The notes beneath the pieces are model-generated. The model was not told the DNA's origin and did no database searches. It was given only the letters and a program-made list of their open reading frames with translations. A DNA stretch of 64,000 nucleotides, taken from positions 3,746,315 through 3,810,314 of the forward strand of contig NC_015510.1 in NCBI RefSeq assembly GCF_000212735.1. The letters run 5' to 3'. The translations under genes and the position numbers were made by a program. The stretch is from Haliscomenobacter hydrossis DSM 1100. GTDB lineage: Bacteria > Bacteroidota > Bacteroidia > Chitinophagales > Saprospiraceae. The first letter of the stretch is position 1; the number at the start of each line of letters is the position of its first letter. Positions 1 to 64,000 of this stretch are shown here, piece by piece.

Positions 1-2
1 AG

Positions 3-179
3 GTTTTTGCAGACATTCAATTTAAGGATGGATACGCTGCCGATGCAGATTTTTATGAGCGTGCCGGGCAAAAATACAGCCAAAACAAGGTAGACTTAAG
101 AACCTACATTTACTATCGAAACTATGGGGATAGTACTTGTGACAAGCTGAAGAAAGCCGTTTTGTCCACCTTTTCCTAG
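3..179 (+). CDS. C-terminal end of an unrecognised protein (5' end outside window)
   Basis: An open frame enters from the left edge and ends at a TAG at 177-179, giving 58 residues. The tail contains many aromatic and charged residues (FKDGYAADADFYERAG near its start, then YIYYRNYGDS) and one cysteine. It stops 9 bases before the next gene on the same strand, so the two may be co-transcribed. The family is not recognisable from this fragment. It could belong to a cell-surface or sugar-related cluster with the next gene, but that is inference from position only. Confidence 0.6.
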   Translation, partial: VFADIQFKDGYAADADFYERAGQKYSQNKVDLRTYIYYRNYGDSTCDKLKKAVLSTFS

Positions 180-188
180 CCCCTCGTT

Positions 189-944
189 ATGTTTTCTGTA
201 TCCGGCCATAAAGACCTGATTCTGGCTTGCCACATTACGGGTATTTACGATGTAAACCGCCGCACCACGCTGGAAGGCAACGATTACGAACTGGTCAGAG
301 ATTGGGCCGAATCCATTGCCGCCCAAAATTTAAACGGGATCATTTTTCACAACAATTTCACTGAAGAAAGTTGCGTAAAACATCAAAATGAGCATGTTTC
401 TTTTGTAAAAATTGAGTACAATCCTCAATTCAAGCCCAATGTTTTTCGCTATTTGGTTTACCGCGATTTTTTGCGGGCACATGCAAACGCGATTGAACAT
501 GTTTTTGTTACCGATGTTGCGGATGTCGTCGTCCTCAACAACCCCTTTGTTCAAGCGCTGTTTGGGGATCACCCTGAGGCCATCTTTTGTGGGGATGAAC
601 CCAAATGCCTCAACGATGGCTGGATGAACGACCATTCGGAGCATTTGCGCAATAAAATTGCTGATTACGCAGCGTATGAACTGGCTTTCCAGGACGCGCC
701 ATTGCTCAATTGTGGCATCATTGGTGGACATATCCAGGTCATGCAGGAGTTTATTGAAAAACTAGCCCAGATTCATGAGCAATACAATTACGACAACCAA
801 ACGGCGTATACGGGAGATATGGGGGCTTTTAATTACCTGATGCGCACCCAATTTAATGAGCGGGTAATTCACGGTGCGCCCTGCAATACGGTGTTTAAGG
901 AGTACGAGCTGGAGCGGAGAGATTGTTGGTTTAGGCACAAGTGA
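189..944 (+). CDS. Putative glycosyltransferase-like protein (GT-A-type fold suspected)
   Basis: 251 residues, ATG start, no signal peptide or membrane segment, so probably cytoplasmic. What can be seen: a TDVADVVV segment near residue 110 that resembles the DxD metal/nucleotide-sugar motif of GT-A glycosyltransferases followed by a hydrophobic strand, then a NPFVQALF stretch, a LLNCGIIGG segment near residue 175 and a GDMGAFN segment near residue 215. The order DxD, NxGxxGG, D-x-AFN is what one expects in nucleotide-diphospho-sugar transferases of eukaryote-like type. It follows the truncated first gene by 9 bases. Substrate and acceptor cannot be inferred. The family assignment is by motif resemblance only. 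Confidence 0.5.
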   Translation: MFSVSGHKDLILACHITGIYDVNRRTTLEGNDYELVRDWAESIAAQNLNGIIFHNNFTEESCVKHQNEHVSFVKIEYNPQFKPNVFRYLVYRDFLRAHANAIEHVFVTDVADVVVLNNPFVQALFGDHPEAIFCGDEPKCLNDGWMNDHSEHLRNKIADYAAYELAFQDAPLLNCGIIGGHIQVMQEFIEKLAQIHEQYNYDNQTAYTGDMGAFNYLMRTQFNERVIHGAPCNTVFKEYELERRDCWFRHK

Positions 945-1089
945 GGGGAGGGCAGTCCGGGTATGCATACCATTGACTTGGTGGTACTACCGCTGAAGTT
1001 TATACAATATCTATTTATCTTGAGCGCTTATTTGTTACTGATTGTGTAACGAGACTACAACTCGTTAGCGGAAAAATTTGACAGCGACA

Positions 1090-1731
1090 ATGAACATGCT
1101 CTTTGACGGCATAAAAATAGGACTCATCCTTGGCTTTATGATTGGCCCCATCTTTTTCGCATTGGTTCAAACCAGTGTTGAGGAGGGATTTCGCGCGGGC
1201 GCAATGGTCGCATTAGGCATTTGGCTGAGTGATTTTTTATTTGTACTGGCGGTGTACTTCGGGGTGTCTTACCTTGCCGAGATTGTCAACACCCAAAGTT
1301 TTACGTTGATTCTGGGTATTGGGGGCAGTATTTTATTGGCCGGTTTTGGGCTTGCCTCTCTGCTGACCATTCCCAAAGGGCTATTGACCAATACCGTGCC
1401 CGAGTACAAACGCAGTTCAAGTTATCCATCGCTCTTTGTCAAAGGTTTTTTGATCAATACCATCAATCCTTTCACGGTGTTCTTTTGGACCAGTTTGATG
1501 GGCACGGTAGTGATCAAAGATGGATTTGATGGGAATCAGGCTTCCACCTTTTTTGGAGGAGTACTTGGAACGATTATTTTAACCGACCTGCTCAAGGTGA
1601 TTTTGGCTAAAAAGATCAGGTATTCCCTGCGCCCGGTTCATTTGCTTTGGTTGAGAAGGATCTCGGGGGGAGCCTTGATTGTATTTGGGGTGGTATTATT
1701 GGTGCGGGTCTTACTTTTGGTAGGCTGGTAG
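1090..1731 (+). CDS. LysE-family amino-acid exporter
   Basis: About 213 residues of mostly hydrophobic sequence with roughly six predicted membrane spans. The N-terminal pattern GxxLGFMIGPIFFALVQTSVEEGFRAG is the usual LysE/RhtB opening (broken here by one family-typical GP and a Q-x-S step). A second conserved block, INTINPFTVFFWTSL, sits in the middle. Members of this family export amino acids or related small molecules across the inner membrane; the substrate cannot be told from sequence. An in-frame TTG exists at 1078, but the ATG at 1090 or 1096 fits the family start better. The 3' end overlaps the convergent small frame at 1711 by 21 bases. Confidence 0.8.
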   Translation: MNMLFDGIKIGLILGFMIGPIFFALVQTSVEEGFRAGAMVALGIWLSDFLFVLAVYFGVSYLAEIVNTQSFTLILGIGGSILLAGFGLASLLTIPKGLLTNTVPEYKRSSSYPSLFVKGFLINTINPFTVFFWTSLMGTVVIKDGFDGNQASTFFGGVLGTIILTDLLKVILAKKIRYSLRPVHLLWLRRISGGALIVFGVVLLVRVLLLVGW

Positions 1732-1935
1732 TATTTCAAATTCGATGAGCTCTTCCTGTTGGCTAAAAATAAACCAAAGGATGCCAACCCCAGGCTCCAT
1801 CACCTGAACTTCGAGGTATTTTTGGTCGGCAATAACTACCGACTGAACCTGCAAGGAAGGATACAGCTTCTTTAAATCACACAAAGTTGTACCCTTGGTA
1901 AAGGAGATACGTGGAAACTTCACAACCGACAACAA
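1711..1935 (-). CDS. Small hypothetical protein or 3' remnant of a longer gene
   Basis: The frame gives 74 residues only if a TTG at 1935 is used. The frame stays open upstream to about 2046, but without any ATG, and the extra residues (for example HSIGKLL just before the TTG) read like protein. The piece GTTLCDLKKLYPSLQV resembles a small domain often seen at the end of Bacteroidota secreted or lipoprotein-type hypothetical proteins. The absence of a normal start suggests a decayed gene whose 5' part is lost. It overlaps the end of the LysE gene by 21 bases on the opposite strand. Low certainty that it is translated. Confidence 0.3.
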   Translation of the reverse strand: MLSVVKFPRISFTKGTTLCDLKKLYPSLQVQSVVIADQKYLEVQVMEPGVGILWFIFSQQEELIEFEILPAYQK

Positions 1936-2087
1936 TTTACCGATAGAATGCCATGTGCATTCTGTCGAAACAGAGTTAATTGACTGATAACCTACTATGA
2001 GTTCTCGGTGAAAATGTACAGAGGTAGAGAAATTTAGGAGAAAATACTATGAGTATAATACCGCTTGACGATCAAGATACAACAAAT

Positions 2088-2684
2088 TTAATTCCATTTA
2101 AAAGTTTCTATCATTTTTCGCAGGTCTTTTTTTACAAAATCGTATACTGGTGCCAAAGAATCGGTATTGATTTGGGTTTTGAAATACAAAGAGGCGCGAA
2201 AAAAATGTTGCTTGTTGTCGGTGATGAAAAATTGAAAGGGGGTTGCTGCGGGGCCTTCAATGGAAAAAATCATGCCTTGCAAATTGGCGCCGCGATTGAT
2301 CGGCTCTTCCTCAATGTAATTGGCTTTTTTGTTGTGCCAATCTACCAATTCAAAAGCATCCGATTTGAGTTTATCCAGCGTCTTCCCAGCACCAATTTGT
2401 GAATAGGTGCAATAAATCCGACAATCAAAATCAGGGTAATACAAATCAAACCAACAGGGGTTATCTGGTTTTAGGCCATTTTGACCAGTATCCTGCTGCA
2501 CCTCCGCATATTTGGGATACTCAAAACTAAAGGAGCAGTAATTTTCATCAAAATGCTGAAATACTTTTTGGGGATAAACTACCCGTGGGTAAGCCCGAGG
2601 TTTGGGGATAGGCGTGCGCTCTTCGCAGGCAATAGCCAGCCCGGAGACAAACAATAAAAAAAGGAAGCGAAAAATAACAGCCAT
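2088..2684 (-). CDS. gldD: Gliding motility lipoprotein GldD
   Basis: 198 residues with a lipoprotein signal: hydrophobic stretch, then LAIAC with the lipidated cysteine at residue 20. The body matches the GldD pattern: a PKPRAYPR segment after the signal, FSFEYPKYAEV, a CWFDLYYPDF block, a WHNKKANYI block, GPAATPFQFFITDNKQHFFRA, and the C-terminal SLAPVYDF...FKW ending. GldD is one of the lipoproteins required for gliding and T9SS function in Flavobacterium; its exact role is unclear. It lies 87 bases downstream of ssb on the same strand, a linkage known in Bacteroidota, although gldE, often found between them, is absent here. A perfect 13-bp hairpin separates it from ssb. Confidence 0.88.
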   Translation of the reverse strand: MAVIFRFLFLLFVSGLAIACEERTPIPKPRAYPRVVYPQKVFQHFDENYCSFSFEYPKYAEVQQDTGQNGLKPDNPCWFDLYYPDFDCRIYCTYSQIGAGKTLDKLKSDAFELVDWHNKKANYIEEEPINRGANLQGMIFSIEGPAATPFQFFITDNKQHFFRASLYFKTQINTDSLAPVYDFVKKDLRKMIETFKWN

Positions 2685-2710
2685 GCGGTGCTAAAGTCAT
2701 GTGGTCATGC

Positions 2711-2759
2711 CTGCGCAAAGTCCCTGGTGCTTAATGGGACGAACAAGGACTTTGCGCAG
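2711..2759. repeat. Perfect inverted repeat between ssb and gldD
   Basis: Arms CTGCGCAAAGTCC (2711-2723) and GGACTTTGCGCAG (2747-2759) are exact complements separated by 23 bases. There is no strong T-run on the minus-strand side, so this looks more like an RNA processing, attenuation or repeat element than a classic terminator. It lies between two genes that are probably co-transcribed. Confidence 0.7.
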
Positions 2760-2771
2760 TATGCCGGTAAA

Positions 2772-3236
2772 CTAAAATGGCAAATCATCATCTGCCGTTA
2801 CTGGTAATTCTTCCGAAGCGGTCGGCATCGGTGCATCACTAACGTTGGAAACATTGTTGCGATTGTTCGGATCATCTTTTTCAGAAGGGAAAGAAGCTCC
2901 ATTGGCTCCTGAACTATTTTTAACGATCCGGAAATAATCAGCCACAATTTCGGTGGTTTTGCGGTTGTTGCTGTCCTTGTCTTGCCAAGTACGGTGGGTC
3001 AGTTTACCTTCCAAATAGATCGTCATCCCTTTTTTGAGGCTTTTTTCGGCCCGTTCGGCCACTGCCCGCCAAACGATGATGTCGTGCCATTCGGTCTGCT
3101 CCTGCCAATTGCCTTCTTTGTCCCGATAGCTTTCACCGGTAGCCAGGGAGAATTTGGCGACCATGGCACCATTTTCTAAGCTACGAACTTCGGGGTCTTT
3201 TCCCAAATTACCAATGAGAATTACGCGATTAACCAT
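2772..3236 (-). CDS. ssb: Single-stranded DNA-binding protein
   Basis: 154 residues. The N-terminal OB-fold opens with MVNRVILIGNLGKDPEVR, followed by GAMVAKFSLAT, WHDIIVWR and KGMTIYLEGKL, all standard SSB landmarks (about residues 1-110). The remainder is a Ser/Asn-rich linker ending in the acidic tip DDDLPF, which in SSBs recruits repair and replication partners such as RecQ, RecO, PriA and exonuclease I. The ATG start at 3236 fits the family exactly. gldD follows downstream; obgE lies upstream on the same strand with 159 AT-rich bases between. Confidence 0.96.
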   Translation of the reverse strand: MVNRVILIGNLGKDPEVRSLENGAMVAKFSLATGESYRDKEGNWQEQTEWHDIIVWRAVAERAEKSLKKGMTIYLEGKLTHRTWQDKDSNNRKTTEIVADYFRIVKNSSGANGASFPSEKDDPNNRNNVSNVSDAPMPTASEELPVTADDDLPF

Positions 3237-3395
3237 TGTTTTAAATTTTTATAAATTTACAACAAAGTAAAACAAAAAGCTATAGTCAGGCACTACCAAA
3301 TTTTCAGTTTTTGTACCCACGCAGATGATGGCAAAAAAACAAAAAAAAGGTTGTAGTAAATTGATTAGCAAGGTTGTAAAAACAAAAAAGCGCGT

Positions 3396-4472
3396 CTATT
3401 CTTCTTCCGAAGATTTCGAACGAGACCCGTGCATCATGCGATGCGGATTGGCGATGTGTTGGTTGAAGGTATCCTTGGGTACAGAATTGATGCTTTCCCA
3501 CAACAAATCCTTCAGTTCCATGAGTCCTTGCTCTGCTACTGCTGAAATATAGACATAGGGAATATCCTTAGGAATGGTCGGTTGCAACAATTTTTTCAGT
3601 TCTTCATCAATCAAGTCCGATTTGGTAATGGCCAACACGCGGGGTTTGTCCAAGAGTTCTGGATTGTACAGCTCCAATTCCCGCAGCAGGATAGTGTACT
3701 CCCGGTTGATGTCGTCGGTATCTGCTGGCACCATAAAGAGCAACGTAGAGTTGCGTTCAATGTGCCGCAAAAAACGTAAACCCAAGCCCTTGCCCTCGTT
3801 GGCATGTTCGATGATCCCGGGAATGTCTGCCATAACGAAGGACTTTTCGTCCCGGTAAGACACGATCCCCAAATTGGGCGTCAACGTAGTAAAAGGATAA
3901 TCGCCAATTTTAGGCTTGGCTGCCGATACGACTGACAACAAAGTGGACTTTCCCGCATTGGGGAAACCGACCAGGCCAACATCGGCCAAAACCTTTAATT
4001 CCAAAATTTTCCATTCTTCGCGGCCTGGTTCGCCGGGTTGGGCATGGCGCGGTGTTTGGTTGGTTGGGGATTTAAAGAAGGCATTGCCCTTTCCTCCACG
4101 GCCTCCGGGAGCAATGATTCTTATTTCATCGTGCTCCGTAATCTCAAACTCGATCTCGCCCGTTTCGGCGTCTTTGGCCACTGTACCTAGCGGAACATCC
4201 AGAATGACGTCTTCGCCATCTGCTCCGGAGCTATTGGCCCCCCGGCCATTGACACCAGGGCTGGCAATCACGTGCTTGCGGTATTTGAGTGCCAGGAGGG
4301 TCCACACGTTGCGGTTTCCCCGTAAAATGATGTGACCTCCCCGACCGCCATCGCCGCCATCAGGTCCGCCCATTGAGGTGTGTTTGTCTTGCAAAAAATG
4401 AACAGAGCCAGCTCCCCCTGCGCCAGAACGGCAACAAATTTTCACATAATCTACAAAGTTCTGTTCAGCCAC
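3396..4472 (-). CDS. obgE: GTPase Obg/CgtA
   Basis: 358 residues. The N-terminal Obg domain is glycine-rich ([31 protein letters not shown]) and is followed by a G domain with the P-loop GFPNAGKST near residue 165, DIPGIIE for switch II, and TKSD as the base-specificity motif. A short basic/acidic tail (SRSKSSEEE) closes the protein. Obg is an essential GTPase in late 50S ribosome assembly and stress control. The frame starts with GTG at 4472 (reading [11 protein letters not shown]), which is family-like; no upstream ATG is available. It follows adk in the same direction, the usual Bacteroidota pairing, with a long palindrome in the gap. Confidence 0.95.
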
Positions 4473-4480
4473 TTTTTTAA

Positions 4481-4602
4481 GTTGAAAAGTTGAAAAGTTG
4501 AAGGGTTGAGAAGTCAGTTAGCGCCAGATTGGTAATTTAAGCTTAAACAACCGATCTGGCGCTACCCAACTTTTCAACTATAAACCCTTCAACTTTTCAA
4601 CT
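4481..4602. repeat. Long palindrome with iterated GTTGAAAA units (adk-obgE gap)
   Basis: The left arm repeats GTTGAAAA-like units (from 4481); the right arm carries CAACTTTTCAAC units (from about 4568). An inner stem is formed by TAGCGCCAGAT (near 4519) and ATCTGGCGCTA (near 4554). The element fills nearly all of the intergenic space inside a likely operon, so transcripts of adk-obgE would carry it as a large hairpin. Confidence 0.8.
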
Positions 4603-4603
4603 A

Positions 4604-5176
4604 TTAAAGACTATCAATCTCCGCACAAAGGCGGTCAAAAATTTCTTCTATTCCTCCAACACCATTGATCTTGATTGAACGTCCATATTCAGCATAAAAG
4701 TCAAAAACGGGTGATGTTTCTGCTTTGTACACGTCAATGCGTTTGCGAATCACCTCTTCATTGGCGTCATCAGGACGGCCTGAGGTTTTTCCCCGTTCTT
4801 TCAGGCGTTCTACCAGTTCTTCATCTGAAACCTGAAGCATGATCAATTTGGAAATGCGCTGGCCTTTCTCGCTCATCAGCGCATTAAGGGCTTCACTTTG
4901 CGGAATGGTTCGGGGAAAGCCATCAAAAATATACCCTGCAACATCCGGGTTGGCTTCAACTTTATTGCGCAACATCCCGATGGTAACCGAGTCGGGTACC
5001 AACATCCCTCGGTCCATGTAGCTTTTTGCTTCCAGGCCAAGGGGAGTACTGTTGCCAATTTCGTACCGAAAAAGATCACCTGTAGAGATGTGCAAGAGCT
5101 GATACTTATCAACCAGTTTAGCCGCTTGGGTGCCTTTCCCTGATCCTGGAGGACCGAAGAGTATCAAATTGATCAT
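4604..5176 (-). CDS. adk: Adenylate kinase
   Basis: 190 residues from the ATG at 5176. The enzyme interconverts ATP + AMP and 2 ADP. Seen: P-loop GPPGSGKGTQ near residue 7, STGDLFRYEI for AMP binding, FDGFPRTIPQ, and RPDDANEEVIRKR in the LID region. The short LID without zinc cysteines and the length near 190 match the short bacterial form. A TTG-type start 27 bases upstream would only add a non-conserved extension. Transcribed before obgE; preceded by two hairpin elements. Confidence 0.95.
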   Translation of the reverse strand: MINLILFGPPGSGKGTQAAKLVDKYQLLHISTGDLFRYEIGNSTPLGLEAKSYMDRGMLVPDSVTIGMLRNKVEANPDVAGYIFDGFPRTIPQSEALNALMSEKGQRISKLIMLQVSDEELVERLKERGKTSGRPDDANEEVIRKRIDVYKAETSPVFDFYAEYGRSIKINGVGGIEEIFDRLCAEIDSL

Positions 5177-5230
5177 GTTTAACGTAGATTTTTTGCAGCG
5201 CAAAAAAAGTAAAAGTATTGCAAAAAGTAA

Positions 5231-5263
5231 GGGTTTGAAAGTTATTAAATAACCTTCAAACCC
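5231..5263. terminator. Hairpin upstream of adk
   Basis: GGGTTTGAA (5231) pairs with TTCAAACCC (ending 5263), with GTTATT/AATAAC continuing the stem. It lies between the NlpC/P60 gene and adk, and could be an intrinsic terminator or processing hairpin for the former; the A/T tract after the stem is only moderate. Confidence 0.5.
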
Positions 5264-5280
5264 TCAAATGAATCGGAATA

Positions 5281-5373
5281 AAAAGTTAAAAAGTTTAAGG
5301 TTGAAAAGTTTAAGGTTGAAAAACACAGCAAATGCTGGACTTTTCAACCCTTCAACTTTGGACTTTTCAACTC
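5281..5373. repeat. Long palindrome with iterated AAGGTTGAAAAGTTT units
   Basis: The left half carries tandem near-copies of a GTTTAAGGTTGAAAA unit (5290-5322); the right half carries the complementary CTTTTCAACCCTTCAAC units (5339-5372). It starts 4 bases after the NlpC/P60 stop codon on that gene's strand. Same construction as the element in the adk-obgE gap, but with a different exact sequence. Confidence 0.75.
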
Positions 5374-5376
5374 ATT

Positions 5377-6036
5377 TTACCGGTTTGGTCCTGCTTCGAA
5401 GCACCGTGTCTCAATTCCGGCAATAAGCCCAATTGATTCGACCTTTGCTTCGAGCTGAGCAGTTACCACCTGAGTGGCAGTAGGTGCAGGAGCCACCTGC
5501 ATGATTTGGGGGCCATAAAGGGACACCAAATCAGCTTTGTGAACAATTCTTCGTGCAGAAACGCTTTTGGCGCTCCAGTAACTTGATTCTTTCAGGTTAT
5601 CGATCGCAATACCTTTAGAGCAGCAGCTGTGGATGAATTTCAGTCCATCCTGGTCATTAGAATATACCATGGCTACGTGAAATACCCTGCTATTGGCGGA
5701 ACGCCGGAAGAAGAGTAAATCGCCAGGCTGTGCTTCGTTGAGATCGATTTTTTCGCCTTGACCTTCCTGATCACGGGAAGAGCGCGAAATGCTCACTTTG
5801 AAATGAGCCATAATGTAGGACGTAAATCCGGAGCAATCGAAACCTGAAACAGGTGAGGTACCTCCATACCGGTAAGGAAGACCCATGTAGAGTTGCGCAT
5901 AATCAAGAACATCTTTCCTGAGTCGCTTCTCTGCTTCTGCCACCGTTGTCGGTAGATCGGCAGGAATGCTTGTTAGGTTAAGCGTTGTAGGTGCACAATT
6001 CGCTAAGGCTAAACAAGTAGTTAATACTTCTAGCAT
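5377..6036 (-). CDS. NlpC/P60 family cysteine peptidase (cell-wall hydrolase)
   Basis: 219 residues. A short hydrophobic N-terminus (MLEVLTTCLALANCAP) may be a lipoprotein or secretion signal; the NlpC/P60 domain covers about residues 40-175. Catalytic residues: Cys68 in FDCSGF, His120 in RVFHVAMVY and a third polar residue at His136 in FIHSCC. YRYGGTSP and QPGDLLFF are family hallmarks. Such enzymes usually cut gamma-D-Glu-diamino-acid bonds in peptidoglycan stem peptides. The C-terminal 50 residues are not recognised. It is the first gene of a minus-strand run that continues with adk and obgE, but two hairpins separate it from adk, so it may be its own transcription unit. Confidence 0.88.
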   Translation of the reverse strand: MLEVLTTCLALANCAPTTLNLTSIPADLPTTVAEAEKRLRKDVLDYAQLYMGLPYRYGGTSPVSGFDCSGFTSYIMAHFKVSISRSSRDQEGQGEKIDLNEAQPGDLLFFRRSANSRVFHVAMVYSNDQDGLKFIHSCCSKGIAIDNLKESSYWSAKSVSARRIVHKADLVSLYGPQIMQVAPAPTATQVVTAQLEAKVESIGLIAGIETRCFEAGPNR

Positions 6037-6415
6037 ATAATAAGTACGTTGGTTCGCATGAATGATTTATGTATGGGACTACATGGGATGTGTAACTGGG
6101 TGACTATTCGTCAAATATGTTCGGATGGGACAATGGCAAAGATAAAGCAAAATTTCTGAAAGTTTCACCACTTGAAAATGTTAAAACTTTCAATTCGTTC
6201 AGATTCAAGTAATTACAGGGAAAATTTGTTGGAAAAAGGTCTGAAAAACTAGCGAAATTTCGCCTCCGGGGAGCCGGAAAATTTGAACAATGGCAAGATA
6301 GGAAATTAGTTTTGGATTTCGTACTTAAGTCAAAATAAAATGTCTACTTTCCGAAAAATTTGACCCCGTTTTAGCGCTTATTTCCCTTTTTCTAACCTAA
6401 GTTTTTGTCAGCTTC
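6037..6415. promoter_or_regulatory. Divergent intergenic region, 379 bases
   Basis: AT-rich spacer between the divergent NlpC/P60 and MFS genes, so it must hold both promoters. No convincing TAnnTTTG/TTTG pair, long hairpin, tRNA or short gene was found. A local GAAATTTC-type symmetry occurs near 6253, too small to interpret. Confidence 0.4.
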
Positions 6416-7732
6416 ATGAAAGAAGAAATCTTAGATTCAGATCAGTTGGAGATCAAACTGATCAAAAACCAGCCACGCATTCTACAAGGTTGGGCTTTCT
6501 TTGATTGGGCCAACAGTGCTTATGCCCTGGTCATCACGGTTGCCATTTTTCCAGGTTATTTTCTCCACGTCACTGCAGATGAGGTAGTGATATTGGGCAT
6601 GCGCATCAGTGATGGTGCCCTGTATTCTTATTCCTTGTCCTTTGCGTACTTGTTGATTGCGCTGGTTTCGCCCCTGCTTTCAGGTATCGCCGATTATGGT
6701 GGCCGCAAAAAAGTCTTTTTGCGTTTTTTTACCACATTAGGCGCACTGGCCTGTATGGGGTTGCTGTTTTTTACCAGCATGGCTACGCTTTGGGTTGGGG
6801 TAACCTGTTTCATCCTGGCCACCATTGGTTTTTCGGGCGGCTTGGTTTTTTACAATGCCTTTTTGCCCGAGATTGCTACAGAAGACCGTTACGACAAGGT
6901 CAGCGCAATGGGGTTCAGTTATGGCTTTGCGGGGAGCATCATCTTATTGGTTACCAACCTGATTGTGATCCAAAATTTCAGCTGGTTTGGTTTTTCGGAA
7001 AGTTTGAAGGCCGTTCCCGTGGCTTTTGTGATGGTGGGGTTGTGGTGGCTGGGGTTTTCCCAAATTCCCCTGCGCCGTTTGCCTGAAGATGCGCGTCATC
7101 CTTATTCCAAAGACATGCTCAAACGCGGATATGAAGAAGTAAGCAAAACCGCTAAACGGGTACTGGCCCGGCCCAATATGCTACGCTACCTTTCTGCTTT
7201 CTTTTTTGCCAATGCAGGGGTACAATCGGTACTCTACCTGGCCTCTATTTTTGCAGAAAAAGAATTGCATTTTGATACGTCGAGCCTAATCATTCTGATT
7301 TTGATTTTGCAGATTGTGGGTATTGGGGGAGCATTTTTCTTCGCCTGGGTATCGAGCAAAAAAGGAAATAAATTTGCCTTGATCACGATGATGATCATGT
7401 GGACCCTGATTTGTGTTGGAGGCTATATCGTCAAAACGGGTTTGGATTTTTATTTTCTGGCCGCAGGGGTGGGTCTGGTCATGGGAGGCATGCAATCCCT
7501 GGCGCGGGCGACCTATGCCAAGTTGTTGCCCGAAAATACGCCAGATACCGCGTCTTATTTCAGTTTTTACGACATTCTGGATAAACTCTCCACCGTGATG
7601 GGCACCTTCCTTTTTGGGTTGATTACCCAACTTAGTGGAGGCATGCGCAATTCGGTGCTTTTCCTGGCGGTGTTTTTTATCATCAGTTTGATCATCATGC
7701 GGCGGGTGCAGGTCACGCGGGATGTTGCTTAA
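6416..7732 (+). CDS. MFS transporter, UMF1/Atg22-like family
   Basis: 438 residues with about twelve hydrophobic spans. The opening GWAFFDWANSAYALVITVAIFPGYF is the signature of the UMF1 family, related to the yeast vacuolar effluxer Atg22 (split here: GWAFFDWANSAYA then LVITVAIFP). SGIADYGGRKK is the inter-helix MFS loop motif, and a second FYDILDKLSTVMG motif lies in the C-terminal half. These inner-membrane permeases are thought to export amino acids or similar small molecules; the substrate is not predictable. Single gene between a 379-base divergent region and dapD. Confidence 0.85.
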   Translation: MKEEILDSDQLEIKLIKNQPRILQGWAFFDWANSAYALVITVAIFPGYFLHVTADEVVILGMRISDGALYSYSLSFAYLLIALVSPLLSGIADYGGRKKVFLRFFTTLGALACMGLLFFTSMATLWVGVTCFILATIGFSGGLVFYNAFLPEIATEDRYDKVSAMGFSYGFAGSIILLVTNLIVIQNFSWFGFSESLKAVPVAFVMVGLWWLGFSQIPLRRLPEDARHPYSKDMLKRGYEEVSKTAKRVLARPNMLRYLSAFFFANAGVQSVLYLASIFAEKELHFDTSSLIILILILQIVGIGGAFFFAWVSSKKGNKFALITMMIMWTLICVGGYIVKTGLDFYFLAAGVGLVMGGMQSLARATYAKLLPENTPDTASYFSFYDILDKLSTVMGTFLFGLITQLSGGMRNSVLFLAVFFIISLIIMRRVQVTRDVA

Positions 7733-7769
7733 TTGGAAATAATATCTGTATTACTCGTTGCGCTTTTTT

Positions 7770-7777
7770 TATTTTTG
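7770..7777 (+). promoter_or_regulatory. TAnnTTTG-type -7 element before dapD
   Basis: TATTTTTG lies 26 bases before the dapD ATG and fits the Bacteroidota -7 consensus. No good TTTG at the expected upstream spacing was seen, so the call is moderate. Confidence 0.4.
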
Positions 7778-7803
7778 CAGCTTGTTTTTAACATCCAAGA
7801 CAA

Positions 7804-8622
7804 ATGAGCACGCTGCAACAAACGATTGAACAAGCATGGGAGGACCGCAGCCTCCTGGCACAACCCGCAGTCAAAGACGCGGTATTTCAGGTAATAGAAC
7901 TCCTGGATAAAGGAGAACTCCGCGTTGCCGAACCAACTGCGGACGGCAACTGGAAAGTCAACGACTGGGTTAAAAAAGGGGTCGTGATGTACTTCCCGCT
8001 GCGCCAAATGGAAACCATTGAGGTGGGGCCATTTGAGTTTCACGACAAAATTCCACTCAAAAAATCATACGCTGCACTAGGCGTTAGGGTTGTACCGCAC
8101 GCCATTGCCCGTTACGGATCCTTCCTGGAAAAGGGGGTCATCCTCATGCCCAGCTATGTCAATATTGGCGCTTGGGTAGGCAGTGGTACCATGGTGGATA
8201 CCTGGGCCACAGTAGGCTCTTGTGCCCAGATTGGCCGCAATGTACACCTCAGCGGAGGGGTTGGCATTGGTGGGGTTCTGGAACCGCTACAGGCTGCACC
8301 AACCATCATCGAAGATGATTGCTTCATTGGCTCACGCTGCATCGTGGTAGAGGGTGTAAGAATTGAAAAAGAATGTGTACTGGGGGCCAATGTGGTACTG
8401 ACCAATAGTACCCATATCATCGACGTGAGTGGCCCGGAACCCATTACCTACCGGGGACGGGTACCCGCGCGCTCGGTGGTTATTCCTGGTTCTTACACTA
8501 AAGAATTCCCCGCCGGAACTTACCAGGTTCCCTGTGCGTTGATCATTGGCCAACGCAAGGAAAGCACCGATAAAAAGGTGTCTTTGAATGACGCGTTGCG
8601 GGATTATAGTGTAGCCGTTTAA
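7804..8622 (+). CDS. dapD: 2,3,4,5-tetrahydropyridine-2,6-dicarboxylate N-succinyltransferase
   Basis: 272 residues, the usual DapD length. It transfers succinyl from succinyl-CoA to tetrahydrodipicolinate in the lysine/meso-diaminopimelate pathway, in the cytoplasm. An N-terminal helical part (to about residue 100) is followed by left-handed beta-helix hexapeptide repeats from VILMPSYVNIGAWVG through TMVDTWATVGSCAQIG and GVGIGGVLEP to DDCFIGSRCIVVEG. PARSVVIPGS closes the domain. Other lysine genes are not in the window. pth follows on the same strand after a long palindrome. Confidence 0.96.
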   Translation: MSTLQQTIEQAWEDRSLLAQPAVKDAVFQVIELLDKGELRVAEPTADGNWKVNDWVKKGVVMYFPLRQMETIEVGPFEFHDKIPLKKSYAALGVRVVPHAIARYGSFLEKGVILMPSYVNIGAWVGSGTMVDTWATVGSCAQIGRNVHLSGGVGIGGVLEPLQAAPTIIEDDCFIGSRCIVVEGVRIEKECVLGANVVLTNSTHIIDVSGPEPITYRGRVPARSVVIPGSYTKEFPAGTYQVPCALIIGQRKESTDKKVSLNDALRDYSVAV

Positions 8623-8626
8623 AATA

Positions 8627-8707
8627 AGGTTCGAGGGTTCGGAGGTTCGAGGGTTGGGTTCACTAGCCTCGACCCCCCGAACCCTCGAACCCCCGAACCC
8701 CCGAACC
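8627..8707. repeat. Palindrome with iterated GGTTCGAG units (dapD-pth gap)
   Basis: The left arm repeats GGTTCGAGG near-copies (8628-8660); the right arm repeats CCCCGAACC and CCTCGAACC (8672-8707), with a short central loop. The right arm ends directly on the ATG of pth (8708), so it would fold over that gene's ribosome-binding region. Confidence 0.85.
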
Positions 8708-9268
8708 ATGAAGTACTTAATCGCTGGACTCGGCAACATCGGTGCCGAGTACGAAAATACCCGCCACAACGTAGGTTTTTTGGTCGTAGATCAGCTGGCC
8801 AAAGATGCAGAAGCAACTTGGGAAAGCGAACATTGGGGGTCTATTGCCAAAATCAAACACAAAAGTCGAATCTTTGTGTTGCTCAAACCCTCTACCTACA
8901 TGAACCGCAGCGGGAAGTCGGTCAATTATTGGTTACAAAAAGAAAAAATCCCGGTGGAAAACCTTCTGGTTATCCTGGACGACCTCAATCTGGAATTTGG
9001 CAAACAACGCCTTCGGGGCAAAGGTAGTGATGGCGGGCACAATGGGCTCAAGGACATCGATCAAGTGATTGGAAACAATTATGCCAGGCTACGGATTGGC
9101 ATCGGTGATGATTTTCGCAAAGGACAACAAGTAGATTATGTATTGGGGGAGTGGTCGAAGGAAGAAAACGAACAGCTTCCCGATATCATCAAATATGCGG
9201 CTGACACCGCCAAAAGTTTTGGCGCAGTAGGGTTGGCGCATACGATGAATGCATTTAATAAGAAATAA
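8708..9268 (+). CDS. pth: Peptidyl-tRNA hydrolase
   Basis: 186 residues from the ATG at 8708. It releases tRNA from prematurely dropped peptidyl-tRNA. Landmarks: MKYLIAGLGNIGAEYENTRHNVGF with the catalytic His in TRHNVGF, LLKPSTYMNRSGKSV, ILDDLNLEFG and GSDGGHNGLKDI. An upstream in-frame ATG would add about 18 residues encoded by the palindromic repeat, rich in Pro and Thr, so it is rejected as a start. The gene ends just before a strong convergent hairpin. Confidence 0.96.
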   Translation: MKYLIAGLGNIGAEYENTRHNVGFLVVDQLAKDAEATWESEHWGSIAKIKHKSRIFVLLKPSTYMNRSGKSVNYWLQKEKIPVENLLVILDDLNLEFGKQRLRGKGSDGGHNGLKDIDQVIGNNYARLRIGIGDDFRKGQQVDYVLGEWSKEENEQLPDIIKYAADTAKSFGAVGLAHTMNAFNKK

Positions 9269-9269
9269 T

Positions 9270-9343
9270 CGGCCACAAAATCAAGAAGGCACTAAGCGCA
9301 CATTCGATACTCTTAGTGCCTTCTTGGTTTTGCGGCCCTATAA
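9270..9343. terminator. Long hairpin between convergent pth and CBS gene
   Basis: GGCCACAAAATCAAGAAGGC followed by ACTAAG pairs with CTTAGT and GCCTTCTTGGTTTTGCGGCC across a short loop. The arms are over 20 bases with few mismatches. Placed between two genes that converge, it is best read as a bidirectional terminator. Confidence 0.75.
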
Positions 9344-9379
9344 AAGCCTTTCATTTTTCAACCCAACATCATTAATGCA

Positions 9380-9781
9380 CTACACAAAAAACAAATGTGG
9401 CTGAAAGGAGAATGGTTTACTTGCCACCAGTTCCAACAAATCCACTGAACTTAGAATCCCCACTATTTTTTCCTGATCTTTGACCAACAAATGATGGATG
9501 CCGTTTTTTAGCATCAGGTTTGCTGCAGTAGCGGTTGAATCATCATTGTTGACATAACAAAGTTTGGTACTCATCACACTCATCACAGGTAAAGTCGAAT
9601 CTTTTACATTGCGCAAATCAGTATCGGTGACGATGCCCATGATTTCGGCATCTGCTCCTTCGTCGGTAATGGGCACGGCTCCAACATCGTACTTGCTCAT
9701 CAATTCTCTAAGCTTTCCTACAGTGGTTTCGACAGTGGCCATCACGACCGGACTGCTCATGAGTTGCTTAATGGTCTTCAT
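9380..9781 (-). CDS. CBS-domain protein
   Basis: 133 residues from the ATG at 9781 (an upstream in-frame start adds 17 residues, including an aromatic run, and looks spurious). Two CBS motifs can be seen: MKTIKQLMSSPVVMATVETT with GAVPITD...GIVTDTDLR, and VMSTKLCYVNNDDS with GIHHLLVKDQEKIVGILSSVDLL. CBS pairs bind adenosine ligands and act as energy or redox sensors; stand-alone forms like this one have no assigned partner. The gene is monocistronic, convergent to pth. Confidence 0.85.
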   Translation of the reverse strand: MKTIKQLMSSPVVMATVETTVGKLRELMSKYDVGAVPITDEGADAEIMGIVTDTDLRNVKDSTLPVMSVMSTKLCYVNNDDSTATAANLMLKNGIHHLLVKDQEKIVGILSSVDLLELVASKPFSFQPHLFFV

Positions 9782-9993
9782 GTGTGATATGGCTTTATTG
9801 TTTAGGAATATGAATTCGAAACTAAGGTTCATTATTTACCATACCGATGTACTGACTTTCGTCATGACCACAAGATGATTTTGGTCAAAACGGAAAGAAG
9901 GCCGATCTTTTATAGTTTATCATTAGCGCACTAAGAGAGGAAATTTCAAACTTTCTCAATTTAAGGGTGTTAGGGCATTAATGCAATAGGTAT

Positions 9994-11214
9994 ATGGAGA
10001 AAAAAATAATAATTGTAGGTGCTGGGGTAGCGGGACTCGTTGCGGCTCGGCATTGTGAGGAAGCGGGTTTTCATCCCACGATCATTGATGCCGAGGAAAG
10101 GGTTGGTGGTCGGGTTAAAACCGATCAGCTCGAAGGTTTTTTGTTGGATCGTGGTTTTCAGGTTTTGCTCACCGAGTACCAAGAAGTTCAGCGGTATCTG
10201 GATATTCCAGCATTAAATTTGCAACGGTTTCAACCCGGAGCCGTGATTTTTTCGGCAGGTCGGTCTTTTCAATTCAAAGATCCCCTGCGCGATCCCCGTC
10301 AATTGTGGTCGGCTTTGGTTTCCCCGATTGGTTCCCTGGTCGATAAATTCAGGGTTTGGCGCTTGGCACAGAAGCTAAAAAACACCTCCCCTGAAAAAAT
10401 ATTTGCGCAAAACAGTGCCTCAACCCTCATATTTTTACAAAAATTCGGGTTCAGCAGCCGCATCATCGAGCAATTTTTCCGGCCTTTTTTTGCGGGTATT
10501 TTTTTGGAAAATGAACTGAGTACACCCGCCAGCATGTTTCGCTTTGTGTTCAAAATGTTTGGCCAGGGATATGCTGCAATTCCCGCCAAAGGGATGGAGG
10601 AAGTGTGCAAACAACTTAAAGCTGCTCTGACCAAAACCACCTTTCGATTCAATACGCGGGTAAGCCAAATTCTGGAAGATCACTTATTGACCAGCTCAGG
10701 AGAGCGCTTGGATTTCGATACCATCATTGTCGCTACGGCTTCGGAAGCACTAATTCCTGGCTTGCAGGGGCAAAAGCAGGCCTATCACGGGACTTATAAC
10801 CTTTACTTTTCCGCCAATTTTAGCCCCCTTCAGGCACCTTTGATTGCCTTGGTAGCCGATGCAGACAACCCCATCAATAGTTTTTGTGTGCCCAGTGACG
10901 TATCAGCGGATTATGCCCCGGCTGGGCAAACCCTGGTATCCGTAACCTTAAAGGCCAATACTATGGCCAGTCCTGCAACGGTTGCTGCGGCCCTCGTGAC
11001 TTTGGTGAAACGGCCTGATTTGGAATTGACGCATTTGGCAAGCTATCATATTCCGCAAGCTTTGCCCATTGTAGAGGCATTGCGGTACGATATTCCCAGC
11101 ACCCAATATGCACTAACGGATCGCATCATCCTGGCTGGCGATCAACTATTGAATCCTTCTCTGGATGCAGCAATGCGCAGTGGAAGGTCTGCTGCTAATT
11201 TGCTGATTTGGTGA
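9994..11214 (+). CDS. FAD-dependent amine-oxidase/phytoene-desaturase-like oxidoreductase
   Basis: 406 residues. The Rossmann dinucleotide-binding motif IIIVGAGVAGLVAARH opens the protein, followed by the acidic ribose contact (IIDAEERVGGRVKT, typical of the monoamine-oxidase/phytoene-desaturase superfamily). The C-terminal FAD motif RIILAGDQLLNPSLDAAMRSG is present. The substrate is not known; carotenoid, porphyrin or amine chemistry are all possible in this fold. The last residues (NLLIW) and the stop codon lie within the left arm of a palindromic repeat. No obvious operon partner. Confidence 0.85.
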   Translation: MEKKIIIVGAGVAGLVAARHCEEAGFHPTIIDAEERVGGRVKTDQLEGFLLDRGFQVLLTEYQEVQRYLDIPALNLQRFQPGAVIFSAGRSFQFKDPLRDPRQLWSALVSPIGSLVDKFRVWRLAQKLKNTSPEKIFAQNSASTLIFLQKFGFSSRIIEQFFRPFFAGIFLENELSTPASMFRFVFKMFGQGYAAIPAKGMEEVCKQLKAALTKTTFRFNTRVSQILEDHLLTSSGERLDFDTIIVATASEALIPGLQGQKQAYHGTYNLYFSANFSPLQAPLIALVADADNPINSFCVPSDVSADYAPAGQTLVSVTLKANTMASPATVAAALVTLVKRPDLELTHLASYHIPQALPIVEALRYDIPSTQYALTDRIILAGDQLLNPSLDAAMRSGRSAANLLIW

Positions 11215-11308
11215 TGTGCTAATGTGCTAATGTGCTGATTTGCTAATGAGATGATTAACACATCGCCTCCGTCAGCACATTAACCCATCACCAAATCAGC
11301 ACATTAAA
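11194..11308. repeat. Palindrome with iterated GTGCTAAT units, overlapping two gene ends
   Basis: The left arm has several GTGCTAAT/GTGCTGAT/TTGCTGAT units (11199-11247); the right arm has CAGCACATTAA and CAAATCAGCACATTAA units (11273-11308). It sits between the convergent ends of the flavoprotein gene and cysN. The flavoprotein's last codons are made of repeat sequence, and the cysN stop lies at the other edge. It may serve as the terminator for both. Confidence 0.8.
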
Positions 11309-12560
11309 TAATCATTCCCGCAGCCACCGTTTCATTGGTATGCTCATCCACCAGGATGATGCTACCGGTAATGCGGTTGCGGCGGTACGAATCAAAAAAC
11401 AGGGGTTTGGTCGTGCGCAGTACCACCCGCGCAATATCATTCATCCGAATGGTAGTGTCATCTACATCTCGGTGTAGCGTATTGATATCCAATCGATAAC
11501 GAATATCTTTAACAATGCAACGCGCCTCCTGAGTGGTATGCAGGATGGCATATTTACCATTGAGCTGGAGCGGGCGTTCATTGAACCAACAAATCATCAC
11601 CTCCAGGTCCTGGCTTACATTCGGCTGGTTATGGGTGCGCACAATCATGTCCCCACGACTCAAATCGTAGTCGTCTTCCAAAAGTACGGTCACCGACATG
11701 GGAGGAAAAGCCTCGGCAAGTTCCCCGCCGTGTGAATCGATTTTGGCAATTTTGGTCGTAAATCCAGAAGGCAAAAGGGTCACTTCATCCCCTTTTTTCA
11801 AAATCCCTCCAGCCACCCGGCCAGCGTAGCCGCGGTAGTCGTGGAATTCGTCATTGTTGGGGCGAATCACGAATTGTACCGGAAAACGGGCGTCGATGAA
11901 ATTGTGGTCGCTGCCGATGTGTACATTCTCCAGCGTATACAGCAGGGTGCCTCCACCGTACCAGGGGGTGTTTTCAGAGCGGGTAACGATGTTGTCGCCT
12001 TTCAAGGCTGAAATCGGAATAAAGCTCACATCCTTGACATCCAGCTTATAGGAGAATTTTTCAAACTCCTCTTTGATGGTGGTGTACACTTCTTCGCTGA
12101 AATCCACCAAGTCCATCTTGTTGATACAGATCACCAGGTGGGGAATCTGCAACAAAGACGCGATGAAAGCATGTCTCCGGGTTTGTTCCACAATCCCCGT
12201 ACGGGCATCCACCAGAATCAGGGCAACGTTGGCAGTAGAAGCGCCCGTCACCATGTTGCGGGTATACTGGGTATGCCCAGGCGTATCGGCAATGATGAAT
12301 TTGCGCTTGGGGGTAGAAAAGTAGCGGTAAGCCACATCAATGGTAATGCCCTGCTCACGTTCGGCCTTTAAGCCATCAGTGAGTAGCGCAAGATTGACCC
12401 CTTCTTCTCCCCGGCGTTCGCTGGCTTTTTGAACGGCTTCGAGTTGGTCTTCAAAAATTGACTTTGAGTCGTATAACAAACGCCCAATGAGCGTACTTTT
12501 TCCGTCGTCTACATTACCCGCCGTTGTAAAGCGCAGCAACTCAGAATGTTTGTAATCCAT
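11304..12560 (-). CDS. cysN: Sulfate adenylyltransferase subunit 1 (GTPase subunit)
   Basis: 418 residues. With CysD it makes adenosine 5'-phosphosulfate from sulfate and ATP, driven by GTP hydrolysis. EF-Tu-like G domain: GNVDDGKSTLIGRLLYD (P-loop), DTPGHTQYTRNM, and NKMDLVDF for guanine; ARTGIVEQTRRH is CysN-typical. The C-terminal beta-barrel domains are complete but there is no fused CysC kinase, matching the separate cysC upstream. It is third in the cysC-cysD-cysN run, separated from cysD by another palindrome. Confidence 0.95.
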   Translation of the reverse strand: MDYKHSELLRFTTAGNVDDGKSTLIGRLLYDSKSIFEDQLEAVQKASERRGEEGVNLALLTDGLKAEREQGITIDVAYRYFSTPKRKFIIADTPGHTQYTRNMVTGASTANVALILVDARTGIVEQTRRHAFIASLLQIPHLVICINKMDLVDFSEEVYTTIKEEFEKFSYKLDVKDVSFIPISALKGDNIVTRSENTPWYGGGTLLYTLENVHIGSDHNFIDARFPVQFVIRPNNDEFHDYRGYAGRVAGGILKKGDEVTLLPSGFTTKIAKIDSHGGELAEAFPPMSVTVLLEDDYDLSRGDMIVRTHNQPNVSQDLEVMICWFNERPLQLNGKYAILHTTQEARCIVKDIRYRLDINTLHRDVDDTTIRMNDIARVVLRTTKPLFFDSYRRNRITGSIILVDEHTNETVAAGMII

Positions 12561-12567
12561 GATATAT

Positions 12568-12658
12568 AGTTGAGGAAGTTTAGGAGGTTAAGGAGGTTGA
12601 GAAAGTTTGGCCTACAGCAGCCTAAACTTTCTCAACCTCCTCAACCTTCTAAACTTTA
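12568..12658. repeat. Palindrome with iterated GGAGGTTGAG units (cysD-cysN gap)
   Basis: The left arm reads AGTTTAGGAGGTTAAGGAGG then TTGAGAAAGTTTGG; the right arm is its near complement, CCTAAACTTTCTCAACCTCC and TCAACCTTCTAAACTTTA. It fills the gap inside the operon and ends 1 base before the cysD stop codon region. Confidence 0.8.
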
Positions 12659-12659
12659 C

Positions 12660-13568
12660 TTAAAAATAACCTTGTTTCTTCCGATCTTCCATGGCAGTTT
12701 CCGAACGTTTGTCGTCGGCCCGGGTGCCCCGTTCGGTTACCCGTGATGCAGCAATCTCATCGATTACATCATCAATGGTGCCGGCGGTAGATTTTACGGC
12801 TCCGGTACAGGTGATGTCACCGATGGTACGGAAGCGTACCGTCGTTTCAAATGGTATCTCGGTGGGACGGCGTTGAATGACCTCGGAAGCCGCAAGGAGC
12901 ATGCCATCGCGTTCGAATACTTCGCGCTGGTGAGCAAAATATAGACTTGGCAAATTTACCCCTTCCATGGAGAGGTATTGCCAAACATCCAGTTCGGTCC
13001 AATTGGAAATGGGAAAAATCCGGAAATGCTCCCCGATATTTTTCTTCCCGTTGAAAAGATTCCACAACTCCGGGCGCTGGTTTTTGGGATCCCACTGGCC
13101 AAATTCATCACGGTGAGAGAAAAAACGCTCTTTGGCGCGGGCTTTTTCTTCATCGCGACGAGCGCCACCAATAGCGGCATCGTATTTGCCTTTTTCCATC
13201 GACTCCAGCAGTACGGCAGTTTGTAGGAAGTTACGACTGGCATTCAGCCCCTTTTCCTCCACAACTCGCCCCTGGTCAATGGCTTCCTGAACGGAGCCAA
13301 CAATCAGGCGGGCACCGGTTCTTTCTACCAACTCGTCACGGTAATCCAGGGTTTCTTGAAAATTGTGTCCAGTATCAATGTGTAGCAGTGGAAAAGGGAT
13401 ACGTGCAGGGTAAAAGGCTTTCATGGCCAAATAAGTAACCAGGATCGAATCCTTACCTCCTGAAAACAACAGTACTGGATTTTCAAACTGAGCCGCCACT
13501 TCACGAAGCACAAACATCGATTCGGCTTCCAGTTCTTTGAGGTGGTTCAGGTTGTAGTTAAAGTCCAT
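12660..13568 (-). CDS. cysD: Sulfate adenylyltransferase subunit 2
   Basis: 302 residues from the ATG at 13568 (a TTG four codons upstream is less likely). This is the catalytic subunit that adenylates sulfate. Landmarks: PP-loop FSGGKDSILVTYLAMKAF, LLHIDTGHNFQETLDYRDEL, GARRDEEKARAKERFFS and the WTELDVWQYL motif. The C-terminus carries the usual RGTRADDKRSETAMEDRKK segment before a terminal Phe. It sits between cysC and cysN on the same strand. Confidence 0.96.
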   Translation of the reverse strand: MDFNYNLNHLKELEAESMFVLREVAAQFENPVLLFSGGKDSILVTYLAMKAFYPARIPFPLLHIDTGHNFQETLDYRDELVERTGARLIVGSVQEAIDQGRVVEEKGLNASRNFLQTAVLLESMEKGKYDAAIGGARRDEEKARAKERFFSHRDEFGQWDPKNQRPELWNLFNGKKNIGEHFRIFPISNWTELDVWQYLSMEGVNLPSLYFAHQREVFERDGMLLAASEVIQRRPTEIPFETTVRFRTIGDITCTGAVKSTAGTIDDVIDEIAASRVTERGTRADDKRSETAMEDRKKQGYF

Positions 13569-13589
13569 ATGATTGAACAATTAAGTGGA

Positions 13590-13672
13590 AAGTTGAAAGG
13601 TTCAGGGGTTCGAGGGTTCGAAGGTTCGACGTTAGTTGCCTAAACCTTCGAACCCTCGAACTTTCGAACCCT
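13590..13672. repeat. Palindrome with iterated GGTTCGAAGG units (cysC-cysD gap)
   Basis: The left arm has GGTTCAGGGGTTCGAGGG and TTCGAAGGTTCGA; the right arm mirrors it with CCTTCGAACCCTCGAACTTT and CGAACCC. It is similar in unit to the dapD-pth element but different in detail. It lies between two genes of one operon. Confidence 0.8.
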
Positions 13673-13678
13673 ATATTT

Positions 13679-14278
13679 TCAACCCAATGATATTAATGGC
13701 CGCAAATGCTCCATGATCCGCATCGCCGATGCTTCGATGGTCATTTGATCTGTACGAATTTCGATATTGGGGTTTTCGGGGGCTTCATAGGGGTCATCAA
13801 TACCCGTAAATCCTTTGATGAGTCCAGCGCGGGCTTTTTGGTAAAGGCCTTTCACATCGCGGGCTTCACAGACTTCAATGGGGGCGTTGATGTAGATTTC
13901 AATAAAATCTTCGGCTCCAACGATACTGCGGGCAAGATCGCGCATTTCCCTGCTGGGACTGATAAAAGAGTTGATACAAATGATGCCGCTGTGGAGGTAT
14001 AATTTGGAAATTTCGGCGATGCGACGAATGTTTTCCAGGCGGTCTTCAGGGCTAAAACTCAGGTTGCTGTTGATGCCAAAACGGATGTTGTCGCCATCCA
14101 GCACCTGGGGCAAATAGCCTTCGGTAAACAACAAACGTTCGAGGTATTTTGCTACCGTACTTTTGCCAGACCCCGACAATCCCGTTAACCACAAGACCTT
14201 GCTGCGCTGCTGCAAACGCTCTTCTCGTTCCTCTCGCTGGAGGAGTTGATCGAAGATTGGATGAATATGCTCTGCCAA
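13679..14278 (-). CDS. cysC: Adenylylsulfate kinase
   Basis: 199 residues. It phosphorylates APS to PAPS, the sulfuryl donor. P-loop GLSGSGKST at residues 33-41, DGDNIRFGINSNLSFS, and NAPIEVCEARDVKGLYQKAR are all CysC-typical. The frame has only a TTG start (14278): an in-frame stop lies two codons upstream and no ATG precedes the P-loop. First gene of cysC-cysD-cysN. No PAPS reductase (cysH) or sulfite reductase is in the window, so the PAPS may serve sulfation rather than, or besides, assimilation; this is inference. Confidence 0.93.
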   Translation of the reverse strand: MAEHIHPIFDQLLQREEREERLQQRSKVLWLTGLSGSGKSTVAKYLERLLFTEGYLPQVLDGDNIRFGINSNLSFSPEDRLENIRRIAEISKLYLHSGIICINSFISPSREMRDLARSIVGAEDFIEIYINAPIEVCEARDVKGLYQKARAGLIKGFTGIDDPYEAPENPNIEIRTDQMTIEASAMRIMEHLRPLISLG

Positions 14279-14645
14279 GGATTACTGTTTTTCTATTCGT
14301 TTGGGTAAATAATTCCGCGAAGATAATACACTCTAAATTATATTTTCACAACTTTTTCCGATAACATATTGACATTCATTCATTTATTCCAATATCCACA
14401 AAAGTTAAGTTGTGGATATTGTGGCAGTTATACTTGCTAGCAAATATGGAAGCCTCAAAAAAAAGATGAATTTTTCTTTAAATTAGATTGGATAGATAGA
14501 CAAAGATGGGGTAAGTGCGTCAAGCACCAGCGAGGTTACGACAAATGCATCGCGAGTAGTATGCAGTCCTTTATCCGCAATAATTACTGAAAATAAAAAC
14601 AAGTTACTTTCGTTTGCAAAATACAACCCTTAAAAAGAGAATCTC
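14279..14645. promoter_or_regulatory. Divergent intergenic region with an 11-bp inverted repeat
   Basis: 367 AT-rich bases between cysC (minus) and the subtilase gene (plus), so both promoters must be here. A perfect inverted repeat, AATATCCACAA (14391-14401) and TTGTGGATATT (14410-14420), has 8 bases between arms and could be an operator. Each arm is one mismatch from a DnaA box, but a single pair is not enough to call an origin. Confidence 0.5.
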
Positions 14646-16334
14646 ATGAAAAGAACCTTCGACTTCCTAAAACTGGTTTGGACTTGGGCTGTGTTTTTGT
14701 CTTACACAAATGTGCAAAGTCAAAACCATGTTCCGGCTGAAATCCTGATCCAATTGCACCCTGGTCAGGATGCCAGCATGTGGCAACAAAACGATGTTGA
14801 AAAGCGCCAACGCGCGCAATCGACCTACCCTTGTATCCGCAGCATCACGCCCGTGGCAGCGTCCTTGAACATTTGGAAGGTCCAAATTGATACCACTTGC
14901 ACTTCCGAGTCCCGGCTGTTGCAACAATTGAAACAGGATCCCGCCATCGCCATCGCCCAATTCAACCACTACGTAGAACTGCGGAGTACGACACCCAATG
15001 ATCCGCTTTTTACCCAGCAGTGGCAATGGTACAATCGGGGTCAGAACCAGGGCATTCCTGGGCTGGATATCGGATTGCGTCAAGCCTGGGACATCAGTAC
15101 CGGAGGAACAACGGCACAGGGCGATAGCATCGTAGTTGCCATCATCGACACGGGTATCGACACCATACACGAAGACTTGCGCCCCAACCGTTGGTACAAC
15201 CTCCAGGAAATACCCAACAACGGTAGTGATGATGACGGCAATGGGTATGTGGATGATTATCGGGGTTGGAATAGTCAGCGCCTCAATGATGACATCAGTG
15301 AGACCAATCTGGGCGGACACGGAACGGGCGTTGCTGGCATAGTAGGCGCCAAAGGAAATAACGGGATTGGTGGCAGCGGCGTCAACTGGGATGTTAAATT
15401 GATGACCATCGTTTGGGGCGCTACGGGCACTGAAGAAATTATTTTGCGCTCCTTTTCTTATGCCCACACGCAGCGCAAATTGTACAATCAAACGAGTGGC
15501 CAAAAAGGGGCTTTCGTCGTAGCCATCAATGCTTCCTGGGGCATAAGCGGCTTGCGCTCGGATGACTTTCCCATCTGGTGTCCTTTTTTTGATAGTTTGG
15601 GCACCCAGGGTATTCTCACGGTAAACGCTGCGAGTAACCGCAGTGGCGATTCAGCATTAACTGGCGATATGCCCTCTGCTTGCCCCAGCGAATACCTCAT
15701 TGTGGTGACTAGTCTCGACAAGCAGGGCCAATTGGTCAATGGCCATGGTCCCAATACGGTTGATTTGGCAGCTTTTGGTGAAGCGGTTTATTCTACCCGC
15801 TTGCGGGAGGGCTACCGGGAATTTTCGGGCACTTCTTTTGCCGCACCACAAGTGGCCGGAGCCATTGGACTGTTGTATTCCTCGCCCTGTGGGCACCTGG
15901 CTGAACTTGCACGGGATCAGCCTGCGGAGGCTGCCTTGCAGGTACGCCGCCTGATACTCAATGGGGTAGAACCGATCGCAACTTTGCAGGATAAAGTGGT
16001 CACTGGCGGTTTTTTGCGGGTGGACAAAAGTATGAAGTTGCTTTCGGCTTTTTGTACTACCGATGCACGTACAACGCTACAGTTGATGGCCTCACCTAAC
16101 CCCTTCCGCGAGCAATTGTTGGTGCCCATCTACGCTTCCAAAGCGCTTGAATCGGCAACTTTGGAAGTGTACAACCTACAAGGCCAACGGCTCTATGCCA
16201 ATACACTAAGTATTCCTGCTGATTTTCCGGCTTTGGTTGAAATTGAAGCCAGCAACTGGCCGCAGGGGATGTATTTGTTGCGCCTAAAAACAGGAGGGAA
16301 GGAGATGGTGGTGCAGAAGGTAATTAAGTTGTAA
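14646..16334 (+). CDS. Secreted subtilisin-like (S8) protease with T9SS sorting domain
   Basis: 562 residues. A signal peptide covers about residues 1-25, followed by a pro-region to about 120. The S8 triad is present: Asp near 168 in IIDTGID, His near 225 in GGHGTGVAGI, and Ser near 396 in GTSFAAPQVAG. The last 85 residues (from SPNPFREQLLVPI to VVQKVIKL, with LEVYNLQGQRLY inside) form a type A T9SS C-terminal domain, so the protease is expected on the cell surface or outside. It stands alone with a strong terminator after it. Confidence 0.93.
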   Translation: MKRTFDFLKLVWTWAVFLSYTNVQSQNHVPAEILIQLHPGQDASMWQQNDVEKRQRAQSTYPCIRSITPVAASLNIWKVQIDTTCTSESRLLQQLKQDPAIAIAQFNHYVELRSTTPNDPLFTQQWQWYNRGQNQGIPGLDIGLRQAWDISTGGTTAQGDSIVVAIIDTGIDTIHEDLRPNRWYNLQEIPNNGSDDDGNGYVDDYRGWNSQRLNDDISETNLGGHGTGVAGIVGAKGNNGIGGSGVNWDVKLMTIVWGATGTEEIILRSFSYAHTQRKLYNQTSGQKGAFVVAINASWGISGLRSDDFPIWCPFFDSLGTQGILTVNAASNRSGDSALTGDMPSACPSEYLIVVTSLDKQGQLVNGHGPNTVDLAAFGEAVYSTRLREGYREFSGTSFAAPQVAGAIGLLYSSPCGHLAELARDQPAEAALQVRRLILNGVEPIATLQDKVVTGGFLRVDKSMKLLSAFCTTDARTTLQLMASPNPFREQLLVPIYASKALESATLEVYNLQGQRLYANTLSIPADFPALVEIEASNWPQGMYLLRLKTGGKEMVVQKVIKL

Positions 16335-16362
16335 AACAGTTAGTCATCCCGAATTTTTGAAT

Positions 16363-16398
16363 AGCCCCCGGTCAGAGTATTCTGGCCAGGGGGTTTCT
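16363..16398 (+). terminator. Intrinsic terminator after the subtilase gene
   Basis: AGCCCCCGGTCAGA (16363-16376) pairs with TCTGGCCAGGGGG (16381-16393) over a 4-base loop and is followed by TTTCTTTTT. A textbook rho-independent terminator. Confidence 0.88.
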
Positions 16399-16416
16399 TT
16401 TTCCCTCATATTCCCC

Positions 16417-16424
16417 TACTTTTG
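16417..16424 (+). promoter_or_regulatory. TAnnTTTG -7 element
   Basis: TACTTTTG 23 bases before the ATG at 16447 matches the Bacteroidota -7 consensus; the -33 TTTG is not clear. Confidence 0.45.
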
Positions 16425-16446
16425 CACTTCATCATCCCATTTAACT

Positions 16447-17085
16447 ATGAAGCGATTATTCATTCTATTCTTTCTTGGCCTTGGATTTTATGCGGGAACT
16501 GCACAGTGTGATTTTGCCATCAACGAAATTGACGATTTTGACAGTACACATACCATCGTCACCAAACCCATCAATGTTGGGTACATGATCCCGAGTAACT
16601 TTCAAACGGCGGATGGTTACAAGATGATTGAAGAAGGTAAAGTGATGTTCACATTTACTCAAAATGACACCCTCAATGCTTTTTTTCTGGTGATTGGTTT
16701 GGCTGAACGGGAATTCCTCACCGTAGAAGAAGGATTTAATGTTATTCTAAAAGTTGAATCGCTCAAAGACACAGTAGATTTAGGCGATGATGTGCCAAAA
16801 ACGGAAGCATCGGAAGAAATGGCTGGCGCTGAGCTCATTGGTCTGTACACCGTACCCGATCGGGGGAATTTTGATCGCAAAACCAACATGCGCATCTACA
16901 CCCATACTTGTGTGGTGCCCTTGGATCAGGTTTTCAACTTGTCTTTTACCGGCATTGAAAAAATCCGCATCAACTACAAAACGGGTCGACACACCATTAC
17001 CCTGAGTAAAGAACAACGTGAATCGATCAAAAAAGCAGTCCAATGTGTAGCGGAGGCCATGAAGCTGTTTCCGAGTAAACCTTAA
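16447..17085 (+). CDS. Secreted hypothetical protein
   Basis: 212 residues from the ATG at 16447; the frame also runs 30 codons upstream but that stretch holds the terminator and promoter of the preceding region. A signal peptide is clear: MKRLFILFFLGLGFYAGTAQ with cleavage after TAQ. The mature part is mixed alpha/beta with many short strands (IVTKPINVGYMI, VMFTFTQNDTLNAFFLVI) and no cysteine pattern. No family recognised. It probably has its own promoter. Confidence 0.75.
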   Translation: MKRLFILFFLGLGFYAGTAQCDFAINEIDDFDSTHTIVTKPINVGYMIPSNFQTADGYKMIEEGKVMFTFTQNDTLNAFFLVIGLAEREFLTVEEGFNVILKVESLKDTVDLGDDVPKTEASEEMAGAELIGLYTVPDRGNFDRKTNMRIYTHTCVVPLDQVFNLSFTGIEKIRINYKTGRHTITLSKEQRESIKKAVQCVAEAMKLFPSKP

Positions 17086-17134
17086 CTCCTTTGTGTCAGT
17101 GATATTCATCATAGGGCAGCAAACGCTGAACCGC

Positions 17135-17142
17135 TACTTTTG
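17135..17142 (+). promoter_or_regulatory. TAnnTTTG -7 element
   Basis: TACTTTTG 16 bases before the ATG at 17158. Fits the -7 consensus; no good -33 partner at normal spacing. Confidence 0.4.
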
Positions 17143-17157
17143 CAAAAAAAGACCAAT

Positions 17158-17376
17158 ATGGAATCCTTTAAGTTTAAGACCAATATCAATTGTGGTAGTT
17201 GCATCAAAGCCGTTACGGGTTTTATCAACGAAGTAGAAGGTATTGAAAGCTGGGAGGTAGATACCCAGAATCCTGATAAAATTCTCAGTGTGGAAGGTAA
17301 AGATCTCCAGGCTGATCGCATTATGGACGCGGTAAAAGACGCTGGTTTTGAGATAGTTGAATTGGTTGAATGTTGA
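17158..17376 (+). CDS. Heavy-metal-associated (HMA) domain protein
   Basis: 72 residues forming one HMA fold: beta strand FKFKTNINCGSC with the two metal-binding cysteines in NCGSC, helix IKAVTGFINEVEGI, strand SWEVDT, strand KILSVEG and helix DRIMDAVKDAGFEI. Such proteins are copper chaperones or act in other soft-metal transfer. No metal-transport ATPase is nearby, so the partner is unknown. The start at 17158 is chosen over a TTG six codons upstream. Convergent to the CotH-like gene with 51 bases between. Confidence 0.85.
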   Translation: MESFKFKTNINCGSCIKAVTGFINEVEGIESWEVDTQNPDKILSVEGKDLQADRIMDAVKDAGFEIVELVEC

Positions 17377-17427
17377 CAGCGTGTTTTTCGAATCGCTTGA
17401 TTGCCTCTGTAACTTCCAATTTAGCTT

Positions 17428-18639
17428 TCACTCCACCACCTTTAACAAATCCCCCCGCCGCTTCAGCAAAAACTGAAAGGACTCGTTCATCTGTTGCTCC
17501 AGCCTTACCAGATCGGTCTTTTTTTGCCGATCGTATTGCGACATTTCCAATACCGCCGGGCGCTTAAAGTAGGGATAGAGATCCTGATAAATTTCACCGA
17601 ACATGCTCCGCAGTTTTTCTTCCGGGAAAAGCAAAAGCAAGGCCTTCATTTTTTGAAGGTAAAAAGTATAGAGCAGGGGGTTGTTGGCGATGCTGCGATC
17701 GAGGCTCACTTCGGAGGAAAACAAAAGTTTATCGCCCAGTGCCGCATTGCGACGCGGCCAATCTTCGTGGGGTGCAGTGGCAAACACATCATCAAAATCC
17801 CACGGGATGATGCCAAAACGAGTGGGTTCTACATCTGGCATGACATAAAACAGTAGCTCATCGGTATAATCCCCATTTTGAAACCAGTGGTTGAGCGCCA
17901 GCCAGGTACAATAAGCATCCAGATCGAGGTGAGTACGAAAAAAATCAAATTGAGCCTGACCTTCCAGGTTTTTGGAAGCTGCGATTAATTCCTCATACAC
18001 TTTATCGTAGCGGATCTTTTTCCCTGGCGTTTGGTCTTTGGCTGATTTGTAATCCGCAATGACAAAGTCGACCGCCGAACGCCGCAGTACATACGGTGCG
18101 CCCAAATCCTTAATGGCATAATCTTCTGGCCGTTGAATCAAACCATACAGCCCTTCGGATTGCCCATTGATTTTGAGTTCGGTATACGCACGGTACAATT
18201 TGAAGACTCCTGCTTCTTCCAAACAATCAAAAGCCAGACGATTGCCATAGTAACCCCGATCCATGGTCAGGCTTAGCAGGTGGAAATCATTTAAGGGTTT
18301 GTTCCCGTAATTTGTTGCAAAATTGAAGTCATCGTCCAGTTCCACCCGATAACTTTTACGCCGAAACTTGAGCGAGGTTTTCCCCCTCAACTTCATCGTC
18401 TCGGCGGTCAGCGGCTGTTTGTCAAAAGACATTTTTTTGGGGATGGTCCCCAGTTTGAGCCCACGTGAAGTTCTAAAGGCTTTTAAATCTTTGGCGTTGA
18501 TGTTGACCTCGAGTTCGTGGTAAGTTTCCTTGTCCGGAGGTAGAAGTCTTAAACTTGCCGGAGTGGTGACCTGAGCACAAAGCAAGGCTGGGGACAACAA
18601 AGCGACCCCAATGAGAGCGGGCAAAAACTGTTTTTTCAT
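17428..18639 (-). CDS. CotH kinase-like family protein, secreted
   Basis: 403 residues with a signal peptide (about residues 1-22, ending LLCAQ). The CotH signature is visible: MKLRGKTSLKFRRKSYRVELDD early (K-x-RG-x-S and KSY parts), WLALNHWFQNGDYTDELLF and the metal-binding IIPWDFDDVF. CotH proteins are atypical kinases that phosphorylate secreted proteins; in Bacteroidota their targets are unknown. Gene stands alone on the minus strand, followed upstream by the large sensor gene in the same direction after 88 bases. Confidence 0.85.
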   Translation of the reverse strand: MKKQFLPALIGVALLSPALLCAQVTTPASLRLLPPDKETYHELEVNINAKDLKAFRTSRGLKLGTIPKKMSFDKQPLTAETMKLRGKTSLKFRRKSYRVELDDDFNFATNYGNKPLNDFHLLSLTMDRGYYGNRLAFDCLEEAGVFKLYRAYTELKINGQSEGLYGLIQRPEDYAIKDLGAPYVLRRSAVDFVIADYKSAKDQTPGKKIRYDKVYEELIAASKNLEGQAQFDFFRTHLDLDAYCTWLALNHWFQNGDYTDELLFYVMPDVEPTRFGIIPWDFDDVFATAPHEDWPRRNAALGDKLLFSSEVSLDRSIANNPLLYTFYLQKMKALLLLFPEEKLRSMFGEIYQDLYPYFKRPAVLEMSQYDRQKKTDLVRLEQQMNESFQFLLKRRGDLLKVVE

Positions 18640-18727
18640 ACCATATATTTATTCAATTTGAAGTAATTTGATTATCAATCATTAGATAATAATGAATCAA
18701 CTGCTTGATCATCAAATCGCCTCAAGT

Positions 18728-21700
18728 CTATTTGAACTCCATCTTCTCTACCCCTGTCCAATCGTTGGGTACTCCAGTCTCGGCCAGGTTTTGGGCTTTG
18801 GTCAGCAGGATTTTGGCGGCAATGTCGCGTGGATTGCGGCGCAAAACCTTCTCTTTAAATACTTCGGCTGCACCTGCGAAATCGCGTTCAAAATACAGGT
18901 TTACCCCTTTGGCAAAATCTTCTAAAGTCGCCTGTTTGTACCACAACATTTCGGGTTCATCGCCGTCGATGCATTCGTAAATGCCCAACTCATGCTGTTT
19001 CCCTTTGACCAGTACTTTGCCCAAAAAGCGCAGATTAAACGCGCTTTTATCGGCGATCCCTTTGAGGGAATCTTCGCTGATGAGGATATTCGCGCCGTAA
19101 AACTTGGTTAGGCTTTCAATGCGCGAAGCCGTGTTTACGGTATCCGAAATGGTGGCGGCATCCATCCGCTTGTCATCACCGATGATGCCCATGATGAGCG
19201 GCCCGGTGTGCATGCCCATTCCCGTTCGGATCAGCGAACGGCCCTTGGTGAGGCGGGTCAGGTTGTAAGCCCGAATGTTTTTTTGCATCAAAATACTGGC
19301 CTTAAGCGCATCTTCGGGTTTTTGGATAAAAATGGCCATGATGCCATCACCGAGGTATTGATTGATGAAGCCATGGTTCGTCTGTACAATAGGGCCTAAC
19401 CGCCCATGGAAGGCATTGACAAAGCGGAAGTTTTCCTCGGGCGTCATTTTTTCCGAAAGGCTGGTGAAGTCGCGAATGTCAGAAAACAATACCGTTACTT
19501 CTTTTTCGATTTGATCCCCCAATTGAACATCGGTGATGCTTTCCCGCCCCAATGCCCGGATGAATTCCACGGGCACAAAACGCCCAGTGGCGGCGTGAAT
19601 TTGGTGCAAATTGAGGTGAGTTTTGACGCGGGCTAAAAACTCATCTTTGGTAAACGGTTTGGTGATGTAATCGTTTGCTCCGGTATTGAGGCCATGTACC
19701 AGATCTTGCACCTGATTTTTTGCCGTAATCATGATCACTGGCAATTCTGATGGCAAGAATTTTTTGCGGATCTGTTCACAAACTTCGTAACCACTCATGC
19801 GCGGCATCATCACATCCAGCAATACCAGATCGAAATGTTTGCCATTGCTCAAGGCTTTCAGGGCATCTTCACCATTCAGGGCGGAGGTGATGTCGTATTT
19901 CAGGGCGCTCAGGTGGCTTTTGAGCACTTGTTGGTTGATGGGTTCATCGTCTACGACCAGGATGTGCACCGGGGCATCACTTTGGAGTAGCTCCAATCCT
20001 TTCGTACCGTTTTGTACCACTACCGGGACTTCTTTTTTTCCAATGAGCGTTGAAACCGTTTCTTCTTGTGCTTTTTGTACTTCACTCAGCAAATTGCGCA
20101 GGGTTCCTTTGCTCTCTTTGTTTTTGGATACCTCTACTTTTTGCACGGGAAGTTCACCCTCACTGATAGATTTTTGGAGGCTAAAGAAAAACTTGGATCC
20201 CTGATCAATTTCGGATTCCAGCCACATGGTTCCACCATGCAATTCTACCAGTCTTTTTGAGATGGATAGCCCTAAACCAGTACCCGAGAATGCCCGGGTG
20301 GTCGAAGCGTCACCTTGGGTGAACTCCTGAAAAATAGCATCGCGTTTATCTGGCGGAATCCCCGGGCCAGTGTCCTCTACGCATACCACCAAATCATTGT
20401 CCCGTTCGAGGGCATCGATCTTGATGTAGCCTGATTCGGTGAATTTCACGGCATTGCCCAATAAGTTGTACAGAATTTGCTGCAAGCGATTTTCATCAGC
20501 TGATGCGGCAGGGAAATCTACCGATACACTGTTGAGCAGTTCGATGGATTTTCCAGCTACCAACGGTGAAATATTTTTGAGCACCACATCGGCCATGCTG
20601 TGCAAACTAATCGGACGCAAGTCCAATTCAATATCGGCATTTTTTAGTTTGGAGAAGTCGAGAATGTCGTTGACCAAACTATTCAAACGTTTGCCTGAAG
20701 AGACCACCATCGTGAGGTTGGCCTTGCGTTCGGGGTCGAGCTCGTCTTCGAGTAGTGCCTCCGACAAGCCAATGATGCCTTGCAGTGGCGTACGCAATTC
20801 GTGCGAGGTATTGGCCAAAAACTGATCTTTGAGTTTGTCTACTTGCTGGAGCCGCTCGTTCATGCGGCGTTCTTTTTCCAATTGCTCCCGTTCTTGCTGT
20901 AGTTCACGCTCGCGCTGCTGCAAGTTTTGTCGTTGAGTGGTCATGCGCCAGCGGTAAAACATTCCGGCAAAACCCGCAATGAGGAGCAAAAACAGGAGAA
21001 TAGCCCAAACTGTACGCCACCAGGGTGGGGTGATGATTACTTTTAGGGTGCGGGGTTGTGGCGTCCACACCCCTTGGGCATTTGCCGCTCTGATTTTAAA
21101 CGTGTAATGGCCCGAGGGAACATTCACGTATTGAGCGGCTTGTTCTCCTTTTACCTCACGCCAATCAGGGTCATAACCTTCGAGTAAAAACTGCACCCGG
21201 TTGTGGATAGGATCGTCATAATGAAAAGTAGAAAAACCAATGCTGAATACATTTGAGCGGTAATTGAGCTTCAAACGCTCCATTTGGGCCAGTGGCTGGG
21301 GAAGAATACCCTCGGTTCCTGGTGCGATAACCTCTCCACCTACACTTAATTCCGTAAATGCCAGTTCGGGAGGGGTCCCGCTTTTGCGCATTTGCACCGG
21401 ATCAAAAATATAAAATCCGTTGTTGGTACCGATACCCAATTTGCCATGACTAAGTTTGGCCAGCTGGTAAAGATTGCTTGCAGTGAGCCCATTGTTGCGG
21501 CTGAAAAAAGAAAATGAGCGCAAATTGGGGTCATACTGAATCAATTCACTGGAGGTAGCCATCCAGATATGTCCTTCAGCATCTTCTTCCAAGTGATTGA
21601 CCCGGCCTAAGGTGGCACCCATTGCCCCGGTAGGTTTGATGACTTCAAATTGTGCCGTTTTTGCATCAAATTTAAATATACCCACTTCGCGGATAGCCAA

Positions 21701-23539
21701 CCAAAACTTTCCTTGCCGATCGAGGAGGAGATCGCTGAGCATGTTGCGCGGGATGTTGTCGGGCCAATAGGAATTGATGTTTTGAGTCTTGGGATCAAAG
21801 CTAAAAAAAGCACCTCCTTCATTGATTTCCAATGCTCTTTGGGTGAAGTTCAGGCCAGCTGCCATCCAGATTTTCCCGGCTTTGTCTTCAATGGGAGAAG
21901 TGGAGAAAGTTCCTCTGGACAATTTCAACGAATCTTCCAACAGCATCCGTTGTACCTGTTTGGACAGGGGGAAAGTTGGTAAATCGAAAAAAATGAGGGA
22001 ATCATTTTTAGGAAGATACCGCGCCAGGCCCTGGAAGCCGGTAGTGATCCAGGTTGAGCCATCTTTGGCCTGGAGCATGCCACTGGGGAAGCGGATTTTG
22101 GTGCGATTCTTGCTCGCCAATTCGTTGAGGAACCGTCCCTCAGCAGAATATTTCAACAAGGCATTCCTCGCTAAAACCCAAACCTGGCCAGAGCGTTCTT
22201 TGAAGAGTCGCCGAACCTCCCGGTTGCGCAATCTTCGGGTTTCATTTTCCGGAGGCCAGGGCTTGTATTCTTTTTTGTTGAGTAAATAGGTAAAAAACCC
22301 TTGCCCAGTCGCCGCTAAAACTTCATCTGGTCGGTTTTCCAGCAACTGAAAAACGTAATTGATTTTGACATCGGAATTTTGACTGAAGGTAAAACTCTGC
22401 AGCCTTTCGGTATTTGCCCGAATTTTAAATACAACTTTCCCTTGTCCGCCAGTAGAAACGAAAATGGTACCATCGCGGGTTTCGCAAATGCGAAAGCAGT
22501 ATTTATTGGGCAATTGTTGGTTGGTCACCGTGGCTTGTTGAAAAGCCACAATGCGCTTTGTAGCCGGATCGTACAAATTCAGCCCGCCGCCAAAGGAGCC
22601 TATCCATAGTTTTTTGTGCTGGTCTTCATGGATGAAACTGATCTGAGTAAATAATCTGTCGGCTTGATCACCAGGTTTTTTACCAGGCCAATTGATTGGA
22701 TCGATAGCTTGCCGGGTAAATTTATTACTGGTTCGATCAAAGGAATACAAACCATTGCCAAAAGTACCTACCCATATTTGCCCTTTTGAATCTTCTTCCA
22801 AGGCCCAAACGGAATTTCTCCGGTCGGTTTCGTCCCCAATCGAAAAGCGGGTAAAGGTACTGTTACCGGGATTGTACCGGTTTAATCCCACATTTTCCTC
22901 AACGGGTTCAGGTTCTCCAGTATGATTTCCTGTACCCACCCACAAAATGCCATTGTGATCGATGAGTAGTGATTTGATACTGTTGGCATTGATGCTTTTG
23001 GGGTTCTTGGGGTCATGTAAAAAGCGGGTAAAACGTTTGGTGATGGGGTCAAGTCGATTGAGCCCATCCTCGGTACCCACCCAAAGATTGCCTACATTGT
23101 CTTGCACCATACAGGTAACCTGATCATTGCTGAGGCTGGTAGTCCGGTTGGATTCGTGGACAAAGCGGGTAAAAGTTTCAGTTTTGCGGTCAAAAAGATT
23201 GAGCCCTCCGTTATACGAGCCCACCCAGAGGTTGTTGTTCTTGTCTACCAAACACCATTCGACATAAGAATTGGAAAGTGACTTGGGGTTTTGAGGGTCG
23301 TGGTGCCAGCTTTTGAATTGAAATCCATCATATCGATGAAGACCGTCCCTCGAAGCAAACCAAAGATATCCCTCCTGATCCTGCACCATGTTGTTGACAC
23401 TATTGCCCGCAATATCGCCTGGAAGTTCAATGGGTTCAATGCGATAACTTGGAATAGCTTGACCATACAACCCCGATGCGCATAAGCAAAGCAGGCAAAT
23501 AAACAACAAATACAAGGTATGACAATAACGATTCTGCAT
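18728..23539 (-). CDS. Hybrid sensor: propeller, histidine kinase, receiver and nucleotide cyclase
   Basis: 1603 residues. Signal peptide 1-26; periplasmic two-component propeller repeats about 40-740 (recurring LWVGT and GLNRYD units); Y_Y_Y domain about 765-830; one membrane span near 845-865; charged coiled coil to 905; HisKA with the phospho-His in SHELRTPLQG near 913; HATPase with NLLGNAVKF near 1026 and GTGLGLSISKRL; receiver with the phospho-Asp in LVLLDVMMPRMSG near 1241; class III cyclase from about 1345 (FSDIRDFTSLSE, GDGIMAIF, DTVNTASRIE) to 1520; short helical tail. It should sense a periplasmic signal and convert it to phosphotransfer and a cyclic nucleotide. A TATATTTG -7 element lies at 23573-23580. 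No partner regulator is adjacent. Confidence 0.92.
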   Translation of the reverse strand: MQNRYCHTLYLLFICLLCLCASGLYGQAIPSYRIEPIELPGDIAGNSVNNMVQDQEGYLWFASRDGLHRYDGFQFKSWHHDPQNPKSLSNSYVEWCLVDKNNNLWVGSYNGGLNLFDRKTETFTRFVHESNRTTSLSNDQVTCMVQDNVGNLWVGTEDGLNRLDPITKRFTRFLHDPKNPKSINANSIKSLLIDHNGILWVGTGNHTGEPEPVEENVGLNRYNPGNSTFTRFSIGDETDRRNSVWALEEDSKGQIWVGTFGNGLYSFDRTSNKFTRQAIDPINWPGKKPGDQADRLFTQISFIHEDQHKKLWIGSFGGGLNLYDPATKRIVAFQQATVTNQQLPNKYCFRICETRDGTIFVSTGGQGKVVFKIRANTERLQSFTFSQNSDVKINYVFQLLENRPDEVLAATGQGFFTYLLNKKEYKPWPPENETRRLRNREVRRLFKERSGQVWVLARNALLKYSAEGRFLNELASKNRTKIRFPSGMLQAKDGSTWITTGFQGLARYLPKNDSLIFFDLPTFPLSKQVQRMLLEDSLKLSRGTFSTSPIEDKAGKIWMAAGLNFTQRALEINEGGAFFSFDPKTQNINSYWPDNIPRNMLSDLLLDRQGKFWLAIREVGIFKFDAKTAQFEVIKPTGAMGATLGRVNHLEEDAEGHIWMATSSELIQYDPNLRSFSFFSRNNGLTASNLYQLAKLSHGKLGIGTNNGFYIFDPVQMRKSGTPPELAFTELSVGGEVIAPGTEGILPQPLAQMERLKLNYRSNVFSIGFSTFHYDDPIHNRVQFLLEGYDPDWREVKGEQAAQYVNVPSGHYTFKIRAANAQGVWTPQPRTLKVIITPPWWRTVWAILLFLLLIAGFAGMFYRWRMTTQRQNLQQRERELQQEREQLEKERRMNERLQQVDKLKDQFLANTSHELRTPLQGIIGLSEALLEDELDPERKANLTMVVSSGKRLNSLVNDILDFSKLKNADIELDLRPISLHSMADVVLKNISPLVAGKSIELLNSVSVDFPAASADENRLQQILYNLLGNAVKFTESGYIKIDALERDNDLVVCVEDTGPGIPPDKRDAIFQEFTQGDASTTRAFSGTGLGLSISKRLVELHGGTMWLESEIDQGSKFFFSLQKSISEGELPVQKVEVSKNKESKGTLRNLLSEVQKAQEETVSTLIGKKEVPVVVQNGTKGLELLQSDAPVHILVVDDEPINQQVLKSHLSALKYDITSALNGEDALKALSNGKHFDLVLLDVMMPRMSGYEVCEQIRKKFLPSELPVIMITAKNQVQDLVHGLNTGANDYITKPFTKDEFLARVKTHLNLHQIHAATGRFVPVEFIRALGRESITDVQLGDQIEKEVTVLFSDIRDFTSLSEKMTPEENFRFVNAFHGRLGPIVQTNHGFINQYLGDGIMAIFIQKPEDALKASILMQKNIRAYNLTRLTKGRSLIRTGMGMHTGPLIMGIIGDDKRMDAATISDTVNTASRIESLTKFYGANILISEDSLKGIADKSAFNLRFLGKVLVKGKQHELGIYECIDGDEPEMLWYKQATLEDFAKGVNLYFERDFAGAAEVFKEKVLRRNPRDIAAKILLTKAQNLAETGVPNDWTGVEKMEFK

Positions 23540-23572
23540 ATTCCTGGCTTATCGATAAAGAAGTCTAACAAA

Positions 23573-23580
23573 CAAATATA
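23573..23580 (-). promoter_or_regulatory. TAnnTTTG -7 element for the hybrid sensor gene
   Basis: On the minus strand this reads TATATTTG, 34 bases before the ATG at 23539. It lies only 13 bases from the start of the divergent LRR gene, so the two promoters overlap. Confidence 0.45.
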
Positions 23581-23592
23581 CCCATTTTAGGA

Positions 23593-25425
23593 ATGAGCGC
23601 TCGGAATAATGTTATTTTTGACGCGTTCTTAACCAGCCCCGAAAGCGGAAAAATAATGCGCTGTTACAATCTGGCTACTGCCCGTCAAAACCGCTCACGC
23701 GTAACCGTGCTGATGCTGGATCGACAGGGTTTAGCACAAATACCACCAGAAGTATGGGAAATGCCTGGATTGGAAACCCTGGATTTAAGGGGCAACGCAA
23801 TTCATGCGTTGCCGGATAATTTCCATGAGTTAACATCCCTCAAAGTCCTCCTTTTAGGCGACAATCAATTGAAGAACCTTCCTCAACAGATGCCGGATCT
23901 GGTACAAATTGACCTTAGTAATAACCGTTTCTCCGAACTACAGGTTGCACCAGGTCAATTAAAGCACTTACAAAAACTCAACATTGGTTCAAATCGATTA
24001 AAAAACCTGCCGGATTTGCCTTTCCCGGTACTTAAAGAACTCATCCTGGAGGGAAATTTATTGACTCGTTTTTACCTGACGCAAGCCCATTATCCCAAAA
24101 TTGAAAAACTCAATTTGGCTAAAAACCGCTTGTCGGAATTCGACATTCAGGGAAGCTTCCCCCACCTGCATACCCTCGATTTATCCCGAAACAAATTAAA
24201 ACGTTTGTCGGATCATTTTGCGGACATTCCTTTTTTGCGGGCGCTTCATTTGAGCAACAACCAAATTAGCACATTGCCCCATAGTTTGGCTCAATGTGTT
24301 TGGCTCAAAGAACTCAACCTGGCCAAAAACGGGTGTTCGGAACTCCCCCCGTACTTCGCTACACTTGAGCGCTTAGAAGAAATAAATCTTGAACACAATG
24401 CTTTTGCGCAATGGCCTCATTTACCAGCAAAATTGCGCAAGTTCAAGGTGGCGCGCAACCATTTGACTACTGTGCCCGAATCATTTTTTTTTCAAAATAA
24501 AACCCTGCGCAGCCTCGATCTTTCCAACAATCCCCTGGAGCGCTTGCCTGGATTGTCTGCTTGTGCGGGTTTGGAAAATTTGACCTTACCCAAAGTATGT
24601 CCTCCTGAGATTGTAGCTGAAGTGTTGAAGCTTCCTCGGCCAGCAATACTGCATGGAATGACTGGGTCTCCGTTGTGGAAAAAATTGTTGCCTTTTGCCA
24701 AAGCTTGTGCCCGCAAAAAAATACCTGAATCAGAACGCCTTTTGTTGTGGGAGGCTCTTGAGGAGAAAACAAACTTGTCCAGTTTGGCTCTACCGTTGCT
24801 GCTAAAGGGTATTGGTTTAGGGATTCCGGCCTTGCAACAAGATTTGCGCCAGCATTTGCTAAAAAGGCGTTCGCCGGATTTTGCTATAAAAAACATCAGT
24901 ACCGGGTCTGCTTTGGCATTGATTGGTCGGATGGCTCAGTCCAGACAGGACTTAAAGTATAGATTGGAACAAAAGGGATTCAACTTGTGCTCAGCAGCGC
25001 AAGCACTTTTTTGGGTACTGGTCAACCCTCCCTTTCCCAATAAACTACCGGAGAATTCGGGCATCACCTGGCTCGACGAAACCGAACTCGAACAATTGCT
25101 CGGACCCGAAGTGCCTGTTTTTGATGCACAAGAGCAAAAAAATCTTCAGCAATTGTTACTCCATGCCGACCCCATCAACGTGAGGCTTGCGGCGCAGTTG
25201 CTCAGCCACAATGGGGTTCCTCCCGACATGTTGCCCCATCTTTATCTGGCCTGGCGCTGGGCAAAGGAAGAAAAATTACGCCGCGAGTTGCGGGCACTTT
25301 TGAGTCGCTATTGGCCTTCTGCACACCGAAATCTCTTGCGTGCCCGGGTGCAGCTCACGCGGGATACGCCTTGGGAAGAAGTAGAAAAACAATTGGCAGC
25401 AATTCTAGCCCCCTTGAAAATTTGA
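23593..25425 (+). CDS. Leucine-rich-repeat protein
   Basis: 610 residues, no signal peptide. Residues about 30-340 carry around a dozen LRRs of the 23-residue bacterial type (units such as LETLDLRGNAIHALP, LRALHLSNNQISTLP, LEEINLEHNAFAQWP). The remaining 250 residues are alpha-helical and look like HEAT-type or tetratricopeptide-like packing, with no recognised domain. LRR proteins mediate protein binding; here the location is presumably cytoplasmic. Divergent from the hybrid sensor gene with 53 bases between starts, so they may share control. The J-domain-like gene follows on the same strand. Confidence 0.85.
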   Translation: MSARNNVIFDAFLTSPESGKIMRCYNLATARQNRSRVTVLMLDRQGLAQIPPEVWEMPGLETLDLRGNAIHALPDNFHELTSLKVLLLGDNQLKNLPQQMPDLVQIDLSNNRFSELQVAPGQLKHLQKLNIGSNRLKNLPDLPFPVLKELILEGNLLTRFYLTQAHYPKIEKLNLAKNRLSEFDIQGSFPHLHTLDLSRNKLKRLSDHFADIPFLRALHLSNNQISTLPHSLAQCVWLKELNLAKNGCSELPPYFATLERLEEINLEHNAFAQWPHLPAKLRKFKVARNHLTTVPESFFFQNKTLRSLDLSNNPLERLPGLSACAGLENLTLPKVCPPEIVAEVLKLPRPAILHGMTGSPLWKKLLPFAKACARKKIPESERLLLWEALEEKTNLSSLALPLLLKGIGLGIPALQQDLRQHLLKRRSPDFAIKNISTGSALALIGRMAQSRQDLKYRLEQKGFNLCSAAQALFWVLVNPPFPNKLPENSGITWLDETELEQLLGPEVPVFDAQEQKNLQQLLLHADPINVRLAAQLLSHNGVPPDMLPHLYLAWRWAKEEKLRRELRALLSRYWPSAHRNLLRARVQLTRDTPWEEVEKQLAAILAPLKI

Positions 25426-25480
25426 GCGATAACCTTACTTTTAGCTTTTCACTTTTAGCTTTTCACTTTATCTTGGTTTT

Positions 25481-26671
25481 ATGAAAAAGCCCATTAGCAT
25501 CAAAGTCGCCAAAAACGACAATAGCCCAAAGGCAAAACGCCAAAAGCAGTTCAATACCTTGGTCAATAAGATCAACAAGCTCAAGCAGCAATTGGAGGAC
25601 TTAAAAGACCAGATGAGCACGGGCATGGTCTTTTACCGCCAGGAAATCAAGCCCTTGCATGAAAAGCAACAAGACTTAATGGCGGAGGAAGTACGGGCAC
25701 TCCATCGGGCGTATCCACATAAAATATTTGGCAAAAAAGACCGGGAGAAAATCGCCGATCTGATCCTATCGCGTTGTCAAAATCTTTTCCAGATTCCTGA
25801 CCGAGATTTTGTTGACCTGACCGAAATTTACAACCACTATGCCGATCATACCCGCGACGAACTGGAAGTAGAAATGCGGCAGGAAAACACGGCCATGGCC
25901 GAAGATGTGTTTCGTTCCTTTGGCCTTGATGTTGAATTAGATGAGGAGGATGACCTCGAACAAATGATGGAGAAAGCGCAAGCCGCCGCTGAGCGCAAAC
26001 GCCTGGAAGAAGAACAACGCGCTGAATTTGACGCCAATCGCCCTAAAACGGAAAAACAAAAACTGAAAGAAGAACGGGAACGCCAACGGGAAAAAGACGT
26101 CCAAAAGGTCAGCAAAAACATTTACAATGATTTGGTGCGTCTGCTCCATCCCGATCTGGAAAATGATGAAGACAAAAAAGTAGCAAAAACGGAAATCATC
26201 CAGAAGGTCAATGAAGCCTATGAGCGGAATGACTTGTTCGAATTGCTTATTCTACAGGCCGAATACCTAAAAAAGGAAGGGGATGCGCTGGCCATGATGC
26301 CCGAAAAAGAATTCAAATATTACATTCAGGTACTCAAAGAGCAAGAACAAGAGCTCCTGTTTGCCTTAGATTCTGCCGGAATGATGCCGGGCTTTGAGGG
26401 CTATGTGGCCCAGCACCTCTGCCATCCCGACTCTAGTGTGATGCAAATGCTAAGAGTTCGAGCGGTACGTGAGGAAAAGGAATCCATCAAATCATGTCAA
26501 CACAACTTCAAACTGGCAAAGGATGTCCAAGTTTTGAAAGAGGCGCTGCGCCACTACGAAATTGAAGACGATGATACTTTTGATGGCGAAGATTTTGGGG
26601 CGATGTTGGGCGAATTGGGAAAGTTTTTTGAGGAGATGGAAAAGAAGGGGACTAAAAATAAGAGGCGATAG
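25481..26671 (+). CDS. Coiled-coil protein with a degenerate J domain
   Basis: 396 residues, strongly charged. An N-terminal coiled coil (NTLVNKINKLKQQLEDLKDQ) is followed by a helical region and a long Glu/Lys/Arg-rich helix (about 165-210). Around residues 205-260 a J-domain-like piece appears: IYNDLVRLLHPDLEND with the HPD tripeptide near 221 and NEAYERNDLFELL as the last helix. The J domain would stimulate a DnaK-type chaperone. The C-terminal 130 residues are unrecognised. A tandem CTTTTAGCTTTTCA repeat at about 25437-25467 precedes the gene. Probably co-transcribed with the LRR gene (55-base gap). Confidence 0.7.
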   Translation: MKKPISIKVAKNDNSPKAKRQKQFNTLVNKINKLKQQLEDLKDQMSTGMVFYRQEIKPLHEKQQDLMAEEVRALHRAYPHKIFGKKDREKIADLILSRCQNLFQIPDRDFVDLTEIYNHYADHTRDELEVEMRQENTAMAEDVFRSFGLDVELDEEDDLEQMMEKAQAAAERKRLEEEQRAEFDANRPKTEKQKLKEERERQREKDVQKVSKNIYNDLVRLLHPDLENDEDKKVAKTEIIQKVNEAYERNDLFELLILQAEYLKKEGDALAMMPEKEFKYYIQVLKEQEQELLFALDSAGMMPGFEGYVAQHLCHPDSSVMQMLRVRAVREEKESIKSCQHNFKLAKDVQVLKEALRHYEIEDDDTFDGEDFGAMLGELGKFFEEMEKKGTKNKRR

Positions 26672-26712
26672 AAAATAGTTGTTCAATAATTATTGCGTAG
26701 TCACGAAAAAAC

Positions 26713-26756
26713 GGAAGGCATCTTTATGCAATTCCACCCCGAATTGCATCCTTTCC
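26713..26756. repeat. Hairpin upstream of the DUF4139 gene
   Basis: ATGCAATTC (26726-26734) and GAATTGCAT (26741-26749) form a perfect stem with a CACCCC-type loop; outer GGAAGG/CCTTTCC extends it. It lies between two same-strand genes and may be the terminator of the first. Confidence 0.5.
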
Positions 26757-26781
26757 CTGTGCGATAAAAAAAAACATCACC

Positions 26782-28428
26782 ATGAAACAACACATCATCA
26801 TTACCCTATTCCTGATTTTAGGCATTTCTGCCTTTGCCGAAACCCGTCTGCCCTCGCGCATCAGCGAAGTAACCGTGTACCGCAGCGGTGCCAAATTGAC
26901 CAATATTGCCTCGGTGCGTTTGACTGCGGGTAGCAACCAGATTGTATTTGAAAAACTTCCAGTTGACATGAACCCCAACAGCGTACAGGTGCGCATTGAG
27001 GGAAAAGCCGACCTCTTATCCGCGTTTTTTCGCCGGGCAACGATTGAGCTCAATCAACCCAATGGTTCAGCCATCAAAGCACTACAAGATTCCATTGAAA
27101 CCGTCAACGACCGCATCCTCCGCCTCGTGGCCGAGAATGAAGTATTGAGCAAAGAAGAAAGTAGCTTGCAGGAAAACCAAAAACGGGTAGGTGCCGGAGA
27201 AAAGAGTACCCTTAGTGTAAACGATTGGAAAGAAATGACCCAATACTACCGCAATCGCCTTGCGGAGATCAAAAACCGTCAATTGGACATCAGCTTTTTA
27301 CGGCGCAAAGAAGACCGCCTGATGGCCGTCATGAACGAACGACTCAGCAAACTCAACCGCCGTGAAACCCAAACCTCGGGCGAAATTGTGCTGCAAATCG
27401 AGTCAGCTACCACGCAGACCCTCAACATCAGCTGCATTTATTTCATTACCAAAGCTTACTGGACTCCTGCCTACGACCTGCGTGCCGAAGCCGTTGACAA
27501 ACCCTTGCGCATGGTGTACAAGGCCGTGGTTAGCCAACAATCCGGCTTTGATTGGCAAGGCATCAAACTCAAACTTTCTTCGGCCCGACCCCTAAGTGAC
27601 AACAATCGCCCCATCTTGACCCCACAAAGTATCGATTATTACGTGGCCCGTTACCAGCCAAATTTGGATGATGGACTGGCTGCGGGAAGAGCCAATTCGT
27701 ATAACCTCTCGCAGGTGCAAACCGAAAGCCGCCGGGATATGGCCAAACCTTCCGCTGGCCCTGGCGATTTGGGCGAAGTAACCGATGAAGAAACCCTTGA
27801 ACAACCCGAAGAAAGCACCAGCGGGGAAGAATTTGAAATTACCGCTCCTCAAACCATCGTATCGGGCACTGAACCCCAAACGGTGCGTTACAAAGAGGAA
27901 CAAATGGAGGCCATTTACCAGTATCACGCGGTGCCTAAACTGGATCCCGGTGTATTCCTTTTGGCCAAAATTCCCAACTATGGCCGTTATGGCTTGTTGT
28001 CGGGTACGGCGCAAATTTTCTTCAAAGACACTTACGTAGGGCAGTCGGAAATTGATACCAAAACGGTATCGGATACCTTGTTGCTCTCCTTGGGCCGCGA
28101 TGAAGACATCAGCATCAAGCGGGTAAAACCAACCGATCTGGCCTATACGCCCAAGTTTTTGAACAACTACAAACGTGAATTGGTGGCCTATGACATCGTC
28201 ATCAAAAACAACAAAAAAATACCCATCAACATCGAAGTGCTGGATCAAATCCCTGTATCCAAACAAGCGGAGATTACCGTGGAGCTGGAAGAAAAGAGTG
28301 GCGCCCAGTACACCGCCGACTTTGGCAAATTGCTCTGGCGCCTGGAGATTCCGGCCTTCGCCAGCAAAACCCTGCGCTTCAAATATTGGCTGAAGTATCC
28401 GAAGGATAAGACGGTGGCCAGACCGTAG
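26782..28428 (+). CDS. DUF4139/DUF4140 (MuiA-like) protein, secreted
   Basis: 548 residues with a signal peptide (about 1-20, ending AFAE). The N-terminal DUF4140 module (SRISEVTVYRSGAKLTN, FEKLPVDMNPNSVQV) is followed by a coiled coil (about 100-200), then the DUF4139 domain from about residue 210 (CIYFITKAYWTPAYDLRAEA, AVVSQQSGFDWQGIKLKLS) to the end (RFKYWLKYPKDK). Related proteins are called mucoidy inhibitor MuiA in some annotations, but the molecular function is unknown; an outer-membrane or periplasmic role is likely. The gene ends in a long palindrome shared with the convergent hutG gene. Confidence 0.85.
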   Translation: MKQHIIITLFLILGISAFAETRLPSRISEVTVYRSGAKLTNIASVRLTAGSNQIVFEKLPVDMNPNSVQVRIEGKADLLSAFFRRATIELNQPNGSAIKALQDSIETVNDRILRLVAENEVLSKEESSLQENQKRVGAGEKSTLSVNDWKEMTQYYRNRLAEIKNRQLDISFLRRKEDRLMAVMNERLSKLNRRETQTSGEIVLQIESATTQTLNISCIYFITKAYWTPAYDLRAEAVDKPLRMVYKAVVSQQSGFDWQGIKLKLSSARPLSDNNRPILTPQSIDYYVARYQPNLDDGLAAGRANSYNLSQVQTESRRDMAKPSAGPGDLGEVTDEETLEQPEESTSGEEFEITAPQTIVSGTEPQTVRYKEEQMEAIYQYHAVPKLDPGVFLLAKIPNYGRYGLLSGTAQIFFKDTYVGQSEIDTKTVSDTLLLSLGRDEDISIKRVKPTDLAYTPKFLNNYKRELVAYDIVIKNNKKIPINIEVLDQIPVSKQAEITVELEEKSGAQYTADFGKLLWRLEIPAFASKTLRFKYWLKYPKDKTVARP

Positions 28429-28434
28429 AGGGTT

Positions 28435-28550
28435 TTAGGGTTCGGGGGTTCGGGGGTTCGTGAGTTCCAACTGGTCGCCGAGCGGAGCCGAGGTGCCCAG
28501 TTGAAACTCACGAACCCTCGAACTCACGAACCCCCGAACCCCCGAACTTT
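28435..28550. repeat. Palindrome with iterated GTTCGGGG units, reaching into hutG
   Basis: The left arm has GGGTTCGGGGGTTCGG and GTTCGTGAGTTCCAACTG; the right arm has CAGTTGAAACTCACGAACC and then AACCCCCGAACCCCCGAAC. The central stem contains CGCCGAGCGGAGCCGAGGTG. The right arm from 28508 to 28550 is translated as the last 14 residues of hutG. It separates two convergent genes. Confidence 0.88.
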
Positions 28551-29539
28551 CCCTTCACAAAGTCACTGACCAAATAACTCAACAGCTTCCCCGTACTTCG
28601 ATTCTGCAACCCGTTTTCCAGAACTGTTGCCGCCTCACAAATGTGCAGGTAAGCCACATTGCAGCGCTGGGCGGTTTGGTACAAAAAATACCGCGCTTGT
28701 TGGGTGGATAGACCCGTAGGGGTCATGGCACTGGAGAGTACATTTTCGATGCAGTCTACGTCCAGTTCAATGCCCACCAAGTGCTCATGGCTTTGGGTAA
28801 AATTGATCGCCTGGTCGACCGCTGCGGCAAAATTGAATTTTTCCCGCAAAAAAATATCCTCCCAGGTGGTAAAATGAATCCGGGGATGGGCTTCCAAATC
28901 CTGCAGAATATTCTCCGGCGTATAGTTTTCGTGCAAACCCACGATGGCGTATTTGTGCAAAAAACCTTCCTCCTGGGCGTAGCGAAAACCATTGCCACTG
29001 TGCCGCCCTTCCATAATCCGATAATCGGAATGGGCGTCGAGATTGATACAATTAACGCTGGTTTTGGGCCAGTGTTTGCGTAAGCCAGTCGCGGTCCCGA
29101 GCAGATTGGCATAAGCCCCGGCATGGCTGCCGCCAATGATCAGCGGGATTTTACCCAAACTGACAATTCGCGACACCAGCACAGCCACTTCAGCATCCAC
29201 ACGTTCAACCTGCTGGCGCAAACTGTTCACTTCAATTTGAGGTTCGAACGTATTAAAATCAAAATGTCCCAGTATTTGAATGCCCTCCCCACGTAAGAAG
29301 GGGGTATCCTGAATGTTGAGAAAAGCATCCAAAAAACTCTCCCAGGCCGAGCCTGCCCCACCTACCCCATAATTGGCTTTTACGCCCAGGTCTTCTTTTA
29401 CCCCAAATAAAACAAACAAGGGGCTTTTTTCATCCAGTTCATGTCGGACAATGACACGTTGTCCCAGCTTGGTTTCGTGCGCACGAATGCGCACTCGGCT
29501 GTGGAGATCAGAGGGGGAGAAGGGGTGGAAATTTTGCAT
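28508..29539 (-). CDS. hutG: Formimidoylglutamase (arginase/ureohydrolase family)
   Basis: 343 residues. It would cleave formiminoglutamate to glutamate and formamide, the last step of the histidine pathway. Ureohydrolase manganese motifs are seen: GGSHAGAYANLL, NLDAHSDYR (DxHxD type) and GIELDVDCIE (DxDxxD). The gene follows hutI on the same strand, which supports this role over arginase or agmatinase. Its last residues, GGSGVREFEGS, are encoded by the palindromic repeat and match nothing in the family, so the native stop was apparently lost when the repeat arrived. hutG is preferred but not proven. Confidence 0.8.
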   Translation of the reverse strand: MQNFHPFSPSDLHSRVRIRAHETKLGQRVIVRHELDEKSPLFVLFGVKEDLGVKANYGVGGAGSAWESFLDAFLNIQDTPFLRGEGIQILGHFDFNTFEPQIEVNSLRQQVERVDAEVAVLVSRIVSLGKIPLIIGGSHAGAYANLLGTATGLRKHWPKTSVNCINLDAHSDYRIMEGRHSGNGFRYAQEEGFLHKYAIVGLHENYTPENILQDLEAHPRIHFTTWEDIFLREKFNFAAAVDQAINFTQSHEHLVGIELDVDCIENVLSSAMTPTGLSTQQARYFLYQTAQRCNVAYLHICEAATVLENGLQNRSTGKLLSYLVSDFVKGKFGGSGVREFEGS

Positions 29540-29552
29540 AGCAATTGGTTTG

Positions 29553-29626
29553 GGAGGGTTCGGGGATTCGAGGGTTCGAGGGTTCGGGCTAACGAACCCA
29601 CGAACTTACGAACCCACGAACCCTCC
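29553..29626. repeat. Palindrome with iterated GGTTCGAG/CACGAACC units (hutI-hutG gap)
   Basis: The left arm has GGGTTCGGGGATTCGAGGG and TTCGAGGGTTCGG; the right arm has AACGAACCCACGAACTTACG and AACCCACGAACCCTCC. The right arm provides the last codons and the TAA of hutI (29606). Confidence 0.82.
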
Positions 29627-30841
29627 ATTAATCATCACCCGCTCGATCAGATTGCTGCCAAACGCATACGGCAAATACGCCAGCGAAGGCATCGCTTTGG
29701 TCACGATCAGGTTGGCTCGTTTGCCGATGGCAATGCTCCCCACTTCATTTTGCACTTCCATGGCACAAGCTCCGTTGAAAGTAGCAGCATTGATGGCTTC
29801 TTCGGGCAACATCCGCATTTGGATGCAACTCAGTGCAAGCAATAGGGGCATGTTCCCACTCGGGGAAGAACCGGGATTGAAATCACTGGCAATAGCAACA
29901 GCCGCACCCGCTTCGATCAATTGTCGGGCAGGCGGATAGGGCAAACGTAAGAAAAAAGCCGCCGAAGGCAAGAGCGTTGCCATGGTAGGGTTTTGCGCCA
30001 GCAACTGGATTTCTACTTCGCCAATGTTTTCCAGGTGGTCTACCGAAACGGCACCGGTTTGGATGCCCGCCTGCACCCCACCCGAATTATGGAGCTGATT
30101 GGCGTGTAATTTGGGTTTTAAACCATAACGTATTCCGGCTTCCAGAATTTGGGTGCTTTCCGAGGGGGTAAAAAATCCCTGTTCACAAAAGACATCGATG
30201 TAGTCGGCCAATTTTTCCTGAGCAATGCGGGGCAACATCTCTTCAATAATGAGTCGGATATAACCCTCCCGATTGTCTTGAAATTCCGGAGGGAAGGCAT
30301 GTGCACCTAAAAAAGTAGCTTTGATGGGAATGCTGGCCTCTTTTTTTAAGCGTTGAATCACCCGCAGCATTTTCAACTCTGCTTCGAGGGTAAGGCCATA
30401 GCCACTTTTGATTTCGATGGCCCCCGTACCCAATTTTTTCAAGTCCTCCAGGCGATGCTGGGCTTGTTGGTACAATACTTCTTCCGGCGTGTTTTGCAAC
30501 AAGCGCGCAGAATTCAGGATTCCGCCGCCTTTTTGCGCAATTTCAGCATAACTGAGCCCCCGAATTTTGTCTACAAACTCCTGCTCGCGGCTGCCCGCAA
30601 ACACCAGATGGGTATGGGAGTCGCACCAACAAGGCAACACATAGCGGTCACTGAGGTTGACGGTTTGTTCAGGCTTTTCCATGACCCTTAGTGCACTCAT
30701 GGGGCCAAATTCTACAATTTGACTTCCTTCTATCCGTACAAAAGCCGGCTCAATGCGGGGCAATTGAGCCAGCTCAGAACCACGCAAGGGGCTAGTCCGC
30801 GCATGTGTAACTAATAAACACTTGATGTTGGTCAACAGCAT
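29606..30841 (-). CDS. hutI: Imidazolonepropionase
   Basis: 411 residues from the ATG at 30841. It hydrolyses imidazolone-5-propionate to formiminoglutamate. Amidohydrolase landmarks: CWCDSHTHLVFAGSREQEF (HxH metal ligands), KSGYGLTLEAELKMLRVI, FLGAHAFPPEF, and a late ASDFNPGSSPSGNM with the metal Asp. A TTG three codons upstream is not needed. The terminal residues GGFVGS lie in the adjacent palindrome. Third gene of hutH-hutU-hutI-hutG, with repeats in every gap. Confidence 0.95.
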   Translation of the reverse strand: MLLTNIKCLLVTHARTSPLRGSELAQLPRIEPAFVRIEGSQIVEFGPMSALRVMEKPEQTVNLSDRYVLPCWCDSHTHLVFAGSREQEFVDKIRGLSYAEIAQKGGGILNSARLLQNTPEEVLYQQAQHRLEDLKKLGTGAIEIKSGYGLTLEAELKMLRVIQRLKKEASIPIKATFLGAHAFPPEFQDNREGYIRLIIEEMLPRIAQEKLADYIDVFCEQGFFTPSESTQILEAGIRYGLKPKLHANQLHNSGGVQAGIQTGAVSVDHLENIGEVEIQLLAQNPTMATLLPSAAFFLRLPYPPARQLIEAGAAVAIASDFNPGSSPSGNMPLLLALSCIQMRMLPEEAINAATFNGACAMEVQNEVGSIAIGKRANLIVTKAMPSLAYLPYAFGSNLIERVMINGGFVGS

Positions 30842-30862
30842 AGCTGGCAAATTATGTTTTTT

Positions 30863-30946
30863 TTCACCACCTTAGACACCTAAGTTCACCTTACAACTTG
30901 CTCAGATGCCCTGAGGTGAACTTAGGTGTCTAAGGTGGTGAAAATA
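30863..30946. repeat. Palindrome with CCACCTTAGACACCTAAG arms (hutU-hutI gap)
   Basis: TTTCACCACCTTAGACACC then TAAGTTCACC on the left pairs with GGTGAACTTAGGTGTCTAAG then GTGGTGAAAA on the right; the loop holds about 25 bases. It fills the gap between hutU and hutI. Confidence 0.85.
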
Positions 30947-30951
30947 ACCTA

Positions 30952-32604
30952 TCACTTCAACTCCAGACGGTGTTTCCGCGCCATATCCATGGCAATATCA
31001 TACCCCGCATCAGCATGCCGAATCACCCCCATCGCCGGGTCGTTGTGCAGTACCCGCTTGAGCCTACGCGCAGCCTCTTCGGTGCCATCGGCCACAATGA
31101 CCATCCCCGCGTGGATGGAATACCCCATGCCTACGCCGCCGCCGTGGTGGAGTGAGACCCAACTGGCGCCACCAGCGGTGTTGATCAGCGCATTCAAAAT
31201 CGGCCAATCTGCGACCGCATCCGAACCATCCAGCATGGCTTCGGTTTCGCGGTTGGGCGAGGCGACCGAACCCGCATCCAAATGGTCGCGACCAATCACG
31301 ATTGGTGCTTTTACCTTGCCCAGGCGCACCAGTTCATTAAAAGCGAGTCCGGCTTTTTCTCTTTCACCCAAACCCAACCAACAAATGCGGGCGGGTAAAC
31401 CCTGAAAAGCAATTTGTTCCTGCGCTTTGTGAATCCAGCGGTGTAGGGATTTATTTTCGGGAAAAAGTTCCAAAATCAACTCATCGGTTACCCGAATGTC
31501 TTCAGGGTCGCCAGAAAGGGCCGCCCAACGGAAAGGGCCTTTGCCCTCACAAAACAGGGGGCGAATGTAAGCAGGCACAAAACCAGGGAAGTCAAACGCA
31601 TTGCGCAGCCCTTTTTCGGCGGCACGGCCCCGCAGGTTGTTGCCGTAGTCAAAAGTGATCGCCCCGCGTTTTTGCAGTTCGAGCATCAATTCTACGTGGC
31701 GGACGATGGAGCGGTAGGCCAGTTCGAGGTACTGTTCCGGGTTTTCGGTACGCAGAATATTGGCCTGCTCCACGCTGATTTCGTGGGGAAAATAGCCGAT
31801 GATGGGGTCGTGAGCCGAGGTTTGATCGGTGAGGATATCGGGTGTGATGTTGCGTTCCAGCATCCGTTCCAGCAAATGCACAATATTGCAATGCACCCCG
31901 ATAGAGCGTTTTTCACCCTGGCGGCGCAGTTCCATTGCCCGGTCGATGGCCGCGTCAATGGAGTCCATCTGCTCGTCGAGGTAACGGGTTTGTTGGCGCT
32001 TGTGGATGCGCCATGCTTCAGCTTCAGCTACGAGGCAAACGCCATCGTTCATGGTGACCGCCATGGGTTGAGCGCCACCCATGCCACCCAAACCGGCAGT
32101 TACAGTCAGCGTACCGCGCAAAGAGCCGCCGAAATGTTGATTGGCAATGGCCGAAAACGTTTCGTAAGTGCCTTGTACAATGCCCTGCGAACCGATATAA
32201 ATCCAGGAACCCGCGGTCATTTGGCCGTACATCATCAGGCCTTTTTTCTCCAGTTCATTAAAGTGTTCCCAGTTGGCCCAGTTGGGTACCAGTTGGGAAT
32301 TGGAGATGATGACCCGTGGCGCATCGGGGTGGGTGGGCAACACCCCGACTGGTTTTCCCGATTGGATGAGCAGGGTTTCGTCGTTGTTGAGGTTTTTGAG
32401 GGCTTTGATGATGAGTTCCAGCGATTCAAAGTTGCGGGCGGCTTTGCCCCGTCCACCGTACACGATGAGTTCTTCGGGTTTTTCGGCTACTTCTGGATCG
32501 ATGTTGTTGAGCAACATACGCAGTGCCGCTTCTTGTACCCAACCTTTGCAGTTGAGGGTAGTGCCCGTGGGGGTGCGGTATTGATTTATTTTTTCAGCAA
32601 GCAT
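30952..32604 (-). CDS. hutU: Urocanate hydratase
   Basis: 550 residues from the ATG at 32604, the expected size. It hydrates urocanate to imidazolone-5-propionate with NAD as cofactor. Seen: [13 protein letters not shown] early, [30 protein letters not shown] for the NAD fold, [14 protein letters not shown] with the conserved acidic site, and [17 protein letters not shown] near the C-terminus. A longer reading would begin in the large palindrome at about 32763 and is rejected: its first 53 residues are repeat-derived. Second gene of the hut run. Confidence 0.96.
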
Positions 32605-32642
32605 TTTTTTGTGTTTCGAGGTGAAAGAACACGAAGCATAGT

Positions 32643-32902
32643 TTTTTACCGCAGAGTGAACGGAGTGCACGCAGAGTTTCGCAGAGTTTTTTAGGAGCAC
32701 CTGCGGTGCAGAGAGGTCTCGGAGGTCGCCTTTGCTGAAGCTTGGTTCGTTATCGATTATCAAGTCCTGGCATAATACTTGATCTTAAGCAAGATCGTCC
32801 TGGAACCCAAACTCCAGCCACCGTAGGTGGCAAACTCCTTAAAACTAAAAAACTCCGTGCAACTCTGCGTGCACTCCGTTCACTCTGCGGTAAAAAAATG
32901 CG
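32643..32902. repeat. About 260-base inverted-repeat element (hutH-hutU gap), copy 1
   Basis: Outer arms: TTTTTTACCGCAGAGTGAAC on the left and GTTCACTCTGCGGTAAAAAA on the right are near perfect complements. The arms continue with CGGAGTGCACGCAGAGTTT units. The middle holds GCACCTGCGGTGC and a CGCCTTTGCTGAAGC segment, and ends with GCCACCGTAGGTGGC. The whole matches, in reverse orientation, the element at 55149-55423. Non-autonomous, no gene inside. Confidence 0.88.
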
Positions 32903-32911
32903 TAATGTGTG

Positions 32912-34429
32912 TTATAAAGAAAAACGATTCAAAAAGTCAATACTCTCCTGTAAGTCATCCGCCAAAATTCGGTCTTGTTCATTAAAAGAAACCACGCTGC
33001 GGAAAGCCGCATGTAAGTCCTCAATCACTGGGGAGCTATGCAGTGGGCGTCGGAACTCCAAGGCCTGAGCAGCACTCAGCAATTCTATCGCGAGGATTTT
33101 GTCCACATTGTTCAGCACCCGGGCACATTTGACGGCCGCGTTCGCCCCCATACTCACGTGATCCTCTTGCCCGTTGGAAGAAACAATTGAATCCACCGAG
33201 GCAGGCGTACAGCGTTGTTTGTTTTCGCTGACGATGCCCGCTGCGGTGTATTGCGGAATCATCAACCCCGAGTGCAGGCCAGGATTTTTGATCAAAAACA
33301 AGGGCAATCCCCGCTGACCCGACAACAATTGATAGGTACGGCGTTCGGAAATACTGCCTATCTCCGCCATGGCAATGCTCAAAAAATCGAGCGCCATGGC
33401 CAGAGGTTGACCATGAAAATTGCCGCCGGAAAGGATCAGGTCATCATCAGGGAACACATTGGGATTGTCGGTAACGGAATTGGCTTCGCGGGTCATCACG
33501 GCCAGGGTTTGGGCAAAAACATCTTTCGAAGCGCCGTGTACCTGCGGAATGCAACGGAAAGAGTAGGGGTCTTGCACTTGCTCTTTGGTCTTTTCCGCAA
33601 TGGCGCTACCCAGCAAGTATTGACGAATTTTAGCTGCGGTGTTGATCTGACCGGGATGAGGGCGGATTTGATGCAAACGCTCGTGAAAAGGTTGCAAACT
33701 GCCGTCAAAAGCATCGATGCTCATGGTCGCAATCAGATCTGCCCAGTGTAGTGCCCGTTCAGCTTGCATCAGGTTGTAAAAACCGTAAGCCAACATGAAT
33801 TGGGTGCCATTGATCAGCGCAATACCTTCTTTGGCTTGCAGCGCAATGGGTTCCCAGTGAAATTGTGCGAGCACCTGGGCTGCGGGCATTTTTTTGCCTT
33901 TTACCCGCAGGGTTCCCAATCCAATCAGAGGCAGGCTGAGGTGTGATAAGGGGGCCAAATCGCCAGATGCACCCAAAGAGCCCTGGGTGTAGACGATGGG
34001 CAACAGGTCGTGGTTAAAAAAATCGATCAAGCGTTCAACGGTGCTTAATTGCACAGCCGAATAGCCTTGTGATAAAGCTTCAATTTTGAACAACAGCATC
34101 AAACGCACAATGTCGGCAGGAACCTCTTCGCCTAGTCCACAAGCGTGTGACTGGAGCAGGTTGTACTGCAAATCGGTGGTTTCGGCGCGGTTGATGCGCA
34201 CGTTTTGCAAATAGCCGAAGCCCGTATTGATGCCGTAAAAGAGCTGCTCTGATGACGCGAGTTTTTGATCCAGATAGGCGCGGCAATGCAGAATCCGCGC
34301 CTTGGCTGCCGGGGATAGCGCCAATTTCCAACGTTTTTGCAGGATGGTTTTCACCCGTTCCAGGTTCAATTCGGCTGATCCAATCTCGTGTACGGGCGAT
34401 TTGACCGCTTTATCCAGTACTACAGGCAT
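32912..34429 (-). CDS. hutH: Histidine ammonia-lyase
   Basis: 505 residues. It deaminates histidine to urocanate, using the MIO prosthetic group formed from Ala-Ser-Gly. That triplet is seen in GSLGASGDLAPLSHL near residue 150. Other landmarks: GINTGFGYL, YNLLQSHACG, GNFHGQPLAMALD and SNGQEDHVSMG. The protein is complete with an ATG at 34429. First gene of the hut run and divergent from a LysR-type regulator, 256 bases away, with a long palindrome between them. Confidence 0.95.
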   Translation of the reverse strand: MPVVLDKAVKSPVHEIGSAELNLERVKTILQKRWKLALSPAAKARILHCRAYLDQKLASSEQLFYGINTGFGYLQNVRINRAETTDLQYNLLQSHACGLGEEVPADIVRLMLLFKIEALSQGYSAVQLSTVERLIDFFNHDLLPIVYTQGSLGASGDLAPLSHLSLPLIGLGTLRVKGKKMPAAQVLAQFHWEPIALQAKEGIALINGTQFMLAYGFYNLMQAERALHWADLIATMSIDAFDGSLQPFHERLHQIRPHPGQINTAAKIRQYLLGSAIAEKTKEQVQDPYSFRCIPQVHGASKDVFAQTLAVMTREANSVTDNPNVFPDDDLILSGGNFHGQPLAMALDFLSIAMAEIGSISERRTYQLLSGQRGLPLFLIKNPGLHSGLMIPQYTAAGIVSENKQRCTPASVDSIVSSNGQEDHVSMGANAAVKCARVLNNVDKILAIELLSAAQALEFRRPLHSSPVIEDLHAAFRSVVSFNEQDRILADDLQESIDFLNRFSL

Positions 34430-34454
34430 AAATGTGGTTTTATTTGGTCTATCT

Positions 34455-34615
34455 GAGCATGTTTAAAGTTTTTTGTTTTGCTGCAAATGGCCCGATTTAG
34501 GGTGAATTTCGTTCCGAAAATGCTCATGTAGCGCTGCTACACTCCGCTTTCCGAGCCTCATTCACCCTAAATCGGTCTCATTTTCGCCTAAAACAAAAAC
34601 ATTTAAACATGCTCT
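34455..34615. repeat. Long palindrome between hutH and the LysR gene
   Basis: Left GAGCATGTTTAAAGTTTTTT and GCCCGATTTAGGGTGAAT pair with right ATTCACCCTAAATCGG and AACAAAAACATTTAAACATGCTC-type sequence. The centre contains TAGCGCTGCTAC, also found at the centre of the element at 61966-62126, so the two belong to one family. It occupies most of the divergent promoter space, so it must coexist with or provide control sequences. Confidence 0.85.
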
Positions 34616-34685
34616 CAAAGTTACCGCCTTCTTTTAATTGCCGGAAATGGTATTTTTTTGCATCTTTAATCAAAAAAAGTGATTA

Positions 34686-35579
34686 ATGGATCTACGTCAG
34701 TTGCGCTCTTTTACCATTTTGGCTGAAGAATTGCATTTTGGCCGCGCCGCCAACAAACTCTTCATCGTACAACCCGCCTTATCCAAACAGATCCAGGAAC
34801 TGGAAAAAGAGTTGAAGGTATCCCTGTTTACGCGCAACAAACGCAAGGTCTCCCTGACGCCAGCGGGCCTCTACTTGTGGCAGGAAGCCAAACACTTGTT
34901 GGCCCAAGTGGAAGAAATCCGCAACCACCTGCCCATGATTGAACGGGGCGAGCAAGGCGAAATTCGCTTGGGCTATGTGGGGTCTTGTATCCATACTTTT
35001 TTGCCTGAAATCCTGGTGGAGTTGAACCAGCGCTACCCGGCGGTGCAAACTTATTTATCGGAAATGACCACCGCCTCTCAATTGGAAGCGCTGCAAAAAG
35101 GGATGTTGGATGTGGCCTTTGTACGCAATCCTCCTTTCGATGCACGCTGGGATACCCGCCTGATGTACCGGGAGACTTTTGCGCTGGTTTTACCCGCAGA
35201 TCATCCGGTGGAAGCCACAAATTTTCCGGGTTTGAGCGCTTTTGCCGCCGAAAAATTCATCCTTACCACGCGCCAGGATGGAGCGGCTTACCACAATCAA
35301 CAGTTGAGCATTTGTCAGGATGCGGGTTTTTATCCCCACATCGTACACGAAACGGTGCACGGCCATACGGTTTTGCAATTGATTGAAAAAAAACTGGGCA
35401 TCTCCCTCTTGCCTACGTCGTTTTGCCGGGTGACCACTACTGCGGTGAAATTCATCGAGCTCAAAGACATTCCTCAACGCGCAGAAATTACGGCTTTGTG
35501 GGAAAGGGAGAATCCGAATCCGGTATTGAGGGGATTTTTGGAGGTGCTGGTACGGGAAGGGGAAAAATGTAGAGGCTGA
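34686..35579 (+). CDS. LysR-type transcriptional regulator
   Basis: 297 residues. The N-terminal winged HTH (MDLRQLRSFTILAEELHFGR then AANKLFIVQPALSKQIQELE) is canonical LysR, followed by an effector domain of periplasmic-binding type (GEIRLGYVGSCIHTFLP, LALVLPADHPV-like). It faces away from hutH, the usual place for the regulator of a divergent operon; histidine or urocanate as effector is inference. In many bacteria hut genes are controlled by HutC (GntR family), so the use of a LysR protein is a variation. Confidence 0.9.
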   Translation: MDLRQLRSFTILAEELHFGRAANKLFIVQPALSKQIQELEKELKVSLFTRNKRKVSLTPAGLYLWQEAKHLLAQVEEIRNHLPMIERGEQGEIRLGYVGSCIHTFLPEILVELNQRYPAVQTYLSEMTTASQLEALQKGMLDVAFVRNPPFDARWDTRLMYRETFALVLPADHPVEATNFPGLSAFAAEKFILTTRQDGAAYHNQQLSICQDAGFYPHIVHETVHGHTVLQLIEKKLGISLLPTSFCRVTTTAVKFIELKDIPQRAEITALWERENPNPVLRGFLEVLVREGEKCRG

Positions 35580-35602
35580 GTAGACCCAAAAAACTTGTTT
35601 GT

Positions 35603-36121
35603 TCAACCTGCATCCGAATAAAAATCATAATGAGTCCCTTTCAACTCATCATGAAAACCCCAACCAATATTGCGGGTGTCTCTTACAATTTTACTGGCTC
35701 GCTCAACAAACTTACCGAGCAAATTCTCTTTTTTCATTAGGGTCAATGCCTGAAGATAGGTTTTTTCTAAACTCGAATAAAAAGCTTCATCAATATCGCC
35801 GTATTCATTGGTGAATTGCACCCCCGTTTCCACGTAAAACAGCATCAGGTCTGCAATTAACTCCGTTGAGGTTCCGAGCTTTTTGAAATCACTGATGGCT
35901 TGTTTGCCCTCTTTGAGTTTAAACCCAAAACCTCGTTTGGGGTAAAAGGCTTCATAAACCTTGTCGCGGTATTTTTTAAACAACGCAACTTCGTCGGGCT
36001 GTACGTAAAAGTCAAAAAACTCCTTTGCCGACTTGTTCTTTTTGTACAGGTCTGCGATCAAGTCGATCAGTTGGTCTTTGTCGAGTTTTTTGAGTTCTTT
36101 TTTTAGGTTGATTAGGCTCAT
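35603..36121 (-). CDS. DUF6155-like protein
   Basis: 172 residues from the ATG at 36121; a TTG-type start 27 bases upstream is unlikely. Highly charged and helical: MSLINLKKELKKLDKDQLID at the start, YPKRGFGFKLKEG in the middle, GWGFHDELKGTHYDFYSD near the end. It resembles proteins grouped as DUF6155, of unknown function; recognition is moderate. First gene of an AT-rich minus-strand patch that differs from the surrounding conserved genes. Convergent with the LysR gene, 23 bases apart. Confidence 0.6.
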   Translation of the reverse strand: MSLINLKKELKKLDKDQLIDLIADLYKKNKSAKEFFDFYVQPDEVALFKKYRDKVYEAFYPKRGFGFKLKEGKQAISDFKKLGTSTELIADLMLFYVETGVQFTNEYGDIDEAFYSSLEKTYLQALTLMKKENLLGKFVERASKIVRDTRNIGWGFHDELKGTHYDFYSDAG

Positions 36122-36226
36122 GTGTTGGTTGGTTTGCGGCGTTAGCAACTACGCTGTTCCGACGTTTAGGAGGTATGGGAGTAGCTGCTGTGTTCTGCGC
36201 ATATTTTTCTGTTCACATTGAGGGAA

Positions 36227-36775
36227 TTAAGCTGACTTTTTGAATGTCAACTTGTTTTTTACGCGCTTATATTCCACTGCCCGTTTTTCCGTATCCAGCT
36301 TAATGTCTTCTTCCAATTTCCTGGAATGAAGTCGATACCAATAAGTAGCAGGTATCATGTTGTTGCTGTGGTGTTCGAGCCGATACATCAATTCCAGGTT
36401 CGGGCTCTCTTTGTCATTCAGGATGCGGCTTAGTTTGGTCTTATGGATGTCTAAATCAGCAGCAAAATCGGTACTGCTTTTTTTCAAAAGACCAATGTAT
36501 TGCTTCAACTGGCTTGAAAAGGAATAACTGGCCATAAATTCAGACTGATTGAAGTAATCTTTCATCAATAACTTCATCCGCATCAATTCACTTTGCAGGA
36601 TTTGTTCATCCGACATCTCTTTCAATCTTTCAAAGCGAAGCTTACGAAATTCCTCATCAGCTTGTTTTCGTTCTTCAGCTGTCATTGTGCTTCTGAAAAC
36701 AAAACTTTCGACAATTTCTTCCTCAGATAATTCCTTCCTCACATCCTCGTAGGTTGGTTCTTTTATCTTACTCAT
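36227..36775 (-). CDS. HTH-domain protein, possible antitoxin of an acetyltransferase pair
   Basis: 182 residues from the ATG at 36775 (a TTG two codons upstream is less likely). N-terminal half charged and helical; an HTH-like segment at about residues 95-140 (SSQLKQYIGLLKKSSTDFAA, then LDIHKTKLSRILNDKESPNL) resembles XRE/Cro-type DNA binding. The start codon overlaps the stop of the upstream acetyltransferase gene by 8 bases (ATGAGTAA), implying translational coupling. The pair order, small enzyme then HTH protein, is seen in some toxin-antitoxin systems. That function is inference. Confidence 0.65.
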   Translation of the reverse strand: MSKIKEPTYEDVRKELSEEEIVESFVFRSTMTAEERKQADEEFRKLRFERLKEMSDEQILQSELMRMKLLMKDYFNQSEFMASYSFSSQLKQYIGLLKKSSTDFAADLDIHKTKLSRILNDKESPNLELMYRLEHHSNNMIPATYWYRLHSRKLEEDIKLDTEKRAVEYKRVKNKLTFKKSA

Positions 36776-37241
36776 CTCCAAGATATTTGTTGATTAAAGT
36801 TTGTGAAGCAGACCCTTCTATTCCCAAATAGCGGCCATATTGCCTAAATCCATAGTTGGACTGATAGTGATCGATCAACAGGGTTTTAGGCTCTAGCGAT
36901 ACAAATCCATAGTACCCTCTTTTTATTGCCAGCTCTGCTGCAAATGCAATTAGACATCCGGCAATAAAGTCCAAGGCTTTGTCTTTTCCACGATGTGGTT
37001 TGGATACCTCCAGTAGATGTAGATGTATTCTATATTCTTCAGGAATATCAATCAAAGACATCAAGCCGAGTATCCTGTTCTCCTCTGACAACAAGTAAAT
37101 CTTGTAAACTTCGTATTCTTTTTCTGTCTCCCAGTCAAATGAAAAATCGGAATCTTTTTTAATGGCGCTATAGTCTTTGTTCGCAACTTCAGAAATTACG
37201 GCTTCTAAAGACTTACCGGAGAGACTATGCTTTAGCTTCAT
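36768..37241 (-). CDS. GNAT-family acetyltransferase-like protein
   Basis: 157 residues from the ATG at 37241 (upstream TTG rejected). The acetyl-CoA-binding pattern is visible: HLHLLEVSKPHRGKDKALDF (the R/K-x-x-G-x-G/A type loop), then IAGCLIAFAAELAIKRGYYG, then LLIDHYQSNYGF, which is the conserved GNAT C-terminal strand-helix. Substrate unknown. It is the first gene of an overlapping pair with the HTH gene. Known GNAT toxins acetylate aminoacyl-tRNAs or proteins; a toxin role here is a hypothesis only. Confidence 0.65.
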   Translation of the reverse strand: MKLKHSLSGKSLEAVISEVANKDYSAIKKDSDFSFDWETEKEYEVYKIYLLSEENRILGLMSLIDIPEEYRIHLHLLEVSKPHRGKDKALDFIAGCLIAFAAELAIKRGYYGFVSLEPKTLLIDHYQSNYGFRQYGRYLGIEGSASQTLINKYLGDE

Positions 37242-37378
37242 AAAATTGGATTCTAGCGTTGCGAAGATAAGCAAAAAAGTTTACAAAATCAATAAACTTT
37301 AGTGGTTTGTTTTTTGGAGCTACTGGTGCGGGAGGAGGAAAGTAGCAGCGGAGTAGATCCAAACAATTAAATTCGAAA

Positions 37379-37801
37379 TTAGCCCTTGATGATCTGGCTT
37401 GCCTTGTAGATATCCACAATGAAATTTCCCAATATTTGCCCCATTTTATCCCCATGCTTATTCATCCATTGGCGAACTTCACGATCAGTAATTTTTACCA
37501 CAACAGATATTTCTTCGTCATTGGCAGCATTTTTTTCTATTTGCGCGGCCAACTGTATTTTTTCTTCCCAACTCATTTTGAGTGGTTCTTTGCTCCATTC
37601 AACTTCATCAAAATCAGGGTCGTATGCTATGTCCTCATCATTGTAGTAAATGTTTTGTTCAGGCAATAAAACGCCGTGCTCAGCCAACGCCAAGGCATCA
37701 ACAGCCCGAACTTGAGTATCCTGCAAATCCTCGATAACCAGCCCTTCCAGGCTTTCATTGTTTCTGGCCATTGCAATGGCTTGTTTAACTTTTACTTTCA
37801 T
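37379..37801 (-). CDS. Hypothetical acidic protein
   Basis: 140 residues, ATG start, no signal or membrane segment. Acidic in the middle (NIYYNDEDIAYDPDFDEVEW) with a helical C-terminus ending KASQIIKG. No family recognised. It lies upstream of the acetyltransferase/HTH pair on the same strand with 137 bases between. It is convergent with nothing, so it could belong to the same accessory unit. The VLLPEQNIYYNDEDIAYD stretch suggests binding of a partner protein, but this is speculation. Confidence 0.55.
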   Translation of the reverse strand: MKVKVKQAIAMARNNESLEGLVIEDLQDTQVRAVDALALAEHGVLLPEQNIYYNDEDIAYDPDFDEVEWSKEPLKMSWEEKIQLAAQIEKNAANDEEISVVVKITDREVRQWMNKHGDKMGQILGNFIVDIYKASQIIKG

Positions 37802-37842
37802 GGGCAGATTGTTTTGATAATAGCATGTATTTTTTGAGAACG

Positions 37843-37932
37843 TTTATGTATAAGCCGTGGCGCTAAGCAAAAAATAAAAAAATGTCCTCCTTATTAGCGC
37901 CATGGATTATACATTTTGTTGCCAGCTGTGCC
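37843..37932. repeat. attC-like palindrome downstream of the orphan gene
   Basis: Read with the orphan gene (minus strand): GCTGGCAACAAAATGTATAA, ATCCATGGCGCTAA, a loop of about 25 bases with poly-T, then TTAGCGCCACGGCTTATACA and an AAACGTT end. Outer arms and inner arms are imperfect complements with bulges, and AAC/GTT sit at the ends, as in integron attC sites. Confidence 0.45.
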
Positions 37933-37937
37933 ATTTC

Positions 37938-38561
37938 TCAACTCTTTTCTTTAATACTCTTTCCAACTGCGAATAAAACTTTGTCCACGTGATAAGAGTA
38001 ATTGTCATTGTCGCGAAGTTCTCTTGTCAAGTCAGTCCGCAACCATAATTTGTATTGGTCGATTAACTCTTTCTCCTTTTTTGTTATGAGTGAAAGTCGT
38101 TTTAATCGGTCAAGCTTTTCCTTGTCACCGTTAGCTTTATATACTCCAAATGCTCTCAATACATGTTGGTCAATTATTGGTTCTCCAGGTTTCTTGGTCA
38201 AATACTTTCCGAATTGATAAAACACAAGTCCGTTTTCTTTTTCGTCTTGCTGTCCAGATACAATTCCTTCAATTATGTGTTTTACTTTTTTCAAGTCCCC
38301 ATTTTTCCATGAAACCGAATAGAGAAGTTTTGTCAAAGGGTCTGCGTTTGAGAGGTCAGCCAGTAAATTGTCCGCTGTGATGACTCCTTTTTCTTTTAAT
38401 TCTTCAATTTCTTGTTTCGTTATTTTGAATTTAAGTCGCGGATATACTTTGTCGTCCATTCGATTCTTCTTGTCGATCTTTAAGTCGTCAAGAATTTTCT
38501 CAACGTCTTCAATGGTCTTTGAAGTCAGTAATCTCTCAAATGTCCTTGTTACTATTTCCAT
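37938..38561 (-). CDS. Orphan hypothetical protein in a possible gene cassette
   Basis: 207 residues, strongly charged, helical, with no signal peptide. The only recognisable-looking piece is PGEPIIDQHVLRAFGVYK near residue 130, which faintly resembles the HhH-type DNA glycosylase substrate-pocket region, but the catalytic Asp cannot be confirmed. Base composition is more AT-rich than the neighbours, and the gene is flanked by two attC-like structures. Foreign origin is likely, function unknown. Confidence 0.55.
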   Translation of the reverse strand: MEIVTRTFERLLTSKTIEDVEKILDDLKIDKKNRMDDKVYPRLKFKITKQEIEELKEKGVITADNLLADLSNADPLTKLLYSVSWKNGDLKKVKHIIEGIVSGQQDEKENGLVFYQFGKYLTKKPGEPIIDQHVLRAFGVYKANGDKEKLDRLKRLSLITKKEKELIDQYKLWLRTDLTRELRDNDNYSYHVDKVLFAVGKSIKEKS

Positions 38562-38582
38562 GGTCTAAACTGTCCAACGGCA

Positions 38583-38661
38583 TTGCTGGCAACATGTCTT
38601 ATACGCAACTCCTCTTCTTCTAGCCCGCTCATTGCCGAAGTAGATATTGACGGCAATGAGC
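38583..38661. repeat. attC-like structure upstream of the orphan gene
   Basis: A perfect 11-bp stem GCTCATTGCCG (38627-38637) and CGGCAATGAGC (38651-38661) is followed, on the minus strand, by GCGTATAAGACATGTTGCCA and GC. The TTGCCAGC end matches the GCTGGCAAC start of the downstream structure, as expected when one cassette ends and the next begins. Confidence 0.4.
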
Positions 38662-38927
38662 TTAAAGCTACAAGAAAAAAAGTAAAATAAGTACACATTC
38701 TACCTGGTTTTTTCAGCGGAAGGCTGGTCAACTTACCATTTTCAATTTCCGCATTTTGACTATTTTCATCTCCTTGATAAATCACAAAAATGTTCTATTT
38801 CCAATCACCCCATTGCTCCAAAACCAAACATTCCTCACCTTTACCCCAAACCAAAGAATATGGATCATCCAATCATTCTTTCCAACCAACAAATCGGAAC
38901 CCGCTTGAGCGAATTGCGCAAGCGCAA

Positions 38928-39149
38928 ATGCAGTATTTACCACTCATAAAAGCCGACCTCCAGTTGCTAAAAGCCAGTGAAAAAGAGATCATCGATAAGG
39001 TCATTGACTACATGAGTGATTGGTCACAGAACTTGTTTAGCCAGTACGTCAATAATGACATGCCATTGAAGGCTTCCAAAAATGGGGAGGTAATTGGATA
39101 TGAACTGGTTTTTTACCGGGAACTGCCCTATTCTTTGAAGTTGTATTAA
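38928..39149 (+). CDS. Small hypothetical protein, possibly 3' part of a frameshifted HTH gene
   Basis: 73 residues from the ATG at 38928: MQYLPLIKADLQLLKASEKE, then ...GEVIGYELVFYRELPYSLKLY. The same frame is open to 38790 but its first part reads as low-complexity. A second frame at 38860-38949 starts ATG GAT and reads MDHPIILSNQQIGTRLSELR before stopping, which resembles the start of an HTH protein; joining the two would need one frameshift. So this may be a broken gene. No function assigned. Confidence 0.4.
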   Translation: MQYLPLIKADLQLLKASEKEIIDKVIDYMSDWSQNLFSQYVNNDMPLKASKNGEVIGYELVFYRELPYSLKLY

Positions 39150-39176
39150 CCAGTGTTCAGGAATTTGCTCAAATCC

Positions 39177-39365
39177 ATCTATCATCTTGAAACCCGCTGT
39201 TTCAACGGCGGGATTGAAGCCTCCCGATACTCACATCTATCATCTTTGCCAGATCATGCATCAAAACAATGTGAAAGTAGATGTGTGATCTGGCAAAGAT
39301 GATAGATGTGAAGGGAGGTAGCCTCTGGGCCCGCCGATAAAGCGGCGGGTTACAAGATGATAAAT
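39177..39365. repeat. Nested palindrome before the DUF5682 gene
   Basis: Outer arms ATCTATCATCTTGAAACCCG and CGGGTTACAAGATGATAAAT; middle arms GAAGCCTCCC and GGGAGGTAGCCTC; inner arms CACATCTATCATCTTTGCCA-type and its complement around 39230-39310. Three nested stems form a cruciform-like structure of about 190 bases with small hairpins (CCCGCTGTTTCAACGGCGGG and CCCGCCGATAAAGCGGCGGG) near each end. Confidence 0.85.
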
Positions 39366-39518
39366 GCGCTTATCGGCAATGCAAGAGCTCGTTTAAGTTT
39401 TTGAGGCAATATCAATCGACAATAAATTAATTTCGAATCCTTTTAAAAATCCCCCTTTTTAGAAAAAAAACGAACATGTACAACGAATAAACCCCAATTT
39501 TGCACAAACCCACACTCA

Positions 39519-41768
39519 ATGCACAAAATCTTCGGCATTCGCCACCACGGTCCCGGCTCCGCCCAACGACTCCTCCGCGCCCTGGAGCGGTGGCAGCCCG
39601 ACTGTGTACTCATCGAATTGCCTGAAGATTGCCACCCGGCTTTGAGGTGGATTGGCCATACCGATCTGGAGCCTCCGGTAGCCTTGCTGCTGTACAATCC
39701 GCAACAATTGCAGCAGGCCAGTTTTTTGCCGTTTGCCGTTTTTTCGCCCGAGTGGCAAGCTTTGCAGTACGCCCAGCGCGTGGGCATTCCCGCTCGCCCA
39801 ATGGATCTACCCATGGCGCATACCTTTGCCCTGCGTGACGAGGCCAGCACCCTGCCCCAGCTGCAATTGAGTGAAGCGCCCGATCCGGAAATGGTGCTTA
39901 TGTTGCGCGACCCCATGCATTACCTCGCTACCCTGGCGGGCTACGACGACAGCGAGCGCTGGTGGGAGCACACCTTTGAAACCTACAGCGACGACAACGC
40001 CGTGTTCGAGGCCATACTGGAGATGATGACCGCCCTGCGGCAAGAAGGGCTACGCATGGAGAGCACCGAAACCCTCCTGCGCGAGGCATTTATGCGCAAA
40101 ACCATTCGGCAGGCGCAAAAAGAAGGATTTCAACGCATTGCCGTAGTCTGCGGCGCCTGGCACTCGCCCGCTTTGCACGACCTGAGCCAATATCTTCCCA
40201 AAAATGACAACGCCCTATTGCGGGGGCTGAAAAAAGTAAAAACCCGGTGCACCTGGATTCCCTGGAGTTACGACAGACTGGCTTTTCAGTCGGGTTATGC
40301 GGCAGGCGTGCTTTCACCTGCCTGGTACGAATTGTTGTTTCAATACCCTGAACAGCACGGTCTGCGCTGGTTGATCCGGGTGGCCCAACTGCTGCGCGAC
40401 AAACACCAGGATGCCTCCGCGGCGCATGTGCAAGAAGCAGTGCGGTTGGCCGATGCCCTGGCTGCGCTGCGGCACCGCGCCACGACGGGCATTGGGGAAC
40501 TGGAAGAAGCCGCGCTGGCGGTGTTTGGTGCCGGAGATCCAGCGCCGTTGAAACTCATCCATCAGGAACTGATCGTGGGTAAGGTACGTGGTAATGTACC
40601 TGCGCAAGTCAGCGGCATTCCGCTGCAAGAAGATTTTGAGTCCTGCATCAAAAGCTCCGGCCTGAACAAGGAGTACCGCAGCTTTAGCGCCAAAGAAGAA
40701 CCCAAAAAGCTCGATCTGCGCACCCCCTCTAATTTACGGGCCAGCCACTTGTTGCACCGTTTGCTCATTTTGGGCGTGCATTGGGCTGCACCCACGCCAG
40801 TGTCGGACAAGGCCAAAGGCAGTTTTCATGAATTGTGGCGCTTTAGCGATTGGACGCCTGAATTCATCATTCGTTTGATCGAGATGGGCATGTGGGGCAA
40901 TACCATCGAAGAAGCTTCTCTGCGCTACGTATTGCACCTGGTGCATAGTGAAGACAGCCTTTCTCTGCTGTTGCAACGTTTTGGGGAAGTACTCAAAGCC
41001 GACTTGCCCGCGGCGATTGGCACCATGACCAAACGTTTGCAAGAACTGGGGGCTCAAACCCGCGATGTCTTGTCCTTGCTGGAGGCTTTGCCCCCGCTCG
41101 CCAATATTCTGCGTTATGGCAACACCCGCCAAACCGACGCCCAGGCAGTAAGGGAACTCCTGGACCAACTCTTGCCCAGGGTTTGTATCGGACTACCCGC
41201 TGCTTGCCGGCATTTGGACGAGGAACCCGCCCGCCAATTTTTTCGGCTCTTGCAAGAGGGCAACCGCGCCGTGGCTTTGTTGAATGAAAAAGAAGCCACT
41301 GTCCTATGGAATGAAGCTCTGGCGGGAGTGATGCAGGCGCGAGGCACCCATCCATTGTTGGCTGGCATCTGTACCCGGATGTTATTGGACAAAAAACAGC
41401 TAGAGCCTGCTCAGGCGGGTACCGAACTTTCCGCAGCACTCTCCCGAGCTGCGGGGATCAGCGATGCCGCTCAATGGCTGGAAGGTTTTTTGCACGGCAG
41501 TGGGCAGTTGCTCATCCACACACCAGCCTTGTGGAGTTTGTTGAACGACTGGATGAGTACCTTACCGTATGAGGTGTTTCGGGAGGCCTTGCCGGTATTG
41601 CGCCGAACCTTCTCCAAGTTCACGCCCCCCGAGCGCCAGGAAATGTTGAATTTTGCCAAAGGCAGCGGGCCAAGCAAAAAAACACAACACCAAAGCTTTG
41701 ACCCTCAACGAGCGCATCAACTCAATCCCATTCTGCGTCAACTGCTGGGCGAAGCAGCGAAAAATTAA
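39519..41768 (+). CDS. DUF5682-family protein, orphan
   Basis: 749 residues. The N-terminus KIFGIRHHGPGSAQRLLRAL and CVLIELPEDCHPAL, plus VVCGAWHSPAL near residue 215, is the DUF5682 pattern. The remaining two thirds is alpha-helical (ASHLLHRLLILGVHWAAPTP and similar). In many genomes this family lies in operons with a MoxR-type AAA ATPase, a vWA protein, a SWIM-type zinc protein and DUF5691, and is thought to act in a conflict or chaperone-like system. None of those partners is next to this copy: upstream is a 369-base repeat region, downstream a terminator and the serpin gene. It is more GC-rich than its neighbours, hinting at transfer. Confidence 0.75.
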   Translation: MHKIFGIRHHGPGSAQRLLRALERWQPDCVLIELPEDCHPALRWIGHTDLEPPVALLLYNPQQLQQASFLPFAVFSPEWQALQYAQRVGIPARPMDLPMAHTFALRDEASTLPQLQLSEAPDPEMVLMLRDPMHYLATLAGYDDSERWWEHTFETYSDDNAVFEAILEMMTALRQEGLRMESTETLLREAFMRKTIRQAQKEGFQRIAVVCGAWHSPALHDLSQYLPKNDNALLRGLKKVKTRCTWIPWSYDRLAFQSGYAAGVLSPAWYELLFQYPEQHGLRWLIRVAQLLRDKHQDASAAHVQEAVRLADALAALRHRATTGIGELEEAALAVFGAGDPAPLKLIHQELIVGKVRGNVPAQVSGIPLQEDFESCIKSSGLNKEYRSFSAKEEPKKLDLRTPSNLRASHLLHRLLILGVHWAAPTPVSDKAKGSFHELWRFSDWTPEFIIRLIEMGMWGNTIEEASLRYVLHLVHSEDSLSLLLQRFGEVLKADLPAAIGTMTKRLQELGAQTRDVLSLLEALPPLANILRYGNTRQTDAQAVRELLDQLLPRVCIGLPAACRHLDEEPARQFFRLLQEGNRAVALLNEKEATVLWNEALAGVMQARGTHPLLAGICTRMLLDKKQLEPAQAGTELSAALSRAAGISDAAQWLEGFLHGSGQLLIHTPALWSLLNDWMSTLPYEVFREALPVLRRTFSKFTPPERQEMLNFAKGSGPSKKTQHQSFDPQRAHQLNPILRQLLGEAAKN

Positions 41769-41912
41769 GCAGAAGTTAACCTTTCATTCATCCTCAATTT
41801 ACCTTGTAGCCTTTTCTTTGTGCTCATCAAAGGGTTTATTTGTTATCGTAATTTCATTCATTCCCTTGCTCAAGAAGCAAATCTTTCCTGCAATCTAAAG
41901 TCGCTTTCGATA

Positions 41913-41952
41913 CCGGCTCCAAGGCTCCCAAGCTTGGGGCCGGATCTTTTTT
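41913..41952 (+). terminator. Terminator after the DUF5682 gene
   Basis: CCGGCTCC (41913) and GGGGCCGG (41936-41943) form a stem with one G-T pair, enclosing AAGGCTCCCAAGCTT with a further small stem; ATCTTTTTTG follows. Confidence 0.75.
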
Positions 41953-42024
41953 GTATCTAGCTTGTTTTATGTAAAGCCAACGGTTTTTCCACAATCTCCG
42001 TCTAACTATTAAAATTCGATCCAA

Positions 42025-43278
42025 ATGAAACGCAATTTATTCCTGTTCTCGCTGTGGTGTACCATGAGCCTCAGCCTTTTTCAATGTGAAGGCAACGACG
42101 AACCAAGTCCAAACAGTAGTACCCTCAGCTGTGCCCAAAATCCCGATGTATGCAAACTCGGGGAAGCCACGAACCAATTTGGGTTCGATATCTTTAAAAA
42201 ACTGAATGCAGACAAACCAGACGATAACCTGTTCATCTCTCCGCTGAGCATCAGTTCTGCTTTGAGCATGACCCTCAACGGTGCCAATGGCAAAACCAAA
42301 GAAGAAATGCTCAAGGTGTTGGGTGCCGGCAAAATTAGTCTGGATGAACTCAATCAGTCCTACCAAACCTTGTTAAAGGAATTGCCTAACCTAGACCCCA
42401 AGGTCAAAGTTGACATTGCCAATTCCATCTGGTACCGCCAGGGCTTTGCCGTAAACCCGGCATTTTTGAATACCAATACGACTTATTACAACAGTGAAGT
42501 GCGGCCCCTTGACTTCAGCAAACCAGATGCAAAAGACATCATCAACAAATGGGTGAGTGACAAAACCAATAAGCTTATCCCTAGCATCATTGATCAAATT
42601 CAGGACAATTCGGTGATGTTTTTGATCAACGCCATTTATTTCAAAGGAACCTGGCGCAGACAATTTGACACCAAAAAAACCTATGACGGCGATTTTACCA
42701 CCGAAAAAAATGTCCAAGTGCCGGTGAAAATGATGTCATATGGTAATAGTTTGGTGAAATTGTCTTATTTTAGCAATGATAAATTGCATGCGGTTAAACT
42801 TCCTTATGCGGATTCGGTCTATTCCATGACCGTAATTCTCCCCAAGGAAGGATTTGCGGTGAAAGACATTTTACCGGAGCTGACACTAACCAATTGGAAT
42901 TCCTGGAATAAAGCCTATTCGGCTGAAGAGATATTTTTTGCCCTACCAAAATTCAGCTTGCGTTATGAAAACAGCTTAAATGCCAGTTTAGAAGCATTGG
43001 GTATGCCTACTGCTTTTATCCCCAGTCAGGCTGATTTTTCTGGCATTGCTACTGGACAGGAATTGTCTATTTCCAATGTTAAGCACAAAGCATTCATTGA
43101 AGTAGACGAGGCGGGAACCAAGGCAGCAGCGGCTACATCTGTTGAAATTGTAGTGACTTCTGTTCCCAATAATCCACAGTTCATTGTAAATCGTCCGTTT
43201 ATCTTTGTCATCAGTGAGAGCCGTACCAATCAGGCCATCTTTATTGGCAAAATGATGAATCCGACTAGCGACAAATAG
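42025..43278 (+). CDS. Lipoprotein serpin (serine protease inhibitor family)
   Basis: 417 residues. A lipoprotein signal (MKRNLFLFSLWCTMSLSLFQ with Cys21 in the lipobox) anchors the protein to a membrane, then a Ser/Pro linker. The serpin fold follows: NLFISPLSISSALSMTLNGA, FLINAIYFKGTW, and at the C-terminus the hinge EAGTKAAAATSVE near 360-375 with the small residues needed for loop insertion, then FIVNRPFIFVISE. By alignment the reactive bond would be Thr-Ser in VVTSVP, tentatively. An inhibitory serpin could protect against proteases from prey or from the cell's own surface. Has its own terminator. Confidence 0.92.
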   Translation: MKRNLFLFSLWCTMSLSLFQCEGNDEPSPNSSTLSCAQNPDVCKLGEATNQFGFDIFKKLNADKPDDNLFISPLSISSALSMTLNGANGKTKEEMLKVLGAGKISLDELNQSYQTLLKELPNLDPKVKVDIANSIWYRQGFAVNPAFLNTNTTYYNSEVRPLDFSKPDAKDIINKWVSDKTNKLIPSIIDQIQDNSVMFLINAIYFKGTWRRQFDTKKTYDGDFTTEKNVQVPVKMMSYGNSLVKLSYFSNDKLHAVKLPYADSVYSMTVILPKEGFAVKDILPELTLTNWNSWNKAYSAEEIFFALPKFSLRYENSLNASLEALGMPTAFIPSQADFSGIATGQELSISNVKHKAFIEVDEAGTKAAAATSVEIVVTSVPNNPQFIVNRPFIFVISESRTNQAIFIGKMMNPTSDK

Positions 43279-43345
43279 TCTCTTGAATATACCACCCAAC
43301 TCTACTGAGTTTTTCTGAGACAACTAGTAAACCGTAATAATTTTG

Positions 43346-43377
43346 GGCAGCTCACTTCGGTGGGCTGCCTTTTTTTG
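43346..43377 (+). terminator. Terminator after the serpin gene
   Basis: GGCAGCTCAC, TTCG tetraloop, GTGGGCTGCC, then a run of seven T. A strong intrinsic terminator whose T-run also carries the -33 TTTG of the next promoter. Confidence 0.9.
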
Positions 43378-43405
43378 TACAGCTTAGTCCTTTTTCATAC
43401 CTTTG
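43374..43405 (+). promoter_or_regulatory. Promoter of the thrA-thrB-thrC operon
   Basis: TTTG at 43374-43377 and TACCTTTG at 43398-43405 with 20 bases between match the Bacteroidota consensus TTTG-N19/21-TAnnTTTG. The start codon lies about 100 bases downstream, leaving a leader of that length; no threonine-rich leader peptide was seen. Confidence 0.65.
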
Positions 43406-43507
43406 CTGCCCAATGTTTTAGCCTACCAACCAAATGTTACCACTTTATCGTGTAAATAGTGTGTAAAAGTCAACACCATACAACTGTAACCGCAAATGTT
43501 TTGAGTT

Positions 43508-45964
43508 ATGAAAGTACTGAAGTTTGGAGGCTCTTCGGTGGGTACTCCTGATCGAATTCGTGGGATTGTTGCTATTTTGAAAAGTTATGCTGATCGGGGC
43601 GATCACTTCACGGTAGTGTTTTCTGCCTTTGGAGGGGTAACCGATTCCTTGATCACCATGGGTGGTCTCGCCGCCAAAGGAGATGAATCTTATTATGAAC
43701 ATTTTCTTGCCTTTAGCAAAAGGCATTTGGATGCCGCCAGAGATTTATTGCAAGAGCCTTATTTGAGCGAGGTACTGTCTGGTTTGGAAAACAACCACGA
43801 GGTTTTGAAGAATCTGTTATATGGGATTTTTCTGGTGCGCGAAGCCTCGACCCGCACAATGGATTATGTGATTAGTTTTGGTGAACGGAACTCCGCATTC
43901 ATCATTGCCCATACTCTCCAACAAGCTGGCCTCAACGCCTCCTATCTGGATGCCCGTAAAATCATCTCTACCGATAAAAATTTTGGCAATGCCAAAGTTG
44001 ATTTGGCAATGACTTACGGAAAAATCAAAAAACAATACATTCAAAACTCAGATATTCAAGTAGTTACGGGATTTATTGCCGCTGCTAAAGGTGGTTTGAC
44101 CACTACCCTTGGTCGAGGAGGATCTGACTACACCGCCGCGCTAATCGCCGCTGGACTCGATGCTGATTCGCTAGAGATTTGGACCGATGTTGATGGGGTG
44201 ATGACGGCTGACCCACGAAGGGTAAAAAAGGCTTTCTCCATTCCGGTAATGACTTACGCGGAAGCGATGGAGATGTCGCACTTTGGTGCCAAGGTGATTT
44301 ATCCCCCCACCATTCAACCCGTGTTGGCCAAGAAGATCCCGATGTGGATCAAAAACACCTTCAATCCCTCACACCCGGGTACCTTGGTTTCGGACAAAGA
44401 AGATGACGTACGTACACCCGTAAAAGGGATTTCTTCCATTGGCAATATTGCCTTGCTCACCTTACAAGGCAGCGGTTTGTTTGGCGTACCCGGAATCGCG
44501 GCGCGGTTGTTCGGCTCGCTGGCGAGTGCGGGCATCAACGTCATCTTGATCACCCAAGGCTCCTCCGAGCACTCGATCAGTTTTGCGGTCCAACCCGACA
44601 AGGCGGTTAAAGCGCGCAAGCAAGTTGAGAAGGAATTCGAACACGAAGTCCAATCCGGTTTAGTGGATCCCGTACGGATGGAAGCGGAATTGTCGGTAGT
44701 GGCCATCATTGGGGAACACATGCGCTACCTGCCGGGGATATCGGGACGTTTGTTCCAGGCCTTAGGACAAAACGGGATCAACGTAGTGGCCATCGCCCAG
44801 GGTTCTTCCGAACTCAATATTTCTGTAGTCATCAATCGGGCCGACGAATCCAAAGCGCTCAACGCACTCCACGAAGCATTTTTCCTCTCCGATACATCAG
44901 TGGTCAATGTCTTCATGGTTGGGGTAGGACTCATTGGCAGCACCTTGCTCAAGCAGATCAAAGCCCATGCCGAGTTTTTGAAAAAAGAACACAGCCTGGA
45001 AATAAAAGTGGTTGGTTTGGCCAACAGCAAAAAGTTAATTTTTAATGAAAATGGAATTGATCTGGACAATTGGCGCGATCAGCTCAGTGCTTCAGATACC
45101 CCGATGAAAATCAAAGACTTTGTAGAAAGAATGAAGTCGATGAACCTCAGCAGTTCCATTTTTATAGACAATACCGCCAACGAACAGATTGCCCAACACT
45201 ACAACGAAGTACTCGACGCCAGCATCTCGATTTCTACCCCGAATAAAGTTGCCGCGTCTTCGGGATACGAGCTGTACCTCAAGTTGAAAAAAACGGCCAA
45301 AAAACGGGGGATCCTGTTTTTGTACGAAACCAATGTGGGCGCAGGTCTTCCGGTGATATCTACTTTGAATGACTTGATTGTCAGTGGCGACCGTATCCTC
45401 AAAATTGAAGCAGTTTTGTCTGGCTCCTTGTCTTTCATTTTTAATTCTTTCAAACCCGGGATTTCCTTTAGCTCCATTGTACTGGAGGCGCAAAAACGTG
45501 GTTTCACCGAGCCTGATCCAAGAGTTGACTTAAACGGCATCGATGTACGCCGCAAGTTGATCATTCTGGCGCGCGAAACCGGACTGCCGCTCGAAGCAGA
45601 AGATGTAGTGATCCACCCCGTACTACCCGACGCATGTCGCAATGCCCCGAACGTTGAGGCTTTCTTCGCTGAATTAAAACAAGCTGATGACCACTTTACC
45701 AAGTTAGCAGAAGCCGCAGCCGCTGAAGGAAAAGTACTGCGCATGGTGGCTTCATTGGAAAATGGAATTGCCAGCATTGGCTTACAAAGTGTGGATGCGA
45801 CCCATCCATTTTACCAACTCAGTGGCAGCGACAACATGATTGTATTTACCAGTGAGCGTTACAAAGAGCGCCCTCTGGTGGTACGTGGTCCAGGAGCTGG
45901 TGCTGAAGTAACCGCGGCAGGTATCTTTTCGGAGATCATCAAAATTGGAAACTACTTAAATTAA
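43508..45964 (+). CDS. thrA: Bifunctional aspartokinase/homoserine dehydrogenase
   Basis: 818 residues with both enzymes of the threonine branch in one chain. Aspartokinase domain about 1-290 (MKVLKFGGSSVGTPDRIR, GRGGSDYTAALIAAG), two ACT regulatory repeats about 315-470 (LITQGSSEHSISFAV, AIAQGSSELNISVVI), homoserine dehydrogenase about 475-810 (VFMVGVGLIGSTLLKQI, NKVAASSGYELYLKL, ETNVGAGLPVISTL and DLNGIDVRRKLIILARE). The ACT pair suggests threonine feedback. First gene of thrABC; 65 bases to the next start. Confidence 0.97.
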   Translation: MKVLKFGGSSVGTPDRIRGIVAILKSYADRGDHFTVVFSAFGGVTDSLITMGGLAAKGDESYYEHFLAFSKRHLDAARDLLQEPYLSEVLSGLENNHEVLKNLLYGIFLVREASTRTMDYVISFGERNSAFIIAHTLQQAGLNASYLDARKIISTDKNFGNAKVDLAMTYGKIKKQYIQNSDIQVVTGFIAAAKGGLTTTLGRGGSDYTAALIAAGLDADSLEIWTDVDGVMTADPRRVKKAFSIPVMTYAEAMEMSHFGAKVIYPPTIQPVLAKKIPMWIKNTFNPSHPGTLVSDKEDDVRTPVKGISSIGNIALLTLQGSGLFGVPGIAARLFGSLASAGINVILITQGSSEHSISFAVQPDKAVKARKQVEKEFEHEVQSGLVDPVRMEAELSVVAIIGEHMRYLPGISGRLFQALGQNGINVVAIAQGSSELNISVVINRADESKALNALHEAFFLSDTSVVNVFMVGVGLIGSTLLKQIKAHAEFLKKEHSLEIKVVGLANSKKLIFNENGIDLDNWRDQLSASDTPMKIKDFVERMKSMNLSSSIFIDNTANEQIAQHYNEVLDASISISTPNKVAASSGYELYLKLKKTAKKRGILFLYETNVGAGLPVISTLNDLIVSGDRILKIEAVLSGSLSFIFNSFKPGISFSSIVLEAQKRGFTEPDPRVDLNGIDVRRKLIILARETGLPLEAEDVVIHPVLPDACRNAPNVEAFFAELKQADDHFTKLAEAAAAEGKVLRMVASLENGIASIGLQSVDATHPFYQLSGSDNMIVFTSERYKERPLVVRGPGAGAEVTAAGIFSEIIKIGNYLN

Positions 45965-46029
45965 GGCGTATTCTGGCCATGGTTGAGGCAGCTCATTTTG
46001 CCAGAACGTTCCACAAACCCAAACAAACC

Positions 46030-46959
46030 ATGAATTCCGTAAGCGTTTTTGCTCCTGCTTCAGTTGCCAATGTGGCGGTAGGATTTGACATATTGGGCTT
46101 TGCCCTGGATCGGCCTGGCGATGAAATTGTCGCCCGTTTTTCTGACAAACCCGGCCTGCGCATTACCCGGATTACAGGGGATGGCGGCAAACTATCCATG
46201 GATACACAGAAAAATACGGCCAGTTTTTCGGCTTATAAACTGCTTGAACACCTGGGCGAAAACGAGTGGGGCATCGATATGGAAATCCATAAAAAAATGC
46301 CTTTTGGCAGTGGTTTGGGATCCAGTGCCGCCAGTGCAGTAGGAGGGGTAATGGCCGTGAATGAACTTTTAGGCGGCAGACTAAGCAAACGTGAAATCTT
46401 GCATTTTGCAGTATTGGGTGAACAATTGGCGGATGGTGCTTATCACGCCGACAACGTTGCCCCTTCCCTCTTCGGGGGAATTGTGCTCATTCGCAGCAAC
46501 CGGGATTTAGACGTGCACAATATCCCTGTACCGGACGGCTTGTATGCCAGTGTACTTTATCCCGAGGTTGAAGTGCTGACGCGTGATGCTCGGGCCATTC
46601 TAAAAAAAGAAGTTCCACTCAGTGCCACCATCGAACAATGCGGCAATCTCGCTGGATTTATGGTAGGGCTTTACAACAGTGATTTTGGTTTATTGTCCAG
46701 GTCTTTGCATGACGTCATTATTGAGCCACAACGGGCACAACTGATTCCTCATTTTTATGCCACCAAAGCAGCTGCACTCAATGCCGGTGCGCTGGGCTGT
46801 AGCATCTCGGGGGCGGGGCCATCAATTTTTGCCTTGAGTTCCAGCCGTGCAATTGCTGAAAATGTTGGTATTGCCATGGAAAAAATCTACCTCGAAGAAA
46901 ATATCAACTGCCAGTTATTTGTCTCCCCCATCAATCAACAAGGCGCCATTCGATTATAA
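46030..46959 (+). CDS. thrB: Homoserine kinase
   Basis: 309 residues from the ATG at 46030 (an upstream in-frame ATG adds 17 residues and is not needed). GHMP-kinase landmarks: FAPASVANVAVGFDILGFAL at the start, MPFGSGLGSSAASAVGG (ATP-binding loop), and GCSISGAGPSIFAL near the C-terminus. It phosphorylates homoserine for threonine synthase. Second gene of the thr operon. Confidence 0.96.
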   Translation: MNSVSVFAPASVANVAVGFDILGFALDRPGDEIVARFSDKPGLRITRITGDGGKLSMDTQKNTASFSAYKLLEHLGENEWGIDMEIHKKMPFGSGLGSSAASAVGGVMAVNELLGGRLSKREILHFAVLGEQLADGAYHADNVAPSLFGGIVLIRSNRDLDVHNIPVPDGLYASVLYPEVEVLTRDARAILKKEVPLSATIEQCGNLAGFMVGLYNSDFGLLSRSLHDVIIEPQRAQLIPHFYATKAAALNAGALGCSISGAGPSIFALSSSRAIAENVGIAMEKIYLEENINCQLFVSPINQQGAIRL

Positions 46960-46998
46960 GCCCTGGAGTTTTGTTACCAACTCAAAAAATTGCAACCC

Positions 46999-48315
46999 AT
47001 GCTTTTGTACAGCACCAAAAATAAAAACAACCAAGCCAGCTTGCAGGAGGCAGTCATGAAAGGATTGCCTGATGACAATGGTTTGTACATGCCTGAACAC
47101 ATCCCTCAACTCGATCCAGAATTTATTCAAAACCTGGCCAATTATAGTTTTTTGGACATTGCTCATGAGGTTTGTACTACCTTATTTGGAGACACCATTC
47201 CCGAAGCTGACCTGCGGATCATCCTGGAAAACTCCATGGATTTCCCGGCACCAGTCGTCAAACTCGATGACCAGAAGTATGTTCTGGAACTTTTCCATGG
47301 TCCTTCTTTGGCTTTTAAAGATTTTGGTGCCCGGTTTATGGCTCAATTGATGAGCTATTTTAACCGTGGAGAAACGAAAGAACTCACCATTTTGGTGGCT
47401 ACTTCAGGTGATACGGGTGGAGCAGTTGCCGCAGGATTTTACAAAACCCCGGGCATTCGGGTGATCATCCTCTACCCTAGCGGCAAAGTCAGCATGCTGC
47501 AAGAAAAACAATTGACCACCCTGGGACACAACATCAGTGCGCTGGAGATCAACGGTACTTTTGACGATTGCCAGGCTATGGTCAAACAGGCGTTTTTGGA
47601 CTCGGAGCTCACCCAGAAAATCCGGCTTAGTTCCGCAAACTCCATCAACATTGCTCGCCTGATTCCCCAATCTTTTTATTATTTCGAAGCTTATAAACAA
47701 CTGCCTCAATCGGGTGATCCAATCGTTTTTTGTGTACCCAGCGGCAATTTCGGAAATTTAACCGCGGGGCTTTTGGCAGCTAAAATGGGTTTACCAGTAC
47801 ACCGTTTTATCGCCGCAACCAATGCCAATGATGTAGTGCCTGTTTATATTTCCGACGGAACTTATCAGCCTCGCCCTTCATTACGTACACTTTCCAATGC
47901 CATGGATGTAGGAAATCCATCCAATTTTGCCCGTATGCTCGATCTTTATTTGGGTACAGATGAACGTTCCACGTGGAACAATATCAAAAACATGGTGAGT
48001 GGCTATGCTTTTGACGATGCGGAAACAGCTAAAGTTATGCAATTGGTAGATCAAAAGTACCAGTACACTTTGGATCCACATGGAGCAGTGGGTTATTTGG
48101 CGTTGGATGCATATCAACAAGAACACCCGAATACCCGGGGCATTATTTTAGAAACCGCGCATCCAGCCAAGTTTATTGATGATGTAGAAGAGATACTGGG
48201 ACATAAGATTGAGATCCCGGAACGATTGGCCGAGTTGGCAGATCGGGAGAAAAAGGCCGATTATTTGGAGGCAGAATATGGGAAATTGAAGGCGTGGTTG
48301 CTGGAGCATAGCTAG
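46999..48315 (+). CDS. thrC: Threonine synthase
   Basis: 438 residues from the ATG at 46999 (a TTG three codons earlier is possible). PLP enzyme that makes threonine from phosphohomoserine. Seen: GPSLAFKDFGARFMAQ with the PLP-binding Lys near residue 110, VATSGDTGGAVAAGF, CVPSGNFGNLTAG and ETAHPAKF at the end. Complete length. The third gene of the operon; it contains a parS-like 16-mer in its coding sequence (47965-47980) and ends just before another one inside a terminator palindrome. Confidence 0.96.
   Translation: MLLYSTKNKNNQASLQEAVMKGLPDDNGLYMPEHIPQLDPEFIQNLANYSFLDIAHEVCTTLFGDTIPEADLRIILENSMDFPAPVVKLDDQKYVLELFHGPSLAFKDFGARFMAQLMSYFNRGETKELTILVATSGDTGGAVAAGFYKTPGIRVIILYPSGKVSMLQEKQLTTLGHNISALEINGTFDDCQAMVKQAFLDSELTQKIRLSSANSINIARLIPQSFYYFEAYKQLPQSGDPIVFCVPSGNFGNLTAGLLAAKMGLPVHRFIAATNANDVVPVYISDGTYQPRPSLRTLSNAMDVGNPSNFARMLDLYLGTDERSTWNNIKNMVSGYAFDDAETAKVMQLVDQKYQYTLDPHGAVGYLALDAYQQEHPNTRGIILETAHPAKFIDDVEEILGHKIEIPERLAELADREKKADYLEAEYGKLKAWLLEHS
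47965..47980. other. parS-like site 1 (inside thrC)
   Basis: CGTTCCACGTGGAACA: 14-base core GTTCCACGTGGAAC is a perfect palindrome identical to sites bound by ParB in several bacteria. Encodes ERSTWNN-type residues of thrC. Confidence 0.6.
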
Positions 48316-48330
48316 GAAAAGCTACTCGGA

Positions 48331-48375
48331 GATTAAAAAGGGCGATGTTCCACGTGGAACATCGCCCTTTTAATC
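48331..48375. terminator. Palindromic terminator after thrC with parS-like core
   Basis: GATTAAAAAGGGCGATGTTC and GAACATCGCCCTTTTAATC flank the centre CACGTG. Arms of about 22 bases with one extra A on the left. The T-run on the right makes it a terminator; the centre is parS-like site 2. Confidence 0.75.
48346..48361. other. parS-like site 2
   Basis: TGTTCCACGTGGAACA, a perfect 16-base palindrome that differs from the common parS consensus TGTTTCACGTGAAACA at two symmetric positions and is a known ParB-site variant. Confidence 0.65.
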
Positions 48376-48390
48376 TCTACACTTCTCCTT

Positions 48391-48452
48391 CCACGAATAA
48401 ATTCGTGGATTGGGGCGGTGGGTGGCCTCCCACGACTGAAGTCGTGGGTTGG
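48391..48452. repeat. REP-like unit, left of the RAYT gene
   Basis: Two hairpins, CCACGAATAAATTCGTGG (48391-48408) and CCCACGACTGAAGTCGTGGG (48429-48448), joined by GGGGCGGTGGGTGGCCT. It is an inverted copy of the unit at 49061-49125. Such paired hairpins are what RAYT transposases recognise. Confidence 0.85.
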
Positions 48453-48479
48453 CGATCGTGCCGGAAAAGGGTAGAAAAC

Positions 48480-48920
48480 CTAGTCCTTTTCGGGTTCGAG
48501 GCCGTGAAGTTCAAGAAGTCTTTTGTATTCTTCTTTGAACTTAATCTTCTCGTGATGCCTTTCCTGGTTAAGAATATAGTTCCTGACCTTGCCTACTAGT
48601 GACTGACTCACTGAAAAAGCACCATATCCTACCGACCACTTAAATTCGTGATCAAACCATTTTTCTTCATTGATGGTGTGTGCACTACCCCCTCTGCACT
48701 GTTTGATCAAATCAGCAATACACTTAGTGGAATCCAACTGCAAGAGGAGATGTACATGATCCGGCATTCCGTTGATCACCTCTACCCCACAACGCTTTTT
48801 CCAAAGTTCCTTACAGAGTAATTCGTACAGCCTCGCCTTGATTTCTGGGTTAATCCATTTCTTTCGATACTTTGTACAAAAGACTACATGCACCCAAATT
48901 CGTACTTTTGAATGAGCCAT
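48480..48920 (-). mobile_element. REP-associated tyrosine transposase (RAYT, TnpA_REP family)
   Basis: 146 residues. Single-strand HUH-type nuclease related to the IS200/IS605 TnpA. The HUH pair is His55/His57 in MPDHVHLLL, and the catalytic Tyr is Tyr115 in VRNYILNQE. The start IWVHVVFCTKYRKKWI and GVEVINGMPDHVH fit the family. Flanked by inverted REP-like units, as expected of a RAYT that mobilises or maintains them. Complete, so may be active. It lies between thrC and the M1 peptidase gene, with no other transposon genes. Confidence 0.9.
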
Positions 48921-49060
48921 AAAACAACATACTTAAAGTGAAAGAATAAAATCTGTACGAAAGGATGTGTATTTTCTATTACTTTGAAAGGCTAAAATGA
49001 TTACTCAAATTTATAAAACTTCCACTTATAATGCAACTAGCTCCTTCATATTTACATATT

Positions 49061-49125
49061 GCCAACCCACGACTTCAGTCGTGGGAGGCCACCCACCGCC
49101 CCAACCCATGAATTTATTCATGGGA
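49061..49125. repeat. REP-like unit, right of the RAYT gene
   Basis: CCCACGACTTCAGTCGTGGG (49066-49085) and CCCATGAATTTATTCATGGG (49105-49124) hairpins, inverse of the left unit with a few changes in the second hairpin. Linker GGCGGTGGGTGGCC matches on the opposite strand. Confidence 0.85.
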
Positions 49126-49158
49126 GAAAGATGCATAACAGAAAAACCCCAGCCCAAA

Positions 49159-49174
49159 TGTTCCACGTGGAACA
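49159..49174. other. parS-like site 3
   Basis: TGTTCCACGTGGAACA, identical to site 2, in the 390-base gap between the RAYT gene and the M1 peptidase gene. The rest of the gap holds the REP unit and presumably the M1 promoter. Confidence 0.65.
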
Positions 49175-49310
49175 TCCACCATCACACGCTCTGTTTCTGC
49201 TATCCATCTACTCACCCCACCCCTTCAGCGACATCCCTTTTATTTAACTCGCAGATTTTGTATCTTTAATTATCAATCAATCTCGTTTTATCAAAAAATC
49301 CATACACTCG

Positions 49311-51674
49311 ATGAAACCAAATACCATCAAAATCACACTACTGTTTTTGGCTTTGGCTTGGTGTATTGCTCCAATATCAGGGCAAGTAACACCCGACAAG
49401 AAGGACAAATTCAAACAGCTCCACGAGGAGTTGCCAACCCCCAACATGTACCGCAACGGGGCTGGTGGCCCGGGTCACCGCTACTACCAGCAACAAGCGG
49501 ACTATGTCATGAACATCAAGTTGGATGACAACAAGCAACAGATCTTCGGTGAAGAAACCGTCACTTACACGAATAACTCCCCGGATGTATTGGAGTACTT
49601 GTGGCTACAAATGGATCAAAACCATTTTGATGACGAATCCGATACCTATTCCACCCGACAAACTACCATGAGTGACCGAATGACGCTGCGCCAACTAGAT
49701 GGATTTACCCCTACTTTTGACGGTGGGTTCAAGGTCGATTTTGTGAAAGACGCCATGGGAAAAGACCTCAAACACACCGTGGTCAAAACCATGATGCGCA
49801 TTGATCCGGCCACACCCATTATGCCCGGAGCTAAGTTTTCCTTCAAAATCAAATGGTCGTTCAATATTGTTGACCGCCTAAAACTGGGTGGACGTTCGGG
49901 ATGTGAGTACTTCCCCGAAGACAAAAACTACCTGTATTCCATTGCCCAGTTCTTCCCACGCATGTGTGTATACGATGACATCGATGGCTGGCAGAACAAA
50001 CAGTTCCTGGGGGCTGGTGAATTCACCCTCGTTTTTGGCAACTACGACGTAAGTTTAACCGTACCTGACGACCATATCGTCGTAGCCACCGGTACACTCC
50101 AGAATACCAAAGACATTTTGAGCAAAGAACAATTAGCCCGTTTTGAAAAAGCCAAAACCGAATACAATACGCCCGTAGTTATTGTCACTGAAGAAGAGGC
50201 TCGTGAAAACGAAAAAGAAAAAGGGAAAGGGGAGAAGACCTGGCGTTTCAAAGCCGATAATGTACGCGACTTTGCTTTTGCCACTTCGCGGAAATTCATC
50301 TGGGATGCCATGTCGGTCAAACAATCCAATGGCAGCAATGTGCTCGCCATGTCCGCTTACCCGAAAGAAGCCAATCCACTATGGGGTCAATTCTCCACCA
50401 AAGCAATCGCCCACACCCTGAAATGGTATTCCCATTACACCTTTGATTATCCTTACCCTGTAGCCATTTCGGTCGAAGCCGCCAATGGCATGGAATATCC
50501 GATGATCTGCTTCAACAATGGACGGGTGGAAAAAGATGGCACTTATTCCGAAAGAACCAAGTATGGCACCATCGGGGTAATCATCCACGAAGTTGGCCAC
50601 AACTATTTCCCAATGATTGTCAACTCCGATGAGCGCCAATGGACCTGGATGGACGAAGGCTTAAACTCTTTCCTGCAATTCCTCGCCGAGCAACAGTGGG
50701 AACGGGATTACCCATCTCGACGTGGTTTCGCCCACAGCATCGTGCCCTATATGAAAATGGACAAAAAGATGCTGGAACCCATCATGACCAACTCCGAGCA
50801 GGTATCTCAATTGGGCAACAACGCCTACGGCAAACCTGCCGCTGCGCTGAATATTTTGCGTGAAACGGTGATGGGGCGCGAGTTGTTTGATCATGCGTTC
50901 AAAATGTACGCCACCCGCTGGAAATTCAAACACCCCGCTCCTTCTGATTTTTTCCGTACCATGGAAGATGCCAGTGGCATTGATTTGGATTGGTTTTGGA
51001 ATGGCTGGTTTTATTCTTGCGACAACGTAGACATCGCCCTCGAGGATGTAAAATGGTTCCGTCCGGATAGCAAAAATCCGGAGGTAGAAAAAACCCTCGC
51101 ACGCAAAGAGCAAGAAAAACAACCCCGCAACATCAGCAGCATCCGCAACGAAAAAGAGATTGCCAAAACCCAGGAAGATCTGGATCCCAGCATTCGGGAT
51201 TTTTACTACAGTTATGACCCGTTGCAAGTAACCATCCTGGACAAAGAGGACTACCAAAAATACATGAATGGTCTGGGTGAAGAAGAAAAGAAAACCCTGG
51301 CCGCCAATAAGAACTATTACGAAATCAAATTCACAAACAAGGGTGGCCTGGTCATGCCTCTGATCCTGCGGTTTGATTTTGCCGATGGTACATACAAAGA
51401 ATTCCGCATTCCGGCTGAAATCTGGCGCCTCAACAATGAAGAGGTAAACAAGGTATTTGTAACCGAAAAAGAGGCCGTACAAATCACCCTCGATCCATAC
51501 CTCGAAACCGCCGATGTGGACATGGAAAACAACTACTTCCCACCCAAGCCGCAAATGAGTCGCTTCGAGTTGTTCAAAGGAGCAGCAACCGGCCCTCGGC
51601 AGGTGATAGAAACCGGAGATAATCCGATGCAAAAAGCGAAGAAGATCCAGGCGAAAGGGAATGGGTCGAATTGA
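49311..51674 (+). CDS. Secreted M1-family metallopeptidase
   Basis: 787 residues with a signal peptide (about 1-24, ending PISGQ). The gluzincin zinc motif HEVGHN at residues 426-430 with Glu449 in WMDEGLNSF at the correct 18-residue spacing fits M1 aminopeptidases, and AANGMEYPM precedes it as the exopeptidase motif equivalent. Before the catalytic domain there is a beta-rich N-terminal domain. The C-terminal part (about 560-787) is rich in charged residues. No T9SS sorting domain was seen, so periplasmic or outer-membrane attachment is likely. Terminator follows. Confidence 0.9.
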   Translation: MKPNTIKITLLFLALAWCIAPISGQVTPDKKDKFKQLHEELPTPNMYRNGAGGPGHRYYQQQADYVMNIKLDDNKQQIFGEETVTYTNNSPDVLEYLWLQMDQNHFDDESDTYSTRQTTMSDRMTLRQLDGFTPTFDGGFKVDFVKDAMGKDLKHTVVKTMMRIDPATPIMPGAKFSFKIKWSFNIVDRLKLGGRSGCEYFPEDKNYLYSIAQFFPRMCVYDDIDGWQNKQFLGAGEFTLVFGNYDVSLTVPDDHIVVATGTLQNTKDILSKEQLARFEKAKTEYNTPVVIVTEEEARENEKEKGKGEKTWRFKADNVRDFAFATSRKFIWDAMSVKQSNGSNVLAMSAYPKEANPLWGQFSTKAIAHTLKWYSHYTFDYPYPVAISVEAANGMEYPMICFNNGRVEKDGTYSERTKYGTIGVIIHEVGHNYFPMIVNSDERQWTWMDEGLNSFLQFLAEQQWERDYPSRRGFAHSIVPYMKMDKKMLEPIMTNSEQVSQLGNNAYGKPAAALNILRETVMGRELFDHAFKMYATRWKFKHPAPSDFFRTMEDASGIDLDWFWNGWFYSCDNVDIALEDVKWFRPDSKNPEVEKTLARKEQEKQPRNISSIRNEKEIAKTQEDLDPSIRDFYYSYDPLQVTILDKEDYQKYMNGLGEEEKKTLAANKNYYEIKFTNKGGLVMPLILRFDFADGTYKEFRIPAEIWRLNNEEVNKVFVTEKEAVQITLDPYLETADVDMENNYFPPKPQMSRFELFKGAATGPRQVIETGDNPMQKAKKIQAKGNGSN

Positions 51675-51698
51675 TTTTTAAATATTAACTTTCATTGT

Positions 51699-51731
51699 AA
51701 AACCCGGGGACAGAGCATGTTTCCGGGTTTT
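51699..51731 (+). terminator. Terminator after the M1 peptidase gene
   Basis: AAAACCCGG (51699-51707) pairs with CCGGGTTTT (51723-51731); T-rich sequence follows. Confidence 0.75.
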
Positions 51732-51784
51732 AATTGTTATAAATTGTTTGGATTTTTCTATAGCAAAACACCTAATCCAAAAAC

Positions 51785-52297
51785 ATGAAAAGTTACCACT
51801 TCATCACCAATTGGGAACTTGAGGCCAGCTGTGCCGAAGTGTATAAAATTCTCAAAGCATCCGATGACCTGCCGCGCTGGTGGCCCAGCGTGTACCTAAA
51901 GGTCAAAACCATCGAAAATGGCGGGGAAAATGGCTTGGGGAAAACCATCGAACTCTACACCAAAGGCTGGTTGCCTTATACCTTGCGGTGGCAATCAAGG
52001 GTAACGGAGGTTCATCCTGATGATCATTCCGGTTTTTCTCTCGAAGCCTTGGGAGACTTTGTAGGTCGGGGCATCTGGACTTTTACTCAAGAAGGGCCAA
52101 TGTGTAAAATTGTCTACGATTGGAAAATTGAAGCCGAAAAGCCGCTACTCAAATATTTATCTTTCCTCTTCAAACCCATCTTCTCGGCCAATCACCATTG
52201 GGCCATGCGCAAAGGACTGGAAAGCCTGAAACTGGAATTGCGCAGGGTACGTGGTGAAAGCGATGTGCCTGCACCACCGCCGCCAACCTTTACTTAG
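51785..52297 (+). CDS. SRPBCC-superfamily (START-like) protein
   Basis: 170 residues, no signal. The fold signature is visible: NWELEASCAEVYKILKASDD and LPRWWPSVYLKVKTIENGGE at the start, GLGKTIELYTKGWLPYTL, then GRGIWTFTQEGPMCKIVYDW and a C-terminal helix MRKGLESLKLELRR. SRPBCC proteins bind hydrophobic ligands in a large cavity; many are polyketide-cyclase or Coq10-like. Ligand unknown. It lies between the M1 peptidase gene and mvaD. Confidence 0.85.
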   Translation: MKSYHFITNWELEASCAEVYKILKASDDLPRWWPSVYLKVKTIENGGENGLGKTIELYTKGWLPYTLRWQSRVTEVHPDDHSGFSLEALGDFVGRGIWTFTQEGPMCKIVYDWKIEAEKPLLKYLSFLFKPIFSANHHWAMRKGLESLKLELRRVRGESDVPAPPPPTFT

Positions 52298-52409
52298 GCG
52301 TAGTACGTAGAAGGGGTAAAACTATTTCTGTACCTTTATTTCCACAAATTTCAAGCATGCTGCGAACATGCTTGAAAAAAGGCTGTTCTATTTTCCTCAA
52401 CTTTCAATA

Positions 52410-53507
52410 ATGCAAAGCATTTACCACAACCCACTTTTGCGCATGGCTCCGGGCTATGCATTTTCGGGCGACATCCACTGGCAAAGTCCATCCAACATTG
52501 CCATTGTCAAATATTGGGGCAAACACGGTCAACAATTGCCCCGCAACCCCTCCATCAGTTTTACCCTGCAAGCGGCGTATACCGAAACGGAGTTCAGCTA
52601 TGTTCCACGTGAAACAACCGGGGAGGAAATATCCTTGGACTTTTTTTTCGAGGGCCAGGCTCAAGCAGCTTTTGCTCAAAAAATTGTCAAGTTTCTCAGC
52701 GCGTTGGCCGCCGAAGAAATTCTACCTTTTTTGACCCAGTTTCATTTAACCATCCATTCTGCCAATTCTTTTCCTCATTCTGCGGGCATTGCATCTTCGG
52801 CTTCCAGCATGAGTGCACTGGCCTTGTGCCTTTGCTCTATGGAACAAGAGTTATTTGGCACTTTGACCGATCCGGTCGAATTTTACCGCAAAGCTTCTTT
52901 TCTCGCCCGCCTGGGTTCAGGCAGTGCCTGTCGTTCATTGTATCCGGTGATGGGCTCCTGGGGCAAGATCGAAAAACAGGCCGGAAGCAGCGACCTTTGG
53001 GGCAGCCCTTGTGCTGATTGGGTACATCCTGTTTTTCATACTTTTCACGACGATATTTTGATTGTAAGCAAAGGTGAAAAAAGTGTCTCCAGTCGAGCCG
53101 GCCACCAGTTGATGGAAGGCAATCCCTACGCAAATGCACGTTACCAACAGGCCACCAACAATCTGGATCAATTGGTCGATATCCTCAAGTCGGGTGATGT
53201 ACATGCCTTCGGTCAAATTGCCGAACTCGAAGCGCTCACTTTGCACGCACTCATGATGAGTTCGCAGCCACCTTACCTGCTGATGAAACCCAACTCCCTG
53301 GCGATGATCGAAAAAATCCGCCAATACCGTCTGGATACCCAACAGCCCCTGTATTTCACCCTGGATGCCGGGCCCAACCTTCATTTGTTGTATCCCGCTG
53401 AAATTGCCGGGCATGTTGCGCCTTTTATCCAGGCCGAATTGCTGCCGCTTTGTGAAGAAGGTAAATACATTGCCGATCGGGTGGGCACCGGGCCTGTAAA
53501 ATTTTAA
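52410..53507 (+). CDS. mvaD: Diphosphomevalonate decarboxylase
   Basis: 365 residues from the ATG at 52410 (upstream in-frame codons are not conserved). GHMP-family enzyme that makes isopentenyl diphosphate from mevalonate diphosphate. Seen: SPSNIAIVKYWGKHGQQLPR and NPSISFTLQ (family signature), HSAGIASSASSMSALALC (ATP loop), SGSACRS and YFTLDAGPNLHLLYP near the end. So this bacterium uses the mevalonate route, as do several Saprospirales and Flavobacteriia, rather than the MEP route. Contains parS-like site 4. Confidence 0.95.
   Translation: MQSIYHNPLLRMAPGYAFSGDIHWQSPSNIAIVKYWGKHGQQLPRNPSISFTLQAAYTETEFSYVPRETTGEEISLDFFFEGQAQAAFAQKIVKFLSALAAEEILPFLTQFHLTIHSANSFPHSAGIASSASSMSALALCLCSMEQELFGTLTDPVEFYRKASFLARLGSGSACRSLYPVMGSWGKIEKQAGSSDLWGSPCADWVHPVFHTFHDDILIVSKGEKSVSSRAGHQLMEGNPYANARYQQATNNLDQLVDILKSGDVHAFGQIAELEALTLHALMMSSQPPYLLMKPNSLAMIEKIRQYRLDTQQPLYFTLDAGPNLHLLYPAEIAGHVAPFIQAELLPLCEEGKYIADRVGTGPVKF
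52601..52616. other. parS-like site 4 (inside mvaD)
   Basis: TGTTCCACGTGAAACA, one mismatch from the parS consensus TGTTTCACGTGAAACA; lies in mvaD coding sequence. Confidence 0.65.
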
Positions 53508-53749
53508 GAAACCATTTTGAACCTCTGCTGAGATGAAAATGCTCAGATTTTTGGTGTAGACCAGGCTGATTTTTGAGGGAATAGCAGTCGTTATTGCCGA
53601 AAAAATAGCTGAAGTATACGCCAAAAAGATGAGTATTTGCATCCAGTGAGGGGTTCAAAATGGTTTCTAAGGCTTGGGTTTCGTTATTACGGCGTTAATT
53701 GATACCGAATGACTTTTGTCGGAATGTTAGCAAAAAGCGATAAAGTATA

Positions 53750-53757
53750 TATCTTTG
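53750..53757 (+). promoter_or_regulatory. TAnnTTTG -7 element before the oxoamine synthase gene
   Basis: TATCTTTG 51 bases before the start codon. No well-placed -33 TTTG. Confidence 0.45.
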
Positions 53758-53807
53758 CCCTTTGAACCCATAACTAGGGTTCAAACCAAATTAAAAACAA
53801 ACTTGTA

Positions 53808-55061
53808 ATGGCGGATCTTTTTCAGAAATTAGTAGACAACCGCGGTCCATTAGGACAATATGCCGCATTGGCGCATGGCTATTACGCATTCCCAAAACTT
53901 TCGGGAGAAATCGGCAGCCGCATGATTTTCCAGGGTAAAGAGCGCATCGTATGGAGCTTGAACAACTACCTTGGCCTGGCTAACCACCCCGAAGTACGCG
54001 AAGCTGACGCTAAGGCCGCAGCAGAGTGGGGAATGGCTTACCCAATGGGTGCCCGCATCATGTCGGGTGAAACCCCCTATCACGAACAACTGGAGCAAGA
54101 GCTGGCCACCTACGTGGGTAAAGAGCGCGGCCTCTTGATCAACTTCGGCTACCAGGCCGTGGTATCCATCATCGATTCCGTACTGAGCCGTCACGATGCC
54201 GTAGTATACGACAAAGACAGCCACGGTTGCATCTATGATGGCGTTCGCCTGCACATCGGCAAACGGTTTCCTTTCGAACACAACGATTTCGAAAGTTTCA
54301 AAAAACAACTTGAACGTGCCAACGAGCATGTAAAAGAAACCGGTGGTGGTATCCTGGTGATTTCCGAAGGGGTATTTGGTATGCGTGGCAACCAGGGCAT
54401 CCTGAAAGAAATTGCTTCGATGAAAGCGCAATACGATTTCCGTTTCTTTGTGGACGACGCACACGGTTTTGGTATGCTGGGCAAAACGGGCGCTGGCGCC
54501 GTGGAAGCGCAGGGCGTAACCGACGCCGTAGATTTATACTTCAGTACTTTTGCCAAATCGATGGCTTCCATCGGTGGTTTTGTGGCCGGTGATCGCGACA
54601 TCATCGATTACCTGCGTTACAACATGCGTTCGCAGATTTTCGCCAAGTCGCTGCCCATGCCCATTGTGATTGGTGCATTGAAACGTTTGGAACTGCTGCG
54701 CACCAAACCCGAGCTGCGTGAAAAACTCTGGCACATTGTCAATCGCCTGCAAGGTGGTCTGCGCGCCATGGGTCACGACCTGGGTACGACCAACAGCTGT
54801 GTAACGCCCGTGTACCTCAAGTGCTCGGTAGATGAAACCGGTAATCTGGTGAAAGATCTACGCGAAAACCATGGCATCTTCTGCTCAGTGGTGATGTTCC
54901 CGATGATTCCCAAGGGCATGATCCTGCTGCGTTTGATTCCTACTGCTGCGCATACGGATGAGGACGTAGACCTGACGCTGGCGGCGTTTAAGGACATCAA
55001 GGAGAAGTTGGAAGCGGGAGCTTATGTACAAAAATTAGAGGCAATTGCGGATATGCGGTGA
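53808..55061 (+). CDS. Alpha-oxoamine synthase family PLP enzyme (serine palmitoyltransferase-like)
   Basis: 417 residues. PLP-fold landmarks: SLNNYLGLANHPEV, MGARIMSGETPYHEQLEQEL, KDSHGCIYDGVRL, FFVDDAHGFGMLGKTGAG (PLP Asp), and STFAKSMASIGGFVAGD with the Schiff-base Lys in AKS. The length suits serine palmitoyltransferase, 2-amino-3-ketobutyrate CoA ligase or the sulfonolipid enzyme CapB; in Bacteroidota the first and third make sphingolipids or capnine-type lipids. Which one it is cannot be decided from sequence alone. Stands alone with its own promoter and terminator; cysC-cysD-cysN in this window could supply activated sulfate but no direct link is shown. Confidence 0.8.
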   Translation: MADLFQKLVDNRGPLGQYAALAHGYYAFPKLSGEIGSRMIFQGKERIVWSLNNYLGLANHPEVREADAKAAAEWGMAYPMGARIMSGETPYHEQLEQELATYVGKERGLLINFGYQAVVSIIDSVLSRHDAVVYDKDSHGCIYDGVRLHIGKRFPFEHNDFESFKKQLERANEHVKETGGGILVISEGVFGMRGNQGILKEIASMKAQYDFRFFVDDAHGFGMLGKTGAGAVEAQGVTDAVDLYFSTFAKSMASIGGFVAGDRDIIDYLRYNMRSQIFAKSLPMPIVIGALKRLELLRTKPELREKLWHIVNRLQGGLRAMGHDLGTTNSCVTPVYLKCSVDETGNLVKDLRENHGIFCSVVMFPMIPKGMILLRLIPTAAHTDEDVDLTLAAFKDIKEKLEAGAYVQKLEAIADMR

Positions 55062-55090
55062 TTGGCTCTAGATTATACTTGATTGAGAGG

Positions 55091-55131
55091 GGAACCCCTG
55101 GAGCATTGTTTGTTTCAGGGGTTTTCGTTTT
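55091..55131 (+). terminator. Terminator after the oxoamine synthase gene
   Basis: AACCCCTG (55093-55100) pairs with CAGGGGTT (55116-55123) and is followed by TTCGTTTTAAG. Confidence 0.8.
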
Positions 55132-55148
55132 AAGTAACGCACATTACG

Positions 55149-55423
55149 CGTTTTTTTACCGCAGAGTAACGGAGTGCACGCGGAGTTTCACGGAGTTTTT
55201 AGTTTTAAGGAGTTTGCCACCTGCGGTGGCCGGAGTTCGTGCTCCAGGAAGATCTTGCTAAAACCACTTAAGGATTATAGGACTTGAAAGGGTTACGAAC
55301 TAAGCTTCAGCAAAGGCGACCTCCGTGGCCTCTCCGCACCGCAGGTGCCCCTAAAAAAACTCCGCGAAACTCCGTGTGTACTCCGTTTACTCTGCGGTAA
55401 AAAAATGTGTAATGTGCGTTAAA
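55149..55423. repeat. About 275-base inverted-repeat element, copy 2
   Basis: Left arm CGCGTTTTTTTACCGCAGAG onwards, right arm CTCTGCGGTAAAAAAATGTG; internal GCACCTGCGGTGC-type and GGCGACC steps; homologous to the element at 32643-32902 in inverse orientation, including the GCTTCAGCAAAGGCG segment. Lies between the oxoamine synthase and Fic genes, with no coding sequence inside. Confidence 0.88.
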
Positions 55424-55517
55424 TAAAAAAGAAAAATTGATCTTTGAAAAACAAATGTTTAAAAGGTCGTATTTTTATTCCTATTGAAAACTAATGCTCC
55501 GTTAGAAAAACATAGCT

Positions 55518-57035
55518 ATGATTGATTTAGAAGCCTACTCCGCTTTACCCATTGTTGATCAAATCAATGCCCTGCATCAGCAGATCGAATCCCTACGTCC
55601 CATCTCCCCGGAACAAGAACAACGTATCCTCCAAAAATACCGCCTCGACTGGAATTATCACTCCAATGCCATCGAAGGCAATAGCCTAACCTATGGAGAA
55701 ACCCGGGCTTTTTTAATGCATGGCCTAACAGCAAAAGGTAAACCGCTCAAAGATCACCTGGATATTCGTGGGCACAACCAGGCGATTGATTTATTATATC
55801 GCATGATCAAAGATGAAACCGAAATCACTGAAACTGATATTCGCAGTTTACATGAAGTCATTTTGGTAGAACCCTACGAAGTTGATACCCAAACCAACGA
55901 AGGTATTCCGGCTAAAAAGCGCATCCAGTTGGGGGTATATAAAACCAGCCCCAACCACGTCATTACCAAAACGGGAGAAACGCACTATTATGCCACGCCA
56001 GAAGATACGCCTATTCTGATGGGTGAGTTGATGGAAACTTACCGCCAAAATAAAGCCAATTCCAAGGTTCATCCTGCTATTCTGGCTGCGTATTTCCATT
56101 ACCGAATTACCGCCATTCACCCTTTTGATGATGGCAATGGACGCATGGCTCGCTTGATGATGAATCTGTTGCTGATGAAAGCGGGCTATCCCCCGGTCAT
56201 CATTCGTCAAGAAAAAGCAAACCGGGAAGCTTATTATTATGCCTTGAGTCAGGCGGATGCGGGGGAGTATATTCCATTCTTTGAGTTGATTGGGGAGGCT
56301 TTGGTTCATTCTATGGAGTTGTATGTGAAGGGAGCGAAAGGGGAGAGTCTGGAAGAGCCGGATGATATTCTGAAGGAATTAGATTTAATAAAAAGAGAAA
56401 TAAAAACAAATCCTGACCGAGTAATCGCTGATAAAACGCGAGACAATTTAGGTTTGGTTAATAATAAGTCTGTACAGCCCCTCATTGAAGGCATTCAAGA
56501 TGGTTTTAAGGGTTTTCAATCTGACATTTTCGTTCGGCATGAAATTTCAGCAATTTTCATAAAAGAAGATAACTCAATTCATAAAATTCAAAAAACAAGC
56601 TATATAAATAGTGTAATGCTAGCACTTCCAAAACTTATTTCTATCACTTATGATTTTATTAATTTACAAAGTAGTTTAACACCATTTACAATCAGATGGA
56701 ATGTTGAGTTCAGTTTAGAAACTCTTAGCTATTTTATTCAAATTTATCCAGAAATCATCAGCCATGATAAATCTATACCGTACATCGATTTAAAAAAATT
56801 AAATACCTCTAATTTTTTTGAATGTGATCCGAGCCAAGCTTTCATTATTACAAGGTTTTTCCCTATATCAAACTCCGATCTTACAAGTCCTATAAAGGAG
56901 AAACTTAATACCCTAGTGGTATTAGAAAAAAAATACAATGAATATCTAACAAAATATGAAATTGATAGAATTTGTGCTGATATACAAAGACATTTTATTA
57001 TAGGTATTAAAGCTCTACATATGTATTTTCAATGA
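55518..57035 (+). CDS. Fic-domain protein (AMP-transferase fold), class II
   Basis: 505 residues. Fic active site HPFDDGNGRMARLMM near residues 200-214 and the inhibitory helix motif SNAIEGN near 49-55, i.e. a class II (N-terminal) auto-inhibited enzyme. An N-terminal helical part (1-115) precedes the Fic domain (to about 285). The last 220 residues, encoded by a visibly more AT-rich stretch from about 56370, contain no recognised domain and look different in composition. Fic enzymes usually adenylylate or otherwise nucleotidylate a protein Tyr/Thr/Ser. Target unknown; could be a toxin-like or stress-response protein. Confidence 0.9.
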   Translation: MIDLEAYSALPIVDQINALHQQIESLRPISPEQEQRILQKYRLDWNYHSNAIEGNSLTYGETRAFLMHGLTAKGKPLKDHLDIRGHNQAIDLLYRMIKDETEITETDIRSLHEVILVEPYEVDTQTNEGIPAKKRIQLGVYKTSPNHVITKTGETHYYATPEDTPILMGELMETYRQNKANSKVHPAILAAYFHYRITAIHPFDDGNGRMARLMMNLLLMKAGYPPVIIRQEKANREAYYYALSQADAGEYIPFFELIGEALVHSMELYVKGAKGESLEEPDDILKELDLIKREIKTNPDRVIADKTRDNLGLVNNKSVQPLIEGIQDGFKGFQSDIFVRHEISAIFIKEDNSIHKIQKTSYINSVMLALPKLISITYDFINLQSSLTPFTIRWNVEFSLETLSYFIQIYPEIISHDKSIPYIDLKKLNTSNFFECDPSQAFIITRFFPISNSDLTSPIKEKLNTLVVLEKKYNEYLTKYEIDRICADIQRHFIIGIKALHMYFQ

Positions 57036-57040
57036 TAATC

Positions 57041-57703
57041 TTACCCCACCCGCTCCTGCAACTCCACCCCGTTATTCCGCACCGAATTCACCCGATCCGA
57101 AACCGGATACATGTCCAATATCCAGTCTCCCGGCGTGTGCAACATCTCCGCAATCGCCGCCGGATCCTTTTCTTCCAACCACAATTTTTGCGCTTCCCGA
57201 CCGGGTAAGACCAGCGGCATCCGATCGTGAATCGGAATCATTTCCTGATTCGGTCCGGTCGTAATGATCGAAAAACTGTGGATAACTTTGCCCTCTCCTT
57301 TCCAGGTATCCCAAATTCCGCCCATCACCAACAGTTCGCCGTTGCGGGGAAAGATGCGAAAAGGGGTCTTTTCTTTGCCTTCTTTTTTCCATTCATAAAA
57401 ACTATCCGCCAATACCAGGCAACGCCGTTGGCGAATGGAGGTACGAAACGAGGGTTTATCCATCACCGTTTCTGCACGGGCATTGATCAGTTTGCCCCCC
57501 ATCTTGGGGTCTTTGGACCAGGATGGAATCAAACCCCACTGGAAAAGTTGCAAAGCGCCCGGTCTCTGGTTGCTGATCACATAAGTCTGCTGGGTAGGGG
57601 CAATGTTGTAATTGTGGATCAATTCACCCTCAGCTTCCAGCGAAACACCCAATTCTGCCTCAATTTGGACCTTGGATTTGGAAAAAGAATACCGTCCACA
57701 CAT
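57041..57703 (-). CDS. SRAP-family protein (HMCES/YedK-like)
   Basis: 220 residues from the ATG at 57703, which makes Cys2 the second residue as required: the SRAP nucleophile forms a stable link to abasic sites in single-stranded DNA. Upstream in-frame codons would hide Cys2 and are rejected. Seen: MCGRYSFSKSK, NYNIAPTQQTYVI, WGLIPSWSKDP, INARAETV, RRCLVLADSFYEWK and the late IHDRMPLVL with conserved His. Role: protection of abasic sites at replication. One exact DnaA box lies within the coding sequence (57277-57285). Confidence 0.92.
   Translation of the reverse strand: MCGRYSFSKSKVQIEAELGVSLEAEGELIHNYNIAPTQQTYVISNQRPGALQLFQWGLIPSWSKDPKMGGKLINARAETVMDKPSFRTSIRQRRCLVLADSFYEWKKEGKEKTPFRIFPRNGELLVMGGIWDTWKGEGKVIHSFSIITTGPNQEMIPIHDRMPLVLPGREAQKLWLEEKDPAAIAEMLHTPGDWILDMYPVSDRVNSVRNNGVELQERVG
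57277..57285 (-). other. Exact DnaA box
   Basis: Reads TTATCCACA on the minus strand, within the SRAP gene. Member of the origin-like cluster. Confidence 0.6.
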
Positions 57704-58274
57704 AAAAAATACTTTAGTGGATTTGTGCAGTGGAAAACTAAATGCAAAAAAGTTATCCACAATGCCGTATTTTTATTTTACACTAATGGGCTGATTACAA
57801 TCCATTTAGCCCAATTAGTTATCCACCTCAATTTAGTGGAAAAGCAGCAGTTTAGCTAGTACTTATCAACACAGGTTAACATTAGGAGAGAAGGAATAAA
57901 GTTATCCCCATTCTCTACAGTGTTTTGCCAGGGCTTTCCCCTAAAAAAGAGCCCTCTACCAACGTCCAATGCACAGTGCCCAAAAATAAAGTTATTCCGT
58001 TAATGAAGATTAAAGCAGATGTGTATAAAAACGGGAGATGGGTGATTTCATTGGATTCCGGCTGTTGGTTTACGGTGTATAACTAGAACAAGTATCGTTA
58101 ACAATTATTTCATCTTGAGTTAACGAATATTTTTCTCCACATACCAACACTGCTGATGATGAACTTGATTTACTATTTAATTTAAATTCATTTTAATTAA
58201 TCATAGCAAACCTCGGCTGAAAAAATTTGCCAAAAAAAAGCGACTATATTTGTTCCAGTTAAAAGAAAAAAGCC
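57704..58274. other. Candidate replication origin (oriC) intergenic region
   Basis: 571 bases between the divergent SRAP and heme A synthase genes, with no open frame of note. DnaA-like boxes: exact TTATCCACA at 57753-57761; one-mismatch forms TTATCCACC 57819-57827, TTATCAACA 57863-57871, TTATCCCCA 57902-57910 and TTCTCCACA 58133-58141. Further features: inverted repeat TCGTTAAC 58095-58102 / GTTAACGA 58119-58126, and a strongly AT-rich tract at 58167-58206 that could melt first. Extra exact boxes lie in the flanking genes. A TATATTTG -7 element at 58245-58252 probably serves the heme A synthase gene. Location beside DNA-repair gene SRAP and close to parS-like sites supports, but does not prove, an origin. 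Confidence 0.6.
57753..57761 (+). other. Exact DnaA box
   Basis: TTATCCACA in the candidate origin region, 50 bases upstream of the SRAP start codon on its strand. Confidence 0.65.
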
Positions 58275-59363
58275 ATGCAAACTGTTTCAGCTTTGCCAAA
58301 ATCAATTGGTTCGTCGTATCCCAAAGCCATTCAAATCTGGCTGTTCATTGGGGTTTTTATGGTGTTTATGCAAGTAGTGATTGGCGGTGTAACCCGCTTG
58401 ACTGGCTCGGGATTGTCGATCACCAAATGGGAAATTGTCACGGGTACGCTGCCGCCGCTCAATGCTGCACAATGGAACGAGGAATTTGACGCGTACAAAG
58501 CCACACCGCAATACCAAAAAATTAACGAAGGGATGAGCATGTCAGCATTCAAGTTCATCTACTTTTGGGAATATTTCCACCGGCTCTGGGCTCGCTCCAT
58601 GGGTTTTGTCTTTTTGATTCCCTTTTTGTTTTTTTACTTCAAAGGTTGGATCGACCAACCACTTTTGCGCAGATTAGGCGTAGTTGTGCTCTTGGCCGCT
58701 TTGGCTGCATCCTTTGGTTGGATCATGGTAGCCAGTGGATTAGTGAATCGCCCCTGGGTAAATGCCTACAAGTTAACTTTACATTTGTCCATCGCATTGG
58801 CCGTTTACAGCACCTTATTTTGGACCTGGCTGACAACTTTTGCACATTATCCACAAGTTATCCACAGTCCTTTGTTAAAAAAGTGGGCCTTGTGGATAGC
58901 CATTTTGCTGGCAGTACAAATTGTATTAGGAGGCATTATGTCGGGTATGAAAGCTGGACTTTTTTACCCCACATGGCCTCAATTGAACGGGGAATGGATA
59001 CCTTCGGTGGTGTTGAAAGGCAGTGAATGGAACTCACTCAATTTCATCCATTACGACCGTGGACCCTTCATGGCTGCCCTGGTGCAACTCATGCACAGAA
59101 CACTAGCTTATGTCCTCACAATCATTGTTTTGTGGTATTTTTACAAAGGTGTGACAAGTGGAGCCAAAGGGCCTTTTCGCCAGGCATTACCTTTGCTTCC
59201 TGTAATGATATTTATACAGGTTTTGTTGGGTGTTTTTACCCTCTTGGGGAGCAAAGGAACCATCCCTGTAGGCCTGGGGGTTTTTCACCAGGCAGGGGCT
59301 TTATTGTTACTTTCCATCGTGCTCTACCTCAATTATCAACTGCTCAGAAAGCCGATAAAGTGA
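58275..59363 (+). CDS. ctaA: Heme A synthase, COX15/CtaA family
   Basis: 362 residues with about eight membrane spans. Converts heme O to heme A for cytochrome aa3-type oxidases. The N-terminal VIGGVTRLTGSGLSITKWEI motif, PQYQKINEGMSMSAFKFIYF, and the heme-ligand block YFWEYFHRLWARSMG are typical of the long (COX15) type lacking the extracellular Cys pair. MHRTLAYVLTIIVLW and VGLGVFHQAGALLLL are later conserved blocks with His. The gene contains two exact DnaA boxes and one near-box, which may be coincidence of coding or part of the origin. Confidence 0.93.
   Translation: MQTVSALPKSIGSSYPKAIQIWLFIGVFMVFMQVVIGGVTRLTGSGLSITKWEIVTGTLPPLNAAQWNEEFDAYKATPQYQKINEGMSMSAFKFIYFWEYFHRLWARSMGFVFLIPFLFFYFKGWIDQPLLRRLGVVVLLAALAASFGWIMVASGLVNRPWVNAYKLTLHLSIALAVYSTLFWTWLTTFAHYPQVIHSPLLKKWALWIAILLAVQIVLGGIMSGMKAGLFYPTWPQLNGEWIPSVVLKGSEWNSLNFIHYDRGPFMAALVQLMHRTLAYVLTIIVLWYFYKGVTSGAKGPFRQALPLLPVMIFIQVLLGVFTLLGSKGTIPVGLGVFHQAGALLLLSIVLYLNYQLLRKPIK
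58847..58866 (+). other. Tandem pair of exact DnaA boxes
   Basis: TTATCCACA at 58847-58855 and again at 58858-58866, two bases apart, followed by a one-mismatch reverse box at 58891-58899. They lie inside the heme A synthase gene. Confidence 0.65.
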
Positions 59364-59378
59364 AAATGTTAATAACTT

Positions 59379-59387
59379 TGTGGATAA
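59379..59387 (-). other. Exact DnaA box
   Basis: TGTGGATAA on the plus strand, in the 52-base gap between the heme A synthase gene and aat. Confidence 0.6.
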
Positions 59388-59415
59388 CTTTTTTCATTGT
59401 TAATTATTTGTAACT

Positions 59416-60114
59416 ATGCCCGTTTTTTGGTTGGATGACCAGACGCTAATGTTTCCTTCACCTGAACTTGCTAACCCTGATGGAATCCTGGCGGTAGGGG
59501 GGGATCTTTCTCCCGAACGATTGCTGTTGGCTTATGCATCAGGTATTTTTCCCTGGTTCAATGAGGGTGATCCCATTTTATGGTGGTCGCCCGATCCTCG
59601 TTTTGTACTTTTTCCGTCGGAATTGATCGTAGCCAAAAGTATGCGTCCTTATTTCAACCAAAAGAAATTTACGGTGACCTTTGATCGTGATTTTGAAGGC
59701 ACCATGCGCAATTGTCAACAATCCAATCGGACAGGGCAGTCTGGTGAAACCTGGATCACGGAGGATATGATAGCGGCTTATGTGGCCATTCACAGGCTGG
59801 GCTACGCCCACTCGGTAGAAGTATGGCAAAATGAAGAATTAGTGGGTGGTTTGTATGGAATATCTTTGGGCAAAGTATTTTTTGGAGAATCCATGTTTGC
59901 CCGAGTCAGCAATGCGTCTAAATTTGGTTTCATCACCCTGGTGCAAAAATTAAGTGAAAAAGGCTTTGTTCTGATTGATTGTCAACAACAAACGCAGCAC
60001 CTTGGCAGTTTAGGTGCCAGAGCAATTAGCCGTAAAATATTTCTGAACTACCTGGAAGCCAATAAAAATGTGGAGACTTTAACAGGATCCTGGGCACAAC
60101 TTCTCGCAGAATGA
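59416..60114 (+). CDS. aat: Leucyl/phenylalanyl-tRNA-protein transferase
   Basis: 232 residues. It adds Leu or Phe from tRNA to N-terminal Arg or Lys of proteins, marking them for ClpS/ClpAP degradation. Landmarks: GGDLSPERLLLAYASGIFPW and WWSPDPRFVLFPSELI, LGYAHSVEVW, LYGISLGKVFFGESMF, then FVLIDCQQQTQHLGSLGARA. The start at 59416 fits the family length. Likely co-transcribed with the heme A synthase gene (52-base gap). Confidence 0.94.
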   Translation: MPVFWLDDQTLMFPSPELANPDGILAVGGDLSPERLLLAYASGIFPWFNEGDPILWWSPDPRFVLFPSELIVAKSMRPYFNQKKFTVTFDRDFEGTMRNCQQSNRTGQSGETWITEDMIAAYVAIHRLGYAHSVEVWQNEELVGGLYGISLGKVFFGESMFARVSNASKFGFITLVQKLSEKGFVLIDCQQQTQHLGSLGARAISRKIFLNYLEANKNVETLTGSWAQLLAE

Positions 60115-60239
60115 ATTATTTTAGGGCCATCAACTCTGCTACCTGTTTAAAATAAACGGGTAGATTCCGCTCCCCATGCCCAAATGATGCAATAGTTTTT
60201 GAAACAACCATTACTGTGCTTAAACTACCACGAACTGCT

Positions 60240-61958
60240 ATGCTACTTCGCCTGCTCTCGATTTCACTACCGGTATTGCTTTTGGCCTTTGTGTTGCCAA
60301 ATGATGAAAACCGCTACCCTAAGGATTTTTTTGCTGCTCCTGTTAGTGGGCAACTTCGCTTGTCGGGTACATTTGGGGAACTTCGCCCCGATCACTTTCA
60401 TTCGGGCATCGACATCAAAGGTGGCTTGGGTGTTCCTATTTATGCTGCGGGGGATGGCGAAGTGTACTGCATCAAAATCAACCCGGGTGGTTATGGTAGT
60501 GTCATGTACATCCGGCATCCCAACGGCTACACGACATTGTACGCGCATCTAAGTGGATTCTCCCCCGAATTGGCGCGTTTCATTGAAGAAAAGCAGTATG
60601 CAGCACAGCTGTTCACGGTGGAATTGTACCCCGAACCGGGTCAATTTCCAGTCAAAAAAGGCCAACTCGTGGCCAAAATGGGCAATACCGGGCATTCATT
60701 TGGACCCCATTTGCATTTTGAAATCCGGGAAACCGCCACCGACCGTTCGATTAATCCCCTGTTGTTTGGCTTACAAGTCATTGACAATACGCCCCCCCGA
60801 GTGCATGAACTTAAACTGTATCAGTTGGGTGAAAACCAACAACTCGCCGAAACCCGCCGGGTGCCGCTACTGATCAAAAATGGACAGTACGGCGTTACGG
60901 GTGATACCCTCAAAGTGAAAACCAAACAGGTGGGTTTGGCGATCAAAGCCTATGACCACATGGATGGGGTCAACAACTGGAACGGGATTTACACCATCGA
61001 ACTCTTTGTAGATGATCGGAGGGTGTATCAATTTGCGACTGAAAAACTGGACTTTACCGAAACGCGCTACATCAATGCCCACGTGGATTACGAGGAGCGG
61101 GTATCGCGTAATTCCTATTTTCACCGTTGTTTTTTACTCCCCGGAAACGCTTTGTCCATGTATGAACAAGTTCAGGAAAGTGGGAAAATAGTCATTGCCG
61201 ATAAACAAGTACGCAAAATCAATATTGCCATCAAAGATGTCGCCGGAAATACGGCACGGACTCAATTTTGGCTCAAGCTGGATACCGCACTGGTTACTGC
61301 GGCCGCACGGCAGTACAATTACCTGTTGCCTTACAATCAGCCCAGTGTTATCAACAGCAACGACATCAAACTTCAATTCCCCGAAGGCACTTTTTACGAA
61401 GATTGTTACATGCAGTACTCGGTCGTTCCGGAGCGATCGGCCAATGTTTTTTCAAAAGTACATACCCTGCACCATACCCGGGTACCCGTGCACCGGTTTT
61501 ACACCATGGCACTCAAACCCGTTAACCTACCCGATTCCTTGAGGGGGAAAGCATTTGTGGCGTACTGTAACAGCAATGGCAAGGTTACCAACTACGGGGG
61601 CAAATGGCAACCCGATGGCTTGCTCAAAGCCGAGGTTCGCACCCTGGGAGAGTTCTGCATCAAAGTAGATACTGTGCCGCCCACCATTACGCCGGAGCGT
61701 TTTAGTCCTGTGTTGAGTAAGGTGAGTTCAGTTTCGTTTAGAATTCGTGACAATTTTGGTGCTGCCGGCACCGTGGCGGGGCTAAATTATCGGGCAGAAA
61801 TCGACGGACAATGGGTGCTGATGGATTATGATCAAAAATACGACCGCATTACGTACCGTTTCACCCCGCGTGTAGTGCCAGGTTCCCACGTTTTTCACCT
61901 GGAGGTATGGGATGGAATGGGCAATAAACGGGTGTGGGATAAAAATTTTACCCGTTGA
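60240..61958 (+). CDS. M23-family metallopeptidase (LytM/peptidoglycan hydrolase-like)
   Basis: 572 residues from the ATG at 60240 (a GTG 24 bases upstream is possible). Signal or anchor MLLRLLSISLPVLLLAFVLP. The LytM domain lies early, about residues 40-180: RPDHFHSGIDIKGGLG supplies His/Asp zinc ligands and GHSFGPHLHFEIRE the HxH pair. The C-terminal 390 residues are beta-rich with no recognised family. It probably cuts peptidoglycan peptides at the cell surface, or is a regulatory relative; all the zinc ligands are present, favouring activity. A long palindrome follows the gene. Confidence 0.9.
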   Translation: MLLRLLSISLPVLLLAFVLPNDENRYPKDFFAAPVSGQLRLSGTFGELRPDHFHSGIDIKGGLGVPIYAAGDGEVYCIKINPGGYGSVMYIRHPNGYTTLYAHLSGFSPELARFIEEKQYAAQLFTVELYPEPGQFPVKKGQLVAKMGNTGHSFGPHLHFEIRETATDRSINPLLFGLQVIDNTPPRVHELKLYQLGENQQLAETRRVPLLIKNGQYGVTGDTLKVKTKQVGLAIKAYDHMDGVNNWNGIYTIELFVDDRRVYQFATEKLDFTETRYINAHVDYEERVSRNSYFHRCFLLPGNALSMYEQVQESGKIVIADKQVRKINIAIKDVAGNTARTQFWLKLDTALVTAAARQYNYLLPYNQPSVINSNDIKLQFPEGTFYEDCYMQYSVVPERSANVFSKVHTLHHTRVPVHRFYTMALKPVNLPDSLRGKAFVAYCNSNGKVTNYGGKWQPDGLLKAEVRTLGEFCIKVDTVPPTITPERFSPVLSKVSSVSFRIRDNFGAAGTVAGLNYRAEIDGQWVLMDYDQKYDRITYRFTPRVVPGSHVFHLEVWDGMGNKRVWDKNFTR

Positions 61959-61965
61959 TGAATTA

Positions 61966-62126
61966 GACTTGTTGCGACGGGAGACTGCTTGGCTCAAAAA
62001 TGGTCTTTTTTCCCTGCTTTTCGTTTATTTTTTCGTCCGTAGCGCTGCTACGCACTCGAAAATAAGCCTCAATCAGGAAAAAAATCCCTTATTTTTGATC
62101 TCAAGCGCTCACGTCGCAACAAGTCT
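61966..62126. repeat. Long palindrome with TAGCGCTGCTAC centre
   Basis: Left ACTTGTTGCGACGGGAGACT and right CGCAACAAGT arms pair at the outside; TCAAAAATGGTC and GATCTCAAG-type inner segments follow; the centre carries CGTAGCGCTGCTACGC. Same family as the element at 34455-34615 by that centre. Lies between two same-strand genes. Confidence 0.82.
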
Positions 62127-62186
62127 ATTGAACCCTCCGGTGCTTCGTTTGTTTCGGTAACGACACACACCACCAAAAAAAAGAGT

Positions 62187-62639
62187 ATGTTAAAAGTTGG
62201 AGATAAGGCACCTGATTTCAGTGCGACTATTCAAACCGGAGAAACGGTATCCTTGCAGGATTACCGCGGTCAGAAATTGATTTTGTTCATTTATCCGGCA
62301 TCGGGCACACCCAGCTGTACGGTTGAAAATTGCAGTTTGCGCGATGGCTATGCTGAATTGAAAGCAAAAGGTTACGCCCTATTAGGAGTAAGCCCCGATT
62401 CGGTTAAAAAGCAGTACAATTTTATCCAGAAACAGAATCTACCTTTTTCTTTAATTGCCGACACCGACAACCAAGTCATTAAACTTTTTGGCGCTTGGGG
62501 CGAAAAGCAAATGTATGGCAAAACCTATGATGGGGTGCTGCGCAGTACCTTTATCATCAATGAAGAGGGAATCATCGAGCGGGTCATTGACAAGGTGGTG
62601 ACCAAAACCCACGCGCAGCAAATTTTGGGCGGAGAGTAA
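62187..62639 (+). CDS. bcp: Thioredoxin-dependent peroxiredoxin (BCP type)
   Basis: 150 residues. Reduces peroxides with thioredoxin as electron donor. Peroxidatic Cys44 in SGTPSCTVENC with the resolving Cys49 five residues later, the atypical 2-Cys E. coli BCP arrangement. LLGVSPDSVKKQYNFIQKQ and IIERVIDKVVTKTHAQQIL complete the fold. Single gene, cytoplasmic. Confidence 0.93.
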   Translation: MLKVGDKAPDFSATIQTGETVSLQDYRGQKLILFIYPASGTPSCTVENCSLRDGYAELKAKGYALLGVSPDSVKKQYNFIQKQNLPFSLIADTDNQVIKLFGAWGEKQMYGKTYDGVLRSTFIINEEGIIERVIDKVVTKTHAQQILGGE

Positions 62640-62685
62640 GAAAGTCGTCCTGAATTTTGTAAAGGACCCAAATAAAAGCAGAAAT

Positions 62686-62776
62686 AGCACAAAGGACACA
62701 AGGAAAAGCACAAGGTTCACAAAGTGACGCTCATCTTTGTGAACCTTGTGCTTTTCCTTGTGTCCTTTGTGCTAAA
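62686..62776. repeat. Near-perfect long palindrome with ACAAAGGACACAAGG units
   Basis: Left TAGCACAAAGGACACAAGGA plus AAAGCACAAGGTTCACAAAG; right CTTTGTGAACCTTGTGCTTT plus TCCTTGTGTCCTTTGTGCTA. Arms of about 40 bases with almost no mismatch, loop about 9 bases. Between convergent bcp and DUF3127 genes. Confidence 0.92.
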
Positions 62777-62822
62777 AAATACCGTTTTTGATCTCTTGTG
62801 AAATTTGCGATGACCATGTTGT

Positions 62823-63209
62823 TTAGAACGGCAAATCATCCATGTCTTTGCTGCTCGCCGCAGTGGTACGTTCATCGCTGGTCGTTGGAAAAGATCCGTC
62901 ATCATCAGCGGCAGTACTAGGAGCAGCCGATTTCTCCGCCTTTGAAGGACGATCCAAACGCCAGGCATTCAAATTGGTGAAATACTTTCCTTGCCATTCC
63001 CGACCACGCAGGTCAAAATGAACTTTGATCATATCTCCTTCTGAATAATCATCAATCAGGCCGCAGCGGTCTTGTACCAACTGGAACTTGACCATTTGTG
63101 GATATTGACCACTTTCCACTTCAATCACAAACTCCCGCGCTTGAAAACTTCCCGACTTGTTTTCGGCTGGAAATATCTTGTGTAGTTTTCCTTCTACTTC
63201 GAATGACAT
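62823..63209 (-). CDS. DUF3127 protein with SSB-like acidic tail
   Basis: 128 residues. The DUF3127 domain occupies about 1-85: MSFEVEGKLHKIFPAENKSG, REFVIEVESG, YPQMVKFQLVQDRC, DMIKVHFDLRGREWQGKYF, NLNAWRL. This order of beta strands resembles an OB-fold. A Ser/Ala/Asp-rich linker then ends in MDDLPF, the same tip as the SSB protein in this window (DDDLPF). The tip in SSB binds repair and replication proteins, so this protein may compete for or share those partners. That is inference from the tail. It is convergent with bcp. Confidence 0.85.
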   Translation of the reverse strand: MSFEVEGKLHKIFPAENKSGSFQAREFVIEVESGQYPQMVKFQLVQDRCGLIDDYSEGDMIKVHFDLRGREWQGKYFTNLNAWRLDRPSKAEKSAAPSTAADDDGSFPTTSDERTTAASSKDMDDLPF

Positions 63210-63298
63210 GTTGTTTCGTTTTTATCGGGTTAAAATTAAGAAAAGCTCAGCAGAGAAGGTGCGTAATGGAAAAAATATCGCCAATTTTTATCAACACC

Positions 63299-64000
63299 TT
63301 ATATTTCCTGGCCATTGAATTCGATATCGCGGGTAGAAACAGCGATCATGCTTTGGCGGTGGCGTATCGCCAGGTACATCAGTTCAAGCATGCTCAAACC
63401 TTGGAGTATAAAAGGAGCAACATCTTTGGGATGCCAAACGACATCTTGTGCCGCGTAGAAAGCTGGTGAAAATCCTTGCCAGGGTTGGGTCAATAACCAG
63501 GCCGTTTTGATGGCTTTGGCTTTTGTGGAATGATGAATGATGGTTTGCTCCGAAAAAAAACATTGCGCCAAATCATCTCCCAATAAATGTGCCCCACTGG
63601 TACTGCGTGGGTTGCATTCTAGTACATATACCTCATCCTTGCACAACATCAGATCGAAACTCAATTGCCCTTCAAAATTGAGGTGTTGTCCAAATTTTAG
63701 CACCGCTTCAAAAATACCTTGATGAAAATATCGCTCAAAATAAATACTGGAACCTTTACCCACCCGGTGCACGGGCCGATAAGCTGCAAAACCACCCAAT
63801 TTTCCCTGTCGCCAGATGGAGTATACACAAATCTCTTCCCCAAATAGCCGTTCCTGCGCAACCCAATCCCGTGGGTGTTGCTGCGGTTCCTGGCATTTGT
63901 GCCGCTTTTGTCCGATGATGACCTGGCTTCCAAAACGCGAAAAAACCGGTTTGAAGACATACGCTTCGGCGTTTTCCCAATCCTCAAATGTGGTGCAAGA
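63299..64000 (-). CDS. ATP-grasp domain protein, N-terminus outside the window
   Basis: 234 residues of C-terminal sequence; the frame is open to the right edge. Landmarks of an ATP-grasp ligase: AYVFKPVFSRFGSQVIIG near the cut end (lysine-bearing strand and loop), QERLFGEEICVYSIW, GQLSFDLMLCKDEVYVLECN with the metal-binding Asp and Glu/Asn, and PRSTSGAH. The substrate is unknown; these proteins often ligate amino acids or carboxylates. The last 100 residues are a less conserved extension. Confidence 0.8.
   Translation of the reverse strand, partial: SCTTFEDWENAEAYVFKPVFSRFGSQVIIGQKRHKCQEPQQHPRDWVAQERLFGEEICVYSIWRQGKLGGFAAYRPVHRVGKGSSIYFERYFHQGIFEAVLKFGQHLNFEGQLSFDLMLCKDEVYVLECNPRSTSGAHLLGDDLAQCFFSEQTIIHHSTKAKAIKTAWLLTQPWQGFSPAFYAAQDVVWHPKDVAPFILQGLSMLELMYLAIRHRQSMIAVSTRDIEFNGQEI

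Follow-up and report, generated by a model that had tools for sequence, protein, structure and literature searches.

Putative parS sites in and beside the threonine synthase gene of Haliscomenobacter hydrossis

Four palindromes close to a likely origin

The window, a stretch of 64,000 nucleotides from the H. hydrossis DSM 1100 chromosome, raises the question of why four 16-bp palindromes resembling parS, the centromere bound by ParB, should lie together in and around the threonine synthase gene thrC. The first-pass annotation read them as a parS cluster near the origin, and each palindrome is found where it had been claimed, the four together spanning 4.7 kb. Site 1 (47965..47980; CGTTCCACGTGGAACA) lies inside thrC, at the same codons as in relatives. 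Sites 2 (48346..48361) and 3 (49159..49174) share the perfect palindrome TGTTCCACGTGGAACA, the former at the apex of a hairpin 3′ of thrC and the latter between a RAYT-like transposase gene and an M1 peptidase gene. Site 4 (52601..52616; TGTTCCACGTGAAACA) lies inside mvaD, where it encodes Val-Pro-Arg-Glu-Thr. None of the four is assigned a strand. Their placement (thrC, the hairpin that separates thrC from the convergent RAYT gene, the vicinity of RAYT, and mvaD) is borne out by the genes: thrC (46990..48315, plus strand; 441 aa from a TTG, with an ATG at 46999), identified by Pfam and by PDB 1vb3 (E = 2.6e-115); the RAYT-like gene (Y1_Tnp; 48480..48920, minus strand), flanked by inverted REP-like palindromes; and mvaD, mevalonate diphosphate decarboxylase (52368..53507, plus strand), likewise identified by Pfam.

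The 16-bp palindromes were scored against the parS consensus. At up to three mismatches, TGTTCCACGTGGAACA has four matches in the window, the four sites alone, where 0.39 are expected and none of 100 shuffles reached four. A search of the whole genome (8,771,651 bases in 4 contigs, with the reversed pattern as control) for TGTTYCACGTGRAACA at up to one mismatch returned only the same four sites, and the motif is neither common nor spread over the chromosome; the control returned 1 match. Exactly two mismatches to TGTTYCACGTGRAACA give 6 further listed matches, which are scattered. At up to three mismatches the parS pattern has 95 matches compared with 162 for the control, so the weaker matches are background. 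Three exact matches are observed, in 4.3 kb, against about 0.008 expected per genome by chance by our own arithmetic. An Rfam search of the window gave no matches. A third site at a comparable distance is present in two relatives' loci (L036 and L037) and was not found in another (L038). Conservation of the mvaD site was considered and rejected: the aligned place carries 6-13 mismatches in 30/30 relatives compared, and among these the site is private to H. hydrossis. The first-pass annotation had used the mvaD copy as an argument and missed that it is private to the species.

The parAB genes that a parS cluster calls for exist as a single parA-parB operon (contig C1, about 1.01 Mb), which holds the only ParB_N gene of the genome. 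Among solved structures, the encoded ParB matches those of chromosomal ParB/Noc proteins (7bnk, E = 7e-50; 6t1f, E = 9e-43), and it retains the GERRxRA stretch. The operon is not close to the four sites, being about 2.8 Mb away. Location of parAB near parS is common, not universal. Among the other Bacteroidia compared, a single contig carries both in three cases, all of them with parAB likewise far from parS, which argues that proximity is not required in Bacteroidia; in the five further genomes of this comparison parAB and parS are on different contigs.

A DnaA-box cluster, the likely oriC region (57277..59387, no strand), lies about 5-11 kb from the parS sites, in agreement with the 5-10 kb first proposed. 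It comprises 12 boxes at up to one mismatch, 5 of them exact, and runs across the SRAP gene (57041..57760, minus strand), the SRAP-ctaA intergenic region and ctaA (COX15-CtaA; 58275..59363, plus strand), both genes being recurrent neighbours of the cluster. One 600-bp segment contains 7 boxes, a count whose maximum over 80 other 20-kb stretches is 3, and the genome's only tandem pair of exact boxes (gap up to 30) is at 58847-58866. Relatives have DnaA-box clusters around ctaA, often near thrC and its parS. Two other origin markers were rejected. The genome's one dnaA lies megabases from the sites, at the record start and at the other skew turn. GC skew, sampled in 80 fetched 20-kb stretches and three 20-kb pieces of the window, is negative over 0.4-3.2 Mb, positive over 5.4-8.4 Mb and mixed between, with no sharp minimum, and the third-position measure stays close to zero, or is mixed, in several bins. 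GC skew is not strong enough to locate the origin; its signs fit an origin somewhere in 3.2-5.4 Mb with a terminus near 0 Mb.

Because the four palindromes are the only matches at up to one mismatch in the genome, which has one parAB, and a dense DnaA-box cluster with the unique tandem pair lies nearby, they are very likely chromosomal parS sites that would nucleate the single ParB close to the predicted origin; the original reading is supported. The ParABS biology behind the proposed mechanism is established. Each 16-bp palindrome would be a place where ParB dimers load with CTP and from which they slide outward to cover the thrC-mvaD region; ParA would then move the ParB complex, parting the two new origins.

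The site in the thrC reading frame

Site 1 reads in frame as the codons CGT, TCC, ACG, TGG and AAC, encoding Arg-Ser-Thr-Trp-Asn, followed by the A of a sixth codon. Its in-frame recurrence across the family is an observation that the first-pass annotation missed. The site is present, at up to one mismatch, at the same thrC codons in 50 of 81 aligned loci, and an internal site is absent from 27 of the 81. A second sample, drawn by whole-protein search and overlapping the first, has parS inside thrC in 44/83 Saprospiraceae genomes with thrC, and inside it or up to 1.5 kb after it in 60/83; an internal site is missing in 39/83 and any site in this range in 23/83. These absences in both samples argue that the thrC placement is dispensable. 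The share with an internal site is 24/30 among the best-scoring loci and becomes the 44/83 once the remaining 53 loci are included. The site persists where ThrC identity is only 44-46%.

The codons reveal what is held constant. Among 52 rows, codon 1 is always NGT (Gly, Cys, Arg or Ser), its first base taking all four letters; codon 2 is TCC in 46, TTC in 4, TAC in 1 and TCT in 1; codon 6 encodes Asn, Ile, Met, Ser, Lys or Thr, always with A as its first base. The third bases of codons 3 and 5 are invariant, compared with a median third-position entropy of 1.65 bits over 198 conserved columns. This 52-row statistic is circular, as its rows were picked by DNA match (up to 2 mismatches), and it was replaced by rows picked by the peptide Thr-Trp-Asn. 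In these the codons are ACG TGG AAC in 52/52 rows of the first sample and 49/49 of the second, while elsewhere in the same genes Thr is encoded by ACG in 17% of cases and Asn by AAC in 39%. Taken at the level of codons, these comparisons show directly that the putative parS site is kept in the thrC reading frame in many Saprospiraceae lineages by selection on DNA, not on protein. The thrC-borne parS appears to set part of the amino-acid sequence of threonine synthase.

Might the enzyme itself need Ser-Thr-Trp-Asn, with the parS match as a by-product? Of the 27 rows without the site, 17 have Trp in this column, 9 have His and 1 has Lys, so the Trp may be older than the site or important for the enzyme. 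But the residues other than Trp differ where the site is absent, the segment is gapped and variable compared with E. coli ThrC, and the amino acids vary while the NGT, the leading A of codon 6 and the third bases of codons 3 and 5 stay fixed. With the uniform codons of the peptide-chosen rows, this makes retention for the protein's sake highly improbable. Operators of a threonine-operon regulator, in place of centromere sites, would explain why Saprospiraceae sites are so often in or beside thrC (60/83 by the 1.5-kb measure). Of 26 Saprospiraceae genomes that have both an exact parS and a thrC among the matches listed, 21 have the two within 5 kb of each other; five more with an exact parS are outside this count, G010, G013 and G035 for having no thrC match and G001 and G003 as outside the genomes drawn, and the loci of the latter two (L025 and L024) nonetheless have thrC beside parS. 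We consider operators very unlikely, since outside the family the same 16-mer is not tied to thr genes: of 44 parS loci examined, 0/14 from the order's other families and 0/30 from the class have a thrC match at a distance of up to about 1.5 kb, and an exact match to the 16-mer occurs in 124/197 class genomes. Moreover, sites 1 and 2 lie inside and 3′ of thrC, the last gene of thrABC, away from the operon promoter, and a DnaA-box cluster is often nearby. The first-pass annotation had also raised an unrelated repeat as an alternative. A repeat of mobile or REP type with no connection to ParB, which the RAYT gene with its REP-like palindromes, between sites 2 and 3, might suggest, is given almost no credence. 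Those palindromes differ in sequence from the sites beside them and recur at many chromosome and plasmid places, whereas the four 16-mers are found nowhere else.

The hairpin after thrC

Site 2 is surrounded by a terminator-like hairpin of 23 pairs (48328..48378, no strand) between the convergent thrC and RAYT genes. The fold, a stable stem-loop past the stop codon, has an energy of -36.3 kcal/mol (z = -8.75), which 0/200 shuffles equalled. A second parS is usually found 3′ of thrC in relatives, and the first site after thrC tops a longer, stem-extended hairpin in 20/64 loci, H. hydrossis included, against a mean of 0.77 and a maximum of 4 in 500 flank swaps. The extension is seen at 3/49 later sites and at 0/52 sites inside thrC. 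Beyond the 16-mer the stem sequences vary widely from locus to locus but remain paired, and they are often preceded by an A-run and followed by a T-run. That a parS-topped hairpin recurs 3′ of thrC had gone unnoticed in the first-pass annotation.

Intrinsic (Rho-independent) terminators have a stem past the stop codon, with an A-run and a T-run. The likeness lies in the stable stem just past the stop, the convergent genes and, in many relatives, the A-run and T-run; the difference is that here the top 8 stem pairs are the fixed parS palindrome, and only the lower stem varies. The second site has been built into longer hairpins repeatedly, and we infer that the hairpin-borne site probably serves partly as the top of a thrC terminator, the weakest step of our interpretation. 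A substantial chance, well short of even, goes to the hairpin being a mere extended palindrome, one that aids ParB or adopts a cruciform in the DNA and takes no part in termination. An extension of the ParB half-sites could give rise to longer palindromes; this hairpin is not listed by the terminator scan of the window; and a T-run, defined as 5 T in 6, is present at 13/20 stem-extended loci and lacking at 7, among them H. hydrossis, where only four T directly follow the stem and are paired into it. Against this stand the lower stems that vary yet pair between runs like those of intrinsic terminators, and the concentration of the extension at the first site after thrC.

If the hairpin does act in termination, a metabolic operon of this family may carry the centromere of the chromosome in the form of two elements with a double function. 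One parS would dictate 4-5 residues of threonine synthase and be retained by DNA-level selection even where the proteins share only 44-46% identity; the other would form the apex of a thrC terminator, and ParB would load at the point where RNA polymerase leaves. The position of the centromere and thrC would then be evolutionarily tied beside oriC. We put this combined proposal forward tentatively, at somewhat below an even chance.

Comparison with known systems and significance

In P. aeruginosa, parS2 and parS3 are perfect palindromes and the best-bound sites, and four high-affinity sites cluster within 16 kb of oriC (PMC4368675, in the parts drawn on here). Sites 2 and 3 are letter-for-letter these parS2/parS3, and a further likeness is that nine of the ten predicted P. 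aeruginosa sites are most likely in coding sequence. There, however, some 7 kb separates parAB from oriC, and the ten sites are spread wider, while in H. hydrossis parAB is far off and no other site at up to one mismatch exists; and the same parts of that report describe no family-wide fixed codon position or terminator hairpin, unlike the situation here. In gut bacteria including Bacteroides, and thus Bacteroidetes, parS clusters mark the origin and dnaA is not always there (PMC10197239). Those sites were identified by a search allowing 2 mismatches and by Hi-C, and intragenic position goes undiscussed in the parts of that report used here. The literature searched, which did not take in the parS survey of Livny and others (2007), yielded no mention of a parS within thrC or within a terminator.

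Sites of parS inside genes are already known; here a single in-frame site is traceable across a family, its synonymous positions frozen while its amino acids are free. The thrC site is direct sequence evidence for a centromere constraining an enzyme, two functions that synonymous recoding could separate, and the hairpin sites make a coupling of transcription termination and ParB loading testable. The DnaA-box cluster at ctaA/SRAP, taken together with thrC-parS, may offer a way of locating the origin in Saprospiraceae genomes, in which dnaA, if H. hydrossis is any guide, would mislead.

The probable parS cluster and the likely origin

The four 16-mers lie where the first-pass annotation had placed them, at window positions 47965 (site 1, within thrC), 48346 (site 2), 49159 (site 3) and 52601 (site 4, within mvaD). 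They are unique: no other match to TGTTYCACGTGRAACA with at most one mismatch occurs in the 8,771,651-base genome, where the reversed pattern gave one. Among the matches listed, six other places with two mismatches are scattered over the genome; with as many as three allowed, the motif is rarer genome-wide than its reversed control (95 vs 162), so the weaker matches are noise. The annotation's reading of a parS cluster near an origin, with a motif not spread over the chromosome, is borne out as far as sequence can test it, and this part of the arrangement is ordinary. We infer that ParB binds the four sites.

parAB is indeed present elsewhere in the genome. The one ParB_N gene found, at ~1.0127 Mb of the chromosome (G000:C1), encodes a protein of 310 aa and is adjoined on the same strand by a 268-aa ParA gene. 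ParB residues 54–257 align with chromosomal ParB and Noc proteins of known structure, with GERRFRA where the ParB/Noc structure 7bnk has GERRWRA. The parAB genes are ~2.8 Mb from the parS sites. This separation is not peculiar to H. hydrossis, as the distance is also large in three other Bacteroidia whose parAB and parS share a contig: 0.73 Mb (G051), 0.88 Mb (G219) and 2.5 Mb (G201; ~0.8 Mb if the contig is a closed circle). Five further genomes, with the two on different contigs, are uninformative.

DnaA boxes (TTATCCACA, at most one mismatch) peak at window 57613 with seven in 600 bp, compared with a best count of 1–3 in each of 80 other 20-kb stretches. The only exact boxes of the genome in tandem within 30 bases are at C1:3805161 (window 58847). 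Across 15 relatives' loci holding ctaA (58275–59363, forward strand, in the window), the gene ±700 bases carries 3.45 boxes per kb vs 0.38 in the rest. Seventeen of 80 thrC loci have at least four boxes in 600 bp, at a distance of 2.3–9.2 kb from the end of thrC and in 13 cases downstream of it; many of the 80 are too short to show a cluster. At window 58847–58899, and in relatives L038, L048, L098 and L099, several DnaA boxes fall within the ctaA coding sequence or at its end, so part of the origin may reside in ctaA.

GC skew is weak, negative in all bins from 0.4 to 3.2 Mb, positive in all bins from 5.4 to 8.4 Mb and mixed between. dnaA is at the record start, near the other skew turn and so near the presumed terminus; dnaA, parAB (~1.01 Mb) and the parS sites with the DnaA boxes (~3.80 Mb) are megabases from one another. 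A Hi-C study of gut bacteria, Bacteroidetes included, reports that origins located from GC skew and clusters of parS are not always with dnaA (PMC10197239); likewise, the likely origin of H. hydrossis is away from dnaA. Origin activity would be expected near the parS cluster. A bacterial serpin gene (window 42025–43278; Pfam Serpin, E 2e-116) adjoins thrABC near this likely origin.

As for sites 3 and 4, a third parS at a like distance is present in L036 and L037, which by position correspond to G003 and G001 of the same genus; L038, which matches same-genus G002, has neither the third site nor RAYT. Site 4 is private, with 6–13 mismatches in all 30 aligned relatives. Conservation gives it no support; chance is unlikely for a 16-mer so good and so near the others. 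Between sites 2 and 3, a RAYT-like transposase gene with flanking inverted REP-like palindromes spans window 48391–49125; RAYT is also beside thrC in same-genus L024, L025 and L037, and not in L023 or L038. Matches to the palindrome CCCACGACTNAAGTCGTGGG with at most one mismatch number 28 forward and 33 reverse, partly at the same places, on chromosome and plasmids.

The parS site inside thrC

We aligned 80 thrC loci from named genomes with the window gene (46990–48315, forward strand; 81 rows). At the window's codons parS is exact in 15 of 81 rows, with one mismatch in 35 more and two mismatches in two more; column alignment missed two further sites, found by direct look: an exact one in L087 and one with a single core mismatch in L113. 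The frame is NGT TYC ACG TGG AAC A--. In the 52 rows with at most two mismatches, codon 1 is GGT (17), TGT (16), CGT (10) or AGT (9), and codon 2 TCC (46), TTC (4), TAC (1) or TCT (1). Codons 3 and 4 are ACG and TGG in all 52, codon 5 is AAC in 51 and GAC in one, and codon 6 always begins with A. Because it is circular to select rows on their DNA match, the peptide gives the fairer basis for counting: all 52 rows with Thr-Trp-Asn in the site columns (51 of the DNA-chosen rows plus L087) spell it ACG TGG AAC. In the rest of these genes, ACG accounts for 17% of Thr codons and AAC for 39% of Asn codons. Third-position entropy averages 0.03 bits over the five site codons vs a median of 1.65 in 198 conserved columns. 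Amino-acid changes that keep parS are tolerated, and synonymous ones that would destroy it hardly occur, the opposite of what ordinary protein constraint produces. Aligned to E. coli ThrC, this segment shows gaps and variation.

One form, GGTTCCACGTGGAACA, is the thrC site in 13 of 81 rows and the reverse complement of P. aeruginosa parS1/parS4, for which PMC4368675 reports binding just slightly below that of the perfect palindrome. Trp occupies the site column also in 17 of 27 rows without the site, and the site could thus have arisen around a Trp codon. The thrC sites of L113, L249 and L261 have a changed core, CACGGG (with Trp replaced by Gly in L113 and L249), and are perhaps decaying. L079 and L090 have four parS-like sites in the 2 kb upstream of the thrC site, and the scanned sequence past thrC showed none.

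One of the six peptide patterns used to draw these loci covers the site stretch and could favour the site. A second sample, sharing species with the first and hence not independent, came from a whole-protein search of 100 family genomes, with thrC in 83. The site recurs: parS (at most one mismatch) is inside thrC in 24 of the 30 best-scoring genomes and 20 of the 53 others (44/83), within 1.5 kb after thrC in 50/83, and in either place in 60/83. Among the 44, 43 are in frame only, and L300 has a second site out of frame. By identity to the window ThrC, the site is inside in 27/34 at ≥65%, 9/19 at 60–64%, 4/15 at 55–59% and 4/15 below 55%, down to 44–46% (L305, L307). Thr-Trp-Asn is again spelled ACG TGG AAC (49/49 rows). 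On a ThrC tree made from the first sample with the site columns left out (site present in 54/81 at up to two mismatches), the site needs 5 changes vs 22.8 with shuffled labels; it is old and stable, but the tree does not separate gain from loss. In one group of 17 rows without the site, 16 have at least two parS after thrC.

Downstream hairpins and the thrC–parS link

Site 2 caps a 23-pair hairpin after thrC (−36.3 kcal/mol, z −8.75) between the convergent thrC and RAYT (48480–48920, reverse strand) genes. A terminator scan of the window did not flag this hairpin, and it lacks a T-run at the threshold of five T in six. Among 64 loci with parS within 150 bp past the thrC stop, the first downstream site is stem-extended (at least 6 further pairs, at least 3 G-C, at most one mismatch) in 20, compared with a mean of 0.77 and a maximum of 4 when flanks were swapped between loci; 13 of these 20 also have a T-run. 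Such extension occurs at 3/49 later sites and 0/52 sites in thrC. The lower stems are mostly dissimilar in sequence between loci, so what is kept is the pairing rather than the sequence. We read this as parS probably doubling as a terminator top for at least some members of the family, and termination would then occur at parS-topped hairpins; the scan result and the missing T-run of the window's own hairpin speak against this reading.

Exact parS and thrC are at most 5 kb apart in 21 of the 26 family genomes with both listed. No thrC match was found within ~1.5 kb of parS in 14 loci of the order's other families or 30 loci of the class, so the link looks like a trait of Saprospiraceae. parS itself is general, being present in 49/60 near relatives and 124/197 genomes of the class. 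A distant Bacteroidia genome (G089) has 12 exact parS sites and, in L256 (G089:C24, 1703–2324), seven parS sites in a 99-bp tandem array, the first copy occupying the final codons of a gene resembling ybeY by eye.

What is uncommon is a centromere site that, in frame, would shape an enzyme across many of the family's lineages, together with recurrent hairpins topped by parS.
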